This document shows, piece after piece, positions 1-64,000 of a DNA stretch of 64,000 bases. Both the position numbers and the translations under genes were made by a program. The notes under the pieces were generated by a model. It made no database searches. It saw nothing but the letters and a program-made list of their open reading frames with translations, and was not told the origin of the DNA. Source of the DNA: Phytoactinopolyspora mesophila (GTDB taxonomy: Bacteria; Actinomycetota; Actinomycetes; Jiangellales; Jiangellaceae); contig NZ_WLZY01000004.1 of the NCBI RefSeq assembly GCF_010122465.1, forward strand, positions 372,001 to 436,000, written 5' to 3'. Position 1 is the first letter of the stretch, and each line of letters opens with the position of its first letter.

Positions 1-165
1 TTCACCTCGATGTTCACCTGCGCCCGTACCGCGGGCTGGAGTGCGCACGTGCTCGAGCAGAAGAAGACCGGACGTCTCGTACGTCCATCCGCGGTCTATT
101 CCGGCCCTGGTGAGTCCGACCCCAGCACGGTCGACGGGTGGAACCCGGCCTGGACCGTGGACTGA
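1..165 (+). CDS. Citrate synthase, C-terminal fragment
   Basis: The frame is open from base 1 and ends with TGA at 163-165. The 54 residues visible include the typical citrate synthase tail [19 protein letters not shown], the region in which the enzyme closes its active site and ends. The enzyme condenses acetyl-CoA and oxaloacetate at the entry of the TCA cycle. The gene is cut by the window edge, so start, length and paralog cannot be given. It lies directly before serC on the same strand, an arrangement I recall from other actinobacteria. Confidence 0.8.
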
Positions 166-179
166 TCCGCGATGTTACC

Positions 180-1418
<1,239 letters not shown>

Positions 1419-1486
1419 GTGTCAGCTGATCCCGGTACGGCGTTCGCCGGGCCGGTTGGCTCATCCGAAGTGGTCCTGACGTGAAC

Positions 1487-1520
1487 AAGGCCCGGAACTC
1501 CGAGAGGAGTTCCGGGCCTT
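1487..1520 (+). terminator. Strong hairpin terminator after serC
   Basis: A perfect 14-bp inverted repeat (AAGGCCCGGAACTC, 1487-1500; GAGTTCCGGGCCTT, 1507-1520) encloses the 6-nt loop CGAGAG. It starts 69 nt after the serC stop and separates serC from the structured region that follows. Confidence 0.85.
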
Positions 1521-1531
1521 CTATGTTGAAG

Positions 1532-1689
1532 TCTCCCGCCTCACCAGAGCGAAAGTCATGGCGGAGCGGGAGAAGCTTGTAGTCAACGAACACTGCGGGG
1601 AAGCCCGGCCGCTGATGTGGAAAGCGGCCGGGCCTTACCCCGGATGCCTCCGTAAGGAGGACTTTGATCCCCCGCCGTGTTCGTTGACT
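1532..1689 (+). ncRNA. Unassigned structured RNA element (hairpin plus three-way junction)
   Basis: Three layers of pairing are visible. A hairpin pairs TCTCCCGC (1532-1539) with GCGGGAGA (1566-1573). Just after it, 1581-1600 pairs with 1670-1689 over 20 positions with one T/C mismatch. This long stem encloses two hairpins: 1603-1612 with 1624-1633 (10 bp, extended by two A-T pairs past a bulge) and CCTCC (1647-1651) with GGAGG (1656-1660) around GTAA. GTAA is a GNRA tetraloop only on the plus strand, which is why I place the RNA there. I recognise no known family. It could be a small RNA, a cis-regulator of the small gene at 1873, or a folded repeat. Confidence 0.5.
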
Positions 1690-1872
1690 CGATATTAGAG
1701 GGCAGGCACGGTCCGGCACGATCGTCCATTCGGCCAGCTTTGCCGACCACCTGGCTTATGACATTCCACTTTTCGTTTAGTCGCACGTGGCCGGATGTGG
1801 CTCGACAGTCCACGCAACTGAGCTGGACCGGGCATATGGGATGCTGATGGTCCGGTTGGCTGCGGCAGGGGG

Positions 1873-1962
1873 ATGGGTGTGAGACCGAAGACCACACGAC
1901 GTATCGTCGCAGTCGTGCTGGCCGCCATGGTGGTGGCGGTGATCGTCGCGGCGTTGCTGTGA
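1873..1962 (+). CDS. 29-residue single-span membrane peptide
   Basis: The reading frame encodes a positively charged N-terminus (MGVRPKTTRR) followed by about 18 hydrophobic residues rich in Val and Ala up to the stop codon. That is the form of a small type II or tail-anchored membrane peptide with the N-terminus inside. The purine-rich GGCAGGGGG lies just upstream of the ATG, although the spacing is short. It stands alone between the structured element and the convergent ThpR gene. Function is unknown; the call rests only on the clean positive-inside topology. Confidence 0.5.
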   Translation: MGVRPKTTRRIVAVVLAAMVVAVIVAALL

Positions 1963-1974
1963 GCTGCTCGCGTG

Positions 1975-2535
1975 TCAGGCCGGCGATGAGCCAGGGCCAA
2001 GGGGAAAGTTCTCCAGAGGTTCGTGCACGGCTTGTTGGCGATGGCTGCCGCCGAGGTGGGACCGGACCAGGGTGAGGTGGGTGGCCAGCCACGGTGGGCC
2101 GTCGTAGGTGTCGAGTGACGCTACGTAGGGACGAAGATCGCTTTGGCCCTTCGAACGAGCTACCGTGACATGGGGTCTGAACCGTCTGGGCGGGTCCCGC
2201 TCGATGCCGACCCGCCGACCCGCGGCGACCGCCGACGCGGCCAGCCGGCGCAATGGCTCGACGTCGCCGTGAACGCCGATCCAGAGCACTGCGGCGCCAA
2301 AACGTCCAGAACCACTCAACCGGAGAGTCATCGGGCGGGATCGCCCGGCGGCACGGGCGACGCGTGCGGTCAGATCCGGCACCTTCTTGTCGTCTACTTC
2401 GCCGTAAAAGGCAACAGTCACGTGCCAGTTGGCGGCGTCGGACCACCTGAGTCCGGTGTCCTTGACCGGCCGCACGTGCTCAGCCAGGTGGCGGAGAGCC
2501 GTGGCCGATGGGGTGACGGCGGCGAAAAGTCTCAT
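1975..2535 (-). CDS. thpR: RNA 2',3'-cyclic phosphodiesterase (2'-5' RNA ligase family)
   Basis: The 186-residue protein belongs to the 2H phosphoesterase superfamily, whose bacterial members open 2',3'-cyclic phosphates on RNA ends and can ligate 2'-5' bonds in vitro. It starts MRLFAAVTPSATALRHLAEH and carries both HxT motifs of the active site, NWHVTVAFYG in the N-terminal half and FRPHVTVAR in the C-terminal half. The length is typical. It is the third gene of a MarR-MFS-ThpR run, 29 nt downstream of the MFS gene, so it is probably cotranscribed. The physiological substrate of these proteins is unclear. Confidence 0.88.
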   Translation of the reverse strand: MRLFAAVTPSATALRHLAEHVRPVKDTGLRWSDAANWHVTVAFYGEVDDKKVPDLTARVARAAGRSRPMTLRLSGSGRFGAAVLWIGVHGDVEPLRRLAASAVAAGRRVGIERDPPRRFRPHVTVARSKGQSDLRPYVASLDTYDGPPWLATHLTLVRSHLGGSHRQQAVHEPLENFPLGPGSSPA

Positions 2536-2564
2536 CGGCTACCCGTTTACCATGCGCCGCGGGG

Positions 2565-3890
2565 TCAGGCGGCCTGCGGGCCGGCGTCGGCGTCTGGGTC
2601 CGATTTGAGCCGGCGGCCCGGTCGCTTCGGCAGGTCCACGACCGTCAGGCCCGGCCGCGGACGGAATCGTGGCCGGACCACGATGCCGCTCTTCGGTGCG
2701 ATGTAGAGGAGCGCAACCATCGCGAACACGATGGTGAGCACGCCGCCGCCGATAAACGACCATTGGGCGCCGAAGGCGTCGGCCACCCCGCCCACTACCG
2801 GCGCACCAACCGGCTTTCCGCCCATGAGGATCATCATGTAGAGCGCCAGGACCCGGCCGCGGACATTCTGCGGCACTGTGGTCTGGACATAGGTGTTGGC
2901 CGAGACCAGGACCGTCATGGTGATGAGGCCCAGCGGGACCAGGGCGATCGCGAAGAGCACATAGGTTGGCATGAGGGCAGCCACGATCTGAAGCGCCCCG
3001 AAGACCACGGCTCCGCCGACGATCAGGCGTCGTCGTGGATATTTGCGGCGGGCCGCGAGGAGCGCTCCGGAGAGTGTGCCGATGGCCAGGATCGATCCGA
3101 GGATGCCGTATTCGCCGGCGCCTTTGCCGTACACCTCGGTGGCCATCAGTGCCATGGTCAACTCGAAGTTCATTCCGAAGGTGCCGAGGCCGAAGATGAT
3201 CAGCATGACCATCAACAGGTCGGGGCGACCGCGTACGTACGTGACGCTCGCGCGCAACCTGTTCAGTGCCGATCCGCCGGCGTCTTGGTCGCTCGGCGCG
3301 ACGACTGGGCGGTAGCGAAGAATGATCAGCGCGATGATCGGCGAGGCGAACGTCACCGCATTGATGACGAAGACCCAGCCGGTGCCGATGGCGTGGATCA
3401 GGAGTCCGGCCAAGGCCGGGCCGATGAGCCTGGCGGCATTGAACGACGTGCTGTTCAGCGCGATGGCGTTCGGTAGGTCTTCCGGGCCTACCAGCTCGGA
3501 GACGAATGCCTGCCGGGCAGGGTTGTCGAGGGCTTTGCCGGCCCCGAGTAGGAAGGCCAGCACGTATACGTGCCAGATCTGGGCCACTCCGGCGAGGGTG
3601 AGAACCCCGAGCACCAGGCCGACGACACCCAGGAAGCCGTTGGTGAAGATCAGCAGTTTGCGCTTGGGCAACCGGTCGGCGAGCAGGCCGCCGAACGGTG
3701 CCACGAGAAGGAAAGGCACGAACTGCAGGCCCAGCGTGACGCCCGTGGCGCGCGCGCCGCCGTCGAGAACGACGAGAACCAGCCAGAGCTGGGTGATCTG
3801 CTGCATCCACGTCCCGATGTTGGAGACGAGCATGCTGGACCAGTAGAGACGGAAATCGCGATGTCGGAGGGAACGGAAAGTAGATCTCAC
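2565..3890 (-). CDS. MFS efflux transporter
   Basis: The 441-residue membrane protein has about 12 hydrophobic segments and the EntS/MFS_3-type opening FRSLRHRDFRLYWSS...SNIGTWMQ. The cytoplasmic-loop signature GGLLADRLPKRK appears after the second helix, around residue 70. It probably exports a small hydrophobic compound or drug by proton antiport. I start at the GTG at 3890 rather than at a longer in-frame start at 3980, because this GTG overlaps the stop codon of the MarR gene (GTGA) and the family begins with the RSLRHRDFR segment. Pairing with MarR suggests repression lifted by a transported ligand. The substrate cannot be read from sequence. Confidence 0.85.
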   Translation of the reverse strand: MRSTFRSLRHRDFRLYWSSMLVSNIGTWMQQITQLWLVLVVLDGGARATGVTLGLQFVPFLLVAPFGGLLADRLPKRKLLIFTNGFLGVVGLVLGVLTLAGVAQIWHVYVLAFLLGAGKALDNPARQAFVSELVGPEDLPNAIALNSTSFNAARLIGPALAGLLIHAIGTGWVFVINAVTFASPIIALIILRYRPVVAPSDQDAGGSALNRLRASVTYVRGRPDLLMVMLIIFGLGTFGMNFELTMALMATEVYGKGAGEYGILGSILAIGTLSGALLAARRKYPRRRLIVGGAVVFGALQIVAALMPTYVLFAIALVPLGLITMTVLVSANTYVQTTVPQNVRGRVLALYMMILMGGKPVGAPVVGGVADAFGAQWSFIGGGVLTIVFAMVALLYIAPKSGIVVRPRFRPRPGLTVVDLPKRPGRRLKSDPDADAGPQAA

Positions 3891-4366
3891 GAGCGGGTCA
3901 ATTTCTCGAGTATGGGCAGAACGTCGCGCAGTTGCCGCTGCTCTTCGCGGGTGAGTCCCCGGAGCTGATGCGTGAGCCAAGCGTCGCGGCGTTTACGATC
4001 GGCCGCGGTGCGGCCCTGGCCGGCTTCGGTGATCCGGACGACAGCGAGGCGGCGATCTACCGGATGCGGCTCTCGGACGACGAGTCCCAGCTCTTCAAGC
4101 GCGGAAACGGTCCTGGTCATGGATGGTGGCCGGACGCGCTCGCGGGCGGCGAGTTCACCGACTGGCAACGGGCCCTGGCGTTCGAGGACGCCCAGCGCGG
4201 AGAGCTGATTGAGGCTGAGCGAGTCGTCTTCGCGTTCGTTGCGGATTCGCCGGTTGAGCCGTCCGATGGCTATCCGCAACGAGCTCGCTAGCCCGGCTTG
4301 GGTACGGGGCTGCAGTGCCTTGGACGTATCCGAGGCGGACGCGGAGGCACGATTCGAAGCTGACAC
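3887..4366 (-). CDS. MarR-family transcriptional regulator
   Basis: The product (159 residues from GTG at 4366) has the winged-helix MarR fold: a helix-rich N-terminus, the recognition region LNQLSALGVLERQGPLPVGE and ERVRPPSMTRTVSALEELG, then the wing PHPVDRRLAVVRITEAG. Dimeric MarR proteins usually repress their own operon, here this gene plus the overlapping MFS exporter and thpR. An ATG two codons upstream (4372) is possible but would lie inside the spacing between the -10 box and the transcript start. The box TATAGT, 7 nt before GTG, favours a leaderless GTG start. Confidence 0.87.
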   Translation of the reverse strand: MSASNRASASASDTSKALQPRTQAGLASSLRIAIGRLNRRIRNEREDDSLSLNQLSALGVLERQGPLPVGELAARERVRPPSMTRTVSALEELGLVVREPHPVDRRLAVVRITEAGQGRTAADRKRRDAWLTHQLRGLTREEQRQLRDVLPILEKLTRS

Positions 4367-4373
4367 TTTCATT

Positions 4374-4379
4374 ACTATA
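4374..4379 (-). promoter_or_regulatory. -10 box for the leaderless marR operon
   Basis: On the minus strand TATAGT is followed by 7 nt and then GTG. The AT-rich stretch around it contains direct copies of TAATG, at the place where an autoregulating MarR dimer would be expected to bind. No good -35 box was seen. Confidence 0.5.
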
Positions 4380-4503
4380 ACTCATTACCCTTGCTAAGGG
4401 CCAGTCGCATTTAGTCCTTACACTCCTGACCGGGGCGGCCGCAGGACGATGCGGTTCCAGCGCTGACGGCCCCTCGCCGGCGTCGAAGGCTCGGTGAATC
4501 GTC

Positions 4504-7500
4504 ATGATGTGCCACGATGGACAGGTGGTCCTCGTAGCTGGCACCTCGACGGCGACGGGTGATGCTCCCCGTATCCGGCTATTGGGGGAGGTGCAGGTCG
4601 TCCCCGAAGCCGGACAAGATCCGGCACCTGTCCGGGGGTTGCCGGCGCTGCTTTTGTGCGTGCTCTCCCTGCATCTGAACCAGGTGTTGTCCCCCGACCG
4701 CCTGGCCGACGCACTGTGGGGTGAGGACCAGCCCCAGAACCCGAGCAATGCCTTGCACCGGCTGGTCGTCCGGCTGCGCCGCCTGTTGCCGGCGGACCTC
4801 GCCGCTCACCTGGTCACCCAGCGGCCCGGTTACATACTGCGGGTCCCGCGGGCTGAACTCGACATCGAGTGCTTCCCGGACCTCGTCGACGACGGCCGGC
4901 GTTTGGTGGACGAGGGCGCGCCCGCGTTGGCGAAGGTGAAGCTCGCCACCGCGCGGGCCTTGCTCCGAGGTGAGCCGTTCGGAGGCAGGACCGACCCGGC
5001 TCTACGCGTCGATGCGGCGCGGATTCACGAGCTGGCGCTGGTGGCGGAGGAAGCGGCTGCCGACGCCGCGCTCGCGCTGGGCGATCACCACGGCGCGCTC
5101 ACTCGTCTCGAACCCCTACACGCCCGTCACCCCCTGCGTGAGCGCTTCGCGGAGCAACTGATGCTGGCGCGCTACCGGGCCGGACAGCAGAGCGCGGCAC
5201 TGGAGGTCTACCGGACCACTCGTTCGGCGCTGGTCACCGAGCTCGGCGTCGAACCGGGCCCAGGCCTCGAAGCGCTGAACGCGGCGATTCTCAACCATGA
5301 CCCCTCGCTGGTGCCGGCACCAGCCGGTGCGCCCCGCCCCGGGCCATCATCCGCCTCGGGCGACGGCCCGGGTGTACTGCCGCTGCTTGGTCGTGAAGAA
5401 CTGCTCGAGGCGCTGCACGAAGCCCGGCGGCTCGCGAACGGCGGACGGCAGGTGCTCGTCATCCTCACCGGTGACGCCGGCAGCGGGCGCAGCCGGCTGC
5501 TGTCAGAGTTCGCGGCCATGCTGCCCGACCGGGAGGTGACTCTGACCACGGCACACGAGACGGACCATACGGATCCGGGCGGCTTGTTCCGCCGGCTGAC
5601 CGAGGGCGCCAGCCGACGACGCGTGGTGATTCTCGACGATGCGACGGCGGCCGATCCCACGTCACTGACCCAGCTGGCCTGTGCGCATGCCGCCGGCGAC
5701 GGCAACCTCATGGTGTGGGCGCACCGGAGCGTGGTGGGTCTGCCTCCGCAGCCGCTGCACCGCCTGACCCAGGGCGCGGCGGCTTCGGGCGAGGTGGTGC
5801 GGATGTACGTGCCACGCCTGACGACGGCCCAGGTGGCCGAGGCGTTCGTTGATGACACCGACATGGCTGTGGTGCGTTCCCTCGTCGAGGCTTCGGACGG
5901 GGTGGCACGCGAGCTCGAGCGGCTGGTCGCCCGGCTGGTGGCTGAATGGACACTCGACGTACGGGATCAACGGCTGGCGGTCGTCCGGGCGCTCCCTCCC
6001 CTGGCGCAACTGGACACAGGGTCGATGCCCGAAATCTGTGATCGAGAGGTCGCTGACGTCCTGGCTGTGGCGGGACGCCCGGTTCCCGTCCACGTGCTGG
6101 CGGCGGCCCTGCAACTGAACAGCGCCGATGTGGTCGAGCGGGTCCGGCCGATGATCAACGAGGGCACGGTGCGTGAAGATCCGCGCGGTCTGATGCTGGG
6201 CGGAGGGCTCGACGTCGGCCGCATCGTGGCGAGGCTCGGCGAGATGCGAAAGGCCGCGCTGCTGTCCCAGCTGGCCGACGGCTGGGTCCACGTGGGTCTC
6301 GAACGCGCGGACGCCGGTGCGGTCGGCGGGTACTACCTCAGCGCGGGACGCCCCGGGCAAGCCAGGCCGTTGCTGGCTGACGCCGGTATCCGGGCAGCGG
6401 CCCGCGAGGCCTATCACGAAGCCCTGCCACTGGTGGAAGCCGCGCTCGGCACCGGCCCGCCCGCCCATGGCGACGACGGAAACCAGGGACGGCTCCTGCT
6501 CGCGCGTGCCGAGGGCCGGGTGTTCACCGGGCCTCTCGACGCGGCGCTGACGGACGCGCTGACCGCGATCGGCCTGCTCAATGGTGCCGACCGGCAGCGC
6601 GCCCGGGTGGTGTCCGCCGAAGTCGCCATGAGCCTGCGCCGCCATGAAGTGATCGACGACCTCGTGCGTGCCGCCCGTACCGACGCCGGCGGGAGCCATG
6701 ACGGCCACCTGGGTGAGCTGCTGTCGATCCACGCGAACGTCCACACGGACCGGGGTGATCACAACTTCGCGGACGCGGAGATCCGGGCCGCGCTCGAGCA
6801 CGTTGACCGAACGGATGACGTGCGAGCACGCGCCCACACCTACCTGAATGCCGGCTGGATAGCGTTGGAACGCGGCGAGGCCACTACGGCATTGCGGCGG
6901 CTGACGACGGCTCTGAACACCGGGCGCCTGGCCGGCACCGACCATGAGGTCAATGCACGTCTCTTCCTGGCCCGGGCGCAGTTTCTCACCGGTGAGGTCG
7001 GCGAGGCCGTGACGAACCATCGCCGCGCCGCCTTCCGTGTCGAGACCGAGGGTATGACCGGTATGGCGGCCCTCGCCCGTGGCACCCTGGCCGCGGGCCT
7101 TCTCGTCATCGGTCGTTTCGACGACGCTCTGGTCGCCGCGGACGAGATGCTGAGGCTGGCCCCGCATGCCTCGCCGATACACGAGATCGCCGCCCGGACC
7201 CGCCGTGCCCAGGCCCTGGCCGGATCCGGCAAGACGGATGAGGCGACCGGGGAGATCGAGGACGCGCTCGCGTTGTGCCCAGCCAAGGCCGAGCGGCTCA
7301 GACTGTCGGTCACCGCCGTCGCGGCCCAGGTGGCGGCCGCGTCGTCGACGCCGTGGTCCAGCACCGCCCTGGATGAGCTGGCCGCTCGCCTCGACGCCGC
7401 CTGCCGTCCGCTCAGCGTCGTCGAGATACTCACGGTCTCGGCTGCCACCGGCGGTGGCTCGGGGCCCGCCGAGCGGGCCGTGCGATCGGCCCTCGACCTG

Positions 7501-7674
7501 GGGGTGCCGATGCACGCGGCCCGGGCTGCCGAAGCCGGAAGCATCTGGTCCGGCGAACTGGGCGCCGCCGTGAGCGCGGGGATCCGAGCGATGCGCACCC
7601 AGGTGCCGCCGCGTTGGCGGGCGGACTGGGAGCGTCTGCCCGAGGTCTCCTCCGCGATGGCTCATTGCGCGTGA
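4504..7674 (+). CDS. SARP-type regulator with BTAD, ATPase and TPR-like domains
   Basis: The 1056-residue protein has the architecture of large AfsR-like regulators. Residues about 20-105 form an OmpR-type winged-helix DNA-binding domain (RIRLLGEVQVV...LADALWGE...LRRLLP...GYILRV). A bacterial transcriptional activation domain follows to about 260 (ELDIECFPDLVDDGRRL...AALEVYRTTRSALVTELG). Then comes a STAND/AAA-type ATPase with Walker A GDAGSGRS near residue 322 and Walker B-like RRVVILDDATAAD. The rest is TPR-like helical repeat. It probably activates transcription after nucleotide binding. No biosynthetic cluster adjoins it, so its targets are unknown. ATG at 4504 or 4507 is arbitrary; no clear ribosome binding site is visible. 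Its end overlaps the convergent VWA gene by 13 bp. Confidence 0.85.
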   Translation: MMCHDGQVVLVAGTSTATGDAPRIRLLGEVQVVPEAGQDPAPVRGLPALLLCVLSLHLNQVLSPDRLADALWGEDQPQNPSNALHRLVVRLRRLLPADLAAHLVTQRPGYILRVPRAELDIECFPDLVDDGRRLVDEGAPALAKVKLATARALLRGEPFGGRTDPALRVDAARIHELALVAEEAAADAALALGDHHGALTRLEPLHARHPLRERFAEQLMLARYRAGQQSAALEVYRTTRSALVTELGVEPGPGLEALNAAILNHDPSLVPAPAGAPRPGPSSASGDGPGVLPLLGREELLEALHEARRLANGGRQVLVILTGDAGSGRSRLLSEFAAMLPDREVTLTTAHETDHTDPGGLFRRLTEGASRRRVVILDDATAADPTSLTQLACAHAAGDGNLMVWAHRSVVGLPPQPLHRLTQGAAASGEVVRMYVPRLTTAQVAEAFVDDTDMAVVRSLVEASDGVARELERLVARLVAEWTLDVRDQRLAVVRALPPLAQLDTGSMPEICDREVADVLAVAGRPVPVHVLAAALQLNSADVVERVRPMINEGTVREDPRGLMLGGGLDVGRIVARLGEMRKAALLSQLADGWVHVGLERADAGAVGGYYLSAGRPGQARPLLADAGIRAAAREAYHEALPLVEAALGTGPPAHGDDGNQGRLLLARAEGRVFTGPLDAALTDALTAIGLLNGADRQRARVVSAEVAMSLRRHEVIDDLVRAARTDAGGSHDGHLGELLSIHANVHTDRGDHNFADAEIRAALEHVDRTDDVRARAHTYLNAGWIALERGEATTALRRLTTALNTGRLAGTDHEVNARLFLARAQFLTGEVGEAVTNHRRAAFRVETEGMTGMAALARGTLAAGLLVIGRFDDALVAADEMLRLAPHASPIHEIAARTRRAQALAGSGKTDEATGEIEDALALCPAKAERLRLSVTAVAAQVAAASSTPWSSTALDELAARLDAACRPLSVVEILTVSAATGGGSGPAERAVRSALDLGVPMHAARAAEAGSIWSGELGAAVSAGIRAMRTQVPPRWRADWERLPEVSSAMAHCA

Positions 7675-9014
7675 GGACGGCGTAGCACCACGGCCAGCAC
7701 GATTCCCAAGGCGAGGACGACGACGAGCAGTACCGCTGCCACGATCATCCACACGTCGGTCCCGTCAGAACTCTCGGCCGCGACCGTGTCGGTCTCGGTG
7801 TCGGCCGGAACCTCGGCCACCTCTTCGGTGGGTTCTCCGAGCGGTTCGGCGGCTTCGGTCGGAGCCTCGGTGGGATCCGCCGGCTGCGGCGCAGGCTCCC
7901 CGTCGACGTGGATGGTGATCTCGTAGGCGACTTCGTCGTCCGGTCCCAGTGAGTAGTCGACGATCTCGACGTAGTAGGTGCCGGGGCCTTCGAGGTTGCT
8001 GTACGCCGACACGGAGTGAACCGTGGGCGTCTCACCGGCTCTGAAGTACTCGCTCGAGTGGGGTGTCGACGTACCGTCCCGGTTGTGCAGTTTGATCTCC
8101 GCGCTGCCCTCGCTTCGCCGGGTTCCGCCGAGCTGGATAATCTCGACCGCCCGGAACGCCTGCCCTTCGGCGAGGTCGTAGGCATACCAGCGCCCCTCGT
8201 TCTGCACCACGCTGTCGGCGTAGGGCGTCCCGAGCTCCAGGACGGGCGCGTCACGATGGATCGCGGCCCCCTGGACGGGCTGCGCCGTGGACTCGTACCC
8301 CTGCGCGGCACGGGCTGACAGTGCTGTCATCGCGGTCGCCAGTTCCGCGGCGTCGTCCGCCTCGCGGTACTCCCCACCGGTGGCATCGGCGATGCACTGC
8401 AGGTCCTGGACCGCCTCCGGCTCGTCGTCGAGGGCGAAGCCGACCGTCTGCACCGTCACGTCGATGCCGTCGGCGATCAGCTCCTTGGCGACTTCGCAGG
8501 GAGGCGGTGGCCCACAGGTATCTAGACCGTCCGATACGAGGACGATTGTCCGCTCCCCCGTGGCGGGCAGGTCGTCGGCCGCTTGCCGCAGCGACTCCGA
8601 TATCGGGGTGAAGCCGCGCGCCTCGATCCCGTCGATGGCCTCGGCCAGGCCGGTCCGGTCCAGCGGGCCGACCGGCACCACGAGTTCGGTGTCCGTACAG
8701 CCGATCTCCCGGTCCGTGTCGTCCTCGTTGGCGCCGAAGACTCGGAGGCCCACCGAGAGGTCATCGGGCAGGGCGCCGACGACGTCGTGCAGGGCGCTGC
8801 GAGCCGCGTCCATCCGGTTACCCTCGGCGACGTCTCTCTTCAGCATGGAGCTGGACGCATCCATGATGAGCAACAACGACGGCTCAGCATCCTGATCCGT
8901 CTGGGGCACCGCCGCGCTCGGTATCGCCCAGCCTGCCGCCAATGTCGCCAGCAATGCAATCGGCAGCGTGCGGATCAGCTGCGCGCCGAGCCGCCGCAGG
9001 CTTGTTCCACTCAT
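7662..9014 (-). CDS. Secreted, membrane-anchored von Willebrand factor A domain protein
   Basis: The 450-residue protein has an N-terminal signal sequence (hydrophobic segment about residues 15-35, IPSAAVP cleavage region). A VWA domain follows with the MIDAS metal site DASSSM at residue 52 and the strand IVLVSDGLDTCGPPPP. A middle region, roughly 260-380, looks like a beta-rich secreted pre-peptidase-like domain. After a Thr/Pro/Glu-rich linker, a transmembrane helix (WMIVAAVLLVVVLALGIVL) with a short basic tail anchors it. It should be exposed outside the cell, binding a divalent cation and a protein or wall partner. I start at ATG 9014, where the signal peptide begins. The longer in-frame start at 9131 would lie inside the inserted element upstream. 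Confidence 0.85.
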   Translation of the reverse strand: MSGTSLRRLGAQLIRTLPIALLATLAAGWAIPSAAVPQTDQDAEPSLLLIMDASSSMLKRDVAEGNRMDAARSALHDVVGALPDDLSVGLRVFGANEDDTDREIGCTDTELVVPVGPLDRTGLAEAIDGIEARGFTPISESLRQAADDLPATGERTIVLVSDGLDTCGPPPPCEVAKELIADGIDVTVQTVGFALDDEPEAVQDLQCIADATGGEYREADDAAELATAMTALSARAAQGYESTAQPVQGAAIHRDAPVLELGTPYADSVVQNEGRWYAYDLAEGQAFRAVEIIQLGGTRRSEGSAEIKLHNRDGTSTPHSSEYFRAGETPTVHSVSAYSNLEGPGTYYVEIVDYSLGPDDEVAYEITIHVDGEPAPQPADPTEAPTEAAEPLGEPTEEVAEVPADTETDTVAAESSDGTDVWMIVAAVLLVVVLALGIVLAVVLRRPHAQ

Positions 9015-9046
9015 GGTGATCGTGGTCCCTCGTGTGGTGGTGGTTA

Positions 9047-9215
9047 GAGGCCGCGCAGAATGGGAGTCGCCTGGCTCGCCGGGCATGCCAGCTGTCCGAG
9101 AATGGAAGGCGTTGATCGTCAGTCGTCGCACAAACCCAGTGCGACTCCTTCCTCCGCCTTGCCATCCAGGCGCCCGACCCCGCTCGCTGTCAGGCGCCCC
9201 ATTCTGCGCGGCCTC
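9047..9215. mobile_element. 169-bp MITE-like element with 18-bp terminal inverted repeats
   Basis: Perfect terminal inverted repeats GAGGCCGCGCAGAATGGG (9047-9064) and its reverse complement (9198-9215) bound 133 bp without a gene. A 3-bp direct repeat TTA flanks both sides (9044-9046 and 9216-9218), as expected of a target-site duplication. GAG termini with a TNA target fit the IS1031 subgroup of the IS5 family. The element sits 32 bp upstream of the VWA gene start, probably within its promoter or leader. Confidence 0.7.
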
Positions 9216-9340
9216 TTAGAACATCCTCACGATGGACTGTGGACCTGTCACGAACCTGACATCGTCTTGTGGAGGTGCTCGCCGCCGGCGCGGAATGCGC
9301 GGCTGGAGCGGTGGTTCCGGACGGCTGGGGAACTGCCCGC

Positions 9341-10627
9341 TCAGGCGCTGTCAGGGCGGCGGCGGGCACGCCGGCCTCGGTATACCGTGCCGCCGCCCTC
9401 GGTGATCTCCTGGATCTCGCCGGTGAGTTCCTGGATGTCCTCGGTCATGTCGTACCGCTTGGCTCGGCGGCCCCCGAGTGTCGCGTCGTCGAGCAAGATG
9501 TCGTCGGAGCCGGGCGGCGGCGTGCTGGTCGCCGGCGGAGGTGTCGGCTCGATCAGCTCGGACCACATCGGGCTGACGGTCTGCTCGGAGGGCTCGCTCG
9601 ATCCAGCGGCGCGCCTTGGCTGGTATTCCTCCTGTGGAACAGCGCTGTTCACGTTGCCCACGTCTACTCGTCCGGGACGTGCGGGGCCTTGTGACTGGCG
9701 TCTGCGGCGTCGTGGAGCGGTGGGTTCCACGGGATCCGGCGTCGGACTGGACGAGCGTGCCGGCTCCCCGGCCGGTTCGGCCGGGGAGAACGGGCCGGTA
9801 TCCGCCCCTCCGGTCTCCTCGTGGTGCACTGCTGGAACGCCGGGTGGCGGGGTCTGACGACCCTCGTCGGGGACACCGCCGAACGTGGCGCTACTGCCGT
9901 ACATGAGGCCGGGAGCAGTACCGCCAGGGCTCGTGCTCGGTGGACTGGGCGCAAGTGGTTCCGGGCTCGCAGGGCTGAATCCTGTGGCCGGGTTCGTCGA
10001 TGGGAACGGTTCCGGGTACGCCGGCCCTCCCAGTGGATCCGCCGGGGGCAGCGCTCCTCGCCCGGTCCGGTGGCCCGGGTCAGTCGGGGGGTTCTCACCC
10101 GGAGCGGGGGTCCGCGGCGGAGCCGACGGATCGTTGAGAGGGTTTGGCTGGGCGTATGGAATGGGCCGGGTGGCGGTCTGGTCCGGCCGTACCGGCTCAG
10201 CGAGGTCACCTGGTCTGTCAGGTCCGCCTGGCTCAATTGGTTCGGCAGGTGAGCGGCGGCCTCGACGTCTCCGGTCGCCTGTGCCCGCGCCGGAGGGATC
10301 GGGCGCGGGCTCGTCCTCCGGCGTGTCTTCGTCCGAGTCCCCGCCGAGCTCTTCGTCCTCTTCGGCCTCCGCCTCGAGTTCGGCCTCGGCGATGGCATCG
10401 CGGCGCTTGCGCGTGTATTCGATGCCCAGCAGCCCTAGACCCACACCGGCGAGACACGTCCAGAGCAGCCAGCCCATGCCGGCTTGATCAAGCCGCTCGC
10501 GGTTGAAGGCCAGGACGACGAAACCGACGGCCCAGAGGATGGTGAGAATGGCGACGGTACGAACGCCGTCGACGTCCACTGGCTGGACGTGAGGCGCGTC
10601 ACGAAGACGTCGCCTTCCTTTCCCCAT
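9341..10627 (-). CDS. DUF2530 membrane protein with long proline-rich tail
   Basis: The first 80 or so residues match the DUF2530 family of small actinobacterial membrane proteins: VQPVDVDGVRTVAILTILWA, a second helix GWLLWTCLAGVGLGLLGI, and the basic end EYTRKRRD. Two transmembrane helices are evident. Usual members stop near there. This one continues to 428 residues with an acidic stretch (about 90-130) and some 250 residues rich in Pro, Gly, Ser and Glu, presumably disordered and cytoplasmic. It ends in a short conserved-looking helix-forming segment DMTEDIQELTGEIQEITEG before RGRRARRRPDSA. Function is unknown. It diverges from the NCS2 permease gene. Confidence 0.75.
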   Translation of the reverse strand: MGKGRRRLRDAPHVQPVDVDGVRTVAILTILWAVGFVVLAFNRERLDQAGMGWLLWTCLAGVGLGLLGIEYTRKRRDAIAEAELEAEAEEDEELGGDSDEDTPEDEPAPDPSGAGTGDRRRRGRRSPAEPIEPGGPDRPGDLAEPVRPDQTATRPIPYAQPNPLNDPSAPPRTPAPGENPPTDPGHRTGRGALPPADPLGGPAYPEPFPSTNPATGFSPASPEPLAPSPPSTSPGGTAPGLMYGSSATFGGVPDEGRQTPPPGVPAVHHEETGGADTGPFSPAEPAGEPARSSSPTPDPVEPTAPRRRRRQSQGPARPGRVDVGNVNSAVPQEEYQPRRAAGSSEPSEQTVSPMWSELIEPTPPPATSTPPPGSDDILLDDATLGGRRAKRYDMTEDIQELTGEIQEITEGGGTVYRGRRARRRPDSA

Positions 10628-10846
10628 ATGACAACAGGTTAGTAGGCGGATCGGTCAGCTGCGAACCGACCGGGCATTTCGGCGGAGCCCGGTGTGTCTT
10701 CGGGGTCTTGTTCTGGCATGCTCGTTGCCTGGTTCCGCACCCGTGAGCAGGCCGAGTACCTGGTCCAATGTTCGACCTGTCGCGGATGCACGCCATCGCG
10801 CATGATCGTCGCGGCTGCCGCGGCCGCACATCCTCAAGGAGTACTG

Positions 10847-12298
10847 ATGTCCATGATCTCGCGTCGGTCCGCCACGCTCGATCGTTTCTTCCGGATCAGC
10901 GAGCGTGGCTCGACGATTGGCCGCGAGATTCGCGGCGGCCTGGTCACGTTCTTCGCCATGGCGTACATCATCGTCCTCAACCCGCTCATCATCGGCCTCG
11001 TGCCGGACGCCGACGGAGCGTTCCTCGGCGGGGGAGCCGAGCCGGACCTGGCGATGATCGCCGCTGCCACCGCCCTGGTGGCGGGTGTTGTGACGATCGC
11101 CATGGGGGTGTTCGCCAACTTCCCGCTGGCTCTTGCCGCGGGACTCGGGCTCAACGCTTTCGTGGCCTTTGGTCTGGCGACCCAGATGACCTGGGCCGAC
11201 GCGATGGGCCTGGTGGTCATCGAAGGCATACTCATCGTGATCTTGGTGCTCACCGGGTTCAGGCAAGCGGTGTTCAACGCTGTCCCACGTTCGCTGAAGA
11301 CCGCCATCAGCGTGGGTATCGGGCTGTTCATCGCCCTGGTCGGACTCGTCAACGCCGGATTCGTCTCGTCGACGGGGATGCCCTCGCCGCCCATAGGTCT
11401 CGGCGCCGATGATCGGCTGTCCACCTTGCCGGTGGCCGTCTTCGTCGTGGGATTGGTCGTACTGCTCGTGCTCTACATCCGCAAGGTGAAGGGCGCGATC
11501 TTATGGACCATCGTCGGAACGGCGATTCTCGCCGTCATCGTGGAGCAGATCGCTGACCTGGGAACCACCGAAGAGAACCCGGCGGGCTGGAACCTGAATG
11601 CGCCGGCGTTCCCGGATCGGGTCGTGGACGTTCCGGACTTCGGCTTGCTGGGTCAGTTCAGCCTGCTGGGCTCGTGGGAGTCCGTGGGCGTCATCAGCGT
11701 GCTGCTGTTCGTGTTCACCCTGATGCTGGCCGACTTCTTCGACACCATGGGCACCATGGTCGCGGTGGGTTCCGAGGGCGATTTGCTGGACGAGAACGGC
11801 AACCCCTACAAGACCAAGGAGATCCTGCTCATCGACGGTGTGGCCACGGTCGCCGGCGGGAGCGCGGCGATATCGAGCAACACGTCCTACATCGAATCCG
11901 CGTCAGGCGTCGGCGAGGGCGCGCGGACCGGCTTGGCCAGCGTCGTCACCGGGTTCTGCTTCCTGCTGGCGATGTTCTTCGCCCCGCTGGTGGGGATGGT
12001 GCCGAACGAGGCTGCCGCGCCAGCGCTGGTGCTGGTGGGTTTCCTGATGATGACCCAGGTCAAGAACATTCCATGGGACGACCTCGAACTGGCCATCCCG
12101 GCCTTCCTGACCATTGCGTTGATGCCGTTCACATACTCGATCACCACCGGCATCGGGGCCGGATTCGTCACGTACGCGCTGCTCAAGATCGCACGTGGGA
12201 AGGCCCGCGAGGTGCATCCGCTGCTGTGGGTGGTCGCCGCCTTCTTCCTCGTCTATTTCGCCATCCACCCGATCGAGATGCTTCTGGGTGTCTCGTAG
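10847..12298 (+). CDS. NCS2-family purine permease (AzgA type)
   Basis: The 483-residue protein has about 12-14 hydrophobic segments and the motifs of the guanine/hypoxanthine branch: GREIRGGLVTFFAMAYIIVLNP at the N-terminus, LGLNAFVAFG in TM3, ADFFDTMGTMVAVG in the middle, and SNTSYIESASGVGEGARTGL. It should import a purine base with protons. ATG at 10847 is supported by AAGGAG 5 nt upstream; an in-frame extension to 10694 is not. The 219-bp gap to the divergent DUF2530 gene contains a 6-bp GC hairpin (10670-10692). I see no purine riboswitch there. Confidence 0.88.
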   Translation: MSMISRRSATLDRFFRISERGSTIGREIRGGLVTFFAMAYIIVLNPLIIGLVPDADGAFLGGGAEPDLAMIAAATALVAGVVTIAMGVFANFPLALAAGLGLNAFVAFGLATQMTWADAMGLVVIEGILIVILVLTGFRQAVFNAVPRSLKTAISVGIGLFIALVGLVNAGFVSSTGMPSPPIGLGADDRLSTLPVAVFVVGLVVLLVLYIRKVKGAILWTIVGTAILAVIVEQIADLGTTEENPAGWNLNAPAFPDRVVDVPDFGLLGQFSLLGSWESVGVISVLLFVFTLMLADFFDTMGTMVAVGSEGDLLDENGNPYKTKEILLIDGVATVAGGSAAISSNTSYIESASGVGEGARTGLASVVTGFCFLLAMFFAPLVGMVPNEAAAPALVLVGFLMMTQVKNIPWDDLELAIPAFLTIALMPFTYSITTGIGAGFVTYALLKIARGKAREVHPLLWVVAAFFLVYFAIHPIEMLLGVS

Positions 12299-12365
12299 GC
12301 GGCGCAGCGGCGTTTCACCGGGTCAGGTGTCCCGCACCGCAGGTGTCGCGACTTCTGCCGAGAAC

Positions 12366-15300
12366 TCAGGCGGGCGCCGCCCCGAACGACTCTTCGGCCA
12401 GCAACGACGCAACGGCCTCAGGGTCCTCGAGCGCCTGGGCCAGCAGCCAGCGCGCGGGCCAGGCGCCGGCGCTCCAGGCGAGCCCACGAGCGAGGCCATC
12501 CATCGTTGCGGCGTGTACCGCCCCGTCGTGGAACCACCAATCGACCGAGCGGCCGCCGACGATCAGGTCGTCGTGTTCGATGTAATTGTCCGGAGCCGCC
12601 GGAAGGAGAGCCAGCGCGACGTCGGGAACGGCTCTGACCTGTCCGGTCCGGAGCGGGCCGGTCGAGTAGACCTCAGAGGCCAGATCGACGTCCAGGACGT
12701 CGGCAAGCCCGGCCGAGCCGGGGATCACAGCAGGCAAGTCCAGCTGGAGCCAGTGCGGTCCGTCGCACACCACGGCATCGCCGGCATCGACGACTCGGCT
12801 GCCGGTGCCGTCCGGAACCCGGACCCTTCTGGGCGATGCCAAGGCGTTCGAGTCGCGGCCGGCCAATTCGGCGTACACCTGGGCGAGTTCGGCTGACGGC
12901 ATGGTCAACGCCTCGTCTCCCAGCCGGTTCAGCAAGACTTCACCAGGGATGTCGCTCAGCACGCGCGCCATACCGATGGCCGACGCGAAACCGTCGTCGA
13001 TGTCGATCGATTCGCGAGAGACCGGGGTCAGCAGACGACGGACAATCGGGTCCGCGTCGGACGTACACAACTCGTCCAGGTGTTTTCCGGCGATAGTAGC
13101 GTGTTTGCGCAGCCACCAGGCGGTATACGACTCGAGAGCATGCCGGGCGCCGTCATCGGTGACCACGTGCATCGGGGCCACGATCGCCGCGCGGGTCTCG
13201 GGATCGGCGGCCAGCCAGCTCAATACGTCGGGCCAGGCGCTGGGCCGGACCAGATCGAGGTCGCTGACACCGGCGAACTCGACGATCAGCGGCGGGAAGC
13301 CGGTGGACTGCAACGCATCGAGGGTGGATCGGACCCAGCTGTCCTCGTCATCGAGGTTGTGCCACAAGTCTGGGTCAAGGGTGATGTCGGACTCGCGCAC
13401 GATCGCGAAGCCGCCTCGGACCCCGGCCGCGCGGAGCACTTCGATGCCGTGCCGCTCGGCGAAATCGGCGGCGACGGCGTACTCTGCCGGGTCCGCGTCG
13501 AGGACGTCGAGTAGCCGAACACCTGGAAGCAGGAGATCGCCGGCGGGGGCCGGCTCACCCGTCTCGTCCCGCAGCGGCAGCTGGGCCACCCACGGCTCGT
13601 CCTGGTGAGTGAGCCCGGACGCCGCGACGAGGTGGAGGACGGCGTCGGCGAGAGCGGTGTTGTCCTCGTCCATCGCATGCTCCACCGCCGCCCGCACGGC
13701 GGGATCGCGAAGGACAGCGGCGGCGTTGGCCTCGGATGCGCCCAGGCGGGCCAGCAGCGGGTGTGCCGCTTCGGGGTGCACCACCCGGAGCTGGAACGGT
13801 TCCAGCCGCTCCGGATCGATGTCGCCCGGCAACAAGACGCCGCGTGGCCCCCGCACGAGCCTGCCGTCGCTGAGCGGGACCGGGAGCGCCCCGAGTGATT
13901 CGAGGTCGGCGCCGTCCAAGGCGGTGTAGATGCTGCGCCATTCTGCAGCGGGCAGATTCAGCGATCCGAGCCCATCGACGAATTCGGCGAGCGGCAGCAC
14001 CCGTGCCTTCAGCCGATGGAGAACGTCGGGGCGTTCCCATCCCGAGGCGGGGAGACCGGCGACGAACGGCGCGAGAGTCCCTGGATCCGTACCCCGCGGA
14101 AGACCTTCGACGAGTGTCACCTCTGCCGGGCAGAGCCGGCTCCGGCCATCCGCGGCCGGGATGAACGCCGTCCGCGACAGGGCGTCGAGGACAGCATGAT
14201 GCAGGAGCCCGTCCACCTCGCTGGCGCCGATGGGCCCGGGCACCAGAGTCAGCGCCGCCGGGGTGGAGAACGATGCCACGAGCCGCGCGTAGGCGGCACC
14301 GACTTGCCCGGCGAGAAATTCGGTGAGCTGGCCGGATGCCACTCGCCGCCGGGTGGAGTCGAGCGGGAAGCCGGCGATCACGAGTGCCGGAAGGTCAGAG
14401 CTGTCGTCGGTGGGTGTGGGTGCGTGTACGACAGGCGGCACGGAAGCGGGCAGCGGCGCCGGACAGGACTGGTGATCGAGGTTCTCTCCGCCCGTGGCCG
14501 GACCTGCGACACTGCCCGGCCCGAACGGATCGGACGCCGTGCCGTCGTCGAGCGGTACCGCGACGGTGACCGACCACTCAGGTCGGGCGCGCTCCTCGAC
14601 GGGCCGGTCGGTGAGAAGCTCCGGAGCCGCCCGACCAGTCAGCTGGGCCAGCCGCCAGCGTCGGCGGCCGACCTGCCGTTCCGAGATGCCGGTACCGGCG
14701 TCAACGATGGAGGCAGGGGTGCCTTGCAAGGTGCGGCTCTGTTTGTCTGTCTCTACCGTGAGGCTGGTCAGCGCCGGCAGTACGAGCAGCAGGGCGTCGT
14801 CGACCGCGCCGAGCATCTCGCGGACCGCGGCCACCGCGGCGTCGTTTCTCAACGGAAGGATCACACATGTGTCGTAGCCGTCGGGGACGTCCCACTGAGC
14901 CGGCTCGGCTGAGAACGGGAGCCGGAGAACCGGAACGGCGGTGCCCCGGCTCGTGACTTCAGCCGCCAGCTCCGCAACGCCGGTGACGAGGGTAAGCGCG
15001 TCCTGCCTGGACCACCGGACCGCATTGCTGTGTGAGACGACGACGGGTTCGTCCGTGACCGCCAGTACGGCAGCGAAGCCGACGCCGAACCGGCCTACTG
15101 TTTCGGACTCGCGCTTCGGTGATGCTCGTAGCGTCGACAGGCCTTCCACGCCCGCGGTGTCCAGCGGAGCTCCGGTGTTGGCCGCCAGTAGGGTCGAACC
15201 GTCGAGCCGGAGTAGAAGACGGCCAGGCACACCGGCACGCGTGGCGGCATCGGCGGCGTTCTGAGCGAGCTCGACGACGAGCCGGTCGCGATACGCGCCC

Positions 15301-15425
15301 AGAGCGAGCTCTTCCTCTGCGTTGGCGTCTTCGCGGAACCTCGCGGGCGATGCCGCCCACGCTGCCAGGACACGTTCACGCAGCTGGGCCGTTCCGAGTG
15401 CATCCACAGCACAGAAGTGTTCCAC
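12366..15425 (-). CDS. Giant GHKL ATPase (sacsin/Hsp90-like N-terminal domain)
   Basis: The roughly 1019-residue protein begins with a GHKL ATP-binding domain: the N-box RLVVELAQNAADAATRAGVPG near residues 40-60, then a G1-like segment ending NTGAPLDTAGVEGLSTLRAS, and the G2 box VGRFGVGFAAVLAVTDEP. The remaining 750 residues are alpha/beta without a named domain. Related actinobacterial proteins are annotated as sacsin-like or Hsp90-like ATP-binding proteins. The gene follows the DUF3027 gene by 70 nt on the same strand, a probable operon. The start at GTG 15425 is inferred from where family-like sequence begins; upstream in-frame codons belong to the overlapping DUF3027 region. Function is unknown. 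Confidence 0.72.
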   Translation of the reverse strand: MEHFCAVDALGTAQLRERVLAAWAASPARFREDANAEEELALGAYRDRLVVELAQNAADAATRAGVPGRLLLRLDGSTLLAANTGAPLDTAGVEGLSTLRASPKRESETVGRFGVGFAAVLAVTDEPVVVSHSNAVRWSRQDALTLVTGVAELAAEVTSRGTAVPVLRLPFSAEPAQWDVPDGYDTCVILPLRNDAAVAAVREMLGAVDDALLLVLPALTSLTVETDKQSRTLQGTPASIVDAGTGISERQVGRRRWRLAQLTGRAAPELLTDRPVEERARPEWSVTVAVPLDDGTASDPFGPGSVAGPATGGENLDHQSCPAPLPASVPPVVHAPTPTDDSSDLPALVIAGFPLDSTRRRVASGQLTEFLAGQVGAAYARLVASFSTPAALTLVPGPIGASEVDGLLHHAVLDALSRTAFIPAADGRSRLCPAEVTLVEGLPRGTDPGTLAPFVAGLPASGWERPDVLHRLKARVLPLAEFVDGLGSLNLPAAEWRSIYTALDGADLESLGALPVPLSDGRLVRGPRGVLLPGDIDPERLEPFQLRVVHPEAAHPLLARLGASEANAAAVLRDPAVRAAVEHAMDEDNTALADAVLHLVAASGLTHQDEPWVAQLPLRDETGEPAPAGDLLLPGVRLLDVLDADPAEYAVAADFAERHGIEVLRAAGVRGGFAIVRESDITLDPDLWHNLDDEDSWVRSTLDALQSTGFPPLIVEFAGVSDLDLVRPSAWPDVLSWLAADPETRAAIVAPMHVVTDDGARHALESYTAWWLRKHATIAGKHLDELCTSDADPIVRRLLTPVSRESIDIDDGFASAIGMARVLSDIPGEVLLNRLGDEALTMPSAELAQVYAELAGRDSNALASPRRVRVPDGTGSRVVDAGDAVVCDGPHWLQLDLPAVIPGSAGLADVLDVDLASEVYSTGPLRTGQVRAVPDVALALLPAAPDNYIEHDDLIVGGRSVDWWFHDGAVHAATMDGLARGLAWSAGAWPARWLLAQALEDPEAVASLLAEESFGAAPA

Positions 15426-15495
15426 GCCGGCGGGACAGCTTACCGGCCAGTGCCGGCGGCACGCTGGACTCGCGGTCGGCCTCGGCGCCGTGGCG

Positions 15496-16266
15496 CTATG
15501 AGTAGTCCATCTCCAAGGGAACGAGCTCGTAAGACAGGGTGTCCACGACATGCTCGGGTGATTCTCCGCTGCTGCTCGACAGCCGGACGTCGCTGTGGCC
15601 ACCGCACCCGTGGTCGTGGCTGACGGCTCGCCCGTCGAACGGGGTGCGCTCATTGGTGCACACGCTGAACCCCTGACCGAGAGAACCGGCCAGAGCCACG
15701 GCGAAGCCACAGGTGCCGCACTGCGCCGGCGCAGCTTTGGCGATATCGGTATCCGGGCCCACATCGCTTCCGTACCAGCGCTGCGCCGCGGCATCGCGGC
15801 CATCGCGGGAGAGCACCCATTCCCGGCCCAGTCCGAGTTCTTCGACGACGTCCATGACCTGTGGGTCAGGAACGGAGACGTAGCCGGGTTCGAGCCGCGG
15901 ATCGTCGTCGGCGACGGGCAGGAGATCACCAGGACCGAGATCTTCGGGCGAGATGCGTTCCTCCCACGGCACCCACCGGGGTGCGAGCACTGCTTCCGGC
16001 CCGGGGATCAGCACGCATTCGTCCACAGTGACCCGTTTGGATCGAGAGGCCCGGGCCACCGTCACGGCCCACCGCCAGCCCTGGTAGCCAATCAGCTCAC
16101 AAGCGAAATAATGGGTGAGGACGCGCTCGCCTTCGGCCTCGTGCCCGAGGTGGTCGCCGACGGCTTCGGCGCCGCCTGACTCGATGGCGCATTCCCGGGC
16201 GAGGTCGACAGCTTCGGCAGCGATGACGTCGGGCTTGGGCGCGCGGGTGCGGCGGACAGTACTCAC
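15496..16266 (-). CDS. DUF3027 domain protein
   Basis: The 256-residue soluble protein matches the actinobacterial DUF3027 family: LTHYFACELIGYQGWRWAVT, ECVLIPGPEAVLAPRWVPWE, then RYGSDVGPDTD-like and AKAAPAQCGTCGF segments. The C-terminal half has Cys and His clusters (CGTCGF, CTNE, DHGCGGHSD) that could bind zinc. It precedes the GHKL ATPase gene in a likely two-gene operon. GTG at 16266 lies 8 nt after a GATAAT box, consistent with a leaderless transcript. The divergent MFS gene begins within 75 bp. Function is not known. Confidence 0.85.
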   Translation of the reverse strand: MSTVRRTRAPKPDVIAAEAVDLARECAIESGGAEAVGDHLGHEAEGERVLTHYFACELIGYQGWRWAVTVARASRSKRVTVDECVLIPGPEAVLAPRWVPWEERISPEDLGPGDLLPVADDDPRLEPGYVSVPDPQVMDVVEELGLGREWVLSRDGRDAAAQRWYGSDVGPDTDIAKAAPAQCGTCGFAVALAGSLGQGFSVCTNERTPFDGRAVSHDHGCGGHSDVRLSSSSGESPEHVVDTLSYELVPLEMDYS

Positions 16267-16320
16267 AAGGCACGATTATCTCAAAGAATTCGTGAGACCG
16301 ACAACGGCGTTCGGCCCACG

Positions 16321-17850
16321 ATGCGATTGGATGGTCCTGTGTCCGATGTACCGCCCCCGCCGCGTGAGCCCGCTGATGGTGACCAATACGGTCACCACGG
16401 TGACGGCAGCCCGGGCCGGCACGGGCCCGGCGCAGGTGCCGGCGGTGCCCGCGATCACCGGATCCACGACCCCAGCCAGGTAGATCCGGCCGGCGGGCGC
16501 AGCCGCCGGATCGCCGGTGTGTCGGCGCGCGCCGCACGCAAGGCCGCCGTGGGCACAGCACGCGTGACGCGGGCCGGTGCTGGTCGGCTGCATCGCGCGG
16601 CCGAGGCAAAAGGCGCCGGGCAGACCGGGCTGGCCCGGTTGATCGAACTGAACGCCTTCAGCGCTTTCGCCGACGCCATGGTGATGGTCGCGCTGGCCGG
16701 AACCCTCTTCTTCTCCGTCCCGTCGGACGAGGCGCGTGGAAACGTCGCGTTGTACTTGGCGTTGACGATGGCTCCGTTCGCCATCGTGGCGCCGTTGATC
16801 GGCCCGTTTCTCGATCGATTCGCGCACGGGCGCCGGTGGGCGATCGGCATCACCGCGGCGGCGCGTGGTTTCCTGGCGTGGATCGCGGCTGACGCCGTGA
16901 TGGACGAAGGCGTATGGCTGTATCCGGCGGCGCTGGGGATTCTCGTTGGCCAGAAGGCCTACGCCGTGACTCGGGCGGCGGCGGTGCCACGGCTCCTTCC
17001 AGAAGGCATCACCCTGGTCGCGGCCAATTCGAGGATGCAGCTGGCCGCCACCTTCGGCACGGCGGTCGGAGCACCGGTGGGCCTCGGACTGGCTCAGATC
17101 GGTGACGACTGGCCGTTGCGCGCGGCGTTCTTCGCCTATGTCGGCACCACGATCTTCGCGGTGCTGCTCTCGAAGAAGGTGGACTCGGAGGCCGCCGAGG
17201 CCCGGGTTCAGCAGCTGCGGCAGAAGAAGTCGGGCCGCCGGTTCCGGGTCAAAGGCACTGTGGTCCGTGCGTTGCGGGGTAATGCCGGGCTTCGATTCTT
17301 CTCCGGTTTCATGATCATGTTCTTCGCCTTCGTGTTGCGGGAAGAACCGGTCGGTGGCATGGACGGCCTCGTCCTGCTGGGGATCGTCGCGGCCTCGGCC
17401 TGGGTCGGAAGCGCCGCCGGGACCTCGTTCGGCGCCTTGGTGCGCTCACGCAGCCCGGATGCCGCGATCTTGGTGCTGGGCGGCATGGCGGCGGTGGTCG
17501 CCGCTATCGGCGCGGTGTCGTGGAACCTCGTGACGGTCATCGCCGCGGCCATCATGGGTGGCTTCGGGCAGCAGCTTGGCCGGCTGTCGCTCGACGCGAT
17601 CATCCAGCGCGACGTGCCGGACCGGATGCGTTCCAACGCCTTCGCCAGGTCGGAGACGTCACTGCAATTGGCCTGGGTGCTGGGCGGCGGCGTCGGCATC
17701 TTGCTGCCGTTGGTGCCGGCCCTGGGGATGGCTATCGCGGCAGCGGTACTGGCTGGATCCGTGTTCTGGGCCGTTCAGGTCAAGCCGAGGGCGAACCAGG
17801 GCTCGCCCTCGGCGCCGACGCCGCCTCCCGACAACCGGGCGGGAGGCTAG
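16321..17850 (+). CDS. MFS transporter
   Basis: The product has a charged N-terminus of about 100 residues, rich in Gly, Arg and His, and then some 12 hydrophobic helices. Typical segments are NAFSAFADAMVMVALAGTLFF, the loop APLIGPFLDRFAHGRR, and a second-half motif SRSPDAAILVLGG. Substrate and direction cannot be deduced. The ATG at 16321 and the GTG at 16339 are both possible starts, and much of the long N-terminus may be untranslated or disordered. The gene converges on the cold-shock gene and diverges from DUF3027. Confidence 0.78.
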   Translation: MRLDGPVSDVPPPPREPADGDQYGHHGDGSPGRHGPGAGAGGARDHRIHDPSQVDPAGGRSRRIAGVSARAARKAAVGTARVTRAGAGRLHRAAEAKGAGQTGLARLIELNAFSAFADAMVMVALAGTLFFSVPSDEARGNVALYLALTMAPFAIVAPLIGPFLDRFAHGRRWAIGITAAARGFLAWIAADAVMDEGVWLYPAALGILVGQKAYAVTRAAAVPRLLPEGITLVAANSRMQLAATFGTAVGAPVGLGLAQIGDDWPLRAAFFAYVGTTIFAVLLSKKVDSEAAEARVQQLRQKKSGRRFRVKGTVVRALRGNAGLRFFSGFMIMFFAFVLREEPVGGMDGLVLLGIVAASAWVGSAAGTSFGALVRSRSPDAAILVLGGMAAVVAAIGAVSWNLVTVIAAAIMGGFGQQLGRLSLDAIIQRDVPDRMRSNAFARSETSLQLAWVLGGGVGILLPLVPALGMAIAAAVLAGSVFWAVQVKPRANQGSPSAPTPPPDNRAGG

Positions 17851-17862
17851 CGCCGCGAGAAA

Positions 17863-18246
17863 TCAGAGCTCGAGATCGTCGGCTACGGCCCGCAACACCG
17901 ATGCGACCTTCCGGGCGGTCTTCTGATCAGGATGCCGTCCACGCTGGTAGCTGTTCGACAGGCCGTCGAGCAGCTTGATGAGGTCCTCGACGATGGTGCC
18001 CATCTCGTCGGGTTTCTTGCGGGTGGCGGCTGATACCGACGGCAAAGGATCGAGTACCCGTACCGACAGCGCCTGTTCACCGCGCTTTCCGGCGGCTACA
18101 CCGAACTCGACCCGTTGGCCGGGTTTGAGCGCGCTGACCCCGCCGGGGAGCACGGAAGAGTGCACGAAAACGTCGCCGCCGTCGTCTTTGGAGAGAAAGC
18201 CGAAGCCCTTCTCCGTGTCGTACCACTTAACCTTGCCGGTTGGCAC
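17863..18246 (-). CDS. Cold-shock domain protein with C-terminal extension
   Basis: Residues 1-65 are a classical cold-shock OB fold: [16 protein letters not shown] (RNP1-like), then [13 protein letters not shown] (RNP2-like). It binds single-stranded RNA or DNA. Unlike the usual 67-residue CspA it reaches 127 residues, adding an alpha-helical tail ([19 protein letters not shown]...[16 protein letters not shown]). That form is known from Streptomyces-like genomes. GTG at 18246 begins exactly at the family start; a longer in-frame start at 18354 adds unrelated sequence. The truncated HipA-like gene lies just upstream in divergent orientation. Confidence 0.88.
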
Positions 18247-18378
18247 CGCAGACCTCGTTCGTCGTGGGATGTCGGACCGTGGCGAACCTCTCGAGGCGAC
18301 CGACCCGGTGTTTGTCAACGCCGAGCCGCTCGCACTCGTGAGATTCCCTATCACGAGCGTGCCGTAGTGTCCCGTCTC

Positions 18379-18594
18379 GTGACGAAGAGCGCTACAGCCA
18401 CCACCACACTACCGGTCGTCAACGCCGTCCGGTATGTGCAGGCGCTGCGAGAAGGAGGTTCGCTGCCTGGATTGATCGAAGCCGACGATCTTGGCACCTA
18501 TGTCGTCAAGTTTCGCGGCGCGGGACAGGGGACCACGGCGCTGGTGGCCGAGATCGTCGTGGGTGGCCCAGCTCCGTGCGGCACCATCGTCTAG
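18379..18594 (+). pseudogene. Truncated HipA-like kinase gene, N-terminal part only
   Basis: The 71 codons encode a segment (LPVVNAVRYVQALREGGSLP...YVVKFRGAGQGTTALVAEIVVG) like the N-terminus of the actinobacterial HipA-family kinases of about 270 residues that lie beside the long cold-shock gene in several genomes. Here similarity stops after VAEIVVG and the frame ends 10 codons later. The kinase core is absent from the following bases. A TAGTGT box 8 nt before GTG 18379 resembles the leaderless promoters nearby; GTG at 18367 is the alternative start. The break coincides with the start of the sugar gene block. Confidence 0.6.
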
Positions 18595-18672
18595 CCCGGA
18601 CCGGTACACCCTGGTCTGACCGACGACCCGGCAGCCGGTCTAGGGAGGTTGGCCGACGTGCTGGTTCGATGA

Positions 18673-19884
18673 TCAGGCCCGGCTCAGCCCGTCGGCCGAC
18701 ATGTAGGAGTCCAGCAGACGTTGCTCGGCGTCCGCGGCGGCCAGGCGCACCGCGCCGAGCGCGACGGCGTCGTCCCCCAGAGCCGACAACTCGAGGCGGG
18801 GCACCGCGAGAGCACGCTGGCCGAGGTGCCGATGGACGCCGGCCAAGACAGCGTCCCCGGCAAGTGTGATAACGCCACCGAGAATCACTAGTTCGGGATC
18901 GATCGCGGCCAGAAAGGGTGCGAAGCCGCGGGCGAATTGCGCGCACACGTCGTCGAGCACCTTGAGCGCGAGCGCATCGCCTGCGGCGGCCGCCGCAAGC
19001 ACGGTGACCGCATCGGGACTCGTGATGTCGCCCAGCCGGCGGGCACGATCGATGATCGCTGCCGTTCCGATGCGGGCTTCGAGCGGGCCGAGTCCGTCCG
19101 GCTGAACACCTTGCGGTTCGGAATCGAGATCCACGAAGCCGATCTCACCCGCGGCCCCGTGGGCGCCGCGATGCAGCCGGCCCTGGACCACGACGGCGGC
19201 TCCGACCCTGGCGCCCCATTGCACGAGCACAAGATTGTCGGTGGCGCTGCCCGCCCCGTTCCACTGCTCGGCCATGATCGCCAGGTTGACGTCGTTCTCG
19301 ATATGCACCGGGCAGTCGATGCTCTGCCGGAGCCAGTGCGCGAGCTCGAGGGAGTTCCATCCCGGAACGGAGGGTGCCTGGACGATGGCTCCCCGGTGCT
19401 CGTCGACGATGCCCGGAGAGCCGACCCCGACGGCCGCGAGTGACGTGGGACTCACGCTCGCCTCGTTCAGCGCCAGCTCGATGGTCCTCTTGACGTGTTC
19501 GAGCAGCTCGGAATGGGAGATCATGCTGGGCACGTCGCGGCGCACATGTGTCACCACCGCGCCGTTGAAGTCGGCTACCGCGCAGTACACCTTGTGCGGT
19601 CCTACGTCGATGCCCAGGACGTGCTGGGCGTTGTCCCGGAACCGCAGCACCCGGGCGGGCCGCCCCATGCGCGGGGTGTCCTTCGTGCGGTCTTCGGTCT
19701 CCTCGACCCATCCGTCGGTGATGAGTGTCGTGACGGCCGCTGTGACGGTTGGCCGGGACAGGCCCGTCGCCTCGACCAGTTCGGTGACCCGCGCTGATCC
19801 TGTGGCGCGAATGGCGCGGAGGACAGCGGCGCAGTTGAGCAGCCGGAGGACTTGAGGGCCTCCGCTGTGTCCGGATTGTGCCAA
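18673..19884 (-). CDS. ROK-family transcriptional regulator
   Basis: The 403-residue protein has an N-terminal winged helix-turn-helix (about 18-75: LLNCAAVLRAIRATGSARVTELVEATGLSRPTVTAAVTTL) and a ROK sugar-kinase-like effector domain beginning GIDVGPHKVYCAVADFNGAVV. The ROK signature GAHGAAGEIGFVDLD is present, but the CxCGxxGC zinc site that usually follows is missing. It diverges from the sugar ABC operon and probably represses it until a sugar ligand binds. A candidate operator lies between the two. Confidence 0.88.
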   Translation of the reverse strand: MAQSGHSGGPQVLRLLNCAAVLRAIRATGSARVTELVEATGLSRPTVTAAVTTLITDGWVEETEDRTKDTPRMGRPARVLRFRDNAQHVLGIDVGPHKVYCAVADFNGAVVTHVRRDVPSMISHSELLEHVKRTIELALNEASVSPTSLAAVGVGSPGIVDEHRGAIVQAPSVPGWNSLELAHWLRQSIDCPVHIENDVNLAIMAEQWNGAGSATDNLVLVQWGARVGAAVVVQGRLHRGAHGAAGEIGFVDLDSEPQGVQPDGLGPLEARIGTAAIIDRARRLGDITSPDAVTVLAAAAAGDALALKVLDDVCAQFARGFAPFLAAIDPELVILGGVITLAGDAVLAGVHRHLGQRALAVPRLELSALGDDAVALGAVRLAAADAEQRLLDSYMSADGLSRA

Positions 19885-19893
19885 TGCGACCCC

Positions 19894-19941
19894 TTGACAG
19901 GCTTGTGACCCTGGCTACATAGTGAGGAAAGTTTCTTAACT
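19894..19941 (+). promoter_or_regulatory. Promoter and candidate ROK operator before the sugar operon
   Basis: A consensus -35 TTGACA (19894-19899) is followed after 16 nt by TACATA (19916-19921). Just downstream, AGTTTCTTAACT (19930-19941) is an inverted repeat (AGTT-4-AACT) in an AT-rich patch that stands out in this GC-rich DNA. A repressor bound there would block initiation or clearance. This is positional inference. Confidence 0.5.
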
Positions 19942-19998
19942 AATTGTAGGCGAGATCTTCAACCCTTTGGCCGTCCCCGACGACCCAGAGGAGAGATC

Positions 19999-21023
19999 AT
20001 GGTCGAAAAAGTGATCCGTGCCCCTAATACTGTTCATGGCGATGCTCGTATCCGGGCTGGTCAGTATGTCGGCGTCAGAGGTTGGCGAGTTCGGTGCTCC
20101 AGGCGGCGGCAACCGATCAGTCCGGCGACGACGCCGGGTCCACGGACCAGTTCGAGGAGGGGCTTCTCGGGGAGGACATCGGTGAGCCGATGACTATGGA
20201 TATCACGTCTAGCTGGCGAGTCGTCCTGCCGGAACGCGGCGGCACGGCTCACTTTCGCGAACAGGAGACCGGCGCAGCGGAGGAGAACACGGTTGTGGTC
20301 GATCCGGGCGGATCGTGGGTCTCCGGTCCGACCGGCTTCACGGTGTTTCAAGGCGACACCATCGAGTACGTCCCGGACAGCGGGTTCGGCAACATGGTCA
20401 GCACCGGCTACGAAGACAATGACGTCGTCACCACTGCGCCGCGCGGAGCGGGCTGGGAAGACGACCCCTACTACACCGCGGAGGGCGCCGGCCTCTTCTA
20501 TATCTACCGCACCCCACCCGCCGGCACCGGCGACCCGACTCCGGAGAACCGGACCGGGGTACTGGGTGAGTTCAACGTGCCGCCGGTGCCGGACGACACT
20601 CAAATCGGGGAGGTGAGCATCTCCGTCGATCAGATGGTCCTGTCCACCGACGCGCGGTTGGACGGAGACCAAGACGGAGATGTCTTCACCGCAACGGTGA
20701 ACGTGACCTTGGATGCCGGTGTCGCCGAGACGACGTACCGGAAGCCCGGCGCCGGCGGGTCCGAGGTCTATGACGAGCCGTTCACGATCGGCATCCCAGG
20801 CGAACACGATGGGTGTACGATCAACGACCTCATCAGCGACGACGAGGATTGGCCGAATCACGGTGCGTTCCTGGGACACCTCAGGGAAGTGACTGATTCC
20901 CAGGCGGTGGACGGCGTGATCACCAGGCGGAAACAGGGAAGCCATCAGACTGGCGGCGCCGCCCGGTCCAACGCCGGCAGCCGAGGGGGCCCACCTGACA
21001 TGGACATCAGCGCCGGCCTTTGA
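19999..21023 (+). pseudogene. Damaged gene for a secreted protein of the sugar island
   Basis: From about 20100 one frame stays open to 21023 and encodes acidic, beta-rich sequence ending in a helix (NHGAFLGHLREVTDSQAVDGVI) like the C-terminal tail of many actinobacterial secreted proteins. The expected signal peptide lies in other frames: MVEKVIR in frame at 19999, the hydrophobic core PLILFMAMLVSGLVSMSA in frame at 20021, then ATDQSGDD in the frame of 20082. Two frameshifts would join them. Near 20930 the last residues also read better one frame over (REAIRLAA). I therefore call it a pseudogene; a TTG start at 20082 giving a 313-residue protein without a signal is the alternative. Confidence 0.5.
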
Positions 21024-21038
21024 TGAGGCATCACACGT

Positions 21039-21073
21039 GGGGCCGGTCAACCGGAATCCGGTCGACCGGCCCC
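21039..21073 (+). terminator. Long GC hairpin before the sugar-binding protein gene
   Basis: Arms of 16 nt (from GGGGCCGG at 21039 to CCGGCCCC ending at 21073) pair with one mismatch around AAT. It lies 16 nt after the preceding frame and 43 nt before the binding-protein ATG, so it may terminate or attenuate upstream transcription or protect the transcript. Confidence 0.6.
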
Positions 21074-21116
21074 AGGACACGCGAAGACAGCCCTTTTGAC
21101 CTACAGGAGAACAACA

Positions 21117-22460
21117 ATGCCGAACCGACTTCGCTGGGTGGCCCCGTTCGCGGGACTCCTCCTGGTGCTCGCAAGCTGCGGTGAGAGCGAAGATCCACGT
21201 GAAGAAGTCGACGAGCCCGACTCGGCCGAGAACGGCGAGGCCGACGAGAACGGCGAAGTCGAAGGTGACGGTGCCGAGGGCTCGCTCATCATCGAGAGCT
21301 GGCGCAATGACGACCTCGCCATCTGGGAGGACGTGATCATCCCGGCTTTCCAGGAGCAGCATCCGAACATCGAGGTGTCCTTCCAGCCGACGGCGCCCGA
21401 CGAGTACAACGCCGCGCTCGAGGCCAAACTCGCCGGAGGCACCGCCGGCGATCTCATCACCTGCCGGCCTTTCGACGTGGCCCTGGACCTCTACGAAGCC
21501 GGCCATCTCGAATCGTTGAACGACCTCCCGGGCATCGAGACCTTCAGCGACGTCGCCCGCAGCGCATGGGTGACCGACGACGGCTCGGATGTCTTCTGTG
21601 TGCCGATGGCGTCGGTGATCCACGGGTTCCTGTACAACGCGGAGATCTTCGACGAGCTAGGACTCGAGGAGCCGTCGACGGAGGCGGAATTCCACGACCT
21701 GCTTGACCAGATCGCCGCGGACGGGAATTACGCACCCCTGGTCATGGGCACCGCCGACCAGTGGGAGGCAGCCACGATGGGCTTCCAGAACATCGGCCCG
21801 AACTACTGGGACGGTGAAGAAGGCCGTCAGGCGCTGATCGACGGTACGCAGGGCTTCGACGACGATGCCTACGTGGCGGTATTCGACGAGCTGGCTTCGT
21901 GGGCGGACTACCTCCCCAGCGGATACGAGTCCGTCACATACCCGGATTCGCAGAACCTGTTCACGCTCGGCAACGGAGCCATTTTCCCAGCTGGTTCATG
22001 GGAGATCGCGTTGTTCCGGGAGCAGGCCGACTTCGAGATGGGCGTGTTCGCACCGCCGCTGCCTGAGGGGCAGGACACCTGCTACATCAGCGACCACACT
22101 GACATTGGTATCGGGATGAACCCGGATACTGACAGCCCGGAAGCCGCACGGGCGTTCCTCGAGTGGACGGCCTCGCCGGAGTTCGCCGAACTCTACGCCA
22201 ATTCGTTGCCTGGATTCTTCCCGCTGTCCGACCATGAGGTGCAGCTCGACGACCCGCTGGCCCAGGAGTTCATCGACTGGCGGAACGAATGCGAGTCGAC
22301 GATTCGCAACTCATACCAGATCTTGTCACGTGGTGAGCCCAACCTCGAGAACGAGCTGTGGGACCTCAGCGCGCAGGTCATCAACGGAACCATCGAACCC
22401 GCCGAAGCCGCGGAGCGGGCACAAGACGGTCTCGAGCGCTGGTACGAGCCACAGCAGTAA
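21117..22460 (+). CDS. Sugar ABC transporter substrate-binding lipoprotein (family 1)
   Basis: The 447-residue protein has a lipoprotein signal with lipobox LASC (Cys21), an acidic linker of about 35 residues, then an SBP family 1 fold (SLIIESWRNDDLAIWEDVIIPAFQEQHPNIEVSFQ...). Conserved hinge segments include GNGAIFPAGSWEIALFR and SPEAARAFLEWTASPEFAELYAN. It would sit on the outer face of the membrane and deliver a carbohydrate to the two permeases encoded next. ATG 21117 has CAGGAG at the right distance. No ATPase gene is present; CUT1 systems in actinobacteria often share a common MsiK-type ATPase. The sugar is unknown. Confidence 0.9.
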   Translation: MPNRLRWVAPFAGLLLVLASCGESEDPREEVDEPDSAENGEADENGEVEGDGAEGSLIIESWRNDDLAIWEDVIIPAFQEQHPNIEVSFQPTAPDEYNAALEAKLAGGTAGDLITCRPFDVALDLYEAGHLESLNDLPGIETFSDVARSAWVTDDGSDVFCVPMASVIHGFLYNAEIFDELGLEEPSTEAEFHDLLDQIAADGNYAPLVMGTADQWEAATMGFQNIGPNYWDGEEGRQALIDGTQGFDDDAYVAVFDELASWADYLPSGYESVTYPDSQNLFTLGNGAIFPAGSWEIALFREQADFEMGVFAPPLPEGQDTCYISDHTDIGIGMNPDTDSPEAARAFLEWTASPEFAELYANSLPGFFPLSDHEVQLDDPLAQEFIDWRNECESTIRNSYQILSRGEPNLENELWDLSAQVINGTIEPAEAAERAQDGLERWYEPQQ

Positions 22461-22475
22461 GACATCGATCTGCGT

Positions 22476-22506
22476 GCCGGCGGGTAGCCACGATGCGCCC
22501 GCCGGC
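22476..22506 (+). other. Intercistronic hairpin after the binding-protein gene
   Basis: GCCGGCGGG (22476-22484) pairs perfectly with CCCGCCGGC (22498-22506). A stable stem at this place often stabilises the binding-protein message and lowers expression of the permease genes downstream; this role is inferred. Confidence 0.6.
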
Positions 22507-22529
22507 GCGCACTCATGGAAAGGCACACC

Positions 22530-23504
22530 ATGAGCAACACACAGCCCCCGGCACCTCCCGACGACGTCGGAGCTGAGGTTGCCGTGAAGGCGTCGCCGGT
22601 CAGGCCGGCGCCGTCCGCGGGGCGGCGGCCCCGTCAGCGATTCCGGCTGCACTTGCTCGTATTCCTGTTGCCGGCGGCAGCCATTTATACGATCTTCATG
22701 GTCTACCCGTTGGTCGACTCGATGCGGCTGAGCCTGTATGCCCCGCAAGACGGCATCCGGATGTTCGTGGGGCTGGAGAACTTCGTCCATCTTCTGACCG
22801 ACGATCTTCTCTCCGCGCGTTTCTGGAACGCGGTGTGGAACAACCTGGTTTTCTTCGCCATCCATTTCTTCGTGCAGAACCCGATCGGGCTGCTGCTGGC
22901 GGCGCTGCTCAGCTCGGCCACCCTGAAGGGCCGCTCGATCTATCGCACGCTGCTGTTCATCCCCACGACGCTGAGCGTGGTGATTGTTGGCTTCATCTGG
23001 CAACTGATCCTCAACCCCATTTGGGGCATCGTCGAGACACCGTTGCTGGGCCAGTCGAGCACCGCGCTCATCACACTGTCGCTGATGTCGGTCTGGCAGT
23101 ACATCGGCATACCGATGATCCTCTTCTACGCCGTGCTGATCGCCATTCCAGATGAGCTTCTCGAGGCCGCTCGGGTCGACGGCGCCAACGGTTGGCAAAC
23201 GTTCTGGCGGGTCAAATTCCCGTTGGTGCTGCCCACGGTCGGGATCGTGTCGGTGATCACGTATGTCGCCAATATGAATGCGTTCGACCTGATCTACACC
23301 GTCAAGGGCGCATTGGCCGGGCCGGACTTCGCGACAGACATCATGGGGACACTGTTTTTCCGCACCTTCTTCGGATTCCAGCTGCAACGCGGTTCGTCCA
23401 CGATGGGTGCGACGGTGGCGACCATGATGTTCGTGCTGATTCTGGTTGGTGTGCTGCTGTACTTCTTCGTCTACCAGCGCCGCGTCGAGCACTACGAGCT
23501 ATGA
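22530..23504 (+). CDS. Sugar ABC transporter permease (MalF/UgpA type)
   Basis: The 324-residue membrane protein has six transmembrane helices after a Pro-rich cytoplasmic N-terminus of about 45 residues. The EAA loop that docks the ATPase is clear: LEAARVDGANGWQTFWRVKFP near residues 209-229. Typical family segments are FVGLENFVHLL and KGRSIYRTLLFIPTTLS. It forms the channel with the next gene product. ATG 22530 follows GGAAAGG. The stop codon is 10 nt before the next start. Confidence 0.9.
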   Translation: MSNTQPPAPPDDVGAEVAVKASPVRPAPSAGRRPRQRFRLHLLVFLLPAAAIYTIFMVYPLVDSMRLSLYAPQDGIRMFVGLENFVHLLTDDLLSARFWNAVWNNLVFFAIHFFVQNPIGLLLAALLSSATLKGRSIYRTLLFIPTTLSVVIVGFIWQLILNPIWGIVETPLLGQSSTALITLSLMSVWQYIGIPMILFYAVLIAIPDELLEAARVDGANGWQTFWRVKFPLVLPTVGIVSVITYVANMNAFDLIYTVKGALAGPDFATDIMGTLFFRTFFGFQLQRGSSTMGATVATMMFVLILVGVLLYFFVYQRRVEHYEL

Positions 23505-23514
23505 GGGGGAACCG

Positions 23515-24399
23515 GTGACTGTAGCCGACGTGGAGGCCAAGGGTAGTCCAGCAACTGCTCGGCCACCTAAGCGTTGGACGGCCCGGATCGGCGGGTTTGT
23601 CCCACACGTCATCCTGCTCGCGTATGTGGTCGTCGCGTGCGGGCCGATCCTCATGATCGTCATGAACTCGTTCAAGTCGCGGCAGGCGATCTTCTCGGAA
23701 CCGTTCGCGCCGCCCAACGCGTCGTCGTTCGACCTCAGCGGCTTCGAGACGGTATTCGAGCGTTCGCGTTTCGAGCTCTACTTCTTCAACAGCTTCATCG
23801 TCACCGTGTGCTCGGTGTTTCTTGTGCTGCTGCTGGGCTCGATGGCGGCGTTCGCACTGGCCGAATACCGGTTCGCGGGCATGACGCTGCTAGCGCTGTA
23901 CATGGCCGTCGGGATCATGATCCCGATCCGGCTGGGGACGGTCGGCATCCTCGAGCTGCTGGTGTCGCTCGGGCTGGTCAACTCTCTGGCCGGGTTGGTC
24001 CTGGTGTATACGGCGATGGGCTTACCACTGGCGGTGTTTGTCCTGACGTCGTTCTTCAAACAGGTGCCCAAGGAGTTGAAGGACGCTGCCCGGATCGACG
24101 GTGCCAACGAATACCGGGTGTACAGCCTGGCGGTGCCGCTGATCCGGCCGGGACTGGCCGCGATCGGCATCTACACCATGCTGCCGATTTGGAACGACCT
24201 CTGGTTCCCGTTGATCCTCGCGCCGGCTGAGAACGTGCGGACGGTGACGCTGGGCGCGCAGGCGTTCCTCGGCCAGTTCGTCACTGACTGGAACGCGGTG
24301 CTTGCCGTGCTCACCCTGGCCATGCTGCCGATGATCGCCCTGTACATCGTGTTCTCCAAGCAATTCGTTCGCGGCCTGACTGGAGGGGCGCTGAAGTGA
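23515..24399 (+). CDS. Sugar ABC transporter permease (MalG/UgpE type)
   Basis: The 294-residue partner permease has six helices and the EAA motif LKDAARIDGANEYRVYSLAVPL. It opens with a short cytoplasmic tail, then VILLAYVVVACGPILMIVMNSFKS. GTG 23515 is selected because GAGGGGG lies 6-12 nt upstream; longer in-frame starts overlap the previous gene. Its TGA overlaps the GTG of the following oxidoreductase gene by 4 bp, so translation is likely coupled. Confidence 0.9.
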   Translation: MTVADVEAKGSPATARPPKRWTARIGGFVPHVILLAYVVVACGPILMIVMNSFKSRQAIFSEPFAPPNASSFDLSGFETVFERSRFELYFFNSFIVTVCSVFLVLLLGSMAAFALAEYRFAGMTLLALYMAVGIMIPIRLGTVGILELLVSLGLVNSLAGLVLVYTAMGLPLAVFVLTSFFKQVPKELKDAARIDGANEYRVYSLAVPLIRPGLAAIGIYTMLPIWNDLWFPLILAPAENVRTVTLGAQAFLGQFVTDWNAVLAVLTLAMLPMIALYIVFSKQFVRGLTGGALK

Positions 24400-25400
24400 G
24401 CCGCACGCGAATCGGCATTGTCGGGGCCGGGTTCATGGGGTCCGTGCATGCTGCCGGTTGGGCCGCGTGTGCGGACGCGGACTTGGTCGCTGTGACGTCG
24501 ACCCCGGGTAAACCACCGACTCAACTGGCCGAGCAGTACGGCATGCGGGCCTGCGCGACGTTGGAGGAGTTGCTCGACCTCGTCGACGTCGTGGACATCT
24601 GCGCGCCTACTGATCTCCACTACGAGATCACCCTGGCCGCCGCGGCCGCCGGTCGCGCGGTCATTTGTGAGAAACCGCTGGCCAGGCTACCAGCGCACGG
24701 GGCTCAGATGATCGAGGCCTGCCGCGAGGCCGGAGTGCCGCTGCTGGTGGCACATGTCGTGCGATTCTTCCCTGAGTACGCCGCGGCGAAAGCGTCCGTC
24801 GACAATCGCGAGATCGGTGATCCGGCGGTGGTCCGGCTGACCAGAGCCACGTTCCAGCCCGCTAAGCCCGCCGGCAACTGGTTCGTCGACGAGCAGCGGT
24901 CGGGCGGACTGCACCTGGACCTGATGATCCACGATCTCGACTACGCCCGCTGGGTGGCCGGCGACGTCGTCACGGCCTATGCCCGTAGCGTGCGGGGTGC
25001 CCGGCCAGCCGCCGACGTCGATCATGTCGCCGCTATCCTCCGGCATCGATCGGGCGCGATCAGTCATGTCGAGGGGTCGTGGGCCTATCCTCGGCCCACG
25101 TTCCGCACCCGCGGGGAGATCGCCGGCACCACAGGTGTGCTCGAGTTCGATTCCGACCGGTCCGCTCCTGTGCGCCCGGTGTTGCGTGCCCACCCTGAAG
25201 CCGGCGACACACCGTTACCCTCTAGTCCGCTGGCCGAGCCTCCGCACACCACGCAGCTCAGGCACTTCCTGGCGGTGCTGCGCGACGGCGCGGAGCCGGT
25301 CGTCACCGCCGAGGACGGGCTGGCTGCCTTGCGCATCGCGGCGGCTGTCGACGAGTCGATCACAACCGGCCGTCCGGTCGAAGTGGAGGCGCCGGCATGA
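24396..25400 (+). CDS. Gfo/Idh/MocA family sugar oxidoreductase
   Basis: The 334-residue protein starts with a Rossmann fold, RIGIVGAGFMGSVHAAGW (dinucleotide-binding GxGxxG), and has the EKPLAR motif near residue 93 whose lysine acts in catalysis in the family. The second domain contains GGLHLDLMIHDLDYARWVAG, with the His-Asp pair typical of the C-terminal domain. It probably oxidises or reduces a sugar or inositol-like compound with NAD(P). It is coupled by 4-bp overlaps to the permease gene before and the second oxidoreductase after. The substrate is presumably derived from the transported sugar. Confidence 0.87.
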   Translation: MSRTRIGIVGAGFMGSVHAAGWAACADADLVAVTSTPGKPPTQLAEQYGMRACATLEELLDLVDVVDICAPTDLHYEITLAAAAAGRAVICEKPLARLPAHGAQMIEACREAGVPLLVAHVVRFFPEYAAAKASVDNREIGDPAVVRLTRATFQPAKPAGNWFVDEQRSGGLHLDLMIHDLDYARWVAGDVVTAYARSVRGARPAADVDHVAAILRHRSGAISHVEGSWAYPRPTFRTRGEIAGTTGVLEFDSDRSAPVRPVLRAHPEAGDTPLPSSPLAEPPHTTQLRHFLAVLRDGAEPVVTAEDGLAALRIAAAVDESITTGRPVEVEAPA

Positions 25401-26383
25401 GAGTGGGGTTCCTGTCCGCGGCACACGTGCACGCCGATGCCTACGTACACAACTTCCGGGCAGCAGGAGTGGAGATCGCCGGTATAACCGACGACGACGC
25501 CGAGCGGGGTGCCCGGTGGGCAGCGGCTAACGATGTCCCCTGGATGCGGTCGGCCGACGAACTGTTGGAGGCGGGCGTCGACGCGGTGGTTGTCCTCTCC
25601 GAAACCGTGCATCATCGGATCCACGTGGAACGCGCCGCTGCTGCCGGAGTGGCCGTTCTGTGTGAGAAGCCGTTGGCGACCACGGAGGAGGACGCCCGCG
25701 CGATCGTCGAGGTCTGTGCGCAGGCGGGCGTGCTGTTGATGACCGCCTTCCCGATGCGGTTCAGCCCGCCGATGCGGGAGGTGGCCGCCTTGGTGGCCGA
25801 CGGCGCGCTGGGCCAGATCTACGCGTGTACGGGCACCAATCAGAGCGAGATGCCCACCCACCACCGCGCGTGGTTCGCTGACCCGCGGCTTGCCGGAGGT
25901 GGCGCGGTGATGGACCACACGGTCCACGTCGCCGACGTCCTGCGCTGGTATCTGGGCCGGGACCCGGTCGAGGTGTATGCGGCCACCAACCGCGTGTTGC
26001 ATCGTGACGAGGTCACCGTCGAGACCGGCGGACTGCTGATGTTGACGTACGAGAACGGCGTCTTCGCCACGATCGACTCGAGCTGGAGCCGGCCCCGCAC
26101 ATACCCGACCTGGGGTGGTCTCACTCTGGAGCTGGTCGGTGAGCACGGCGCCGTCGGTGTCGATGCGTTCAGTCAGCACCTCACGGTGTACGGCGGCACC
26201 CACGGGCAGCTCGGCTGGCCGGCTTGGGGTTCGGACGCCAACCAGGGACTGATCGACGAGTTCGTCGGCGCGGTCCGGGAGGAGCGCGTGCCCTCCGTCA
26301 CCGGTGACGACGGCCTCGCGGCGACGCGCGTCGCGCTCGCGGCCTACCGCTCGGCCGCCAGCGGCGAACCGGTCAGACTGTGA
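25397..26383 (+). CDS. Second Gfo/Idh/MocA family oxidoreductase
   Basis: The 328-residue paralog begins MRVGFLSAAHVHADAYVHNF, with SAAHVH replacing the canonical GxGxxG, a variation seen in this family. It retains CEKPLATTEEDA (catalytic Lys) and GGGAVMDHTVHVADVLRWYLG in the C-terminal domain. ATG 25397 overlaps the preceding TGA. It probably acts on the product of the first oxidoreductase, or the two may carry out a 3-keto sugar pathway; both ideas are inference. Its end overlaps the convergent RidA gene by 11 bp. Confidence 0.86.
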   Translation: MRVGFLSAAHVHADAYVHNFRAAGVEIAGITDDDAERGARWAAANDVPWMRSADELLEAGVDAVVVLSETVHHRIHVERAAAAGVAVLCEKPLATTEEDARAIVEVCAQAGVLLMTAFPMRFSPPMREVAALVADGALGQIYACTGTNQSEMPTHHRAWFADPRLAGGGAVMDHTVHVADVLRWYLGRDPVEVYAATNRVLHRDEVTVETGGLLMLTYENGVFATIDSSWSRPRTYPTWGGLTLELVGEHGAVGVDAFSQHLTVYGGTHGQLGWPAWGSDANQGLIDEFVGAVREERVPSVTGDDGLAATRVALAAYRSAASGEPVRL

Positions 26384-26747
26384 CTGCCGTGACCTCGATC
26401 TCGACCTTGGCCGCGGCTGGGGTCAGCGCCGTGACTTGCACAACGGTGCTGGCCGGTCGGATGTTCCGGAAGGTCTCGGCGTGTGCGCGAGCGATACCGT
26501 CGAGATCCGATAGATCGGTTGTGTAGATCGTGGTGCGGACCACGTCGTCGAAGCGTGCGTCCAGATCGGCCAGCGCGAATTCGACGATTGACAGCGCGCT
26601 CCTGGTCTGGGTGTAGGCGTCAGCTCCCAGGTCGGCCTCGCGTGGCGTGGTGCCAGAGACGTATATGTGCGCTCCGGCCCGCACCGCCCGCGAGTAGCCA
26701 TAGACGTCCTCGAAGGGGTTTTCCGATCCGATGGCACGCCGGGTCAT
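26373..26747 (-). CDS. RidA/YjgF family protein
   Basis: The 124-residue protein has the RidA fold: GYSRAVRAGAHIYVSGTTP, TRSALSIVEFALADLDARFDDVVRTTIYTTDL, and RPASTVVQVTALTPAAAKVEIEVTAV with the conserved Arg of RxxxxV. Archetypal RidA proteins hydrolyse reactive enamines and imines from PLP enzymes, but this one lacks the classic C-terminal CxxEIEAIA-like ending, so another subgroup is likely. It overlaps the HAD gene upstream by 4 bp, forming a two-gene operon. Confidence 0.85.
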   Translation of the reverse strand: MTRRAIGSENPFEDVYGYSRAVRAGAHIYVSGTTPREADLGADAYTQTRSALSIVEFALADLDARFDDVVRTTIYTTDLSDLDGIARAHAETFRNIRPASTVVQVTALTPAAAKVEIEVTAVTV

Positions 26748-27394
26748 GGCCGGCCGATCTTCTCGTCATTCTCCTCGTCCACAGTGCGCTGGCCGACGAA
26801 ATCGTCCAGCCAGTAGGGAAAGTCGAGCAGGTCGGGAAAGACGACGTCGGCGCCTGCTTCTCTCAGCGCGACGGCATCGTGCGAACCGGTGGTCACTCCG
26901 ACCGCACAAGCACCCGCTGCGCGGGCTCCGATCATGTCGCCAGGATGGTCGCCCACGTGTATCTCGGCACCGTGCTCACGTAGAGCATCGCCCTTGGTTT
27001 CGGCGAACCGCTCGCCGATGACGTCGTGAACACATAAACCGACGTGTTCCAGGACCTGGCGGACGGCGTGTTCGATCTTCGCGCTGACGACGATGACCTG
27101 CCCGCCTTTCTGGTTGACGGCGTCGACGGCCTCAGCCGCTCCAGGAAGGAGTTTCGACGCCGGCACGCCTAGGCGCGGGTACAGCTCGCGGTAGCTTCGC
27201 ACGGCCGCGGGTACCGATTCCGGCGGTACGAAATGCTCCATCGTCTCCGGCAACGGCAACCCGATCAGGGGCCGCAGCTCAACCGGGTCGATCTCGCTAC
27301 CGACCTGTCGCCCGGCTTCGACGAAACACGCGATGATGCCGTCCGCCGAGTCGACAAGGGTCAGGTCCAGGTCGAATCCGACGACTAAGCGCAT
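26744..27394 (-). CDS. HAD-superfamily phosphatase (phosphoglycolate phosphatase-like)
   Basis: The 216-residue protein shows motif I GFDLDLTLVDSADG, motif II VIVVSAKIEHA, motif III lysine in RFAETKGDAL and motif IV HVGDHPGDMIGA. The helical cap between motifs I and II is of the C1 type. It should remove phosphate from a small metabolite. On the minus strand TAGAGT is 6 nt before the ATG, so the gene is probably leaderless. It is cotranscribed with RidA, perhaps for metabolite repair. Confidence 0.86.
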   Translation of the reverse strand: MRLVVGFDLDLTLVDSADGIIACFVEAGRQVGSEIDPVELRPLIGLPLPETMEHFVPPESVPAAVRSYRELYPRLGVPASKLLPGAAEAVDAVNQKGGQVIVVSAKIEHAVRQVLEHVGLCVHDVIGERFAETKGDALREHGAEIHVGDHPGDMIGARAAGACAVGVTTGSHDAVALREAGADVVFPDLLDFPYWLDDFVGQRTVDEENDEKIGRP

Positions 27395-27463
27395 ATCGAC
27401 ACTCTACGTGGTCGGATCTTGCACACTGTGTAACCCCTGCGCCCCTCTCAGCCCAGTTCCTCA

Positions 27464-27559
27464 GGGCACCCCTGCGCGTGTTTCCCCGGGCACCCCTGCG
27501 CGTGTTCCCCCGGGCACCCCTGCGCGTGTTCCCCCGGGCACCCCTGCGCGTGTTCCCCC
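27464..27559. repeat. Tandem repeat, 24-bp unit x4
   Basis: Four contiguous copies of a 24-bp unit beginning GGGCACCCCTGCGCGTG and ending in a C-run; only the first copy differs (TTT instead of TTC before the C-run). Copies start at 27464, 27488, 27512 and 27536, and a degenerate partial copy follows. The array is non-coding and next to a large inverted repeat. Confidence 0.9.
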
Positions 27560-27591
27560 GGGCACCCTCTTCCCTCCCGGCCTCCGGGGGC

Positions 27592-27699
27592 ACCCCTCCC
27601 CGGTGATCGTCAGTGGGTTGTGGTTGCTCTCGAGGCAATAAATCAGGACATAACGACTCTGCGAACAGCCACAACCCACTGACGATCACCGGGAAGGGG
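27592..27699. repeat. Large inverted repeat, member of a dispersed palindromic family
   Basis: Arms 27592-27625 and 27666-27699 (34 nt each) pair with two mismatches around a 40-nt centre. The core GGTGATCGTCAGTGGGTTG is closely related to the arms of the element at 34647-34737 (GGTGATCGTCAGTACGTTG) and more distantly to 54724-54788. All three lie between genes. Confidence 0.8.
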
Positions 27700-27707
27700 T
27701 GGGGATT

Positions 27708-27779
27708 GGGGGTGGTGGCGACGATGGGGGTGGTGGCGACGATGGGGGTGGTGGCGACGATGGGGGTGGTGGCGACGAT
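27708..27779. repeat. Tandem repeat, 18-bp unit x4
   Basis: Four exact copies of GGGGGTGGTGGCGACGAT start at 27708, 27726, 27744 and 27762; G-rich degenerate sequence follows to about 27800. The strand is G-rich with short G-runs, which could form quadruplexes in RNA or DNA. Confidence 0.9.
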
Positions 27780-27847
27780 GGGTGGTGGGGATGGGGAGGG
27801 GTAGTAGGCCAGTGCGGCATGGTGGGGAAGGCGGCGGGGCGGAGTGG

Positions 27848-30454
27848 TTATGCGGCGCCGAGCGCGAGGAAGGCCCACGCGGTGGCCGTGGCCACGGGCG
27901 TGTCGGCGGCCTCCCGGGCGGCGAGCAGGGCGTCGCCGAGATCGGCCCCGGCAACGAGCTTCTCGTGTATGACGAGGCTGAAGGGGACACACGCGGTGTC
28001 GCTGACCGGCACGATGCTGGCGAGCAGGCCAGTGGTACCGAGTACTGAGAGCGATGTCGCCAGCCCGAGCAGCTCGTCCACCCCCGTGGGGCTGCCGACG
28101 CCGGACTCGCAGGCGGTGAGCAACAACCGATAGGGCGCCTGCTCGAGCTGCTCGAAATCGAGGACCGTGACCGGGCCGTCGGCCATCTCCAGCGAGGAGA
28201 ACATGGGGCTGTCGCCACGGAATGTGCCATGCGCTCCGATGTGGGCGAGTCTGGCCCCGTCGATCGCCTGCAGCGTGGCCGCCACCGTGGCGCGGGGGCC
28301 GGTCAGCATCGTCGCCTCCGGGTACAGACCGGCCAGCGCGGGTACTTCGGCGCCGGCGCTGCCAAGATCGGCGCCGGCGATGAGAGCCGTTCGGCCACTC
28401 CGGGCACCCGAGGAGGGCGCGGCTTCACGGGCGCGCAGCCATGCCGTGGCCGACGGCGACACCGTCACCGCTCGGCGACGCAACGACGGCAGTGCTCCCC
28501 ATGGAGCAGTCTGCACCTTTCCCGGCGGGACGATGATCACGGGCCCGTCGCCGAACAGCTCGACAGCCGGTCCCAGCAGGATCTCCTCCAACCGTTCCAT
28601 ACTCGCCTCCACGCCATTCAACATCGCTTCGGCGGCCGCGGCGGGTGCCAGCGCCGCGGCGCGGAGGGCGAATCGTGCGTAGTCGAGCTCGGCGAAGACA
28701 TCCTCGACGCGACCGGCCACCCTGCGGATCACCCGGCCGCGCCGGGCGACCGCGACGTGGAAGTTCTCATCGCGGACACCGGTGATGCTGGCCAGCGTCA
28801 AATCGTCGCCCAGGGTGTCGAGCAGCTCGCCCACGTCGAACCGGCGGCGCGACATGGACAGGTCGCCTTCGCGGGTGTGGACCCGCCGGCGGATCTTCTC
28901 CTCGATACCGCGGCGGATGGCTTCTCTGGCCGATCCGGGCAGTCTGCCGAGATCGCGGCCGGCGGCTCGGAACCGCCCGAGTTCGGCGGCCAAAGCGGGA
29001 TCGTGCCGGATAGATGGTGCGGGCAACGCATGGATGGTGCTACGCCACCGCTCGGTCCAGCGGAGCAGTTCGCGTGCGGAGCCGTCGTCCACCACCTGCC
29101 GGGTGCCGAGTACAGCGAGATCGGTGCCGTGAACGGTGGAACGGGCGCGTAGCTCCAGAGCACCGAGCGACAGCGCATGTGTGTCCAGGACGTCGAGTCC
29201 GCGTTCACAGGCACGTAGCATCGTGGCCCGATCGCCTCGTAACTTGGCGAGCTGGGCGTGGGCATACCAGGCCGTGGCGCGGCGTAACGCTGAGCCACGG
29301 CGGCGTTGGACGGCAGCTGACTCGAATGACGAGCGCGCCAGCTCGGTCAGCCCGGCCGTGAGCGCCATCCGGCCGGCCAGCACCAAGGCATCGAGCCGCT
29401 CGGAAGAGTAGCGATCGCTGAGTTCGATAGCGAGGGCGGCGGCCGCCCGCGCGTCTCGCTTGGTGACCCGCCCGGCGGCTGCTTGAGCGCGTAGCATGAC
29501 GAACCGCGCGTGCTGCACCGCCTCGAGCTGTTGCCGACGGCGGCTGGAGCGCTCGGCACGCCGGGCGAGGTCGAGCGCCCGGTGCGGATTACCGGCGGCG
29601 AGGTGGACCATCGCTGCCGCGATATAACCGTCGGCCCGCTGAAGGGCGGAGTCGTGGTCCTGTTCGAACAGGGCCACGAGTTGGTCAGCGGTCTCCGAGG
29701 CTTCCTCCGTCAAGCCGGCGGCGAGGTGGACGACGGCGATGTCGCGTACCACCTCAGGCGGGACTACACCCAGGGTCTCGTAGCGTTGCTGGGCCTCGTA
29801 GAGCATGGACAGTGCCTTTGGCAGCCAGCCCATCCGATGCGCGATGTCGCCGCGGTTGTGCAGCGCCACGATGGCGCTGTACGGGTCGCCGTTTGCTTCG
29901 GCCATCGCCTGAGCCTGGGCAAGCTCGCGGTCTGCTTCCTCGAACCGGCCGAGATGGAGCAACGCCGCCCCGGCGTTCTGGCGAGCCCGGCACTCCCAGA
30001 TCGCATCGCCGACTTCGCTCGAGATACGAGCCGCCTCGGCATTGTCGCCATAGGCGTTCTCGAAATCGCCGAGGTGTATGCGGACCGCTCCCCGGCGGAC
30101 GAGTACCCGCGCCCGTGCGTGGTAGTCCGCGCCGTTCAGCGCGTCGTCGAACGCGGCCAGCGCTTCCCGCCGCCGCCCGGCCAGTCCTAGGGCCGTCCCG
30201 AGACTCGCGCCGACCTCTACTCTGCGGTCGTCAAGCCCGTCGGCCAGTGCGGCGCGCAACCCGCGTCGCAGATACCGCAGCGCCACTCCGACCCGGCCCT
30301 GGTTGCGCTCGATGATCCCAAGCGCGTGCAAGGCGAACGTGGCCTCAAGCGGTGTGGGACCCGAGCTCAGTATGGCCCGGGCGCGACGGGTCGTGGCCTC
30401 GGGCTCGGACATCGCCAGCGCGGGCAGCTCCTCGGCCGCTCGCTCGATCCGCAC
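27848..30454 (-). CDS. TPR-CHAT protein (caspase-like protease)
   Basis: The 868-residue protein has about ten TPR-like helical repeats over residues 30-450 (FALHALGIIERNQGRVGVAL, AGAALLHLGRFEEADRELAQA and similar). A C-terminal CHAT domain spans about 600-868. The caspase-type dyad is intact: His in HIGAHG (H742) and Cys in LLLTACESG (C782). CHAT proteins are cysteine proteases or bind regulators in signalling and defence; TPRs usually sense a partner. No signal or membrane segment is present, so it is cytoplasmic. GTG 30454 has AGGA 7 nt upstream. It diverges over 125 bp from an S8 protease gene. Confidence 0.85.
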   Translation of the reverse strand: MRIERAAEELPALAMSEPEATTRRARAILSSGPTPLEATFALHALGIIERNQGRVGVALRYLRRGLRAALADGLDDRRVEVGASLGTALGLAGRRREALAAFDDALNGADYHARARVLVRRGAVRIHLGDFENAYGDNAEAARISSEVGDAIWECRARQNAGAALLHLGRFEEADRELAQAQAMAEANGDPYSAIVALHNRGDIAHRMGWLPKALSMLYEAQQRYETLGVVPPEVVRDIAVVHLAAGLTEEASETADQLVALFEQDHDSALQRADGYIAAAMVHLAAGNPHRALDLARRAERSSRRRQQLEAVQHARFVMLRAQAAAGRVTKRDARAAAALAIELSDRYSSERLDALVLAGRMALTAGLTELARSSFESAAVQRRRGSALRRATAWYAHAQLAKLRGDRATMLRACERGLDVLDTHALSLGALELRARSTVHGTDLAVLGTRQVVDDGSARELLRWTERWRSTIHALPAPSIRHDPALAAELGRFRAAGRDLGRLPGSAREAIRRGIEEKIRRRVHTREGDLSMSRRRFDVGELLDTLGDDLTLASITGVRDENFHVAVARRGRVIRRVAGRVEDVFAELDYARFALRAAALAPAAAAEAMLNGVEASMERLEEILLGPAVELFGDGPVIIVPPGKVQTAPWGALPSLRRRAVTVSPSATAWLRAREAAPSSGARSGRTALIAGADLGSAGAEVPALAGLYPEATMLTGPRATVAATLQAIDGARLAHIGAHGTFRGDSPMFSSLEMADGPVTVLDFEQLEQAPYRLLLTACESGVGSPTGVDELLGLATSLSVLGTTGLLASIVPVSDTACVPFSLVIHEKLVAGADLGDALLAAREAADTPVATATAWAFLALGAA

Positions 30455-30579
30455 CCGTCGATCCTAATGGTCCGAACTAGTGCCCTGGGCGGGACATCTT
30501 TTGGCGCCGGAAATGATCGGAACTGCGACATCTCTCCGGTATCGTCCGTCTCTGGATCCTATGAGGGGAAGGCACAACG
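30455..30579. promoter_or_regulatory. Shared divergent promoter region of CHAT and S8 protease genes
   Basis: The 125 bp between the two starts must carry both promoters. On the plus strand GGAACT (about 30528) and CGTC (about 30552), 18 nt apart, resemble an ECF-type -35/-10 pair ahead of the S8 gene, whose Shine-Dalgarno sequence is AGGGGAAGG. Nothing stands out on the other strand. Shared control of the two genes is inferred. Confidence 0.35.
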
Positions 30580-31818
30580 ATGACCGTAAGGCGCGGTAGC
30601 CGTGAGGCATTGAGGCAAGAAGTAGACCGCTTGGAGCGCAATAGCGCCGACCGCACCCGGGGACGCCAGTTCCCGCTCGGTGCGAAGTGGGATTCCACCG
30701 GTGCCCAGGTGGAATACCTCTACCGTAACCACCAGTTGATGTGCGACGCGGACGACCTTGACCAGGTGCTTGATGCGTTCGATCAGGTCGGCGCACAGCG
30801 ACCGGCTGCCGTCAATGAGGGCCCGGTGGGACTGAAGGTACTGGACATAGGTGATCGCGACGCGGCTGAGCTGGCTGAACAGCTGCTCGGCGTCGTCGAC
30901 GAGGACACCGTCGCACTCAACTACGTCCTGGAGACCCAGAGCAACACGGTCATGTGCCCAGCTACGGAGCCAGTGCCGTGGCCGGGGCCGACGCCGGTTC
31001 TCGGAGAACCGATCGGCCCGGGCCGTCCACGCCTGGCGGTCATCGACACCGGCTACCACCCGCCCGTGGCCGTGCAGTCGGGTTTCGCACGATTCGCCGC
31101 GGTCAAAGACAACTACGAGCCCGACGACGAGGTCTACGTCGAGGGCACCACTACCATCCGCCCTTACGGTGGCCACGGGACCGCGACCGCCGCGAGGCTG
31201 CTGGCCGTGTCGGGTTCGGAATCGGTGACCGTTCAGGTGCGTGACTGCCTGGTGGGCGGCGCGGTCGACGAGCTGACCATCGTCGAAGACCTGGACCGGG
31301 TTGTGCGTGCCGGAGTGGACGTCGTATGCGTCCAGGCCGGTCTATACGCCCGGGCTGGTTGTTCACCCAAAGCCTTCAACGCTTTCTATCGTCGGGTACT
31401 GCGCCGGCATCCGGACACCGTGATCGTCGTCGCCGCTGGAAACAACGGAACGGACGCGCCATTCTGGCCGGCCGCTTATCCGTGGACCACGGCCGTCGGT
31501 GCGCTGACTTCGGGTGGCGACGCGCGGGCCAGCTGGACGAACGTCGGGCACTGGGTGAACCTCTACGCGTCCGGGGAAAACGCCGTTGTCCCCTTCCCAC
31601 AGGGCACATACGAGTATCTGGACGGCACGAGTGCCGAGATCACCCAGGGGCATGTGTTGTGGTCTGGAACTTCTTTCGCCGCGCCGGTAGTTGCCGGGAT
31701 GATCGCGAGGCGGATGGTGGAGCGCGGAGTGAGCGCACCCGTGGCTCGCGACATCGTCCTGGAAGAAGCGCGTGTCGCCGGGCTCACCAGCACGGGGCCG
31801 CGCGTCGTCCTGCCGTGA
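30580..31818 (+). CDS. Cytoplasmic subtilisin-like (S8) serine protease
   Basis: The 412-residue protein contains a full S8 triad: Asp156 in LAVIDTGYH, His199 in GGHGTATAARLL and Ser365 in WSGTSFAAPVVAG; the oxyanion Asn lies in VVAAGNNGTD near 288. The first 145 residues are a charged domain unlike the usual I9 prodomain. There is no signal peptide or anchor, which is unusual for a subtilase and points to intracellular action. It diverges from the TPR-CHAT gene, so it may activate, be activated by, or share a target with CHAT. ATG 30580 follows AGGGGAAGG. Confidence 0.88.
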   Translation: MTVRRGSREALRQEVDRLERNSADRTRGRQFPLGAKWDSTGAQVEYLYRNHQLMCDADDLDQVLDAFDQVGAQRPAAVNEGPVGLKVLDIGDRDAAELAEQLLGVVDEDTVALNYVLETQSNTVMCPATEPVPWPGPTPVLGEPIGPGRPRLAVIDTGYHPPVAVQSGFARFAAVKDNYEPDDEVYVEGTTTIRPYGGHGTATAARLLAVSGSESVTVQVRDCLVGGAVDELTIVEDLDRVVRAGVDVVCVQAGLYARAGCSPKAFNAFYRRVLRRHPDTVIVVAAGNNGTDAPFWPAAYPWTTAVGALTSGGDARASWTNVGHWVNLYASGENAVVPFPQGTYEYLDGTSAEITQGHVLWSGTSFAAPVVAGMIARRMVERGVSAPVARDIVLEEARVAGLTSTGPRVVLP

Positions 31819-31906
31819 CAGACGACACGACTTCCGGAGTCCGGTCCGTGTAAATGATCATCGAAACCCGTCACAGGTGTGGATGGGTGAATCTGCCGAC
31901 GCGACA

Positions 31907-31922
31907 TCGGCCGTTCGGCCGA
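31907..31922 (+). terminator. Short hairpin after the S8 protease gene
   Basis: TCGGCC pairs with GGCCGA around GTTC and is followed by AGTTT. It lies 88 nt after the protease stop and before the promoter of the small gene. Confidence 0.4.
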
Positions 31923-31948
31923 AGTTTCGCGGTCGGCAGGCGCTTGGC

Positions 31949-31976
31949 TTGCCCATTCCCCTGTGATGAGTAATCT
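31949..31976 (+). promoter_or_regulatory. Promoter of the 46-residue small protein gene
   Basis: TTGCCC (31949-31954), a 16-nt spacer and TAATCT (31971-31976) precede GTG 31984 by 7 nt, the spacing seen at other leaderless genes in the window. It makes the small gene a separate transcription unit from the S8 protease. Confidence 0.5.
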
Positions 31977-31983
31977 CGTTAAA

Positions 31984-32124
31984 GTGAGTTTTGGACGGCG
32001 AATACCGCAGGAAGTCCCGATCGACCCGGAGATCACGGCTGAGTTGCGGGCGGCTGACGAAGAGGCGCGGCAAGAGTTCGCCCAGCGTAGCTTCGAGGTC
32101 CTGGAGCGGCTCCGCAGTCTCTAG
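31984..32124 (+). CDS. Small acidic helical protein, unknown function
   Basis: The frame encodes 46 residues from GTG 31984 (52 from the ATG at 31966): a short basic start (MSFGRRIPQEVPIDPEI), then one predicted amphipathic helix rich in Glu, Ala, Arg and Leu. I prefer the GTG because TAATCT lies 7 nt upstream with a plausible -35 box, while the ATG would overlap the promoter. It has no recognised family. It stands between the S8 protease and the helicase-associated gene, so a role as small partner of either is conceivable but unproven. Confidence 0.5.
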   Translation: MSFGRRIPQEVPIDPEITAELRAADEEARQEFAQRSFEVLERLRSL

Positions 32125-32235
32125 AGGTCGCACGGAGCACGTTCGGCCCCTGGAAGTGCCCGGTACTGACCGCAGGCCTCGCACGGCCTGTCGGCGGTAG
32201 CGCCCGTCCGGCCCGGACGTCGTAGTGTAGAGCTG

Positions 32236-34614
32236 ATGCCCAGGACGAACGCAGGGCCGAGGAGTCTCGCGGACGACTTACGGACCCGAACCGACGAGGA
32301 ACTCGCGGCGTTGCTTCGGCTGCGGCCGGACCTCGTCGTGCCGGTACCGGTCGACATCGCCCAGCTGGCATCCAGAGCCGTCACCCGTTCGTCCGTGGTC
32401 CGTGCGCTAGACCGGCTCGATCAGCTCTCGTTGCACGTCGTCGACGCACTGGTGGTGCTGCCAGACCCCACGTCCGCCGGTAACGTCCAACGGATGCTCG
32501 GTCTTCCGGCGCGCACAGTCCGGACCGTGCTGGAAGCATTGCGCGCCCGGGCCTTGACTTGGGGCGAGAAGCACGAGATCCACCTCGTGCGGGCCGTGGC
32601 CGAGATCATCGGTCCGCATCCGGCAGGGCTGGGACCACCCGCCCGGCAGTTACTGATGGCGCTGCCGCCGTCACGCCTGGCCACGATGACCACCGACCTC
32701 GGGTTGCCGACGAAGGGCGATCACGCTACCCACGCGGAGCTTGTGGCAGCGCACCTTGGTTCGGCGGAAACTCTGGAACCACTACTGCAGGGCTTGAGCC
32801 CGGAGGCGGCCGCCGCCTTGCGCGCGCTGGTCGACGGGCCGCCCACCGGCCGGGTGGAAGACGCGCGGCGCGAGGTCGACCTGGCGAACGTCCGGACCCC
32901 CATCGACTACCTGCTGGCCACCGGATTGCTGATACCTGTCGACGGCGACGCCGTGGTGTTGCCCCGTGAAGTGGGCCTGCACCTGCGCGGCGGTGTCATT
33001 CGCGGGAACATCCAGGTTGCTCCGCCGGAGCCGGAAGTTTCCTCCCGCGAGGTGGACATGGTGGACCGGGCAGCCGCGGCCAGTGCCTTCGAAGTCGTCC
33101 GGAAGGTCGAGACACTGCTCGATACGTGGGCGATGGATCCGCCTCCAGTGCTGCGTACCGGCGGGCTCGGGGTCCGTGACTTCCGCAAACTGCCCGCCTT
33201 GCTCGACACCGACGAGACAGGCGCGGCGTTGATCGCCGAGCTCGCATACACCTCGGCCTTGCTGGCGCCAGCCGACGGCGGCGACGAGGGGTGGCTGCCG
33301 ACACCGGAGTACGACACCTGGCAGCGTGAAACCGTTGCCGCCCGGTGGGCCGTCTTGGCCGAGTCTTGGCTGCGCTCCAGCCGCACAGCCGGATTGGTCG
33401 GTACCCGCGACGACCGGGATCGGCTGATCGCCCCGCTCGGCGGTGACCTGGACCGCCCGGTTGCTTCAGAGATCCGGCGGCAAGTCCTCGACCTCCTGGC
33501 CAGTCTGCCGGCGGGCGCAGCGCCCGAACGCGATGGCGTCGTCGAGACCGTGCGCTGGCAGCGCCCACGGCGAGGTGGCCGGCTGCGAGACGACGTCGTC
33601 GGCTGGACTTTGCGGGAGGCGGAGACACTCGGTATCACCGGCCGGGGGGCGCTGGCGTCATATGTCCGTCCGTTGCTCGGCGGCGGTGAGTCTGCGGCGA
33701 CGTCGGCTGCCGTCGCCCTGACTGACCATTTGCCGGAACCGCTCGAACATGTGCTGTTGCAGGCAGACCTGACCGCAGTGGCACCCGGGCCGTTGCAACC
33801 GGAACTGGCCCGCGAGCTGAACCTGCTGGCCGACGTTGAAAGCCGCGGAGGTGCATCGGTCTATCGGTTCACCGCCGGCTCGATCCGCCGGGCGCTCGAC
33901 GCCGGGCGGAGCGCGGACGATCTTCACCGGTTCCTTCTCTCGGCGTCTCGCACCCCGGTGCCGCAACCGTTGACCTATCTCGTGGACGACGTCGCCCGAA
34001 GACACGGATTGCTGCGCGTTGGTGCGGCGGCGTCGTTCATCCGTTGTGACGACCACGCGGTGCTCACGGAGATCCTGGCCGCTCCTCAAGCCTCAGCGCT
34101 GGGCATTCGCCGGCTGGCGCCCACTGTGCTGGCGTCATCGCTTGACGGTCTCACTCTGCTGGAGAGGCTTCGCCAGATGGGGTTCGCGCCGACCCCGGAA
34201 GACGCCAACGGCTCGATCGTCGTCGCGCAGGCCCGGCCGCGGCGTTCGCCGCCCCGGCCCGCCCCACAGCCGACCCTGGCCGAACGGCCCGCTCCGACCG
34301 AGACGGTCCTAGGCGCGGCCGTGCGTGCCTTGCGGGCCGGCGACCGCTCCGCCACGGTCCGCCCGCCCGACGCTGTGCCTGGCCGGTTGGGCCGGAGCGC
34401 TTCCGCCCAGATGCTCTCTGATCTTCGTCGCGCACTCGACGACGGCGCTTCGATCTGGATCGGATACGTCGACCAGCACGGTTCCACCAGCGAGCGCGTG
34501 GTGGATCCGGTACGCCTCGAAGGTGGCTGGCTCGCCGCCTTCGATCACCGCAGCAACGAGATCCGATCGTTCGCCGTGCACCGCATCAGCGGCGTTGCCG
34601 TCGTCGACGCATGA
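32236..34614 (+). CDS. XPB-associated protein (helicase-associated, Helicase_C_3-like)
   Basis: The 792-residue protein matches the large actinobacterial helicase-associated proteins encoded near the XPB gene. The N-terminal part is a series of winged-helix-like segments (TDEELAALLRLRPDLV...VVRALDRLDQLSLHVVDALVVL). The middle has the family segment LEHVLLQADLTAVAPGPLQPELARELNLLADVESRGGASVYRFT. The C-terminus carries a WYL-like beta domain (IWIGYVDQHGSTSERVVDPVRLEGGWLAAFDH...RSFAVHRI). It lacks a helicase motor. It probably works with XPB in DNA repair or transcription. TAGTGT 7 nt before ATG 32236 suggests a leaderless message. Confidence 0.82.
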   Translation: MPRTNAGPRSLADDLRTRTDEELAALLRLRPDLVVPVPVDIAQLASRAVTRSSVVRALDRLDQLSLHVVDALVVLPDPTSAGNVQRMLGLPARTVRTVLEALRARALTWGEKHEIHLVRAVAEIIGPHPAGLGPPARQLLMALPPSRLATMTTDLGLPTKGDHATHAELVAAHLGSAETLEPLLQGLSPEAAAALRALVDGPPTGRVEDARREVDLANVRTPIDYLLATGLLIPVDGDAVVLPREVGLHLRGGVIRGNIQVAPPEPEVSSREVDMVDRAAAASAFEVVRKVETLLDTWAMDPPPVLRTGGLGVRDFRKLPALLDTDETGAALIAELAYTSALLAPADGGDEGWLPTPEYDTWQRETVAARWAVLAESWLRSSRTAGLVGTRDDRDRLIAPLGGDLDRPVASEIRRQVLDLLASLPAGAAPERDGVVETVRWQRPRRGGRLRDDVVGWTLREAETLGITGRGALASYVRPLLGGGESAATSAAVALTDHLPEPLEHVLLQADLTAVAPGPLQPELARELNLLADVESRGGASVYRFTAGSIRRALDAGRSADDLHRFLLSASRTPVPQPLTYLVDDVARRHGLLRVGAAASFIRCDDHAVLTEILAAPQASALGIRRLAPTVLASSLDGLTLLERLRQMGFAPTPEDANGSIVVAQARPRRSPPRPAPQPTLAERPAPTETVLGAAVRALRAGDRSATVRPPDAVPGRLGRSASAQMLSDLRRALDDGASIWIGYVDQHGSTSERVVDPVRLEGGWLAAFDHRSNEIRSFAVHRISGVAVVDA

Positions 34615-34646
34615 ACCTGAACCACCACTACCCGCCGCCCCATTCC

Positions 34647-34737
34647 CGGTGATCGTCAGTACGTTGTGGTCGTTCTTGGCCATGCTGACCAGGAGCTTCG
34701 CGACGTAGCAACGACCACAACGTACTGACGATCACCG
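34647..34737. repeat. Perfect 28-bp inverted repeat of the dispersed palindromic family
   Basis: Arms 34647-34674 and 34710-34737 are exact reverse complements around a 35-nt centre. The outer part (GGTGATCGTCAGTNNGTTGTGG) is shared with the element at 27592-27699. It lies between two convergent genes and could serve as a bidirectional terminator. Confidence 0.85.
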
Positions 34738-34746
34738 AGCGGGAGG

Positions 34747-36378
34747 TCAGCAAACCTCGTCGATCGGCTGCGCGCCGACCGAATCGTCGATCTCGTCGGT
34801 TCCGTCGTGGCCATCGGCATCGTCCGGCGCATCGGTGTCGCCATTGGTGTGATCGTGCAGGGGGTCCACACCCTGGGCGTCGCCATCCGGATCCCCGGTG
34901 ATGTCGACGATCGCGTCGTGGTCGGTCTCGTCCGCGGGCAAGCGGTCCTCGGCCGGCGCCTCGGTGGGCGACGGCTCGGTCGCGTCAGCCTCGAGGGATT
35001 CCTGCACGAACTCGCGGATGAGATCGAAGTCGGGTGAGTGGTACTGGATGATCTCGTTGGTAAACGGCAAGCTGCGAATCTCAGCTTCCTGCACCCGCAG
35101 TGCCAACTCGGCGAAATCCTCGAGGCGCTGGCGGCCGATATCGGTCTTGATGTTGTCGCGGACCGCACTCTCCAGGTGCAGATATCTGGTTAGCAGGGTG
35201 AACGGGTTGGTTTGCTCGGCGATCGCGCCGAGCAGGCACCGTTGCCGGCGCATCCGCTCGTAGTCGTCGGAGACTGGTGGCGGGCCGCATCGCGCGCGAG
35301 CGAACCACAGCGCCTGGCCGCCGGTCAGATGCTGTTGTTCGCCTTCGTCGATCCAGTCGCGGGCGGGGGTGCAGGTGCCCCACGAGGTTGCCTGGGTACC
35401 CATAGGAATGGGGTACGGTACGTCGATCACGACGCCGCCGAGCGCATTGACCAGTGCCTGGAATCCGTCGAGATTCACCATGACGTAGTAGTCGATGTTG
35501 AGACCGAGGGCCTCTCCGACGGCCAGTTTGGTCGCTTCGGCGCCGGGGTTGTCGATGTCCTCGAAGTACTCGGGAAATTCCGCGGGGATGTTGTTGTAAA
35601 TGGACGAAACCCAGAACTCGGCCTCCGGTGCGCCACGGTAACCGTCCGGATAAACGTCGCGTAGCGGCCCTTCGGGGAAGGGTGTGTGCTGCAGATTCCG
35701 CGGGATCGAGAACAGGGCGGTGTCTCCGCTCACGGTGTCGACACTGGCCACCATGATGGTGTCGGCACGGACACCGTCGCGGTCTGCACCTCCGTCAGAT
35801 CCGAGGAGCAACACGTTGACCCGTTGCTCCCCGGCCCACGGGTCTTCGTTGGTGGCCGCCGGCGGAATGGTGAGGCTGTGTCGTTCTTCCTCATCGGGGA
35901 AGACCGACTGGATGAAGTCTCGTTGGGTGAAGGCGTAGTGTGAACCGATACCCATCGGGGTGACGACCGCGGCCGCCACCGCGATCACGATCACGACGGC
36001 GAGCAGCCTTTGCGCCACGTGGAGTCGCGGGGGCTCCAGCAGATAGAAGCTGACGACGGCGATCAGCAGCCAGACCGCTGCGACGCCGAGCAGGCCGTAG
36101 CCGATGAGGTTGACCCGATCCGCGTCGGCGCCAAGACGGGCCAGCCGAACCTGTCCGGCGCGCCACATGTAGAAACCGACGACGGCCAACCCGAGAAGGA
36201 ACCCGCCCAGGATGACATACCCGATGCGGCGACGGCCGGCAGCGATCAGTCCGACGCCTGGAATGAGCACACCCAAGACGGCGCGGCGTAGGAATCGCGC
36301 GTAGCCGCTGCCGCCTGGCCGGAGCTTTGACCCCGCATCACCGGACGGTGGGCGTCTCGGACGATCTTGTGGGCTCAT
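34747..36378 (-). CDS. LytR-CpsA-Psr (LCP) family protein
   Basis: Members transfer polymers such as teichoic acid or arabinogalactan precursors from lipid carriers to peptidoglycan. The protein (543 residues) has four N-terminal hydrophobic helices (about 25-155) where most LCPs have one, then the extracytoplasmic LCP domain: VNVLLLGSDGGADRDGVRADTIMVASVD, SIPRNLQHTPFP, GVVIDVPYPIP, LTGGQALWFARAR and DDYERMRRQRCLL with the conserved pyrophosphate-binding arginines. A Asp/Glu-rich disordered tail closes it. ATG 36378 (second Met) is preferred: GATAAT ends 7 nt upstream and overlaps the ATG at 36387. Confidence 0.88.
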   Translation of the reverse strand: MSPQDRPRRPPSGDAGSKLRPGGSGYARFLRRAVLGVLIPGVGLIAAGRRRIGYVILGGFLLGLAVVGFYMWRAGQVRLARLGADADRVNLIGYGLLGVAAVWLLIAVVSFYLLEPPRLHVAQRLLAVVIVIAVAAAVVTPMGIGSHYAFTQRDFIQSVFPDEEERHSLTIPPAATNEDPWAGEQRVNVLLLGSDGGADRDGVRADTIMVASVDTVSGDTALFSIPRNLQHTPFPEGPLRDVYPDGYRGAPEAEFWVSSIYNNIPAEFPEYFEDIDNPGAEATKLAVGEALGLNIDYYVMVNLDGFQALVNALGGVVIDVPYPIPMGTQATSWGTCTPARDWIDEGEQQHLTGGQALWFARARCGPPPVSDDYERMRRQRCLLGAIAEQTNPFTLLTRYLHLESAVRDNIKTDIGRQRLEDFAELALRVQEAEIRSLPFTNEIIQYHSPDFDLIREFVQESLEADATEPSPTEAPAEDRLPADETDHDAIVDITGDPDGDAQGVDPLHDHTNGDTDAPDDADGHDGTDEIDDSVGAQPIDEVC

Positions 36379-36387
36379 TGGTTTCAT

Positions 36388-36742
36388 TATCCTTTACCCC
36401 GATACGCGATTCCTAGCCCACTCCTTCCCGACGATCTTCGCTGCGCGCCAGTGTCACCGCGTCCCCCTCGCTGGTCGCCGCCCGGGCTACCCAGCCGGCC
36501 AACACCGGGGCCAGTTCAGAGCCGATGGTCACGGCCGGCAACGGCTACTCTGAAGAGGTGGTCAGCAGCATCGAGGCAACCGGTGGTGTGTGATGACCGC
36601 TGGTGGACCGCAAGGGCGCTCATGGGGGAGCATTGCCTAGATGCGGGTCTACCGCGAGCGGGTTTGCTCGTGACCACCGGATGGCGATGCCGACATTGGG
36701 ACGGTCGCAGACCGTGATGAAAGAACCGGGAGAAAGCCAGGC
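36388..36742 (+). other. 355-bp intergenic leader of the XPB gene, no gene seen
   Basis: No convincing coding frame is present. A TACTCT box (36546-36551) could be the -10 of the XPB promoter, giving a leader of about 185 nt. Within the leader CCGGTGGT (36580-36587) can pair with ACCACCGG (36673-36680), and small hairpins lie between, such as GAGC/GCTC around GGGTTT. The pairing is modest, so I do not call an RNA gene. Confidence 0.4.
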
Positions 36743-38383
36743 GTGACCGACGGACCACTGATCGTTCAGAGCGACAAGACGCTCCTTCTCGAGGTAGACC
36801 ACGACCTGGCAGACGACTGCCGCCGGGCGATCGCCCCGTTCGCCGAACTCGAGCGCTCACCCGAGCATGTGCACACCTATCGGCTGACGCCCCTCGGACT
36901 GTGGAATGCCCGCGCCGCTGGTCACGACGCCGAGCAGGTTGTCGACACCCTGATGAAGTACTCGAGGTATCCGGTACCACATGCGCTGCTGGTGGACGTG
37001 GCCGAAACCATGGCACGCTACGGTCGGCTCCGTCTGGAGACGCATCCGGCACACGGCCTGGTCCTGCATACGTCCGACCGCCCGGTACTGGAGGAAATCC
37101 TCCGATCCAAGCGGGTGAAACCGCTGGTGGGTGCTCGCATCGACGAAGACACCGTGATGGTGCACGGCTCCGAGCGCGGCAACCTCAAACAAGTGCTCAT
37201 CAAGCTGGGCTGGCCCGCCGAAGACATGGCAGGTTACGTCGACGGTGAGGCACACGAAATCGCGCTGGACGAGGACGGCTGGTCGCTGCGGCCGTATCAG
37301 CGGGAGGCCGCCGAGGGCTTCTGGCATGGCGGATCTGGCGTCGTGGTCCTGCCGTGCGGTGCCGGGAAGACCCTGGTGGGCGCCGCCGCCATGGCTCATG
37401 CGAGCAGCACCACGCTGATCTTGGTGACCAACACCGTCGCCGCCCGTCAGTGGCGCGACGAACTGATCAAACGGACCAGCCTGACCGAGGACGAGATCGG
37501 CGAGTACTCCGGTTCGAAAAAAGAGATCCGGCCGGTCACCATCGCCACTTATCAGGTGATCACCACCCGCCGGAAAGGCGCCTACACACATCTGGAGCTT
37601 TTCGAGGCGCGTGACTGGGGCCTGATCATCTACGACGAGGTCCACCTACTGCCGGCGCCCATCTTCCGGATGACCGCGGACCTTCAGGCGCGCCGGCGCC
37701 TGGGCCTGACCGCAACGCTCGTGCGCGAAGACGGCCGGGAGGACGACGTCTTCACCCTGATCGGCCCGAAGCGATACGACACCCCCTGGCGCGAGATCGA
37801 GAACCAGGGCTACATCGCCCCGGCCGAATGCGTCGAGGTCCGGGTGACCCTGTCCGAGGGTGAGCGGCTCGCCTACGCCATGGCGGAGGCGGACGAGCGC
37901 TACCGGCTCGCTTCCTGTACCGACACCAAAACCCGGGTGGTGGAGCAGCTGGTCCGGCGGCATCACGGCGACCGCACGCTGATCATCGGCCAGTACATCG
38001 ACCAGCTGGACGAGCTCGCGGAGCGGCTGGACGCCCCGGTGGTGAAAGGTGACACGACCGTACGCGAACGGCAGCGGCTCTTCGAGGCCTTCCGTACCGG
38101 TGAACTCAGCACGCTAGTGGTCAGCAAGGTCGCCAACTTCTCCATCGATCTTCCCGAGGCGGCCGTGGCGATCCAGGTGTCGGGCACGTTCGGCTCGCGG
38201 CAGGAGGAAGCACAGCGGCTAGGGCGCATCCTCCGGCCGAAAGCCGACGGCCGGACTGCTCGCTTCTACTCCGTCACTGCCCGCGACACGGTCGACCAAG
38301 AGTATGCCCAGCACCGGCAGCGTTTCCTTGCCGAGCAGGGTTACGCCTACGAGATCACCGACGCTGAAGAAATCGTCCCGTAG
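36743..38383 (+). CDS. XPB-type DNA repair helicase
   Basis: The 546-residue SF2 ATPase is the bacterial homologue of the TFIIH subunit XPB, a 3'-5' helicase/translocase in DNA repair. The N-terminal damage-recognition-like domain covers about 1-170. Motor motifs are complete: LRPYQREAA (Q-like), PCGAGKT (Walker A), YDEVH (Walker B, DEVH), LGLTATLVREDGRE (III plus the RED motif), and QRLGRILRP (VI). GTG 36743 follows GGGAG. The helicase-associated protein is encoded two genes upstream, with the LCP gene between on the other strand. The 3' end overlaps the convergent M20 gene by 37 bp. Confidence 0.92.
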   Translation: MTDGPLIVQSDKTLLLEVDHDLADDCRRAIAPFAELERSPEHVHTYRLTPLGLWNARAAGHDAEQVVDTLMKYSRYPVPHALLVDVAETMARYGRLRLETHPAHGLVLHTSDRPVLEEILRSKRVKPLVGARIDEDTVMVHGSERGNLKQVLIKLGWPAEDMAGYVDGEAHEIALDEDGWSLRPYQREAAEGFWHGGSGVVVLPCGAGKTLVGAAAMAHASSTTLILVTNTVAARQWRDELIKRTSLTEDEIGEYSGSKKEIRPVTIATYQVITTRRKGAYTHLELFEARDWGLIIYDEVHLLPAPIFRMTADLQARRRLGLTATLVREDGREDDVFTLIGPKRYDTPWREIENQGYIAPAECVEVRVTLSEGERLAYAMAEADERYRLASCTDTKTRVVEQLVRRHHGDRTLIIGQYIDQLDELAERLDAPVVKGDTTVRERQRLFEAFRTGELSTLVVSKVANFSIDLPEAAVAIQVSGTFGSRQEEAQRLGRILRPKADGRTARFYSVTARDTVDQEYAQHRQRFLAEQGYAYEITDAEEIVP

Positions 38384-39525
38384 CGTCCGTTGGCAAGGCC
38401 GGCGAGCAGCCTGGCGCAGGCGGCGGCGCGCTCGGCAATCGATGGGACGTCGATGTACTCGTCGGCGGTGTGCGCACCGCTGCCGATGGGGCCGAGACCG
38501 TCCAGAGTGGGAACACCCAGAGCCGCGGTCAGGTTGGCGTCGGAACCACCGCCGGCGAACGTCGTGGTGATGTCCAGCCCTAGTCGGCGGCCGGCATCCA
38601 GGTAGGCATTCGCCAGTTCGGTGGCCGGTTGTCCGAACGGCGGACGCCCGCCGAAAGCCGTCAGCGTAGTGGCGGTTCCTTCGACAGGTCCTGGCCCGGT
38701 GAGGCCGCGTAGGCTTTCGTGCACGGCGGCTTCGGCAGCGCTGTCGTCGAAGCGGCAGTCGATGTGCACGTGGGCCGCGTCGGGGATGATGTTGGGCCGG
38801 GATCCGCCACCGGCCAGTACGGCGTTGACGGAAGCGCCCTCGACACGAGCATCCAGTTCCTGGACCGCGATGATTTTGTGCGCCAGAGTCTCGAGCGCAT
38901 TCGCGCCGGCGCCGGGGTTGGTCCCGCTGTGCGACGCGCGGCCGGTGACGTCCAGCTGGAAGCGCTGCACTCCTCGCCTGGTCGTGACGATCGCACCGTT
39001 GCGCCGGGCCGACTCGAACACGAGGGCGACGTCCTTGCCGGCCGCCTCAGCTTCGATGACCGTACGTGAGTCTCGCGAGCTCGACTCCTCGTCGCCGTTG
39101 AAGAGCAAAGTCAGGTCCAGCCCGGCCAGCTCGTCCGCGGTCAGCTCCGACAACGCCGCCAGCATGACCACCACACCACCCTTCATGTCCGCCACGCCCG
39201 GGCCGAAGGCGCGGTCTCCGGTGACGGTGAACGGCCGGGCCGCGGCGGTGCCAACCGGGAACACGGTGTCGACATGGCCGATCATCAGTACGGAAGTGAG
39301 TGCTGGGCCGGAGCCTGTTCGCCTGGCTCGGAGCACGTCCGGGCCATCGGTGACAACTCTCTCGACCGTGCATCCGAGTTTCTCGAGAACCGGAGTGATC
39401 AGGTTGTAGACCGCAGTGATTCCGCCGTGGTCACCTGGCGCGCTGTCGGTATTGACCAGGGCGGTGAGCAGGCCGAGCCACTCCTGGTCCGGGGTGGTGA
39501 GACCCTGCGTGGAGGTGGTGCACAC
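38347..39525 (-). CDS. M20-family metallopeptidase (glutamate carboxypeptidase-like)
   Basis: The 392-residue enzyme has the M20 zinc-site pattern: IGHVDTVFP (His and Asp around residue 85), GPGVADMKGGVVVML (bridging Asp), GDEESSSRDSR (catalytic Glu), FESARRNGAIVTTRRG and the dimerisation domain FQLDVTGRASHSGTNPGAGANALE. The closest named group is CPG2-type carboxypeptidase, which cleaves C-terminal Glu or similar amino-acyl groups. No signal peptide is visible. GTG 39525 is clearly right, with CAGGAG 6-7 nt upstream. The stop lies inside the 3' end of the XPB gene on the other strand. Confidence 0.87.
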   Translation of the reverse strand: MCTTSTQGLTTPDQEWLGLLTALVNTDSAPGDHGGITAVYNLITPVLEKLGCTVERVVTDGPDVLRARRTGSGPALTSVLMIGHVDTVFPVGTAAARPFTVTGDRAFGPGVADMKGGVVVMLAALSELTADELAGLDLTLLFNGDEESSSRDSRTVIEAEAAGKDVALVFESARRNGAIVTTRRGVQRFQLDVTGRASHSGTNPGAGANALETLAHKIIAVQELDARVEGASVNAVLAGGGSRPNIIPDAAHVHIDCRFDDSAAEAAVHESLRGLTGPGPVEGTATTLTAFGGRPPFGQPATELANAYLDAGRRLGLDITTTFAGGGSDANLTAALGVPTLDGLGPIGSGAHTADEYIDVPSIAERAAACARLLAGLANGRYGTISSASVIS

Positions 39526-39684
39526 TGTCGGCTCCTGATTCGGATCGGTGGGCGGGGATGCTGATATTATCTGTTTCCGAATTGCATTCCTATGTATACC
39601 TGCCGGTTCGCCAGACCGCCACCCGGTGCGATCTCTGTGCGGTAGGGTTTGGTCCGTCCTTCGGGAAACAGAGAGGGGCCCGCG
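39526..39684. promoter_or_regulatory. Divergent regulatory region, M20 peptidase / GntR-LacI regulator
   Basis: The region is noticeably AT-rich in its centre (39560-39600). It includes GAATTGCATTC, an inverted repeat GAAT-3-ATTC that could be an operator, and on the minus strand TAATAT as a possible -10 for the peptidase gene. Confidence 0.35.
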
Positions 39685-40833
39685 TTGGTCTCGAGGAGAA
39701 CGTCTGAGAAGCAGCGCCAAGCACTGGTCGACGACGTGCGCCGCGCCTGCCGCGACGGTGAGCTGCGCCCTGGTGACATGCTGCCCACGGTGCGTGAACT
39801 CCGGGAGAAATACCGGCTCTCACCCAGAACGGTCACAGCTGAGCTCAAGAAGCTCGTCGACGCGGGACTGCTCCGGACCGTGCCACGCGTAGGAATCTTC
39901 GTCGCCGACACAGCGGCCACCGAGCCGGACAGCTATGTCATGTTGGTTCACCCTGGCCAGGGCACCGGAGGCCGAGGCGCCTCCGATCGGGTACGGCTCG
40001 GATTCGAAGAGCGGGTCACCGAACTCGGAGCAGCCAGTGCCTGCATGGATGTCGATGTGGCACTCCGGCAGGCGGCAGAAGGTGCCCTTCCGCCGATCGC
40101 CGGATTCTTCTTCGCGATGCCGGACCGGGCTGAGGACCTGCTTGCTCTTGGCGATCCGGGCGCGGCTCGAGTGCGTTGGGCTTCGATTCCCATGACGTCG
40201 CCGAAGCCGGAGATGGTGGTTGACATGGTCACCGCTGATCATGTCGATGGCGGACAGGCCGCCACCCGGCATCTGCGGCTGCGTGGCCACCGGCGGATCG
40301 CGTTTCTCGGCTTGCATGCACCGGAGGACGACGAGCCCAGCTACCACTGGTCGGGGCTGCGGATGCAGGGTTGGCTCACCGTTATGGAACAACACGACGA
40401 GCGCACCGACAATATGATCTTCCTGCCCGAGGAGCCGCCGGCTTCATTCGGTGCGCAGGCCGAAGTGGCGACCACGGTAGCTCGCCGGCTCATCGCGCGC
40501 CGCGATGTCTCGGCAGTGGTCTGTGCCAGTCGCAACGCGGCGCTCGGCCTGCTGAACGCGCTGCAAGATGCTGAAGTGCCACCGGAAGGCTGGCCGGCGG
40601 TCGTCTCGTTCGAGAACGTGGCCGAGGTCAGCGGTGGTGAGGTGACCGCGGTGCGAGTTCCGTGTGAGGACATCGGCCGCGAGGCAGCGCAGATCCTGTG
40701 GGAGCGACGGCACGGGCGGCTTACCGGGCCGCCGGTGGACCGGCGCCTGCCGATGCCGCTCATCCGTCGTGTCGATTCGCTCGACACCCTGGCGACGCTC
40801 AATTCGGGTGAGCCAGTCAATGTGATTTCCTGA
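39685..40833 (+). CDS. GntR/LacI chimeric transcriptional regulator
   Basis: The 382-residue protein joins a GntR-type winged helix (about 12-72: VDDVRRACRDGELRPGDMLPTVRELREKY, then LSPRTVTAELKKLVDAGLLRTVPRVGIFV) to a LacI/periplasmic-binding-like ligand domain ending in IGREAAQILWERRHGRLTGPP. This is the arrangement of Bacillus AraR. It probably responds to a sugar or amino sugar and controls the cluster downstream and perhaps the divergent M20 gene. TTG 39685 is chosen because GAGAGGGG precedes it by 6 nt. Confidence 0.85.
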   Translation: MVSRRTSEKQRQALVDDVRRACRDGELRPGDMLPTVRELREKYRLSPRTVTAELKKLVDAGLLRTVPRVGIFVADTAATEPDSYVMLVHPGQGTGGRGASDRVRLGFEERVTELGAASACMDVDVALRQAAEGALPPIAGFFFAMPDRAEDLLALGDPGAARVRWASIPMTSPKPEMVVDMVTADHVDGGQAATRHLRLRGHRRIAFLGLHAPEDDEPSYHWSGLRMQGWLTVMEQHDERTDNMIFLPEEPPASFGAQAEVATTVARRLIARRDVSAVVCASRNAALGLLNALQDAEVPPEGWPAVVSFENVAEVSGGEVTAVRVPCEDIGREAAQILWERRHGRLTGPPVDRRLPMPLIRRVDSLDTLATLNSGEPVNVIS

Positions 40834-41122
40834 GCTGAAACAAGCTCTGTTACCGCCTGCATCCCAAAAATTCGGCGCCATGACGCGAGTGCCCGACCTC
40901 TTCCTGCGCTGCAGCGTTGGCTGCTCGTATGGCCTGTGAGCTGCCATTATTCGATCTTTCCCCGGCAGGTGAGGGTGCCCACGATTATCGCCAGCGAGGC
41001 AGGTGTGGCGACTTCGTGGAGTTACTTGTTCGTTACGCGATAACAGTTGACATGCAAAGAGTTACAGACAAGACTCGCTGCATCCAACAAGGGGAGTCCA
41101 GGACCCGAACAAAGGAGTACAG
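40834..41122 (+). promoter_or_regulatory. Promoter region of the glycan cluster
   Basis: The 289-bp gap has TTGACA (41047-41052) followed after 17 nt by AAGACT, a plausible promoter. Just upstream and overlapping are GTTAC repeats, including the near-palindrome TGTTCGTTACGCGATAACA (41026-41044), a candidate site for the GntR/LacI regulator. AAGGAG precedes the ATG of the Tat protein gene. Confidence 0.45.
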
Positions 41123-42775
41123 ATGGCGACACCAGCTCGTTTGCCAGGTGAAAACTCCCACGTACATTCCGGATTCACCCGGCGCGGCTTTCTCCGCAAT
41201 GCCGGCTTGGTCGCTGCCGGTGGAGTCGCGGCGGGCGCGTTTGGACTCTCGAACGCCCGGGTCGCCTCCGCGAGCGAACTCGATTACACCTCGCGGGAAG
41301 TCTTCGATCTGTTCGACGCCGCGTATCAAGAGCACGGCATCGGGCCGGACAACAACAATGAAGCCGGCGGCCTGGCCTGGCAGCAGGCGTACGCGCTGGA
41401 TGCGTTCGTCAAGATGTACGTGGCGCACGGGGACACGTACTACCTGGACCGCCTGATCGACAACGTCGACATCGTGCTCACCCACCGGGACAGTGAACGC
41501 GGCGTCACCGATTACCGCGGCCTGTCGCTGCCGGCGTGGCGGACGAGGCATCCCTACACCCTCGGGATCTGCGCGCTTCCCGACTCCAACGGCAACGTCA
41601 CGCTCGAGATCCGCAGCGGCCGCAACAACGCCGACAGCGCACACGTCGAAGTGATTCATGGCGAGGGCGACACGTTCAGCCTGGTGGTGCGCAATGAGCG
41701 GTTCGACTTCACCGACACGTTCGAGAACCTGACCATGGACCCGTCGAGTCCGGACTACGCGGTGCGCCGGATCTACGACGCCTACCCCGGCTCGATCCTC
41801 TGTACCGGCCATGACCAGAACCTGGGCACCAGGCCGGCGGCCGGCAACGTCCCGATGTTCGCGGAGCCGTTCATCATCGCCGTTCACACCGGGATGATCA
41901 CCTATCCGCTCGCCAGCTTCGCGCGGATCGTCAAGACCGACCCACAGCTCGCCAACGATCCCTATTACCAGGCGAAGGCTGACGAGTACCTCGCTGCGGT
42001 CGAGGCGGCCGTCGCCGTTCACGACGACGAATGGCGCGAGACCGACAACGGCGGCGGCTACTACTTCTGGGAGAAGGGCGTGCACACCGGCTTCGACGGC
42101 CAGGCACAGCCGATGAACCAGATCCTCGCGCTCGGGCGGACCGTTCTGGAACTGGCCGCGGCCACCGGTGACCCAGGGCATATCGCGCGGGCCACGGCGT
42201 TGGCGACCATGTTCCGCGACGAACTGCTCGAGCACAACGCGGACGGCATTGCGACACTGATCTGGTACTACTTCCCGACCTACTCAGCGGCGTGGAACGG
42301 CTACGGCAAGACCGGCTCGGCGGAGACCGACATCTCCATCCACAAGCCGCAGTACGCGGAAGCCAACGGATACAAGAACTTCGAAGACTTCAGTCACGGC
42401 GCGATCGGCGCGGACTTCGCGGTCTTGGCTTACCGGCTCGGATTCGGGTTCAGTCAGGCAGACATGGTCAAGCTGGCTGCCACGTTCACCGAGAATCTCG
42501 CGGTCATCGACGACGACGGGCTGGCCAACGTCCGCTACGTGGTGAACGGCACCGGCGCTACCCGGGCCAACCCGCTTGGTGCCGCGCGTTGGATGGCGCT
42601 GGCGGCATGGGACAACGCCATCGCCGACCACTGCTTCGCCATCTACGCCGACCGCGACAATCAGCCGACCCCCACCAGCGGCACCCGCCTGCTGGGCGTG
42701 GCCCAGCTCAACTGGGCAGCACACAGCGCCGGCACCAACAGGCGGCTGCGAAGGGTCCGGAGAGCGAAGCCCTGA
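41123..42775 (+). CDS. Tat-exported (alpha/alpha)-barrel-like glycan-processing protein
   Basis: The 550-residue protein has a twin-arginine signal (TRRGFLRNAG, Arg20-Arg21, then a hydrophobic Ala/Gly-rich segment and ASA cleavage site), so it is exported folded. The mature part resembles helical-toroid enzymes of the D-glucuronyl C5-epimerase C-terminal type: GGLAWQQAYALDAFVKMYVAHGDTYYLDRLID, VLTHRDSERGVTDYRGLSLPAW, and the later repeat LALGRTVLELAAATGDPGHIARATALA. I infer binding or modification of an acidic polysaccharide; neither catalysis nor substrate is certain. It is the first gene of the long cluster, 57 nt before the next. Confidence 0.62.
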   Translation: MATPARLPGENSHVHSGFTRRGFLRNAGLVAAGGVAAGAFGLSNARVASASELDYTSREVFDLFDAAYQEHGIGPDNNNEAGGLAWQQAYALDAFVKMYVAHGDTYYLDRLIDNVDIVLTHRDSERGVTDYRGLSLPAWRTRHPYTLGICALPDSNGNVTLEIRSGRNNADSAHVEVIHGEGDTFSLVVRNERFDFTDTFENLTMDPSSPDYAVRRIYDAYPGSILCTGHDQNLGTRPAAGNVPMFAEPFIIAVHTGMITYPLASFARIVKTDPQLANDPYYQAKADEYLAAVEAAVAVHDDEWRETDNGGGYYFWEKGVHTGFDGQAQPMNQILALGRTVLELAAATGDPGHIARATALATMFRDELLEHNADGIATLIWYYFPTYSAAWNGYGKTGSAETDISIHKPQYAEANGYKNFEDFSHGAIGADFAVLAYRLGFGFSQADMVKLAATFTENLAVIDDDGLANVRYVVNGTGATRANPLGAARWMALAAWDNAIADHCFAIYADRDNQPTPTSGTRLLGVAQLNWAAHSAGTNRRLRRVRRAKP

Positions 42776-42832
42776 GCCATCCACTCCGAGCACGATGTTC
42801 TGACACCACCGAGCAGAAGCGGATGAACGCCG

Positions 42833-43798
42833 ATGACCATCTGGGCGAACCTGATCCACATCAGTTACAACTTCTGGAGCGATACGCCGGAGCCGCGCCG
42901 GGTCAGTGCCTACCGGGACACCATGCAGTTCGACGATGCGTTGTGGATCGAGCTCACACAGCACATGGCCGACTCCGGGCTGAACATGGCCGTCTTGGAC
43001 CTGGGAGATGCGGTGCAATATCGCTCGCATCCGGAGATCGCCCTGAAGGACGCCTGGACGATCGGACGCCTCGAGGAGGAGCTGGCCCGGCTGCGTGAGC
43101 TGGGTTTGGAGCCGGTGCCGAAGCTGAACTTCAGCACCAGCCACGACGCCTGGCTGGGGATCTATCACCGCCAGGTCTCCACACCCGCGTACTACCAGGT
43201 GTGCCAGGACCTGATCGAAGAGGTCAGCGAGCTGTTCGGCACGCCGCGCTTCTTCCATATCGGTATGGATGAGGAGACGGCCGTCAACCAGCCTCGGTCT
43301 CGCTTCGTGGTGGTCCGCCAGCACGAGTTGTGGTGGGAAGACCTCGCATTCTTCGAGGACGTCGTGACCCGGTCCGGTTCGCGCCCCTGGGTGTGGTCGG
43401 ACTACGCGTGGCGGCACCCGCAGGACTTCTATTGGCGCATGTCTCGGTCGACGGTGCAGAGCAACTGGCACTACGACCTGAACTTCACCGACGAGAACGA
43501 GGCCGATCGGCCACGGAAGATGGAGGTAGAGGTGCGTGACTGGCGTTACCTCACTTACCTCGATCTCGACGACCAAGGTTTCGAGCAGATCCCGACCGCC
43601 AGCAACTACCGCCAGGCCAAGAGCTTCGAGGCGACCGTCGAATTCTGCCGTCACCGGCTCGACCCGAGCCGTGTGCTCGGCTTTCTGCAGACCACGTGGA
43701 AGCCGACGGTCGCGGACTTCCGCGCCCATCACCTGCAGGCCATCGACCAGGTGGCCCGGGTGATCTCGGCCGATGGCGAGAACGGTGGTCCACGATGA
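42833..43798 (+). CDS. GH20-like TIM-barrel protein
   Basis: The 321-residue cytoplasmic protein looks like a TIM barrel: LNMAVLDLGDAVQYRSHPEI, LGLEPVPKLNFSTSHDAWLG, and FFHIGMDEETAV near residues 140-150. That segment parallels HIGGDE of GH20 beta-hexosaminidases, where Asp-Glu is the catalytic pair. Later segments include RPWVWSDYAWRHP and VLGFLQTTWKPT. It is shorter than secreted GH20 enzymes and has no signal, so it may act on an imported oligosaccharide. Its TGA overlaps the next ATG by 4 bp. Confidence 0.58.
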   Translation: MTIWANLIHISYNFWSDTPEPRRVSAYRDTMQFDDALWIELTQHMADSGLNMAVLDLGDAVQYRSHPEIALKDAWTIGRLEEELARLRELGLEPVPKLNFSTSHDAWLGIYHRQVSTPAYYQVCQDLIEEVSELFGTPRFFHIGMDEETAVNQPRSRFVVVRQHELWWEDLAFFEDVVTRSGSRPWVWSDYAWRHPQDFYWRMSRSTVQSNWHYDLNFTDENEADRPRKMEVEVRDWRYLTYLDLDDQGFEQIPTASNYRQAKSFEATVEFCRHRLDPSRVLGFLQTTWKPTVADFRAHHLQAIDQVARVISADGENGGPR

Positions 43799-45021
43799 AC
43801 ACCGCGGCCGAGCTGGCGGTCAACGGCGGTGAACCGGTTCGTACAGCGCCGTTCCCGCGGTGGCCTCAGTCCGGTGACGACGAAGCGAAAGCGGTGGCGG
43901 CCGTCCTGGAGTCGGGCCAGTGGGGCAGCACTCACGGGGACGTGGTCCGCACCTTCGAGCGGGAGTTCGCCGGCTACCAGGAGGCGGCCCATGGCGTGGC
44001 GGTCTGCAACGGCACCCTCGGCCTCACCGCGGCGCTGCGGGCGCTCGGTGTCGGCCTCGGCGACGAGGTCATCATGCCCGCCTACACGTTCATCGGGAGT
44101 GCGACATCGGCTCTGATGATCGGGGCGGTGCCGGTTTTCGCCGACATCGACCCGGCGACACATCTGCTCGACCCGAAGGCCGTCGAGGCGGCGATCACCG
44201 AGCGTACCGCGGCGGTGATGCCGGTGCACCTGGCCGGGCAGCCATGTGACATGGACGCGCTCACCGACATCAGTGAGCGGCACGGCATAGCGATCGTCGA
44301 AGACGCCGCCCAGGCTCATGGCGCCGAGTGGCGCGGCCGCAGGGTCGGCGCGCTTGGTGATGCGGGCATGTTCAGCTTTCAGACCAGCAAGAACATGACC
44401 GCCGGCGAGGGCGGAGCACTCGTCACCAACTCGCCGGAGATCGCGGAGCGACTGTATGCACAGGCCAACGTCGGGCGGATCCCCGGCGGTGCCTGGTACC
44501 AGCACGAGCACGTGGGTTTCAACCTGCGCATGACCGAGTTCCAAGGCGCCATTCTCCGGGAGCAGTTGCGGCGTCATCCCGAACAGGCCAGGCTGCGGCA
44601 CACCAACGCCGCCCAGCTGGCCGGGCTCATCACCGAGATAGATGGCATCACCATCCCGGCCGAGGACGAACGCGTCACCGCGCACGGCCGCAACCTGTTC
44701 ATGTTCCGGGTTCCCGGTCTGGGCGGCGGCGAGAACAAGCGCGCCTTCGTCCGAGCGGTGGCGGCAGAGGGAGTACCGCTGTCCGGAGGTTACGTCGGGC
44801 TACACCGAAACGCCGCGGTCAACGCGGAGATCGGCGTGATCACCGAGCGGCTGGGCCAGCCCCGGCCGACACCCGAACTCCCGATGACCGAACAAGTAAT
44901 AGCCGAGGCCATGTGGCTGTCACCGCAGACGCTGCTGGGTGCTCGCCGCGACATCGAAGACATCGCCGCAGCACTCGAGAAAGTTCTGGCGCACACAGAT
45001 CTGCAGACGAACGCGAACTGA
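43795..45021 (+). CDS. DegT/DnrJ/EryC1/StrS-family PLP aminotransferase
   Basis: The 408-residue enzyme shows the family layout: WPQSGDDEAKAVAAVLESGQWGS, HGVAVCNGTLGLTAALRALGVGLGDEVIMPAYTFIGSA, PVHLAGQPCDMDAL, VEDAAQAHGAEW and the Schiff-base lysine K199 in SFQTSKNMTAGEGG. Relatives transaminate keto sugars or scyllo-inosose-type cyclitols. In this catabolic setting it may make or remove an amino group on a sugar. ATG 43795 overlaps the preceding stop, and a longer in-frame start at 43696 lies inside the previous gene. Confidence 0.88.
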   Translation: MNTAAELAVNGGEPVRTAPFPRWPQSGDDEAKAVAAVLESGQWGSTHGDVVRTFEREFAGYQEAAHGVAVCNGTLGLTAALRALGVGLGDEVIMPAYTFIGSATSALMIGAVPVFADIDPATHLLDPKAVEAAITERTAAVMPVHLAGQPCDMDALTDISERHGIAIVEDAAQAHGAEWRGRRVGALGDAGMFSFQTSKNMTAGEGGALVTNSPEIAERLYAQANVGRIPGGAWYQHEHVGFNLRMTEFQGAILREQLRRHPEQARLRHTNAAQLAGLITEIDGITIPAEDERVTAHGRNLFMFRVPGLGGGENKRAFVRAVAAEGVPLSGGYVGLHRNAAVNAEIGVITERLGQPRPTPELPMTEQVIAEAMWLSPQTLLGARRDIEDIAAALEKVLAHTDLQTNAN

Positions 45022-45048
45022 GCGCGACCGCACGACGCGTGCGCGCTC
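45020..45048 (+). other. Intercistronic hairpin before the binding-protein gene
   Basis: GAGCGCG and CGCGCTC pair, with an inner GCAC/GTGC pair, immediately at the stop of the aminotransferase gene. It may uncouple expression of the abundant binding protein from the enzymes upstream. Confidence 0.4.
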
Positions 45049-45073
45049 ATGACCGAATCGAGAAGGAGAAGAC

Positions 45074-46867
45074 ATGGACGGCACAACGATGCCGCGTCGG
45101 CGAGGTACCGCGAGGCTTCGCGTTCTGGCGGTCTTGGCTGCCACCGCGCTGGCCGTATCAGCGTGTGGCCTGTTCGACAACGGCGACGACGCGAACGTAT
45201 CGGAGCCGGGCAGTGACGACGCGCCCGAACAGGTGCTGAAGCTCTCCAGCAGCAACCTCCCCATCATTGACCCGCAGGTGGTCACCGGAGGCATGTGGCT
45301 GTCGGCGCGCGGCATCTTCGAAGGGCTCGTCGTCCAGAACGAGGACGGCACCGACGTCGAGCCAGGAATGGCCGAGAGCTGGGAGGTCTCCGACGACGGG
45401 CTGGTCTATACCTTCCAGATCCGTGACAACGCCGCGTGGTCGAACGGCGACCCGGTCACCGCGTCCGACTTCGAGCGGACCTACGAGCGGCTGTTCACCC
45501 CCGAGGCGGGAGAGACGGGGGGCAGCACATCCGGCGCCAACTCTTACCAGACGGCGACCAACATCAAAGGCGCTACCGACCTTCTCGACGGCAGCAGTGA
45601 GGACTTCTCCGACGTCGGAGTCCGGGCCGTAGACGACCTGGTGCTCGAGATCGAGCTGGACTCGCCCACCCCCGGATTCCTGATGTCGTTGACCCACCCG
45701 TCCTTGCTGCCGCTGCACATGGACACGGTGGAGGAGCATCCACAGGACTGGCAGGAGGCCGAGCACATCGTCAGCAACGGCCCGTTCGCCATCGACCGGT
45801 GGGTCACGAACTCGAGCATGACCCTCGTCCCGAACGAGCATTACTGGGATCCCGAGAACGTCCATCTGGACCGCATCGAGATCGCGTTGCTGGAGGCCGG
45901 AACGGCCGGGGCGGCGACCGTGCCGTACGAGAACGGCGAGGTCGACATCGTCGCACTGGCCAACGCGGACATCATCCGGATGGAGAACGATCCTGAGCTG
46001 GCCGAGCACCTGCGCGTCTCCGAAGCCGCCTCCTACGTCTACCTGGCGACGCTGCGCAGCGAGAACCCGCTGCTCGAAGACAGAGACATCCGCCGGGCGC
46101 TGGCGCTGGGCATCGACCGCGACTACGTCGCCGAGGTGACGCCGGACGGGCAGCCGGGACGTTCGCTGGTCCTCGGTTCGGTGCCGGGTTACGAGGCGGG
46201 TATCGAGGTCGACGACGACCTCGAAGAATCCCGACGGCTGCTCGAGGAGGCCGGATACCCGGACGGCGAGGGCTTCCCCGAGATCAACCTGCTGGCCGGC
46301 ACCTCCAACGTGGACGTCGAGGCGATCGTCGACTCGTGGCGGCGCAACCTGGGCATTTCCGCGAAGGCGGACACGGTTGAGGCCGGTGTCCTGGTGGAAC
46401 GCAGGTGGGCGGTCCAGGACGACGACTACGTGGGCTTCTACTACGGTTCCTTCGCCGGCACGCCGAACTGGCCCACGATGGTCAGCTCGCTGTGGTCGCC
46501 GCAGGACATCAAGGAGTTCAGTCTGCCGGCCGAGCAGTGGACCGAGTATCAGGAGATCCAGGCTGACACCGACCTGTCGACCGGTGAGCGCAACGAGCAG
46601 CTGAACGAGCTACTGGACGAGTACGCGAGCCCGGAGGCACACGAACTGGCCGCTCTCGTCGACGAAGCGATGTCCGAGCTGGACGAGGCCCGGCAGGAAG
46701 AATTGTTCAAGGAAGCGGCCAAGCTGCGCGAAGAACAGCATTTGATCATCCCGGTGCTGTGGAAAGACCGCTACTTCGCGATCCGGCCGACGATCCAGGG
46801 GCTGAACCTGCGGCCTTCTTCAGATGCCTACTACTTCAAGGGCATCCACATCGTCGCTGACGACTAA
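45074..46867 (+). CDS. Oligopeptide/dipeptide-type ABC substrate-binding lipoprotein (SBP_bac_5)
   Basis: The 597-residue protein has a lipobox VSAC (Cys31) and the SBP family 5 pattern: PIIDPQVVTGGMWLSARGIFEGL, ESWEVSDDGLVYTFQIRDNAAWSNGDPVTASDFERTYERL, and NGPFAIDRWVTNSSMTLVPNEHYWD. This family binds peptides but also nickel, opines and oligosaccharides. Given the glycan-related neighbours an oligosaccharide or glycopeptide is plausible. AAGGAG precedes ATG 45074. Four transporter genes follow. Confidence 0.9.
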   Translation: MDGTTMPRRRGTARLRVLAVLAATALAVSACGLFDNGDDANVSEPGSDDAPEQVLKLSSSNLPIIDPQVVTGGMWLSARGIFEGLVVQNEDGTDVEPGMAESWEVSDDGLVYTFQIRDNAAWSNGDPVTASDFERTYERLFTPEAGETGGSTSGANSYQTATNIKGATDLLDGSSEDFSDVGVRAVDDLVLEIELDSPTPGFLMSLTHPSLLPLHMDTVEEHPQDWQEAEHIVSNGPFAIDRWVTNSSMTLVPNEHYWDPENVHLDRIEIALLEAGTAGAATVPYENGEVDIVALANADIIRMENDPELAEHLRVSEAASYVYLATLRSENPLLEDRDIRRALALGIDRDYVAEVTPDGQPGRSLVLGSVPGYEAGIEVDDDLEESRRLLEEAGYPDGEGFPEINLLAGTSNVDVEAIVDSWRRNLGISAKADTVEAGVLVERRWAVQDDDYVGFYYGSFAGTPNWPTMVSSLWSPQDIKEFSLPAEQWTEYQEIQADTDLSTGERNEQLNELLDEYASPEAHELAALVDEAMSELDEARQEELFKEAAKLREEQHLIIPVLWKDRYFAIRPTIQGLNLRPSSDAYYFKGIHIVADD

Positions 46868-46923
46868 CAGGCCTGCCGAATCATGATCACTAGTGCACGA
46901 CACCACTCCGGGGAGGGTGCCTG

Positions 46924-47931
46924 ATGGGTTTCGCGACGTATTTGGGTAAGCGCGTCGCACGTATGGTGCTCTCCCTGGTGGCGGTCTCCATGATCACGTT
47001 CACCTTGCTGCAGATGGCGCCGGGAAGCTTCGCTGACATCCAGCGGATCAGCGCCGGCGCCGCGCAGTTCGGGGGCGCCGGTACCGAGGACATGGTGCAC
47101 GCCTTCGCCTCGCGTTACGGCGACGACATCCCTGCCTGGCAGCAATATCTGATCTTCATGAAAGGCGCTGTCACCTGGGACTTCGGCCCGTCGTACAAAT
47201 ATCCGACGCAGGACGTGCAGGACATCATCGCCCAAGGCTTCCCGATCTCGGCCACCATCGCCATCATCGCGGTTGTCCTCTCGTTGATGATCGCCATCCC
47301 GATCGGTGTCTACGCGGCAGTGCGACAGAACTCGAAGGCCGACCACAGTGCGATGTTCTTGATCACGCTCGGTACCGCACTGCCCAATTACCTGACCGGC
47401 GTGATCCTGGTCCTGTTCTTCACCCTGACGCTCGGTGTCTTGCCATCGAGCGGATGGGACGGTCCGCAATACATGATCATGCCGGTGCTGGCGCTGGTTC
47501 TCGGGCCCACAGCGGTCCTGGCCAGGTACGTGCGTTCCAGCATGCTCGAAACACTGCGCGAAGAGTACGTTGTGGCGGCGCTGGCCAAAGGTGGCCGGCA
47601 CGCCACGGTGATCACCCGGCACGCACTGCGGAACTCGCTGATCCCCATCGTGACGGTGCTCGGCCCGCTGCTGGCGTCGCTGATGACCGGCACGGTGTTC
47701 GTCGAAGCTCTGTTCCGTATTCCGGGCCTGGGGTTGTACTTCGCCCAGGCCGCGGCGAGCCGGGACATGCCCCTGCTGATGGGCACTGCGCTGTTCTTCG
47801 CGCTGATCTTGATGACCATGAACCTGATCGTGGACCTCGTGTACGGGTACCTCGATCCCCGAATCAGAGCGGCTGGGGGTGTTAGCCGGTGGCGCTCGCA
47901 GCAGAAGCGATCGGTCAGCCAGACGGCGTAG
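46924..47931 (+). CDS. ABC transporter permease (DppB type)
   Basis: The 335-residue protein has six transmembrane helices and the DppB opening FATYLGKRVARMVLSLVAVSMITFTLLQMAPG. The EAA-type loop is LREEYVVAALAKGGRHATVITRHALRNSLIP. It forms the channel with the DppC-type protein encoded next, whose start overlaps this gene by 43 bp. GGGGAGG precedes ATG 46924. Confidence 0.9.
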   Translation: MGFATYLGKRVARMVLSLVAVSMITFTLLQMAPGSFADIQRISAGAAQFGGAGTEDMVHAFASRYGDDIPAWQQYLIFMKGAVTWDFGPSYKYPTQDVQDIIAQGFPISATIAIIAVVLSLMIAIPIGVYAAVRQNSKADHSAMFLITLGTALPNYLTGVILVLFFTLTLGVLPSSGWDGPQYMIMPVLALVLGPTAVLARYVRSSMLETLREEYVVAALAKGGRHATVITRHALRNSLIPIVTVLGPLLASLMTGTVFVEALFRIPGLGLYFAQAAASRDMPLLMGTALFFALILMTMNLIVDLVYGYLDPRIRAAGGVSRWRSQQKRSVSQTA

Positions 47932-48791
47932 AAATCGAGAAAGCCAGGAGCCACTGGTCGCGTGCGTGGGGCCGGTTCCGGGCGAACCGCCTCGCGTTCA
48001 TCAGTTTGATCTTCTGTGGAATCCTGGTGGTGACGGCCATCGCCGCGCCGTGGATCGCGCCGTATCACTTCACGGAGACCAACCCCGAGGCCCGGCTGGC
48101 GCCGCTCGGCACCGAAGGCCATCTCCTGGGTACCGACTTGCTCGGGCGGGACATCTTCAGCCGGCTGATCTACGGCTTGCGCACGGCGCTGTTCGTGGCG
48201 TTCGGCGCGGAGCTGGCGTCGTTGCTGGTCGCGATCATCATCGGTCTGTCGGCCGGCTACATCGGTGGGCGCGTCGATCAGGGCCTGATGGGCATCACCG
48301 ACGTCATGTATGCCTTCCCCAGCTACCTGTTCGCGATTGTCCTGGTCACGGTCATGGGGCGCAGCCTCTGGGCGGTGATGCTGGCGATCGGGATCTCGTC
48401 CTGGGTTACCCAGGCCCGGCTGGTACGAGCGCAAGTGCTGAGTGTGAAGGAACGAGAATACGTGGAGGCGGCCCGGTCGATGGGCGCCTCCGGAACCACC
48501 ATCTCGTTGCGCTACATCCTGCCGAACGCGGTTGGACCGCTGCTGGTGACCACCAGCTTCGCGATCCCGGCGGCGATCAGTGCGGAAGCGGGCCTGGCGC
48601 TGCTCGGACTCGGTGTACAGCCACCCACGCCGTCGTGGGGGTCGATGATCTCCGAAGGCATCGGCTACATCCTGGCGGCGCCGCACATGCTGTTCCTGCC
48701 GGCCACCCTGTTCGCCCTCACACTGCTGGCGTTCACCTGGGTGGGCGACGGAGTCCGGGACGCCTTCGACGCCAGTGGGGAGAGCCGATGA
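47889..48791 (+). CDS. ABC transporter permease (DppC type)
   Basis: The 300-residue partner shows the DppC hallmarks RFRANRLAFISLIFCGILVV near the start, HLLGTDLLGRDIFSRLIYGLRTAL, and the loop KEREYVEAARSMGASGTTISLRYILPN. GTG 47889 lies inside the 3' end of the dppB-like gene, with GGGGGTG upstream. Its TGA overlaps the next ATG by 4 bp. Confidence 0.9.
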   Translation: MALAAEAIGQPDGVEIEKARSHWSRAWGRFRANRLAFISLIFCGILVVTAIAAPWIAPYHFTETNPEARLAPLGTEGHLLGTDLLGRDIFSRLIYGLRTALFVAFGAELASLLVAIIIGLSAGYIGGRVDQGLMGITDVMYAFPSYLFAIVLVTVMGRSLWAVMLAIGISSWVTQARLVRAQVLSVKEREYVEAARSMGASGTTISLRYILPNAVGPLLVTTSFAIPAAISAEAGLALLGLGVQPPTPSWGSMISEGIGYILAAPHMLFLPATLFALTLLAFTWVGDGVRDAFDASGESR

Positions 48792-49816
48792 GCGAGCCGC
48801 TGCTGGAGGTACGCGACCTGCGAACCGATTTCGCGCTCAAAGACCGCGAGTTGCGCGTGGTCGACGGTGTCAGCTTGACGGTCGAGCAAGGACAGGCGCT
48901 GGCGATCGTCGGGGAGAGCGGCAGCGGTAAGAGCGTGACCATGCGCAGCGTGATGCGGGTGCTGCCGAAGACGGGCCGGATCGTGGGTGGCACGGCCAAG
49001 CTCAACGGCAGGGACGTGCTCGCGTTGTCCGAACGCCAGATGCGGCAGGTGCGCGGACGGGAGATCGGCATGGTCTTCCAGAACGCGATGGAGGCGCTCA
49101 ACCCCACCTTGACTCTGGAGCGGCAGCTCACCGAACACCTGCGCTGGCACGGCATCTGCGACCAGGCTGAAGCCAAACGCAGAGCCATCGAGACGCTTGG
49201 CGACGTCGGCATCCCGGAGCCGGAGAAGCGGATCCGCACCTACCCGTTCCAACTGTCCGGCGGCATGCGGCAACGCGCCATGATCGCGATGGCGATGGTG
49301 GCCCGGCCGAAACTGTTGATCGCCGACGAGCCGACCACAGCCGTGGACGTCACGGTCCAGCGGCAGATCCTCGACCTACTCGCCACCCTCAAGGAGCGCG
49401 GCACCGGCGTCATCATGATCACCCACGATCTGGGTGTCGCGCGGTATTTCTGCGACGAGGCCATCGTGATGTACGGCGGGCGGGTCGTGGAGCAGGCCTC
49501 GGTCCGCTCGCTGCTCGCCGAACCGGCGCATCCCTACTCCGCCGGTTTGCTCCGTTCGACGGTGGAGGTCGGCGGCCGGCATCGTGCGCTGACACCGATT
49601 CCGGGAGCGCCGCCGGATCTGGCCTATCGGCCGTCTGGTTGTGTCTTCCATCCCCGCTGTGACCAGGCCGAGGAGAGCTGCCGGAAGAACGAGCAGCCGC
49701 TCCTGCCGCTGCCCACCCCGGTACCCGCGGGCGGACGGGACGTTGCCGCGAGACCCGACACGACGACCACCACCTCGCGAGTGGTGGCCTGCTGGAAGGC
49801 GGTGGAGCGTGGTTGA
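48788..49816 (+). CDS. ABC transporter ATP-binding protein (DppD type)
   Basis: The 342-residue ATPase carries Walker A GESGSGKS (about residues 39-46), Q-loop VFQNAMEALNP, signature LSGGMRQRAMIA, Walker B LLIADEPTTAVDVT and switch His in MITHDLG. A C-terminal oligopeptide-type domain follows: GAPPDLAYRPSGCVFHPRC and further Cys, a pattern linked to an iron-sulphur or metal site in Dpp/Opp ATPases. It pairs with the DppF-type ATPase to power import. ATG 48788 overlaps the preceding stop. Confidence 0.92.
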   Translation: MSEPLLEVRDLRTDFALKDRELRVVDGVSLTVEQGQALAIVGESGSGKSVTMRSVMRVLPKTGRIVGGTAKLNGRDVLALSERQMRQVRGREIGMVFQNAMEALNPTLTLERQLTEHLRWHGICDQAEAKRRAIETLGDVGIPEPEKRIRTYPFQLSGGMRQRAMIAMAMVARPKLLIADEPTTAVDVTVQRQILDLLATLKERGTGVIMITHDLGVARYFCDEAIVMYGGRVVEQASVRSLLAEPAHPYSAGLLRSTVEVGGRHRALTPIPGAPPDLAYRPSGCVFHPRCDQAEESCRKNEQPLLPLPTPVPAGGRDVAARPDTTTTTSRVVACWKAVERG

Positions 49817-50762
49817 CGTGACCCAGAACGCGGCCGTGGGCGACACCCGGTCCACGACGGTGGGCGGCGACGCCGGCGTCACGCCGGTGGTGGCCGCCGA
49901 AAGCGTCGACAAGGTGTTCGCGACTCGTGCCGGCGACGTGCACGCCGTGCGGGATGTGTCGTTGGCTGTGCAGCCGGGAGAGACCTTGGGTCTGGTCGGC
50001 GAGAGCGGAAGTGGCAAATCCACGATGGCCAGGCTGCTGATGGGCCTGCTCCCGCCGACTTCCGGCACGGTGCGATTCGACGGCGTCGACCTGTCGACGA
50101 TGCGGGGCGCGTCGTTGCGCCGGCTCCGTGCCCAGATGCAGATGGTGTTCCAGAACCCCTTCGGTTCATTGCTGCCGCACTACAGCGCGGTGGCGAACGT
50201 GGCCGAGCCGCTGCGGCTGCACAAGCGCGGTGACAAGAAGTCTCGCCGGGAGCAGGCGATCGAACTGCTTGAACTAGTGGGGGTGAACCCGCGCTTCGCC
50301 GACCACTATCCGCGCCAGTTCTCCGGTGGTCAGCAGCAGCGGGTGGCCATCGCCCGGGCACTCGCCCTGGAACCGCGGCTGCTGATGTGTGACGAACCGA
50401 CGTCGTCCCTCGACGTCTCGATTCAGGCGCAGGTGCTGGCCCTGCTGGAAGAGCTGCGCAACCGGCTCGGGCTGACCGTCGTGTTCATCTCCCACAACCT
50501 GGCCGTGGTCGAGCGATTCGCCGATCGGGTCGCCGTGATGTGCCTGGGCCGAGTGGTCGAGATCGCCCCGGCCGAAGTCCTGTTCGACCGGCCACAGCAC
50601 CCGTACACACAACAACTGCTGGCGGCCATTCTGCCGGTGACCAGTGATCCGCCTCCATTGCCACGCAGCACGTGGCAGCCGGAAAACGGCCTTGATGGGG
50701 AGCTGCGTGAAGTGGCCCCAGGCCATTTCGCGCGCGATGCGTCGCCTGGCGCGAGGGAGTGA
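49809..50762 (+). CDS. ABC transporter ATP-binding protein (DppF type)
   Basis: The 317-residue ATPase has Walker A GESGSGKS (about residues 65-72), Q-loop VFQNPFGSLLP, signature FSGGQQQRVAIARAL, Walker B LLMCDEPTSSLDVS and ISHNLAVVERF. It ends with the usual VLFDRPQHPYTQQLLAAILP tail. GTG 49809 overlaps the end of the dppD-like gene by 8 bp; GTG 49818 is a possible alternative. This completes a five-component Dpp-like importer. Confidence 0.9.
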   Translation: MVDVTQNAAVGDTRSTTVGGDAGVTPVVAAESVDKVFATRAGDVHAVRDVSLAVQPGETLGLVGESGSGKSTMARLLMGLLPPTSGTVRFDGVDLSTMRGASLRRLRAQMQMVFQNPFGSLLPHYSAVANVAEPLRLHKRGDKKSRREQAIELLELVGVNPRFADHYPRQFSGGQQQRVAIARALALEPRLLMCDEPTSSLDVSIQAQVLALLEELRNRLGLTVVFISHNLAVVERFADRVAVMCLGRVVEIAPAEVLFDRPQHPYTQQLLAAILPVTSDPPPLPRSTWQPENGLDGELREVAPGHFARDASPGARE

Positions 50763-50766
50763 AGTG

Positions 50767-52581
50767 ATGAAGGAGTACCCGCATCTCAGCGTCGTGCTGG
50801 ATGAGGTGTCAGCTCGCGAGGGCCACGCCGAGGGGCAAGCACCCTGGTGGACGTACTGCGCGGAGGTTCTCGACCACGTACGTGTGCCGTACGACGTGGT
50901 GCCGGCCATCGGCGATCTCGGTCTGGACGGACCCGGCGTGCTGCTTTTCCCGGAGGCACCGTCGCTGCCCGACGATCAGGCCGCGGCCGTCCGCGCGTGG
51001 GTCGAGGGTGGCGGTGCGCTCCTGTGCACCGGCGCCGGCTCACTGGGTGCGGCGTTCGGTGTCGCCGAGGTGGATCCTGTCGCCGACGGGTACGTGCTGA
51101 TCGACGGCGCTGACGGCTGGCTGGACGGCGTGGACGTGCCGCTGCGAGCCCAGGGTGGAAACAAGCTGGCCGTCGGGACCGACGCGGTTGTGCTGGCCAG
51201 TTGGGCGCATGACAAAACGCCGGCGATCGTTCTGGTTCATCTGGGCCTCGGTGTGGCGATCTTCTCCGGCGTGGACATCTGGCAGAGCATCGTCCGGATC
51301 CAGCAAGGCGATCCCGTGTATACCGACGGTGTGCCCGCCGCCGACGGCAGTGCTGCCGTCGACGACGGCTCGCTGAAATGTGATGACGGGATCGTGCTGT
51401 CCTACGAGACCGACCGGGAGGTGCCGCCGCAGTCCGCTGTCCGGCGCGCGGAAGGGCGCGCCGGTCTTGACCCGGTGCCGATCTTCCACCGCCCGCACGC
51501 CGACCTCTGGCGCGGCGCCTTCCTGCAGCTTCTGCTTGGCGCCGCCCGGCACTGCGGGGTGGTGTTGCCCTGGTTGTACTACTGGCCCGCCGGAGTCCCG
51601 GCGGTGGCTCACCTGTCCGTCGACTCCGACCGCAACTCGATCGAAGACGCCGCGACGTCACTGGATCTCTTCGACGAGATCGGCGTCCGGACCACCTGGT
51701 GCCACGTCTATCCGGGCGGCTACGACACCGCGACGGTCGAGCGGATCGGTGCGGCCGGACATGAGCACGCCCTTCATTTCAATGCTGTAGGTGACGCGGA
51801 CATCGCCTCGTGGGGCTGGGCACAACTACGCGCTCAGCACGCGTGGGCGCAGGCGATGACCGGACACGAGGAGATCGTCTCCAATAAGAACCACTACACC
51901 CGCTGGGAAGGCTGGGACGAGTTCTACCGCTGGTGTGTGCGGCTGGGCATCGAGATCGACGAGACCCGCGGGCCGAGCAAACGCGGCAATGTCGGTTTCC
52001 CGTTCGGCACGGCGCATCTGGCCAAGCCGATGTCCGGTACGCGCCGCCTTGACGTCTTGATGCTTCCGATGCATGCCCAGGACTTGGCCTGGACAACACA
52101 CGAATCGGTGCGCAACGTGATCCTCGACCAGGTTGTCGCCCAGCACGGCGTCGCCCATTTCCTCTTCCATCCGGTGCACCTGCATCGGCGCTCGTTCGTT
52201 CGGGACGCGTGTCGCGACGTCGTCGCGGAGGCGACCCGCCGGGGGCTGCCCTGGTGGACGGCGGCGCAGCTCAACGCCTGGGAACGGCTCCGGCGAAACG
52301 TCGTTCTGGACGTCCGCCACGAGGCAGGCGGCGGGTTGGCGATCAGCGCGCACGCGCCCAACGCCATTCCCGGGGCCGCCATCATGCTGCCACTTCCGGA
52401 CCCGTCAGCACAGGTGGAGACCGCCTGGTCCGATTCCGGCAGCCCGGTCCGGCCCGCTGTCGTAGAGAGGCACGGAATGACGATGCTGGAATTGGCCACC
52501 GATCTGGCCGAAGGGACCACGACGCTGCACGTCACCTGGGCGGCCGTCGCGGCGGCGCCGGACGGGGAGCTCGTGCGATGA
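50767..52581 (+). CDS. Two-domain protein: amidotransferase-like N-terminus, deacetylase-like C-terminus
   Basis: The 604-residue protein appears to have an N-terminal glutamine-amidotransferase/ThuA-like fold (to about 200: GPGVLLFPEAPSLPDDQAAAVRAWVEGGGALLCTGAGSLG, GVAIFSGVDIW). A region resembling NodB polysaccharide deacetylases follows: VAHLSVDSDRNSIEDAATSLDLFDEIGVRTTWCHV, then HEHALHFNA and FLFHPVHLHRRSF, which supply Asp and His residues for a metal site. A beta-rich end follows. It could deacetylate a glycan intermediate. ATG 50767 follows GAGGGAG; GTG 50764 is equally placed. Its end overlaps the SIS gene by 4 bp. Confidence 0.62.
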   Translation: MKEYPHLSVVLDEVSAREGHAEGQAPWWTYCAEVLDHVRVPYDVVPAIGDLGLDGPGVLLFPEAPSLPDDQAAAVRAWVEGGGALLCTGAGSLGAAFGVAEVDPVADGYVLIDGADGWLDGVDVPLRAQGGNKLAVGTDAVVLASWAHDKTPAIVLVHLGLGVAIFSGVDIWQSIVRIQQGDPVYTDGVPAADGSAAVDDGSLKCDDGIVLSYETDREVPPQSAVRRAEGRAGLDPVPIFHRPHADLWRGAFLQLLLGAARHCGVVLPWLYYWPAGVPAVAHLSVDSDRNSIEDAATSLDLFDEIGVRTTWCHVYPGGYDTATVERIGAAGHEHALHFNAVGDADIASWGWAQLRAQHAWAQAMTGHEEIVSNKNHYTRWEGWDEFYRWCVRLGIEIDETRGPSKRGNVGFPFGTAHLAKPMSGTRRLDVLMLPMHAQDLAWTTHESVRNVILDQVVAQHGVAHFLFHPVHLHRRSFVRDACRDVVAEATRRGLPWWTAAQLNAWERLRRNVVLDVRHEAGGGLAISAHAPNAIPGAAIMLPLPDPSAQVETAWSDSGSPVRPAVVERHGMTMLELATDLAEGTTTLHVTWAAVAAAPDGELVR

Positions 52582-53375
52582 CCGAGACGCAGACCGCGCG
52601 CAATCATCCGGCGCCCGCCACTCCTGAGCTGATGGACCGGTACCTCGGCGAGATCTCGGCCATTCTGACGACCATCCGGGACGAGGAAGCCGCGGCCATC
52701 GAGGCCGCCGCTGACACCATCGCCCGGCACATCGCCGATGACCGGCTGGTCTACATCTACGGACCAGGCGGGCATTCCAATCTCGCGGCCCAGGAGGTCT
52801 TCTTCCGTGCTGGAGGACTAGCGCACATGAGTGCGATTCTCGACGACGGCACACTCCTGTCCAGCGGCGCGATGCGATCGATGGCGATGGAGCGCACCCC
52901 CGGATACGGGACTGTCGTGCTAGCGGACAACGACATCGGCGCAGGCGACCTGCTCGTCCTGGTCAACGCTTATGGAATCAACGCCGCGTTGATCGACGCC
53001 GCGTTGTATGCCAAGCGCGTCGGCGCCGTCGTCATCGGAGTGTCCTCGAAAGTGCATGCCCAGTCCACGGCGCCGGATCACCCTGCGCGGCACCCGTCCC
53101 GGCAGGATCTCCACGATCTCGTCGATGTGCACATCGACACCAAGGTGCCGGTGGGGGACGCGGTGCTGCGGCTCGACGGTGTGGACGAGCCGGTGGCGGC
53201 GATCTCGACCTTCGTGAACGCGTACGCGCTGAACTGCTTGACCGCGTCGGCGACGGCTGCCCTGGTCCGGCGCGGCATCGACCCGCCAATCTGGCGCAGC
53301 GGCAACGCGCCCGGAGGCGATGACCAACACACGGGCATCGTCGAACGGTTCCGATCCCGGGTGCGGTGGCTATGA
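52578..53375 (+). CDS. SIS-domain protein (sugar isomerase/phosphosugar binding)
   Basis: The 265-residue protein matches the SIS-domain group annotated UPF0309: a helical N-terminus, then RLVYIYGPGGHSNLAAQEVFFRAGGLAHMSAILDD and GDLLVLVNAYGINAALIDAALYAKRVGAVVIGVSS. The Ser of the phosphosugar loop is present in GGHSN. Family proteins isomerise, cleave or sense phosphosugars. In this operon it fits handling of an amino-sugar phosphate. Start and end both overlap the neighbouring genes by 4 bp. Confidence 0.83.
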   Translation: MTETQTARNHPAPATPELMDRYLGEISAILTTIRDEEAAAIEAAADTIARHIADDRLVYIYGPGGHSNLAAQEVFFRAGGLAHMSAILDDGTLLSSGAMRSMAMERTPGYGTVVLADNDIGAGDLLVLVNAYGINAALIDAALYAKRVGAVVIGVSSKVHAQSTAPDHPARHPSRQDLHDLVDVHIDTKVPVGDAVLRLDGVDEPVAAISTFVNAYALNCLTASATAALVRRGIDPPIWRSGNAPGGDDQHTGIVERFRSRVRWL

Positions 53376-54682
53376 GCGCGGGCGCCGATCGGGTATTGGT
53401 CGGTAGCGCCGTCGTCGACATCACCCCGTCGGTGGGTTCGGCCATGGCCGGATTCGCGGTACGAGTGCAGCCGGCTCAAGACGTACACGATCCGCTGCTC
53501 GCGACGGCGGTGACCGTGGCCTCCGGGACGAGCATCTCGGTGATCGTCGCCTGTGACCTGATCAGCCTGGACCCGCCCGACGCCGCCGAACTGAGCCGGC
53601 GGATCGCCGACGACATCGGGGTGCCCGCGGAGTCCGTCGCGCTCACCGTCAGCCATACCCACGGGGGGCCCAAGGTGAAGGCCGTCGGCTTTGGCCGGCC
53701 CCGGGACGAGCAGTACGTACAGACCGCCTTCGCGGGGATCGTCGACGCGGCACGGCTGGCCTGGAAGTCGCGGCGGCCCGCGACGCTGCGAGCCGGGGCG
53801 GAAGAGCTGCGCACGGTGGCCCACAACCGGCGCGGCACCGGCGTGATCGATCCGCTGGTGATCGCCGCACAATGGGCCGATGATTCCGGAGAACCCATAG
53901 CGACGCTCTTCTCGCACGCTTGTCATCCCGTGACACTTGGGCCGGACAACCTGTCCATCACTGCGGACTGGCCGGGAACCGCCCGGCGGCAGTTGCAGCA
54001 ACGGACCGGCGGTGACGTGGTGTTCGTGCAGGGTTGCTGCGGCCAGCTCAACACCGGCCACCTGGCCACGGACAGTTTCAGCCTGGCAGCCGATCCGAAC
54101 CGTAGCTTCGCCCAGGCCGAACGGATCGGCAAGAGTGTCAGCGACGCCGCGGCTCGTGCGCTGAATGGGGCGGCCCCGGTGCCGATCGGGTCAGTGCAAG
54201 CCCGGTCCGCGCGGGTCTACCTTCCCGTCACACCCGCACCCGATGCCGCCGCGCTCGACGAATGGGTCGCGGGCTGGCGACGGGATATCGCAGCCGCCAC
54301 CGGCCCGGAACGCGGGCTGATGGAGGTGTGGATCCAATGGGCCGAATACTGGCGGGACCGGCCGTCGCCCGGAGGCATCGAGGTACCGATATCGGTGCAT
54401 CGGTGGGGCGATTTCGGCATCGTGACGTTGCCGGGTGAGCCGTTCGTCGAGTTCGCGCTGGACCTCCGGCGCCGTCTGAACCGGCCGAACCTGCTGGTGA
54501 TGGGCTATACCGGAGGTGTTCCCGGATATATCCCGCTGCGGTCCGAGGACTATGCGGCCGGCGGATACGAGATCGAGATGGCCTATCGCAGCTCTCGACT
54601 GTTCTCCGGGCCGTACACCAGCGATGCCGGGCCGACGCTGCTCGAAGCCGCGGTCGAGTTGGCGGCTGAGTGCGGCTTGTGA
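53372..54682 (+). CDS. Neutral/alkaline ceramidase-like hydrolase
   Basis: The 436-residue protein has the N-terminal domain of neutral/alkaline non-lysosomal ceramidases: VGSAVVDITPSVGSAMAGFA, SVALTVSHTHGGP with a zinc-binding His pair, TVAHNRRG, LFSHACHPVTLGPDNLSITADWPG and FVQGCCGQLNT. True ceramidases are secreted and have an extra C-terminal domain. This one lacks a signal peptide and ends after the catalytic domain, so it probably hydrolyses an amide bond in another, cytoplasmic substrate such as an N-acyl amino sugar. It is the last gene of the cluster. Confidence 0.8.
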   Translation: MSAGADRVLVGSAVVDITPSVGSAMAGFAVRVQPAQDVHDPLLATAVTVASGTSISVIVACDLISLDPPDAAELSRRIADDIGVPAESVALTVSHTHGGPKVKAVGFGRPRDEQYVQTAFAGIVDAARLAWKSRRPATLRAGAEELRTVAHNRRGTGVIDPLVIAAQWADDSGEPIATLFSHACHPVTLGPDNLSITADWPGTARRQLQQRTGGDVVFVQGCCGQLNTGHLATDSFSLAADPNRSFAQAERIGKSVSDAAARALNGAAPVPIGSVQARSARVYLPVTPAPDAAALDEWVAGWRRDIAAATGPERGLMEVWIQWAEYWRDRPSPGGIEVPISVHRWGDFGIVTLPGEPFVEFALDLRRRLNRPNLLVMGYTGGVPGYIPLRSEDYAAGGYEIEMAYRSSRLFSGPYTSDAGPTLLEAAVELAAECGL

Positions 54683-54723
54683 CCGGACTCCGGCTTGTGG
54701 TCCGACTCCGGCGCTCCGCGCAT

Positions 54724-54788
54724 CGGTGATCATGAGCACATGTGCGCCCTCACGGGGAACGGGGGCAGAAATCCGCTCACGATCACGG
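54724..54788. repeat. Imperfect inverted repeat, third member of the palindromic family
   Basis: CGGTGATCATGAGC (54724-54737) and GCTCACGATCACGG (54775-54788) pair at 12 of 14 positions, with 37 nt between. The outer TGATC-TGAG pattern and the flanking GGGGAAGGGG recall the element at 27592. It lies between the ceramidase-like gene and the convergent helD gene. Confidence 0.5.
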
Positions 54789-54836
54789 GGAAGGGGGGAG
54801 TCTTCGGGGGAGGTTCTCGGCCGGGACCGGCTCAGC

Positions 54837-56936
54837 TCAGCTGAGGGGGGCGGGCAGCGGATCGGTGTGGACCACGGTGAGAGTTGACACCGCGCGGGTG
54901 AGCACGACGTAGAGCCGGCGCAGTCCGTGGAGTTCCGCGGCTACGATCCGGGCCGGTTCGACGACCACCACGTGGTCGTATTCCAGACCCTTGGCCAGGC
55001 TGGCCGGCACGAGCGTCAGCGCTTCGTCGTCCTCCATCTGTCCGAAGGCGATTCCGTCGTCGGTGAGCCACCGTGCGACGTCGGCGAGGGTGGCGTCGGC
55101 GGCGATCACTCCGGCCGAACCCACCCGGGCGGTGACGTCGCGCACGGCGGCCGCCACGCTCTTGCCGAGCTCACTCGCGCTGATCTCCACGATGTCGAGC
55201 ACACCCGGATTGGACCGGACCGGCTGCGGGGGTTCGACGCCCGGTGCGATCGACGGCAGCAACCGCGCCGCGAACTCGACGACGGCGGCCGGCACGCGGT
55301 ACCCCTTGCGAAGAACCTCTAGGTGCACGTTCTGCTGGCCTAGGTGGCCCAGCGCTTCCGGCCACGCGGGGGTGGCCCACGGCGTCGTACCCTGAGCGAT
55401 ATCGCCGAGTACGGTCATCGACCCGCCTGCCGCCCTGCGGCCCACCGCGCGCAGTTCCATCGGCGACAGATCCTGGGCTTCGTCCAGCACGACGTGCCCC
55501 ACGCCGCTGGCCCGTTCGATGACGCTCTGCGCCTCGTCGACCAGGACGGCGTCGGCGTGGCTCCACGGTGCGGACTTGGGCCCGCGGGCCGGTCGGTCCC
55601 ACCGGATGAGCTGCTGTTCGGTGTCGTCCAGGACGCCGTCGGCCGCATTGGCCAGGAACTCCGCGTCGCCGAGCAAGCGCATGACGACCCTTTCGGCGTC
55701 CAGCGCTGGCCACAGGCCGTCGACGTAGGCCTTCACCGGGCGCGATCTCGCGACGGCGTTCTGTACGCGGTCGTCGGTGATCTCGCCTGAGGCTTCGATG
55801 CGCAGAAGCACGCGATGGGCCAGCCGCTGCGACAGCAGTGCGCGTCCGGTCGCGTAGCCCTCGCCGCGGGTCCGCAATACCTCGATCGCCTCGCTGACCT
55901 CATATGCCGGGACGCGCCAGGTGCGGCTGCCGCGGGGCACGAGGAGCGACTCAGCCGGCTCGGCGACGTGCGACCAGATCGCTCGCCGGACCACCTCGGC
56001 CATCCGGGCGTCGCCTTTCAGCACAGCGGCGTCCGAGGCGTCCTCGCGCCGTACCGGCACCGTCGCGGTCAGTTCCGGCATGGTCATCTGCCTGACGTCG
56101 ACCTCACCGAGGGTAGGCAGCACCTGGGCGATGTAGTGCAAGAACGCTCGGTTCGGCCCGATGACGAGCACGCCTTGCCGGGCGAGCCGGTTGCGGTATG
56201 TGTGCAGCAAGTATGCCGCGCGATGCAGTCCTACCGCCGTCTTTCCGGTGCCTGGTGCACCCTGCACGCATACCGAATGGTCGAGCGTCAGCCGGACGAC
56301 GTCGTCCTGTTCCGGCTGAATAGTGGCGACAATGTCGCGCATCGGGCCGACGCGTGGCCGCTCGATCTCCGCGGTGAGGATCTGGCTGGTGACGTCTGGT
56401 TCGTCCGGGTCGAGTGGATGCTCGTCTTCGTACGAGGTCAGCTCGCCGTCGGCGAAACCGAACCGGCGTCGCGTCACGACGTCCTGTGGATCCCGGCGGC
56501 TTGCTTGGTAGAACGCTCGCGAGACGTCCGCGCGCCAGTCGATGACGACGGGATCGCCGGCCTGGTCCATGACGTGGCGGCGGCCGATGTGGAATGTCTC
56601 GGTTGCGGCCTCGGTGTCGCCGGTGGTGGCGCCCGTATCGGACTCGCCGGTATCGTGGCGCAACCGGTCAATCCGGCCGAAGAACAACGGCAGAGCGGGA
56701 TCGTCTTCCAGAGACTTGGCGCGCCGGTTCAGTGATGCCTTCAGATACTCGGTGGAGACGGCGTCCCCGCCCTGAGCGTTGAGCGCGAGCGTGCGCTCCC
56801 GCATGGCCCGTAGGTCGTCCCTGGCACGTTGCATATGGACGCGTTCAGCGGCGAGCGTCTCATTGCCGGACGAATATTCGGACGGCTGTCCCACCGGATG
56901 TGGAACATGCGGATCGGGTGGCGACGCGGCGGACAC
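54837..56936 (-). CDS. HelD-family RNA polymerase-associated helicase
   Basis: The 699-residue protein belongs to the UvrD-like HelD family, which removes stalled RNA polymerase from nucleic acid and in some actinobacteria counters rifampicin. The N-terminal coiled arm is ETLAAERVHMQRARDDLRAMRERT. The 1A domain has DHSVCVQGAPGTGKTAVGLHRAAYL (Walker A). Later segments are VVLDEAQDLSPMELRAVGRR (Walker B), LEVLRKGYRVP and a short 2A domain ending VVLTRAVSTLTVVH. GTG 56936 is preferred, with AGGAGG 9 nt upstream; GTG 56942 is too close to that site. Confidence 0.87.
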   Translation of the reverse strand: MSAASPPDPHVPHPVGQPSEYSSGNETLAAERVHMQRARDDLRAMRERTLALNAQGGDAVSTEYLKASLNRRAKSLEDDPALPLFFGRIDRLRHDTGESDTGATTGDTEAATETFHIGRRHVMDQAGDPVVIDWRADVSRAFYQASRRDPQDVVTRRRFGFADGELTSYEDEHPLDPDEPDVTSQILTAEIERPRVGPMRDIVATIQPEQDDVVRLTLDHSVCVQGAPGTGKTAVGLHRAAYLLHTYRNRLARQGVLVIGPNRAFLHYIAQVLPTLGEVDVRQMTMPELTATVPVRREDASDAAVLKGDARMAEVVRRAIWSHVAEPAESLLVPRGSRTWRVPAYEVSEAIEVLRTRGEGYATGRALLSQRLAHRVLLRIEASGEITDDRVQNAVARSRPVKAYVDGLWPALDAERVVMRLLGDAEFLANAADGVLDDTEQQLIRWDRPARGPKSAPWSHADAVLVDEAQSVIERASGVGHVVLDEAQDLSPMELRAVGRRAAGGSMTVLGDIAQGTTPWATPAWPEALGHLGQQNVHLEVLRKGYRVPAAVVEFAARLLPSIAPGVEPPQPVRSNPGVLDIVEISASELGKSVAAAVRDVTARVGSAGVIAADATLADVARWLTDDGIAFGQMEDDEALTLVPASLAKGLEYDHVVVVEPARIVAAELHGLRRLYVVLTRAVSTLTVVHTDPLPAPLS

Positions 56937-57070
56937 GGGCACAAACCTCCTCGGGCTCGGCGGAAGATCGAACGTTTCCGACGGCCCGGGAACCGGTCCG
57001 GTCGTGAAGAGCACAGAACATTAGCCAGCTCGGCCGTCGGCGTCAAATCCGCTCCGAGATGGCGCAGGTG

Positions 57071-57108
57071 GTGGCGTGGGGCGCACGGGGGCAGCGCCAC
57101 CACGCCAC
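57071..57108 (-). terminator. GC-rich hairpin downstream of hsp20
   Basis: GTGGCGTGG-GGCGC (57071-57084) pairs with 57094-57108 apart from one bulged base, with a 9-nt loop. It lies about 70 nt after the hsp20 stop on the minus strand and before the helD promoter region. Confidence 0.45.
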
Positions 57109-57176
57109 CGGTTTCGGCGGGTCGCTCGGAATGGACATCGTCCACCCGGGGCGACTTCGAGCCGCTTCGACTGGCG

Positions 57177-57599
57177 TCAGGCCGACGTGGATATCTCGAC
57201 CCGGTGCGGCGCGGTACCGGCATACACGTCGGCCACGGTGACCGTCAGGACGCCGGCGTTGTACGAAGCCGTCACCTTGCCCGGGTCGGCAGCTACCGGC
57301 AACGCGACCGCGCGCCGGAAGCTCCCGTAACGGACCTCCTGGATGCGACGGCCGTTGGCTTCTTCGTCACGGCTGTCCTTGCGCTCACCGCGGACGAGCA
57401 GCTTGCGGCCCTGAACCTCGACGGTGACGTCCTGCTCGGGGTCTACCCCGGGAAGGTCGAACCGGGCCACGAGGTTGTCGCCGTCGCGCTGGACGTCGGC
57501 GGCCGGAGCGAACCCGTTGCTTGCGGTAGGAGTGCCCCAGAGCGTCTGGAAGGCGCGGTCGAAGTCGGCGAACGGCCGGAGTGCGAGAGTGGTGTTCAT
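57177..57599 (-). CDS. Hsp20/alpha-crystallin small heat-shock protein
   Basis: The 140-residue chaperone has the actinobacterial Hsp20 start (MNTTLALRPFADFDRAFQTLWG), an alpha-crystallin domain (about 40-130: NLVARFDLPGVDPEQDVTVEVQGRKLLVRGERK, then YGSFRRAVALP and YNAGVLTVTVAD) and a short tail. It binds unfolding proteins as oligomers. The ATG is preceded by AAGGAG. A near-perfect HAIR element lies 54 nt upstream of the start, so HspR, encoded elsewhere, should repress it until heat stress. Confidence 0.92.
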   Translation of the reverse strand: MNTTLALRPFADFDRAFQTLWGTPTASNGFAPAADVQRDGDNLVARFDLPGVDPEQDVTVEVQGRKLLVRGERKDSRDEEANGRRIQEVRYGSFRRAVALPVAADPGKVTASYNAGVLTVTVADVYAGTAPHRVEISTSA

Positions 57600-57652
57600 G
57601 CTGGACTCCTTGTCTTCGTCATGCCTGGGATGACCAGGTCTGACAAGTAGAA

Positions 57653-57673
57653 CTTGAGTCGAGCCGACTCAAT
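57653..57673 (-). promoter_or_regulatory. HAIR element (HspR operator) upstream of hsp20
   Basis: CTTGAGT-7-ACTCAAT matches the HspR-associated inverted repeat CTTGAGT-N7-ACTCAAG at 13 of 14 defined positions. Its place between the hsp20 start and the CobW-like gene end supports control of hsp20. Confidence 0.85.
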
Positions 57674-57699
57674 TCCAGCATGGTGTTCACCCGGAGCGA

Positions 57700-58770
57700 T
57701 CAGGCAGCCGTGGCCTGTCCACCCAGCCATGGATCGAAGCCGTCGTCGATGCCGGCCCAGCGGCTTAGGCCGGAGCTCATTTCGGCCGGGGTCAACAGGA
57801 TGTCGGTGAAGGCGTTGCGCAGCCGGGACCGCTCGTTGCCGGTGCCGGTGATGACCAGCCGGGTACTGGGCTTGGTGCCTACCCACGTGCCGCCATCGCC
57901 GATGGCGAGCTGGCCGCCCGCGCCGTCCCAGATGCAGAGGGCGTCGGGCCGGGTGGGGAGCCAGAACCGGCCGCGGGACCGGATTCTGCCGGAGGCGAGC
58001 CGCTCGATGGACGCCATGAGGCGAGCTGGGTGGAACGGCCTGCTCGAATGCAGATCGAGGGTCCATGTGGGCCCACCTGGCTCGCTGGCGACGAGGGCCG
58101 GCTCGATATTCCGGGGATCGTTGCGCAGGGCTGAGCGCATCGGATCATGATGCTGGCCGAACAGCCACGTGCCGTTGATGCCATGCAGCCCGCTCCAATG
58201 CTGCGACTCCCGGCTGCGGATGTGATCCAGCAGGTCGTGGCCGCGAGCGTTGCGGTCCGGCGTGATGATGACGTCGGCGTACTCGATCTGGTGGGCCAGG
58301 GCCTCGGCCACGGCGCGGTCGTCTCCGGGGGCGAGCTCGTATCCGCGATCCGCGAGGAGGTCGTCACCGAGCAGGTCGTCTTCCAGGGTCGTGAGGTCCG
58401 CGACAGTGACAACGGAGGCGATACGCAACTGCGTCCCGGCGGCGGCGATGGCCTCGGCAACCGGCTGCGGCTCGGCTCCGACCGGCAGGGCCAGGGTGGC
58501 TGCGCTCCAGCGTTCCAGCGCGGCGAGGCGTTGCAGAGTGGGGATGACGTCCTCGCGCAAGGCGCAGTTGAGGCAGATGTGTTCGAGCCGCACTTCTTCG
58601 TCCTCGAGCACACCGCTGATGTCGGAAATGGTGCGGCGGATCGCCTCCGATCCCATCGTGTAGCTCAGAGCGACGGCTGCCGGAGCGTCGAGGACGATGG
58701 CGAGCGTGGTGGAGTCTCTGAGGACGGGGTCGGCGGTGGAGACGACGGTGATGGGGAGTGGTTCGGACAC
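57700..58770 (-). CDS. CobW-like zinc-homeostasis protein with degenerate P-loop
   Basis: The 356-residue protein aligns in layout with CobW/YciC metallochaperones: N-terminal strand PITVVSTADPVLRDSTTLA, the metal-motif region VRLEHICLNCALREDVIPTLQRLA, ASVVTVADLTTLEDDLL, ADVIITPDR, and a C-terminal CobW domain (PFHPARLMASIERLASGRIRSRGRFWLPTRPD). The Walker A GxxGxGKTT is replaced by TADPVLRDSTT, so GTP binding is doubtful. It diverges from zinc-free ribosomal protein genes across a Zur-like box, which supports a role in zinc starvation. GTG 58770 has AGAAGGG upstream. Confidence 0.8.
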   Translation of the reverse strand: MSEPLPITVVSTADPVLRDSTTLAIVLDAPAAVALSYTMGSEAIRRTISDISGVLEDEEVRLEHICLNCALREDVIPTLQRLAALERWSAATLALPVGAEPQPVAEAIAAAGTQLRIASVVTVADLTTLEDDLLGDDLLADRGYELAPGDDRAVAEALAHQIEYADVIITPDRNARGHDLLDHIRSRESQHWSGLHGINGTWLFGQHHDPMRSALRNDPRNIEPALVASEPGGPTWTLDLHSSRPFHPARLMASIERLASGRIRSRGRFWLPTRPDALCIWDGAGGQLAIGDGGTWVGTKPSTRLVITGTGNERSRLRNAFTDILLTPAEMSSGLSRWAGIDDGFDPWLGGQATAA

Positions 58771-58811
58771 GGGCGCCCTTCTGGGTTCGCGTGGGTCAGG
58801 CAGTATGAGAT

Positions 58812-58826
58812 TGAGAATAGCTATCA
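58812..58826. promoter_or_regulatory. Zur-like box between the CobW-like gene and rpmB
   Basis: TGAGAATAGCTATCA agrees with the actinobacterial Zur consensus TGAAAATGATTTTCA at 10 of 15 positions, keeping TGA, AAT and TCA. It is 42 nt upstream of the CobW-like start and about 105 nt from rpmB, so it could control both directions. The genes around it are classic Zur targets. Confidence 0.6.
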
Positions 58827-58930
58827 ATAAGCTACCATGGTGGCGAGCCATGGGGAGTGGTGTTGCCTGGTACAACTCTCCCTGTGGCTCACCTCAATCC
58901 AAGTAACGGCAACTCTCGAGGAGCCCGTGT

Positions 58931-59167
58931 ATGTCGGCCCACTGCCAAGTCACTGGTACGGTGCCCGGTTTCGGACATCGCATCTCCCACTCGCACCGGC
59001 GCACTAAGCGGCGGTTCAACCCCAACATCCAGCGCAAGCGCTACTGGGTGCCATCGCTGGGCCGGAACGTGACCCTCACCGTTAGCGCCCGGGGCATCAA
59101 GACCATCGACCGGCGCGGTATCGATGCTGTGGTGCGCGAGATTCTCGCCCGTGGGGAGCGGATCTGA
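58931..59167 (+). CDS. rpmB: Zinc-free ribosomal protein bL28
   Basis: The 78-residue protein has the L28 core ([23 protein letters not shown]) and the usual [13 protein letters not shown] end. The N-terminal CxxC zinc ribbon of the housekeeping form is reduced to one Cys (AHCQVTG), so this is the C-minus paralog made during zinc limitation. GAGGAG precedes ATG 58931. It starts a run with L33 and S14, with start and stop codons overlapping. Confidence 0.93.
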
Positions 59168-59334
59168 TGGCCAAGAGCGCGGACCTTCGTCCGATCATCA
59201 AGATGCGATCCACTGCCGGCACTGGCTACACCTATGTCACCCGGAAGAACCGCCGCAATGACCCCGACCGGATGCGGTTGCGAAAGTACGACCCCGTTGT
59301 GCGGCGGCACGTCGAGTTCCGGGAGGAGCGCTGA
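59167..59334 (+). CDS. rpmG: Zinc-free ribosomal protein bL33
   Basis: The 55-residue protein [20 protein letters not shown] continues with [21 protein letters not shown], the L33 signature, and lacks all four zinc-binding Cys. ATG 59167 overlaps the rpmB stop (TGATG), and its own stop overlaps the rpsN start in the same way, so the three proteins are translationally coupled. Confidence 0.93.
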
Positions 59335-59639
59335 TGGCTAAGAAGAGCAAGATCGCCCGGGAGCGGCAGCGCCAGCTCGTCGTCCAGCGTTACGCTGAGC
59401 GTCGCGCCGAGCTGAAGCGAGTCATCACCAGCCCCCAGTCGAGCGCGGAAGAACGGCTCGCGGCCCGCCGGGAACTGTCCAAGCAGCCGCGCGACGCGAG
59501 CGCCACACGGCTGCGCAATCGTGATTACGTGGACGGCAGGCCGCGGGCCGTCTATCGGAAATTCGGCCTGTCCCGGATTCGGCTCCGCGAGATGGCCCAT
59601 CGCGGTGAGCTTCCGGGTGTGACGAAGTCGAGCTGGTAG
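59334..59639 (+). CDS. rpsN: Zinc-free ribosomal protein uS14
   Basis: The 101-residue protein is the long, Cys-free S14 form: [20 protein letters not shown], then [43 protein letters not shown] and SW at the end. The housekeeping zinc form is about 61 residues with a CxxC motif. It replaces the zinc protein in the 30S subunit under zinc limitation. Confidence 0.93.
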
Positions 59640-59692
59640 CTCCGGCATGGTCGGGCCCGGGTTCTGACCCGGTCGGGTGGCGAGCGGTGGTG

Positions 59693-59899
59693 TTAGCCGC
59701 AGCCGCAGCCTCCGCCGCAGCAGCCACCGGAAGCCGGTGCGCCGGCATTGCTACGCCCAGCGATGCCAACGGTCGTGAGCAGTTTCACGGTGTCCTCGTG
59801 CCCCTCGGGGCACGGGGCGGGGGTGTTGGCGTCGGCCATCGGGCGCGATACATCGAAGCTGGACCCGCACGCGCGGCAGCGGAACTCGTATGTCGGCAC
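59693..59899 (-). CDS. FmdB-type zinc-ribbon protein
   Basis: The 68-residue protein starts MPTYEFRCRACGSSFDVSRPM, the FmdB zinc-ribbon signature, and has a second site PCPEGHEDTVKLL. It ends in a Gly/Cys-rich tail with several Cys (SGGCCGGGCGCG). Function of the family is unclear. On the minus strand TACACT is 7 nt before GTG 59899, indicating a leaderless basal transcript. The frame stays open upstream to a GTG at 60070, also 7 nt after a -10 box (TAGAAT) that abuts a Zur-like site, so a longer 125-residue form is possible under zinc starvation. Confidence 0.8.
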   Translation of the reverse strand: MPTYEFRCRACGSSFDVSRPMADANTPAPCPEGHEDTVKLLTTVGIAGRSNAGAPASGGCCGGGCGCG

Positions 59900-60077
59900 G
59901 GTAATCAGTGTAGGCGCGCCCGAGTGCATCGGCGCGACCGCGGGGCATGGGGCCACGTGAGATTCGATGGCCCGCGCGCCTTCCGAGCGCCGGGCGGGCG
60001 TGGCGAAGGCCGGGATGTAAGAGGTGCAGGGCGCGGTCCACCCGGGCATGAGACCGACCGCACCCAGCACTTCATTT

Positions 60078-60100
60078 ATTCTAAATGAGATTGATTCTCA
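60078..60100 (-). promoter_or_regulatory. Zur-like box overlapping a leaderless promoter upstream of fmdB
   Basis: TGAGATTGATTCTCA (60086-60100) matches the Zur consensus TGAAAATGATTTTCA at 12 of 15 positions and is nearly palindromic. On the minus strand it ends 2 nt before TAGAAT (60083-60078), a good -10 box, so a bound repressor would block the promoter. GTG 60070 follows by 7 nt. Confidence 0.65.
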
Positions 60101-60103
60101 TGT

Positions 60104-61381
60104 CTATAGCGAGTTTCGATCCCTCATGGCGTGGGCGCGGTCGGTCAGGAACAGCCGCTCGACTTCGTTGTTCGTCAGAGACGCGGCACGCTCATAAGCC
60201 ACCGCGGCTTCAGCCTGGCGGCCGAGGCGGTGCAGCAGATCGGCTCTGGCCGCGGCTAAACCGTTATAGGCGCTCAACTCACGATCTTCCTCTAGAAGCT
60301 CTACCTCGGTCAAGGCCGCCGCCGGGCCTTCTACCATCGAACGGGCCATCGCGCGGGCGAGCCGGGTGACCGGTGACGGCTGGATGCTGAGCAAAAGGTT
60401 GTACAGGGCCAGGATCTGCGGCCAGTCTGTCGCGTCGTAGCTGAGGGCTTCCGAGTGCAGCGCCGCGATGGCCGCGTGTATGGCGTACGGCCCCGGCCCC
60501 CGATGCGCCGAACGCCGCATCGCCTGTTCGGCTAGGGCCCTGCCTTCGTTGATCGCCCCGAGATCCCATGTGGACCGATCCTGTTCACGCAGGAGCGCGA
60601 GGCTGCCGTTCTCGCTGAGCCGGCCATGGGCGCGCCCCTCGGCCAGCCGGATCGTGGCCAGCAAGCCCAGGACTTCGGGTTCCTCCGGCATGAGTTCGAG
60701 GAGCGCGGCAGCCAACTCGGTGGCCAGCCGGACCCGCGTCGGGCGCCTCAGGCTGTCCCCGTGTGAAGCGGTGTGCCCCTCGGTGAATACCAGCGCGACG
60801 ACGGTCAGCACGGACGGCAACCGGTCGGCCAGTTCGTGCTCGGCCGGCACTCGGTACGGGATGCCAGCGGCTCGGATCTTCTTTTTCGCCCTGGTGATCC
60901 GCGCGGCCATGGTGCGCTCGTTCACCAGGAACAGGTGTGCGATCTCGGCGGTTGTCAGGCCGCAGACCAAGCGCAACGTCAGCGCCACCCGCGCGGCGAG
61001 GCCCAGCGCCGGGTGGCAGCACAAGAAGATCAGCCGCAGCCGGTCGTCGTCGATATCGTCGGAGGGCGCTGGTGTGTGGTCGTCCTCCGGGACGATGAGC
61101 ATCGGGAGTTTGCGGCTCAGCGTCTCTTCGCGCCGGATGACGTCGAGCGCCTTGCGTCGCGCGACCGTGGTCAGCCAGGCCACCGGCGTGGCCGGCACCC
61201 CGTCTCGGCGCCACGCGTCGAGCGCCGCGGCGAACGCCTCTTGGGTGGCGTCCTCCGCGGCGTCGAGATCGCGTGTGACGCGGGCTACCGATGCGAGGAC
61301 CCGCGCCCATCCGCGGCGATGTGCGTCGATGAGCGCCGCGGCGACATCCTCGCCCGGATGACTTGTCATGGACACAATCAT
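60104..61381 (-). CDS. ECF42-type sigma factor with C-terminal TPR-like extension
   Basis: The 425-residue protein has sigma region 2 (LIDAHRRGWARVLASVARVTRDLDAAEDATQEAFAAALDAW) and region 4 (RVALTLRLVCGLTTAEIAHLFLVNERTMAARITRAKKKIR), followed by about 220 residues of helical, TPR-like sequence (VLTVVALVFTEGHTASHGD; GPYAIHAAIAALHSEALSYDATDWPQILALYNLLL). This is the ECF42 layout, which lacks a classical anti-sigma factor and is regulated through the extension. The YCII partner gene lies 36 nt upstream in the same operon. ATG 61381 has GAGGG upstream; ATG 61369 is an alternative. Confidence 0.88.
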   Translation of the reverse strand: MIVSMTSHPGEDVAAALIDAHRRGWARVLASVARVTRDLDAAEDATQEAFAAALDAWRRDGVPATPVAWLTTVARRKALDVIRREETLSRKLPMLIVPEDDHTPAPSDDIDDDRLRLIFLCCHPALGLAARVALTLRLVCGLTTAEIAHLFLVNERTMAARITRAKKKIRAAGIPYRVPAEHELADRLPSVLTVVALVFTEGHTASHGDSLRRPTRVRLATELAAALLELMPEEPEVLGLLATIRLAEGRAHGRLSENGSLALLREQDRSTWDLGAINEGRALAEQAMRRSAHRGPGPYAIHAAIAALHSEALSYDATDWPQILALYNLLLSIQPSPVTRLARAMARSMVEGPAAALTEVELLEEDRELSAYNGLAAARADLLHRLGRQAEAAVAYERAASLTNNEVERLFLTDRAHAMRDRNSL

Positions 61382-61417
61382 CGCGTCCAGCCCTCGTCAA
61401 TCGATCGATGGTTCAGG

Positions 61418-61765
61418 TCAGCCGGATGTGTCCCAGGTGGGGCGCACCTCGATGCCCGCACTGACGGGGCACCGTTTGGCGATCTCGAGTGCCTCGTCGA
61501 GGTCAGCCACATCGATGATGTAATACCCGCCGAGGTTCTCTTTGAGTTCGACGTACGGACCGTCGGTGACGATCATCTGTTCCCCGTCCGGCCGCAGTGT
61601 GGTGGCTGTGGTGGACGGGCGCAGGGCGGCACCCGAGAACGTGATCCCCCGCTCCTCCAGATAACGGCAGAACTCTCCGTGCGCGTCGAGTTCGGCCTCG
61701 AGCTTCTCCTTCGGTACCGACAGCCAGTCGGTGTCGGGCTCGAACAACAGGAGCATGTACTTCAT
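61418..61765 (-). CDS. YCII/DGPF-domain protein, ECF42 partner
   Basis: The 115-residue protein begins MKYMLLLFEPDTDW and has the DGPF motif (VTDGPYVELKENLGGYYIIDVADLDEALEIAKRCP). Such proteins are the usual target-operon partner of ECF42 sigma factors and may act as an enzyme or small-molecule sensor. ATG 61765 follows GGAG; an upstream in-frame start at 61816 is unsupported. Confidence 0.9.
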   Translation of the reverse strand: MKYMLLLFEPDTDWLSVPKEKLEAELDAHGEFCRYLEERGITFSGAALRPSTTATTLRPDGEQMIVTDGPYVELKENLGGYYIIDVADLDEALEIAKRCPVSAGIEVRPTWDTSG

Positions 61766-61804
61766 GGTGGTCTCCAATCCGTGTGACGGTGGCTCTACAC
61801 AGAT

Positions 61805-61832
61805 GACGGGTGACACAGCCCGGAATCGACGG
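61805..61832 (-). promoter_or_regulatory. Candidate ECF promoter of the YCII-ECF42 operon
   Basis: On the minus strand CCGTCGA (61832-61826) and CGTC (61808-61805) are 17 nt apart, 39 nt before the YCII start. A GTCGA-type -35 element recalls the reported ECF42 motif. The match is short. Confidence 0.3.
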
Positions 61833-61873
61833 CCCTCTTCAAATTTCTTGCTTAATCATTCTGTTATCTGGGC

Positions 61874-62674
61874 ATGATGATACGGATGACACCTGAAAAT
61901 GATCACAGGAACTTCTGGGAACGACGTCTGGCCTCGGACTGGACCGAGAGCGGTGTCGGCTACCACGCGCTGGGCCGGCCGTTCAACACGTGGGTCTATC
62001 GCGTGCGCAGGGAGGTTTTTCTTCGTGAAGCCGGCGCGCTCGGCCTGAGGAAGGCCAGCAGGGTGCTCGACGTAGGCTCGGGTACAGGTGAATATGTGCG
62101 CTGCTGGCAGCAACTCGGCGTCGGAGAGGTGGTCGGCAGCGACCTCACCGAAGCCGCCGTGACGAAGCTGCGGGAGCACCATACCGGCGTCGAGTTCGTT
62201 CAGTTGGACATCACCGAGACCGACAGCGACTTGCCGGCCGCCACCTTCGACGCAGTCTCTTGCATCGACGTCCTGTTTCACATCACTGACGACAACCGCT
62301 ATCTCGCTGCCATCGACAACATCGCCCGGGCGGTGCGGCCCGGTGGATACTTCGTTCTCTCGGAGAATTTCCTCCGCCGGCCTCCGGATTACACCGCGCA
62401 CCAGGTCAGCCGCACCGAAGAGTGGATCGTCTCAGCGCTGGGTGAGGCCGGATTCGAAGTGCAGCGGCGGGTGCCGATGTTGGTGCTAATGAACGCCCTC
62501 GTCGACGCGCCGAAACCGGTGCGAAAGGTCTGGGGCGGGGCGTTGCGTGCGTTCACCTTGACTCAGCCGACCGGGTGGGCTGCCGGAGCCGCTCTTTACC
62601 CGATCGAGCGCCAGCTGGTCCGCAGGTTGCATAGGAGTCCGACCACGGAGTTGATGATCTGTCGCCGAGCCTGA
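61874..62674 (+). CDS. Class I SAM-dependent methyltransferase
   Basis: The 266-residue protein shows a Rossmann-type methyltransferase: motif I ASRVLDVGSGTGEYVRCW (about 62-79), motif II acidic residue in VVGSDLTEAAV, motif III VQLDITETDS and motif IV FDAVSCIDVLFHI, then ARAVRPGGYFVLSENFL. The N-terminal NFWERRLASDWTESGVGY resembles methyltransferases of small metabolites or cell-wall lipids. The substrate is unknown. ATG at 61874, 61877 and 61886 are all possible starts. The sequence just upstream is AT-rich. Confidence 0.82.
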   Translation: MMIRMTPENDHRNFWERRLASDWTESGVGYHALGRPFNTWVYRVRREVFLREAGALGLRKASRVLDVGSGTGEYVRCWQQLGVGEVVGSDLTEAAVTKLREHHTGVEFVQLDITETDSDLPAATFDAVSCIDVLFHITDDNRYLAAIDNIARAVRPGGYFVLSENFLRRPPDYTAHQVSRTEEWIVSALGEAGFEVQRRVPMLVLMNALVDAPKPVRKVWGGALRAFTLTQPTGWAAGAALYPIERQLVRRLHRSPTTELMICRRA

Positions 62675-62721
62675 TCTCCGGCGTCTTCCGCACGTCGGTC
62701 CGATCGCCTATTTTGGGTGAC

Positions 62722-63198
62722 GTGACTTCGGTGAATCCTGTTGGGGCGGACCGCTCCGCCGCCATTCCGAACGTCGGCTCTTCGGTGGCCGCGACGCCGC
62801 CGGCGGAGCCGACGGCCGCAATCGCGCACTTCGCGTCTCTTCTCGCGTTCGAGACGGACTGCTGGGACGTTCACGACGCGATGAGCCGCGGCGTGCAGGA
62901 CTTCGTCCTGCTCGACGTGCGTAGCCCGGACCTCTACGCCAGCGGGCACGTCCCGGGTGCGGTCAACCTGCCACATGGACGCATCGTGCAGCGCAACCTT
63001 GCGTCTTATCCCGTGGACACGCTGTTCGTCGTCTATTGTGCCGGGCCTCATTGCAACGGCGCCGACAAGGCGGCGCTCCGTCTCGCTCAGCTGAAACGAC
63101 CGGTCAAGAAGATGATCGGCGGTGTCACCGGCTGGCTCGACGAAGGGTTCGAGCTCGCGACCGCGTCGGAGCGGGCCGGTCTCGCCGATTCGGGCTAG
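62722..63198 (+). CDS. Rhodanese-domain protein
   Basis: The 158-residue protein has one rhodanese domain (about 40-148): DFVLLDVRSPDLYASGHVPGAVNLPHGRI, then LFVVYCAGPHCNGADKAALRLAQLKRPVKKMIGGVTGWLDEGF. The active-site loop is CAGPHCNGA, with Cys as the sulphur acceptor. It may carry sulphane sulphur or act in a signalling role. GTG 62722 lies 7 nt after TATTTT, the leaderless spacing found elsewhere; TTG 62713 would overlap that box. Confidence 0.87.
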   Translation: MTSVNPVGADRSAAIPNVGSSVAATPPAEPTAAIAHFASLLAFETDCWDVHDAMSRGVQDFVLLDVRSPDLYASGHVPGAVNLPHGRIVQRNLASYPVDTLFVVYCAGPHCNGADKAALRLAQLKRPVKKMIGGVTGWLDEGFELATASERAGLADSG

Positions 63199-63258
63199 CT
63201 CGCGGCGAGGAACAGTGGCCGCCGTGCTGGTGCCCGGACCAGCCGTGTCCCCCCAGGC

Positions 63259-63489
63259 TCAGCGCTTGAGTTCTTGCAAGACGACCTCGAGGAAGTCCTT
63301 GAGCTCGTCCCACTTCACCCGGGCGTTGGCGAGATGTTCCTCGAGGTTCTCGATCTCGGCGGTCTGCACGGCCTGCTGACGGCGCTCCAGTTCAGCGCGG
63401 AGTTCAGTCAGGTACGACTCCGTCTCGGCAATGATCTGCTCGAGTTCGTTGTCGGGTGGTGCTGGGCCGGTGCCCTCCATGTCCGCCAT
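63259..63489 (-). CDS. Small coiled-coil protein
   Basis: The 76-residue product MADMEGTGPAPPDNELEQII is followed by a long heptad-like helix (ETESYLTELRAELERRQQAVQTAEIENLEEHLANARVKWDELKDFLEVVLQEL). It has no membrane segment or motif. It lies 14 nt downstream of the Na/phosphate cotransporter gene on the same strand and may be cotranscribed with it. A longer in-frame start at 63612 would overlap the transporter gene and is rejected. Confidence 0.65.
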   Translation of the reverse strand: MADMEGTGPAPPDNELEQIIAETESYLTELRAELERRQQAVQTAEIENLEEHLANARVKWDELKDFLEVVLQELKR

Positions 63490-63503
63490 CTTGGCATGTG
63501 CGG

Positions 63504-64000
63504 TCACAGGACGGAAGTCGCGAGAATCAAAACCCCCGGCAAGAGGAAGAACGTGCCGACCACCCATGCGGCCGCGAAGATCTTGCGCTCGGCAGCCAGC
63601 GACGACAGCCACTGCGCTCCGCGGAGCGGGATATCCCGGAGGAACGGAATCGAGAAGATCAGCACGAGTGCGAAGAGGTTGAACAGCAGGTGGACGAAGG
63701 CGATTTCAAGAGCGGGCAGTGCCTGCGGTCCGCTGACGGCGGTGGCGGCGAGCAGCGCCGTGACCGTGGTTCCCACGTTGGCGCCAAGGGTGAACGGATA
63801 GATCTGGCGCAAGCTCAGGGCGCCCGAGCCGGCAAGCGGAACCATCAGGCTCGTGCTGGTGGTGGAGGACTGGACGAGCACCGTCACCGTAGCGCCTGAC
63901 GCGATACCGGAGATGGGGCCGCGGCCGATTGCGGCGTGGAGGATGCGCTTGGCCCGCCCGACCATCAGTGTCTTGAGCAGCTTGCCGATGAACCTGATCG
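63504..64000 (-). CDS. Na+/phosphate cotransporter (NptA/PF02690 type), 3' part
   Basis: The frame enters from the right window edge and ends at 63504. About 165 residues are visible, including the family signature VLVQSSTTSTSLMVPLAGSGALSLRQIYPFTLGANVGTTVTALLAA, the second QSS-containing repeat of Na/Pi-II transporters, and several transmembrane helices (LEIAFVHLLFNLFALVLIFSIPFL; IFAAAWVVGTFFLLPGVLILA). It imports phosphate with sodium. The visible part lacks a PhoU-like tail, so the protein is of the short form. Confidence 0.85.
   Translation of the reverse strand, partial: IRFIGKLLKTLMVGRAKRILHAAIGRGPISGIASGATVTVLVQSSTTSTSLMVPLAGSGALSLRQIYPFTLGANVGTTVTALLAATAVSGPQALPALEIAFVHLLFNLFALVLIFSIPFLRDIPLRGAQWLSSLAAERKIFAAAWVVGTFFLLPGVLILATSVL

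Follow-up and report, generated by a model that had tools for sequence, protein, structure and literature searches.

A TPR-CHAT protease and a cytoplasmic subtilase as the possible protease half of an actinobacterial module with an ECF sigma factor

Type III-E CRISPR uses a TPR-CHAT protease, Csx29, to cleave Csx30, which has two domains and inhibits an ECF sigma factor (PMC10028731). A related arrangement of genes has been described for the ECF sigma factor group ECF54, whose genetic context, according to the passage of a 2022 review (PMC8999054) that summarises Casas-Pastor et al. 2021, comprises carboxypeptidase, subtilase and CHAT proteins; the control proposed in that passage is proteolysis of the sigma factor without an anti-sigma factor. 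Our search for literature on CHAT proteins together with subtilisins or sigma factors returned one relevant review, and the literature searched contained no signal, target or function for a module of proteases and an ECF sigma factor.

Here we analyse a window of 64,000 nucleotides (positions 372001-436000 of contig C4 in genome G000) whose sequence places its source in the Jiangellaceae, most likely in Phytoactinopolyspora. An earlier note on this DNA had proposed that a TPR-CHAT protein and a subtilisin-like protease of peptidase family S8, encoded side by side, form a two-protease system. The larger unit, whose other half, a sigma factor and a small protein that we call C7, lies elsewhere on the chromosome, was missed there.

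The protease pair in the window

The window encodes the two proteases on opposite strands (Table 1). Pfam searches place a CHAT domain, which is caspase-like, at residues 618-852 of the larger protein (1e-21) and detect TPR_12 (3.6e-13), with TPR repeats at about residues 40-320, so that TPR repeats are fused to a CHAT domain carrying a His/Cys dyad, as in Csx29. When the CHAT profile was compared with solved structures, Csx29 and other TPR-CHAT chains matched with E-values of 1e-9 to 1e-4. The subtilase matches Peptidase_S8 (1.2e-19), and both the family S8 triad and the subtilase fold are present. The CHAT dyad is invariant among all relatives that reach the dyad region and the S8 triad is kept in every relative save one truncated copy, consistent with the claim of the earlier note that both proteins keep their catalytic residues. 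Its two further observations on the pair, that export and membrane signals are absent and that the genes share a 125-bp divergent gap, hold as well: the highest 19-residue hydropathy is 1.26 in S8 and 1.71 in CHAT, both N-termini are polar, and by these measures neither protein has a transmembrane or signal segment. Within the gap, the sequence CGGTATCGTC upstream of the S8 gene is common to the window and its two nearest relatives; in Jiangella the gap is ~53 bp.

Table 1. Positions of the genes and sequence elements (within the window unless a contig is given)
Feature	Position	Strand	Description
Tandem repeat, 24 bp	27456-27567		4.7 copies; downstream of CHAT gene
Tandem repeat, 18 bp	27707-27788		4.5 copies; downstream of CHAT gene
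93-bp element, first copy	27600-27692		24-bp inverted arms
93-bp element, second copy	34646-34738		24-bp inverted arms
HAD phosphatase	26744-27394	-	flanks CHAT gene; kept in relatives without the pair; not part of the proposed mechanism
TPR-CHAT protease	27848-30454	-	868 aa; Pfam CHAT and TPR_12; dyad His742/Cys782
Divergent promoter region	30455-30579	.	125 bp; short -10-like boxes on both sides, by inspection only
Subtilase S8	30580-31818	+	412 aa; Pfam Peptidase_S8; triad Asp156/His199/Ser365
Small ORF	31963-32124		53 residues
Helicase-C3/WYL protein	32236-34614	+	other flank; kept in relatives without the pair; not part of the proposed mechanism
ECF sigma factor	G000 contig C1, about 979229-979843		Sigma70_r2 2.2e-14; Sigma70_r4 2.5e-5
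C7	G000 contig C1, about 979840-980337		stop/start overlap with sigma gene

The predicted structure of S8 is confident (mean pLDDT 90.3) and, from residue 50 to the end, aligns with unautoprocessed pro-subtilisin E (Z 28.0, rmsd 3.7, 301 residues); the N-terminal domain is therefore pro-subtilisin-like in its predicted fold, and the model suggests a zymogen-like enzyme. Pfam I9 matches none of the 31 S8 relatives, so the description of this domain as non-I9 in the earlier note agrees with the sequence, and the predicted fold speaks against it. A CPxTEP linker is conserved at residues 126-131, the model being of low confidence in the linker just before it (residues 121-125), and intracellular serine proteases are among the best sequence matches of the protein. 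Several Jiangella loci (L071, L073, L074, L075, L076, L067) contain a second S8 gene in tandem, ~53-55% identical and with the triad kept; the copies of L076 and L067 are frame-broken or partial.

Around the pair, we noticed some smaller features. The 53-residue ORF is conserved in at least seven Jiangellaceae loci and is kept in G001, a genome without the pair; it therefore belongs to the flank. The 93-bp element (GGTGATCGTCAGTNNGTTGTGG core) is a member of an interspersed palindromic repeat family, its core occurring exactly 111 times in the genome compared with 0 for the reversed control. The region downstream of CHAT also holds two sets of tandem repeats.

An ECF sigma factor and C7 accompany the pair

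Conserved adjacency beyond close relatives, a check set by the earlier note, was found in both sets of loci that we compared. Among 80 named loci, an unbiased set retrieved with the CHAT profile alone, S8 adjoins CHAT in 78, the other two lying at contig ends. A further 40 loci were inspected from a search of 99 relatives, chosen partly because both matches were present, and here S8 is next to CHAT or inside the same cluster in every case, a count taken from a six-frame profile search, which also recovers several S8 genes hidden by overlapping ORFs. The nearest named relatives of the window come from Phytoactinopolyspora and Jiangella; TPR-CHAT relatives are widespread in Streptomyces and Kribbella. 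The adjacency of CHAT and S8 is real and old, and the case for a dedicated functional pair is strong. The proposed two-protease system stands as a dedicated pair but not as a two-protein system: an ECF-type sigma factor and C7, a protein of ~150 residues, belong to it and accompany the pair in 64 of the 80 named loci.

All four genes are adjacent in 20 of 24 inspected loci from outside the Jiangellaceae, in varying orders (S8-sigma-C7-CHAT; sigma-C7-S8-CHAT; S8-sigma-C7 divergent from CHAT). Wherever both were seen, sigma and C7 are side by side in the same direction with C7 second, and four non-Jiangellaceae genomes whose CHAT locus lacks them (G048, G070, G078, G086) carry C7 elsewhere. Across 394 Actinomycetes genomes, C7 occurs in 95 and a TPR-CHAT protein of this type (E at most 1e-60) in 117; both are found in 94, and C7 by itself in one that is 75% complete (Fisher p ~3e-67, uncorrected for relatedness). 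At a stricter CHAT cut-off of 1e-150, C7 is present in 70 of 71 genomes. The four genes therefore occur together across Actinomycetes. TPR-CHAT genes with E above 1e-150 occur without C7 in 22 genomes, so some of the wider family must function in its absence; apart from one (G101), the genomes with TPR-CHAT only have weaker profile matches, and they probably include other CHAT families.

In the Jiangellaceae, the module is split. In none of 16 loci of the family does the 20-kb region surrounding the pair contain a sigma factor or C7 of this type. Instead, the genome of the window carries them at an unlinked locus on contig C1 (about 979.2-980.3 kb), and they are present in all 17 Jiangellaceae genomes with the protease pair. 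Three genomes of the window's genus (G001, G002, G004) have neither the pair nor C7, and the flanking HAD and helicase genes are still near neighbours there; in G008, which is 75% complete, sigma and C7 are present without the pair. The tree of the flanking helicase is compatible with one or two events for the loss of both halves in the genus, and since it allows a single event, the joint loss is suggestive rather than strong independent evidence. Overall, the four genes of the Jiangellaceae occupy two unlinked loci and are still co-inherited.

Sigma paralogues with weaker matches (E 1e-48 to 1e-50) occur in G001 and G002 within a different, conserved neighbourhood that lacks C7, and we did not count them as partners. 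Related sigma genes without C7 lie at about 185370 on contig C12 of G001 and about 74009 on contig C6 of G002, both genomes without the protease pair. Separately, a hairpin is conserved ~100-130 bp upstream of the sigma gene in Jiangellaceae (L124:7060-7145, outside the window; also L125, L126, L127, L128, L129, L136 and L139). Of 22 predicted pairs, 9 carry a compensatory change in one or more of the eight sequences, with a small covariation term, and Rfam gave no match in two sigma-C7 loci (L124, L129); the hairpin may represent a leader RNA, or simply a terminator.

A structural model of C7, built on the sequence of a relative, consists of two helices, a low-confidence linker (residues 57-69) and a β-sandwich (residues 73-147). 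Arg67, which lies in the linker, does not vary across 31 relatives. This architecture, with two apparent domains and a cuttable linker containing an invariant arginine, suits a protease substrate. Pfam CarboxypepD_reg was detected below its cut-off in the C7 of the window's genome (0.0026; 18.5 of 32.3 bits) and in 8 of the 31 relatives. The fold matches are Ig-like β-sandwiches with Z no higher than 8.7, as often arises by chance. By analogy with Csx30, C7 is probably an anti-sigma factor.

What the proteases may act on

Together, these observations suggest a reading, for which the chances look balanced, in which TPR-CHAT, S8, the ECF sigma factor and C7 make up a cytoplasmic signalling module of four components, the pair being its protease half and cutting C7 to free the sigma factor. 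C7 would hold the sigma factor inactive until the TPR repeats sense a signal and the CHAT protease becomes active; CHAT and the subtilase, the latter as a second, zymogen-like protease, would then cut C7, and the freed sigma factor would direct transcription of its target genes. The module shares three kinds of component with the Csx29-Csx30-sigma system and adds the subtilase; the simplest reading casts C7 as a sigma inhibitor that the protease pair removes on a signal. A more specific form is put forward tentatively, as possible but falling short of even chances: a CRISPR-independent protease-sigma switch, common in actinobacteria, in which the TPR-CHAT protease and a cytoplasmic subtilase of zymogen-like character work one after the other on the small anti-sigma factor C7, and do so in trans after the split.

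Several points weigh against release of the sigma factor from C7. The C7 profile matched no PDB sequence, including no solved anti-sigma factor and not Csx30, and its β-sandwich matches are common arrangements. The Csx29 precedent leaves the role of S8 unaccounted for, the co-loss in the genus may be a single event, and TPR-CHAT genes with weaker profile scores are found in genomes without C7. In addition, the control proposed for ECF54 in the review passage cited above is of another kind, and it leads to a rather doubtful alternative, in which the proteases degrade the sigma factor directly, keeping it off until a signal stops them, and C7 is an adaptor presenting it. Encoding of C7 directly beside sigma, like the same co-occurrence data, fits this alternative; the substrate-like architecture predicted for C7 speaks against it, as does the Csx29 precedent, where a sigma factor is released from an inhibitor and not degraded (PMC10028731).

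The earlier note had suggested a relay between the proteases. S8 may cut or restrain CHAT, but we consider sigma-C7 the better candidate target. In a broader version, which we regard as unlikely, one protease activates the other, for example CHAT cutting the linker between the S8 prodomain and catalytic domain, the final targets are other proteins, and sigma-C7 only controls expression of the pair. The pro-subtilisin-like N-terminal domain of the S8 model, with its low-confidence linker before CPxTEP, is in keeping with such a step, and S8 and CHAT are still linked where sigma-C7 has moved away. Against this version, by eye we recognised neither a motif common to the S8/CHAT gap and the region upstream of sigma-C7 nor an ECF-type promoter common to both loci, the boxes seen looking like ordinary -10 elements. 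Moreover, C7 is co-inherited and not sigma alone, which suggests a role at the protein level.

Finally, an anti-phage or cell-death effector pair cutting host proteins upon infection, a conflict reading raised by the earlier note and recalling the action of TPR-CHAT proteases in type III-E CRISPR (PMC10028731), is very improbable and has no local support. A subtilase model of PADLOC with a weak match to S8 (1.1e-6) speaks for it. On the other side, a PADLOC scan of the pair and its flanks yielded nothing beyond weak or generic TPR, subtilase, WYL and helicase matches, leading us to reject a defence island. The genes on either side have ordinary functions (sugar ABC transporter, MocA oxidoreductases, RidA, HAD phosphatase, helicases, LytR family), with no defence genes among those tested, and the chromosomal context is stable over the family, with wide presence in Streptomyces and Kribbella.

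Comparison with described systems

The S8 protease of the window shares its catalytic triad and its overall predicted fold, including a propeptide-like N-terminal domain, with the pro-subtilisins of family S8 (pro-subtilisin E, Tk-subtilisin) and the intracellular subtilisins. It differs in having no signal peptide and no Pfam I9 sequence match, and in an extra N-terminal helix before residue 30 and the conserved CPxTEP linker.

As in the ECF54 neighbourhood outlined in the review passage, the present module combines a sigma factor with a subtilase and CHAT proteins in an actinobacterial setting, and this match to the published neighbourhood makes the sigma factor a putative member of group ECF54. 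In the window's family, in contrast, the subtilase and CHAT genes are not in the genetic context of the sigma gene, the module being split into two unlinked loci. A second difference is that C7 is proposed here as the sigma inhibitor, whereas the passage assumes none for ECF54. By setting the proteases apart from sigma-C7, the split form shows which components have to cooperate without a shared operon; it points to C7 as the missing inhibitor and makes the published guess at ECF54 control directly testable.

The likeness to the type III-E CRISPR-associated system of Csx29 lies in the combination of a TPR-CHAT protease, an ECF sigma factor and a third protein that, in our model, has two domains. 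The present module has the extra subtilase, and C7, at ~150 aa, is much shorter than Csx30 (565 aa), to which it bears no sequence match. Unlike in the Csx29 system, no Cas7-11 gene occurs among the flanks tested; csx30 is likewise absent from the adjacent genes, which are metabolic and repair genes without a PADLOC match to a cas effector. The module is present in about a quarter of the sampled Actinomycetes genomes, including many Streptomyces. If the proposed switch is correct, actinobacterial cells would have their own equivalent of the Csx29-Csx30-CASP-sigma pathway, and the CRISPR-linked TPR-CHAT switch may have its ancestor, or a parallel, in this module.
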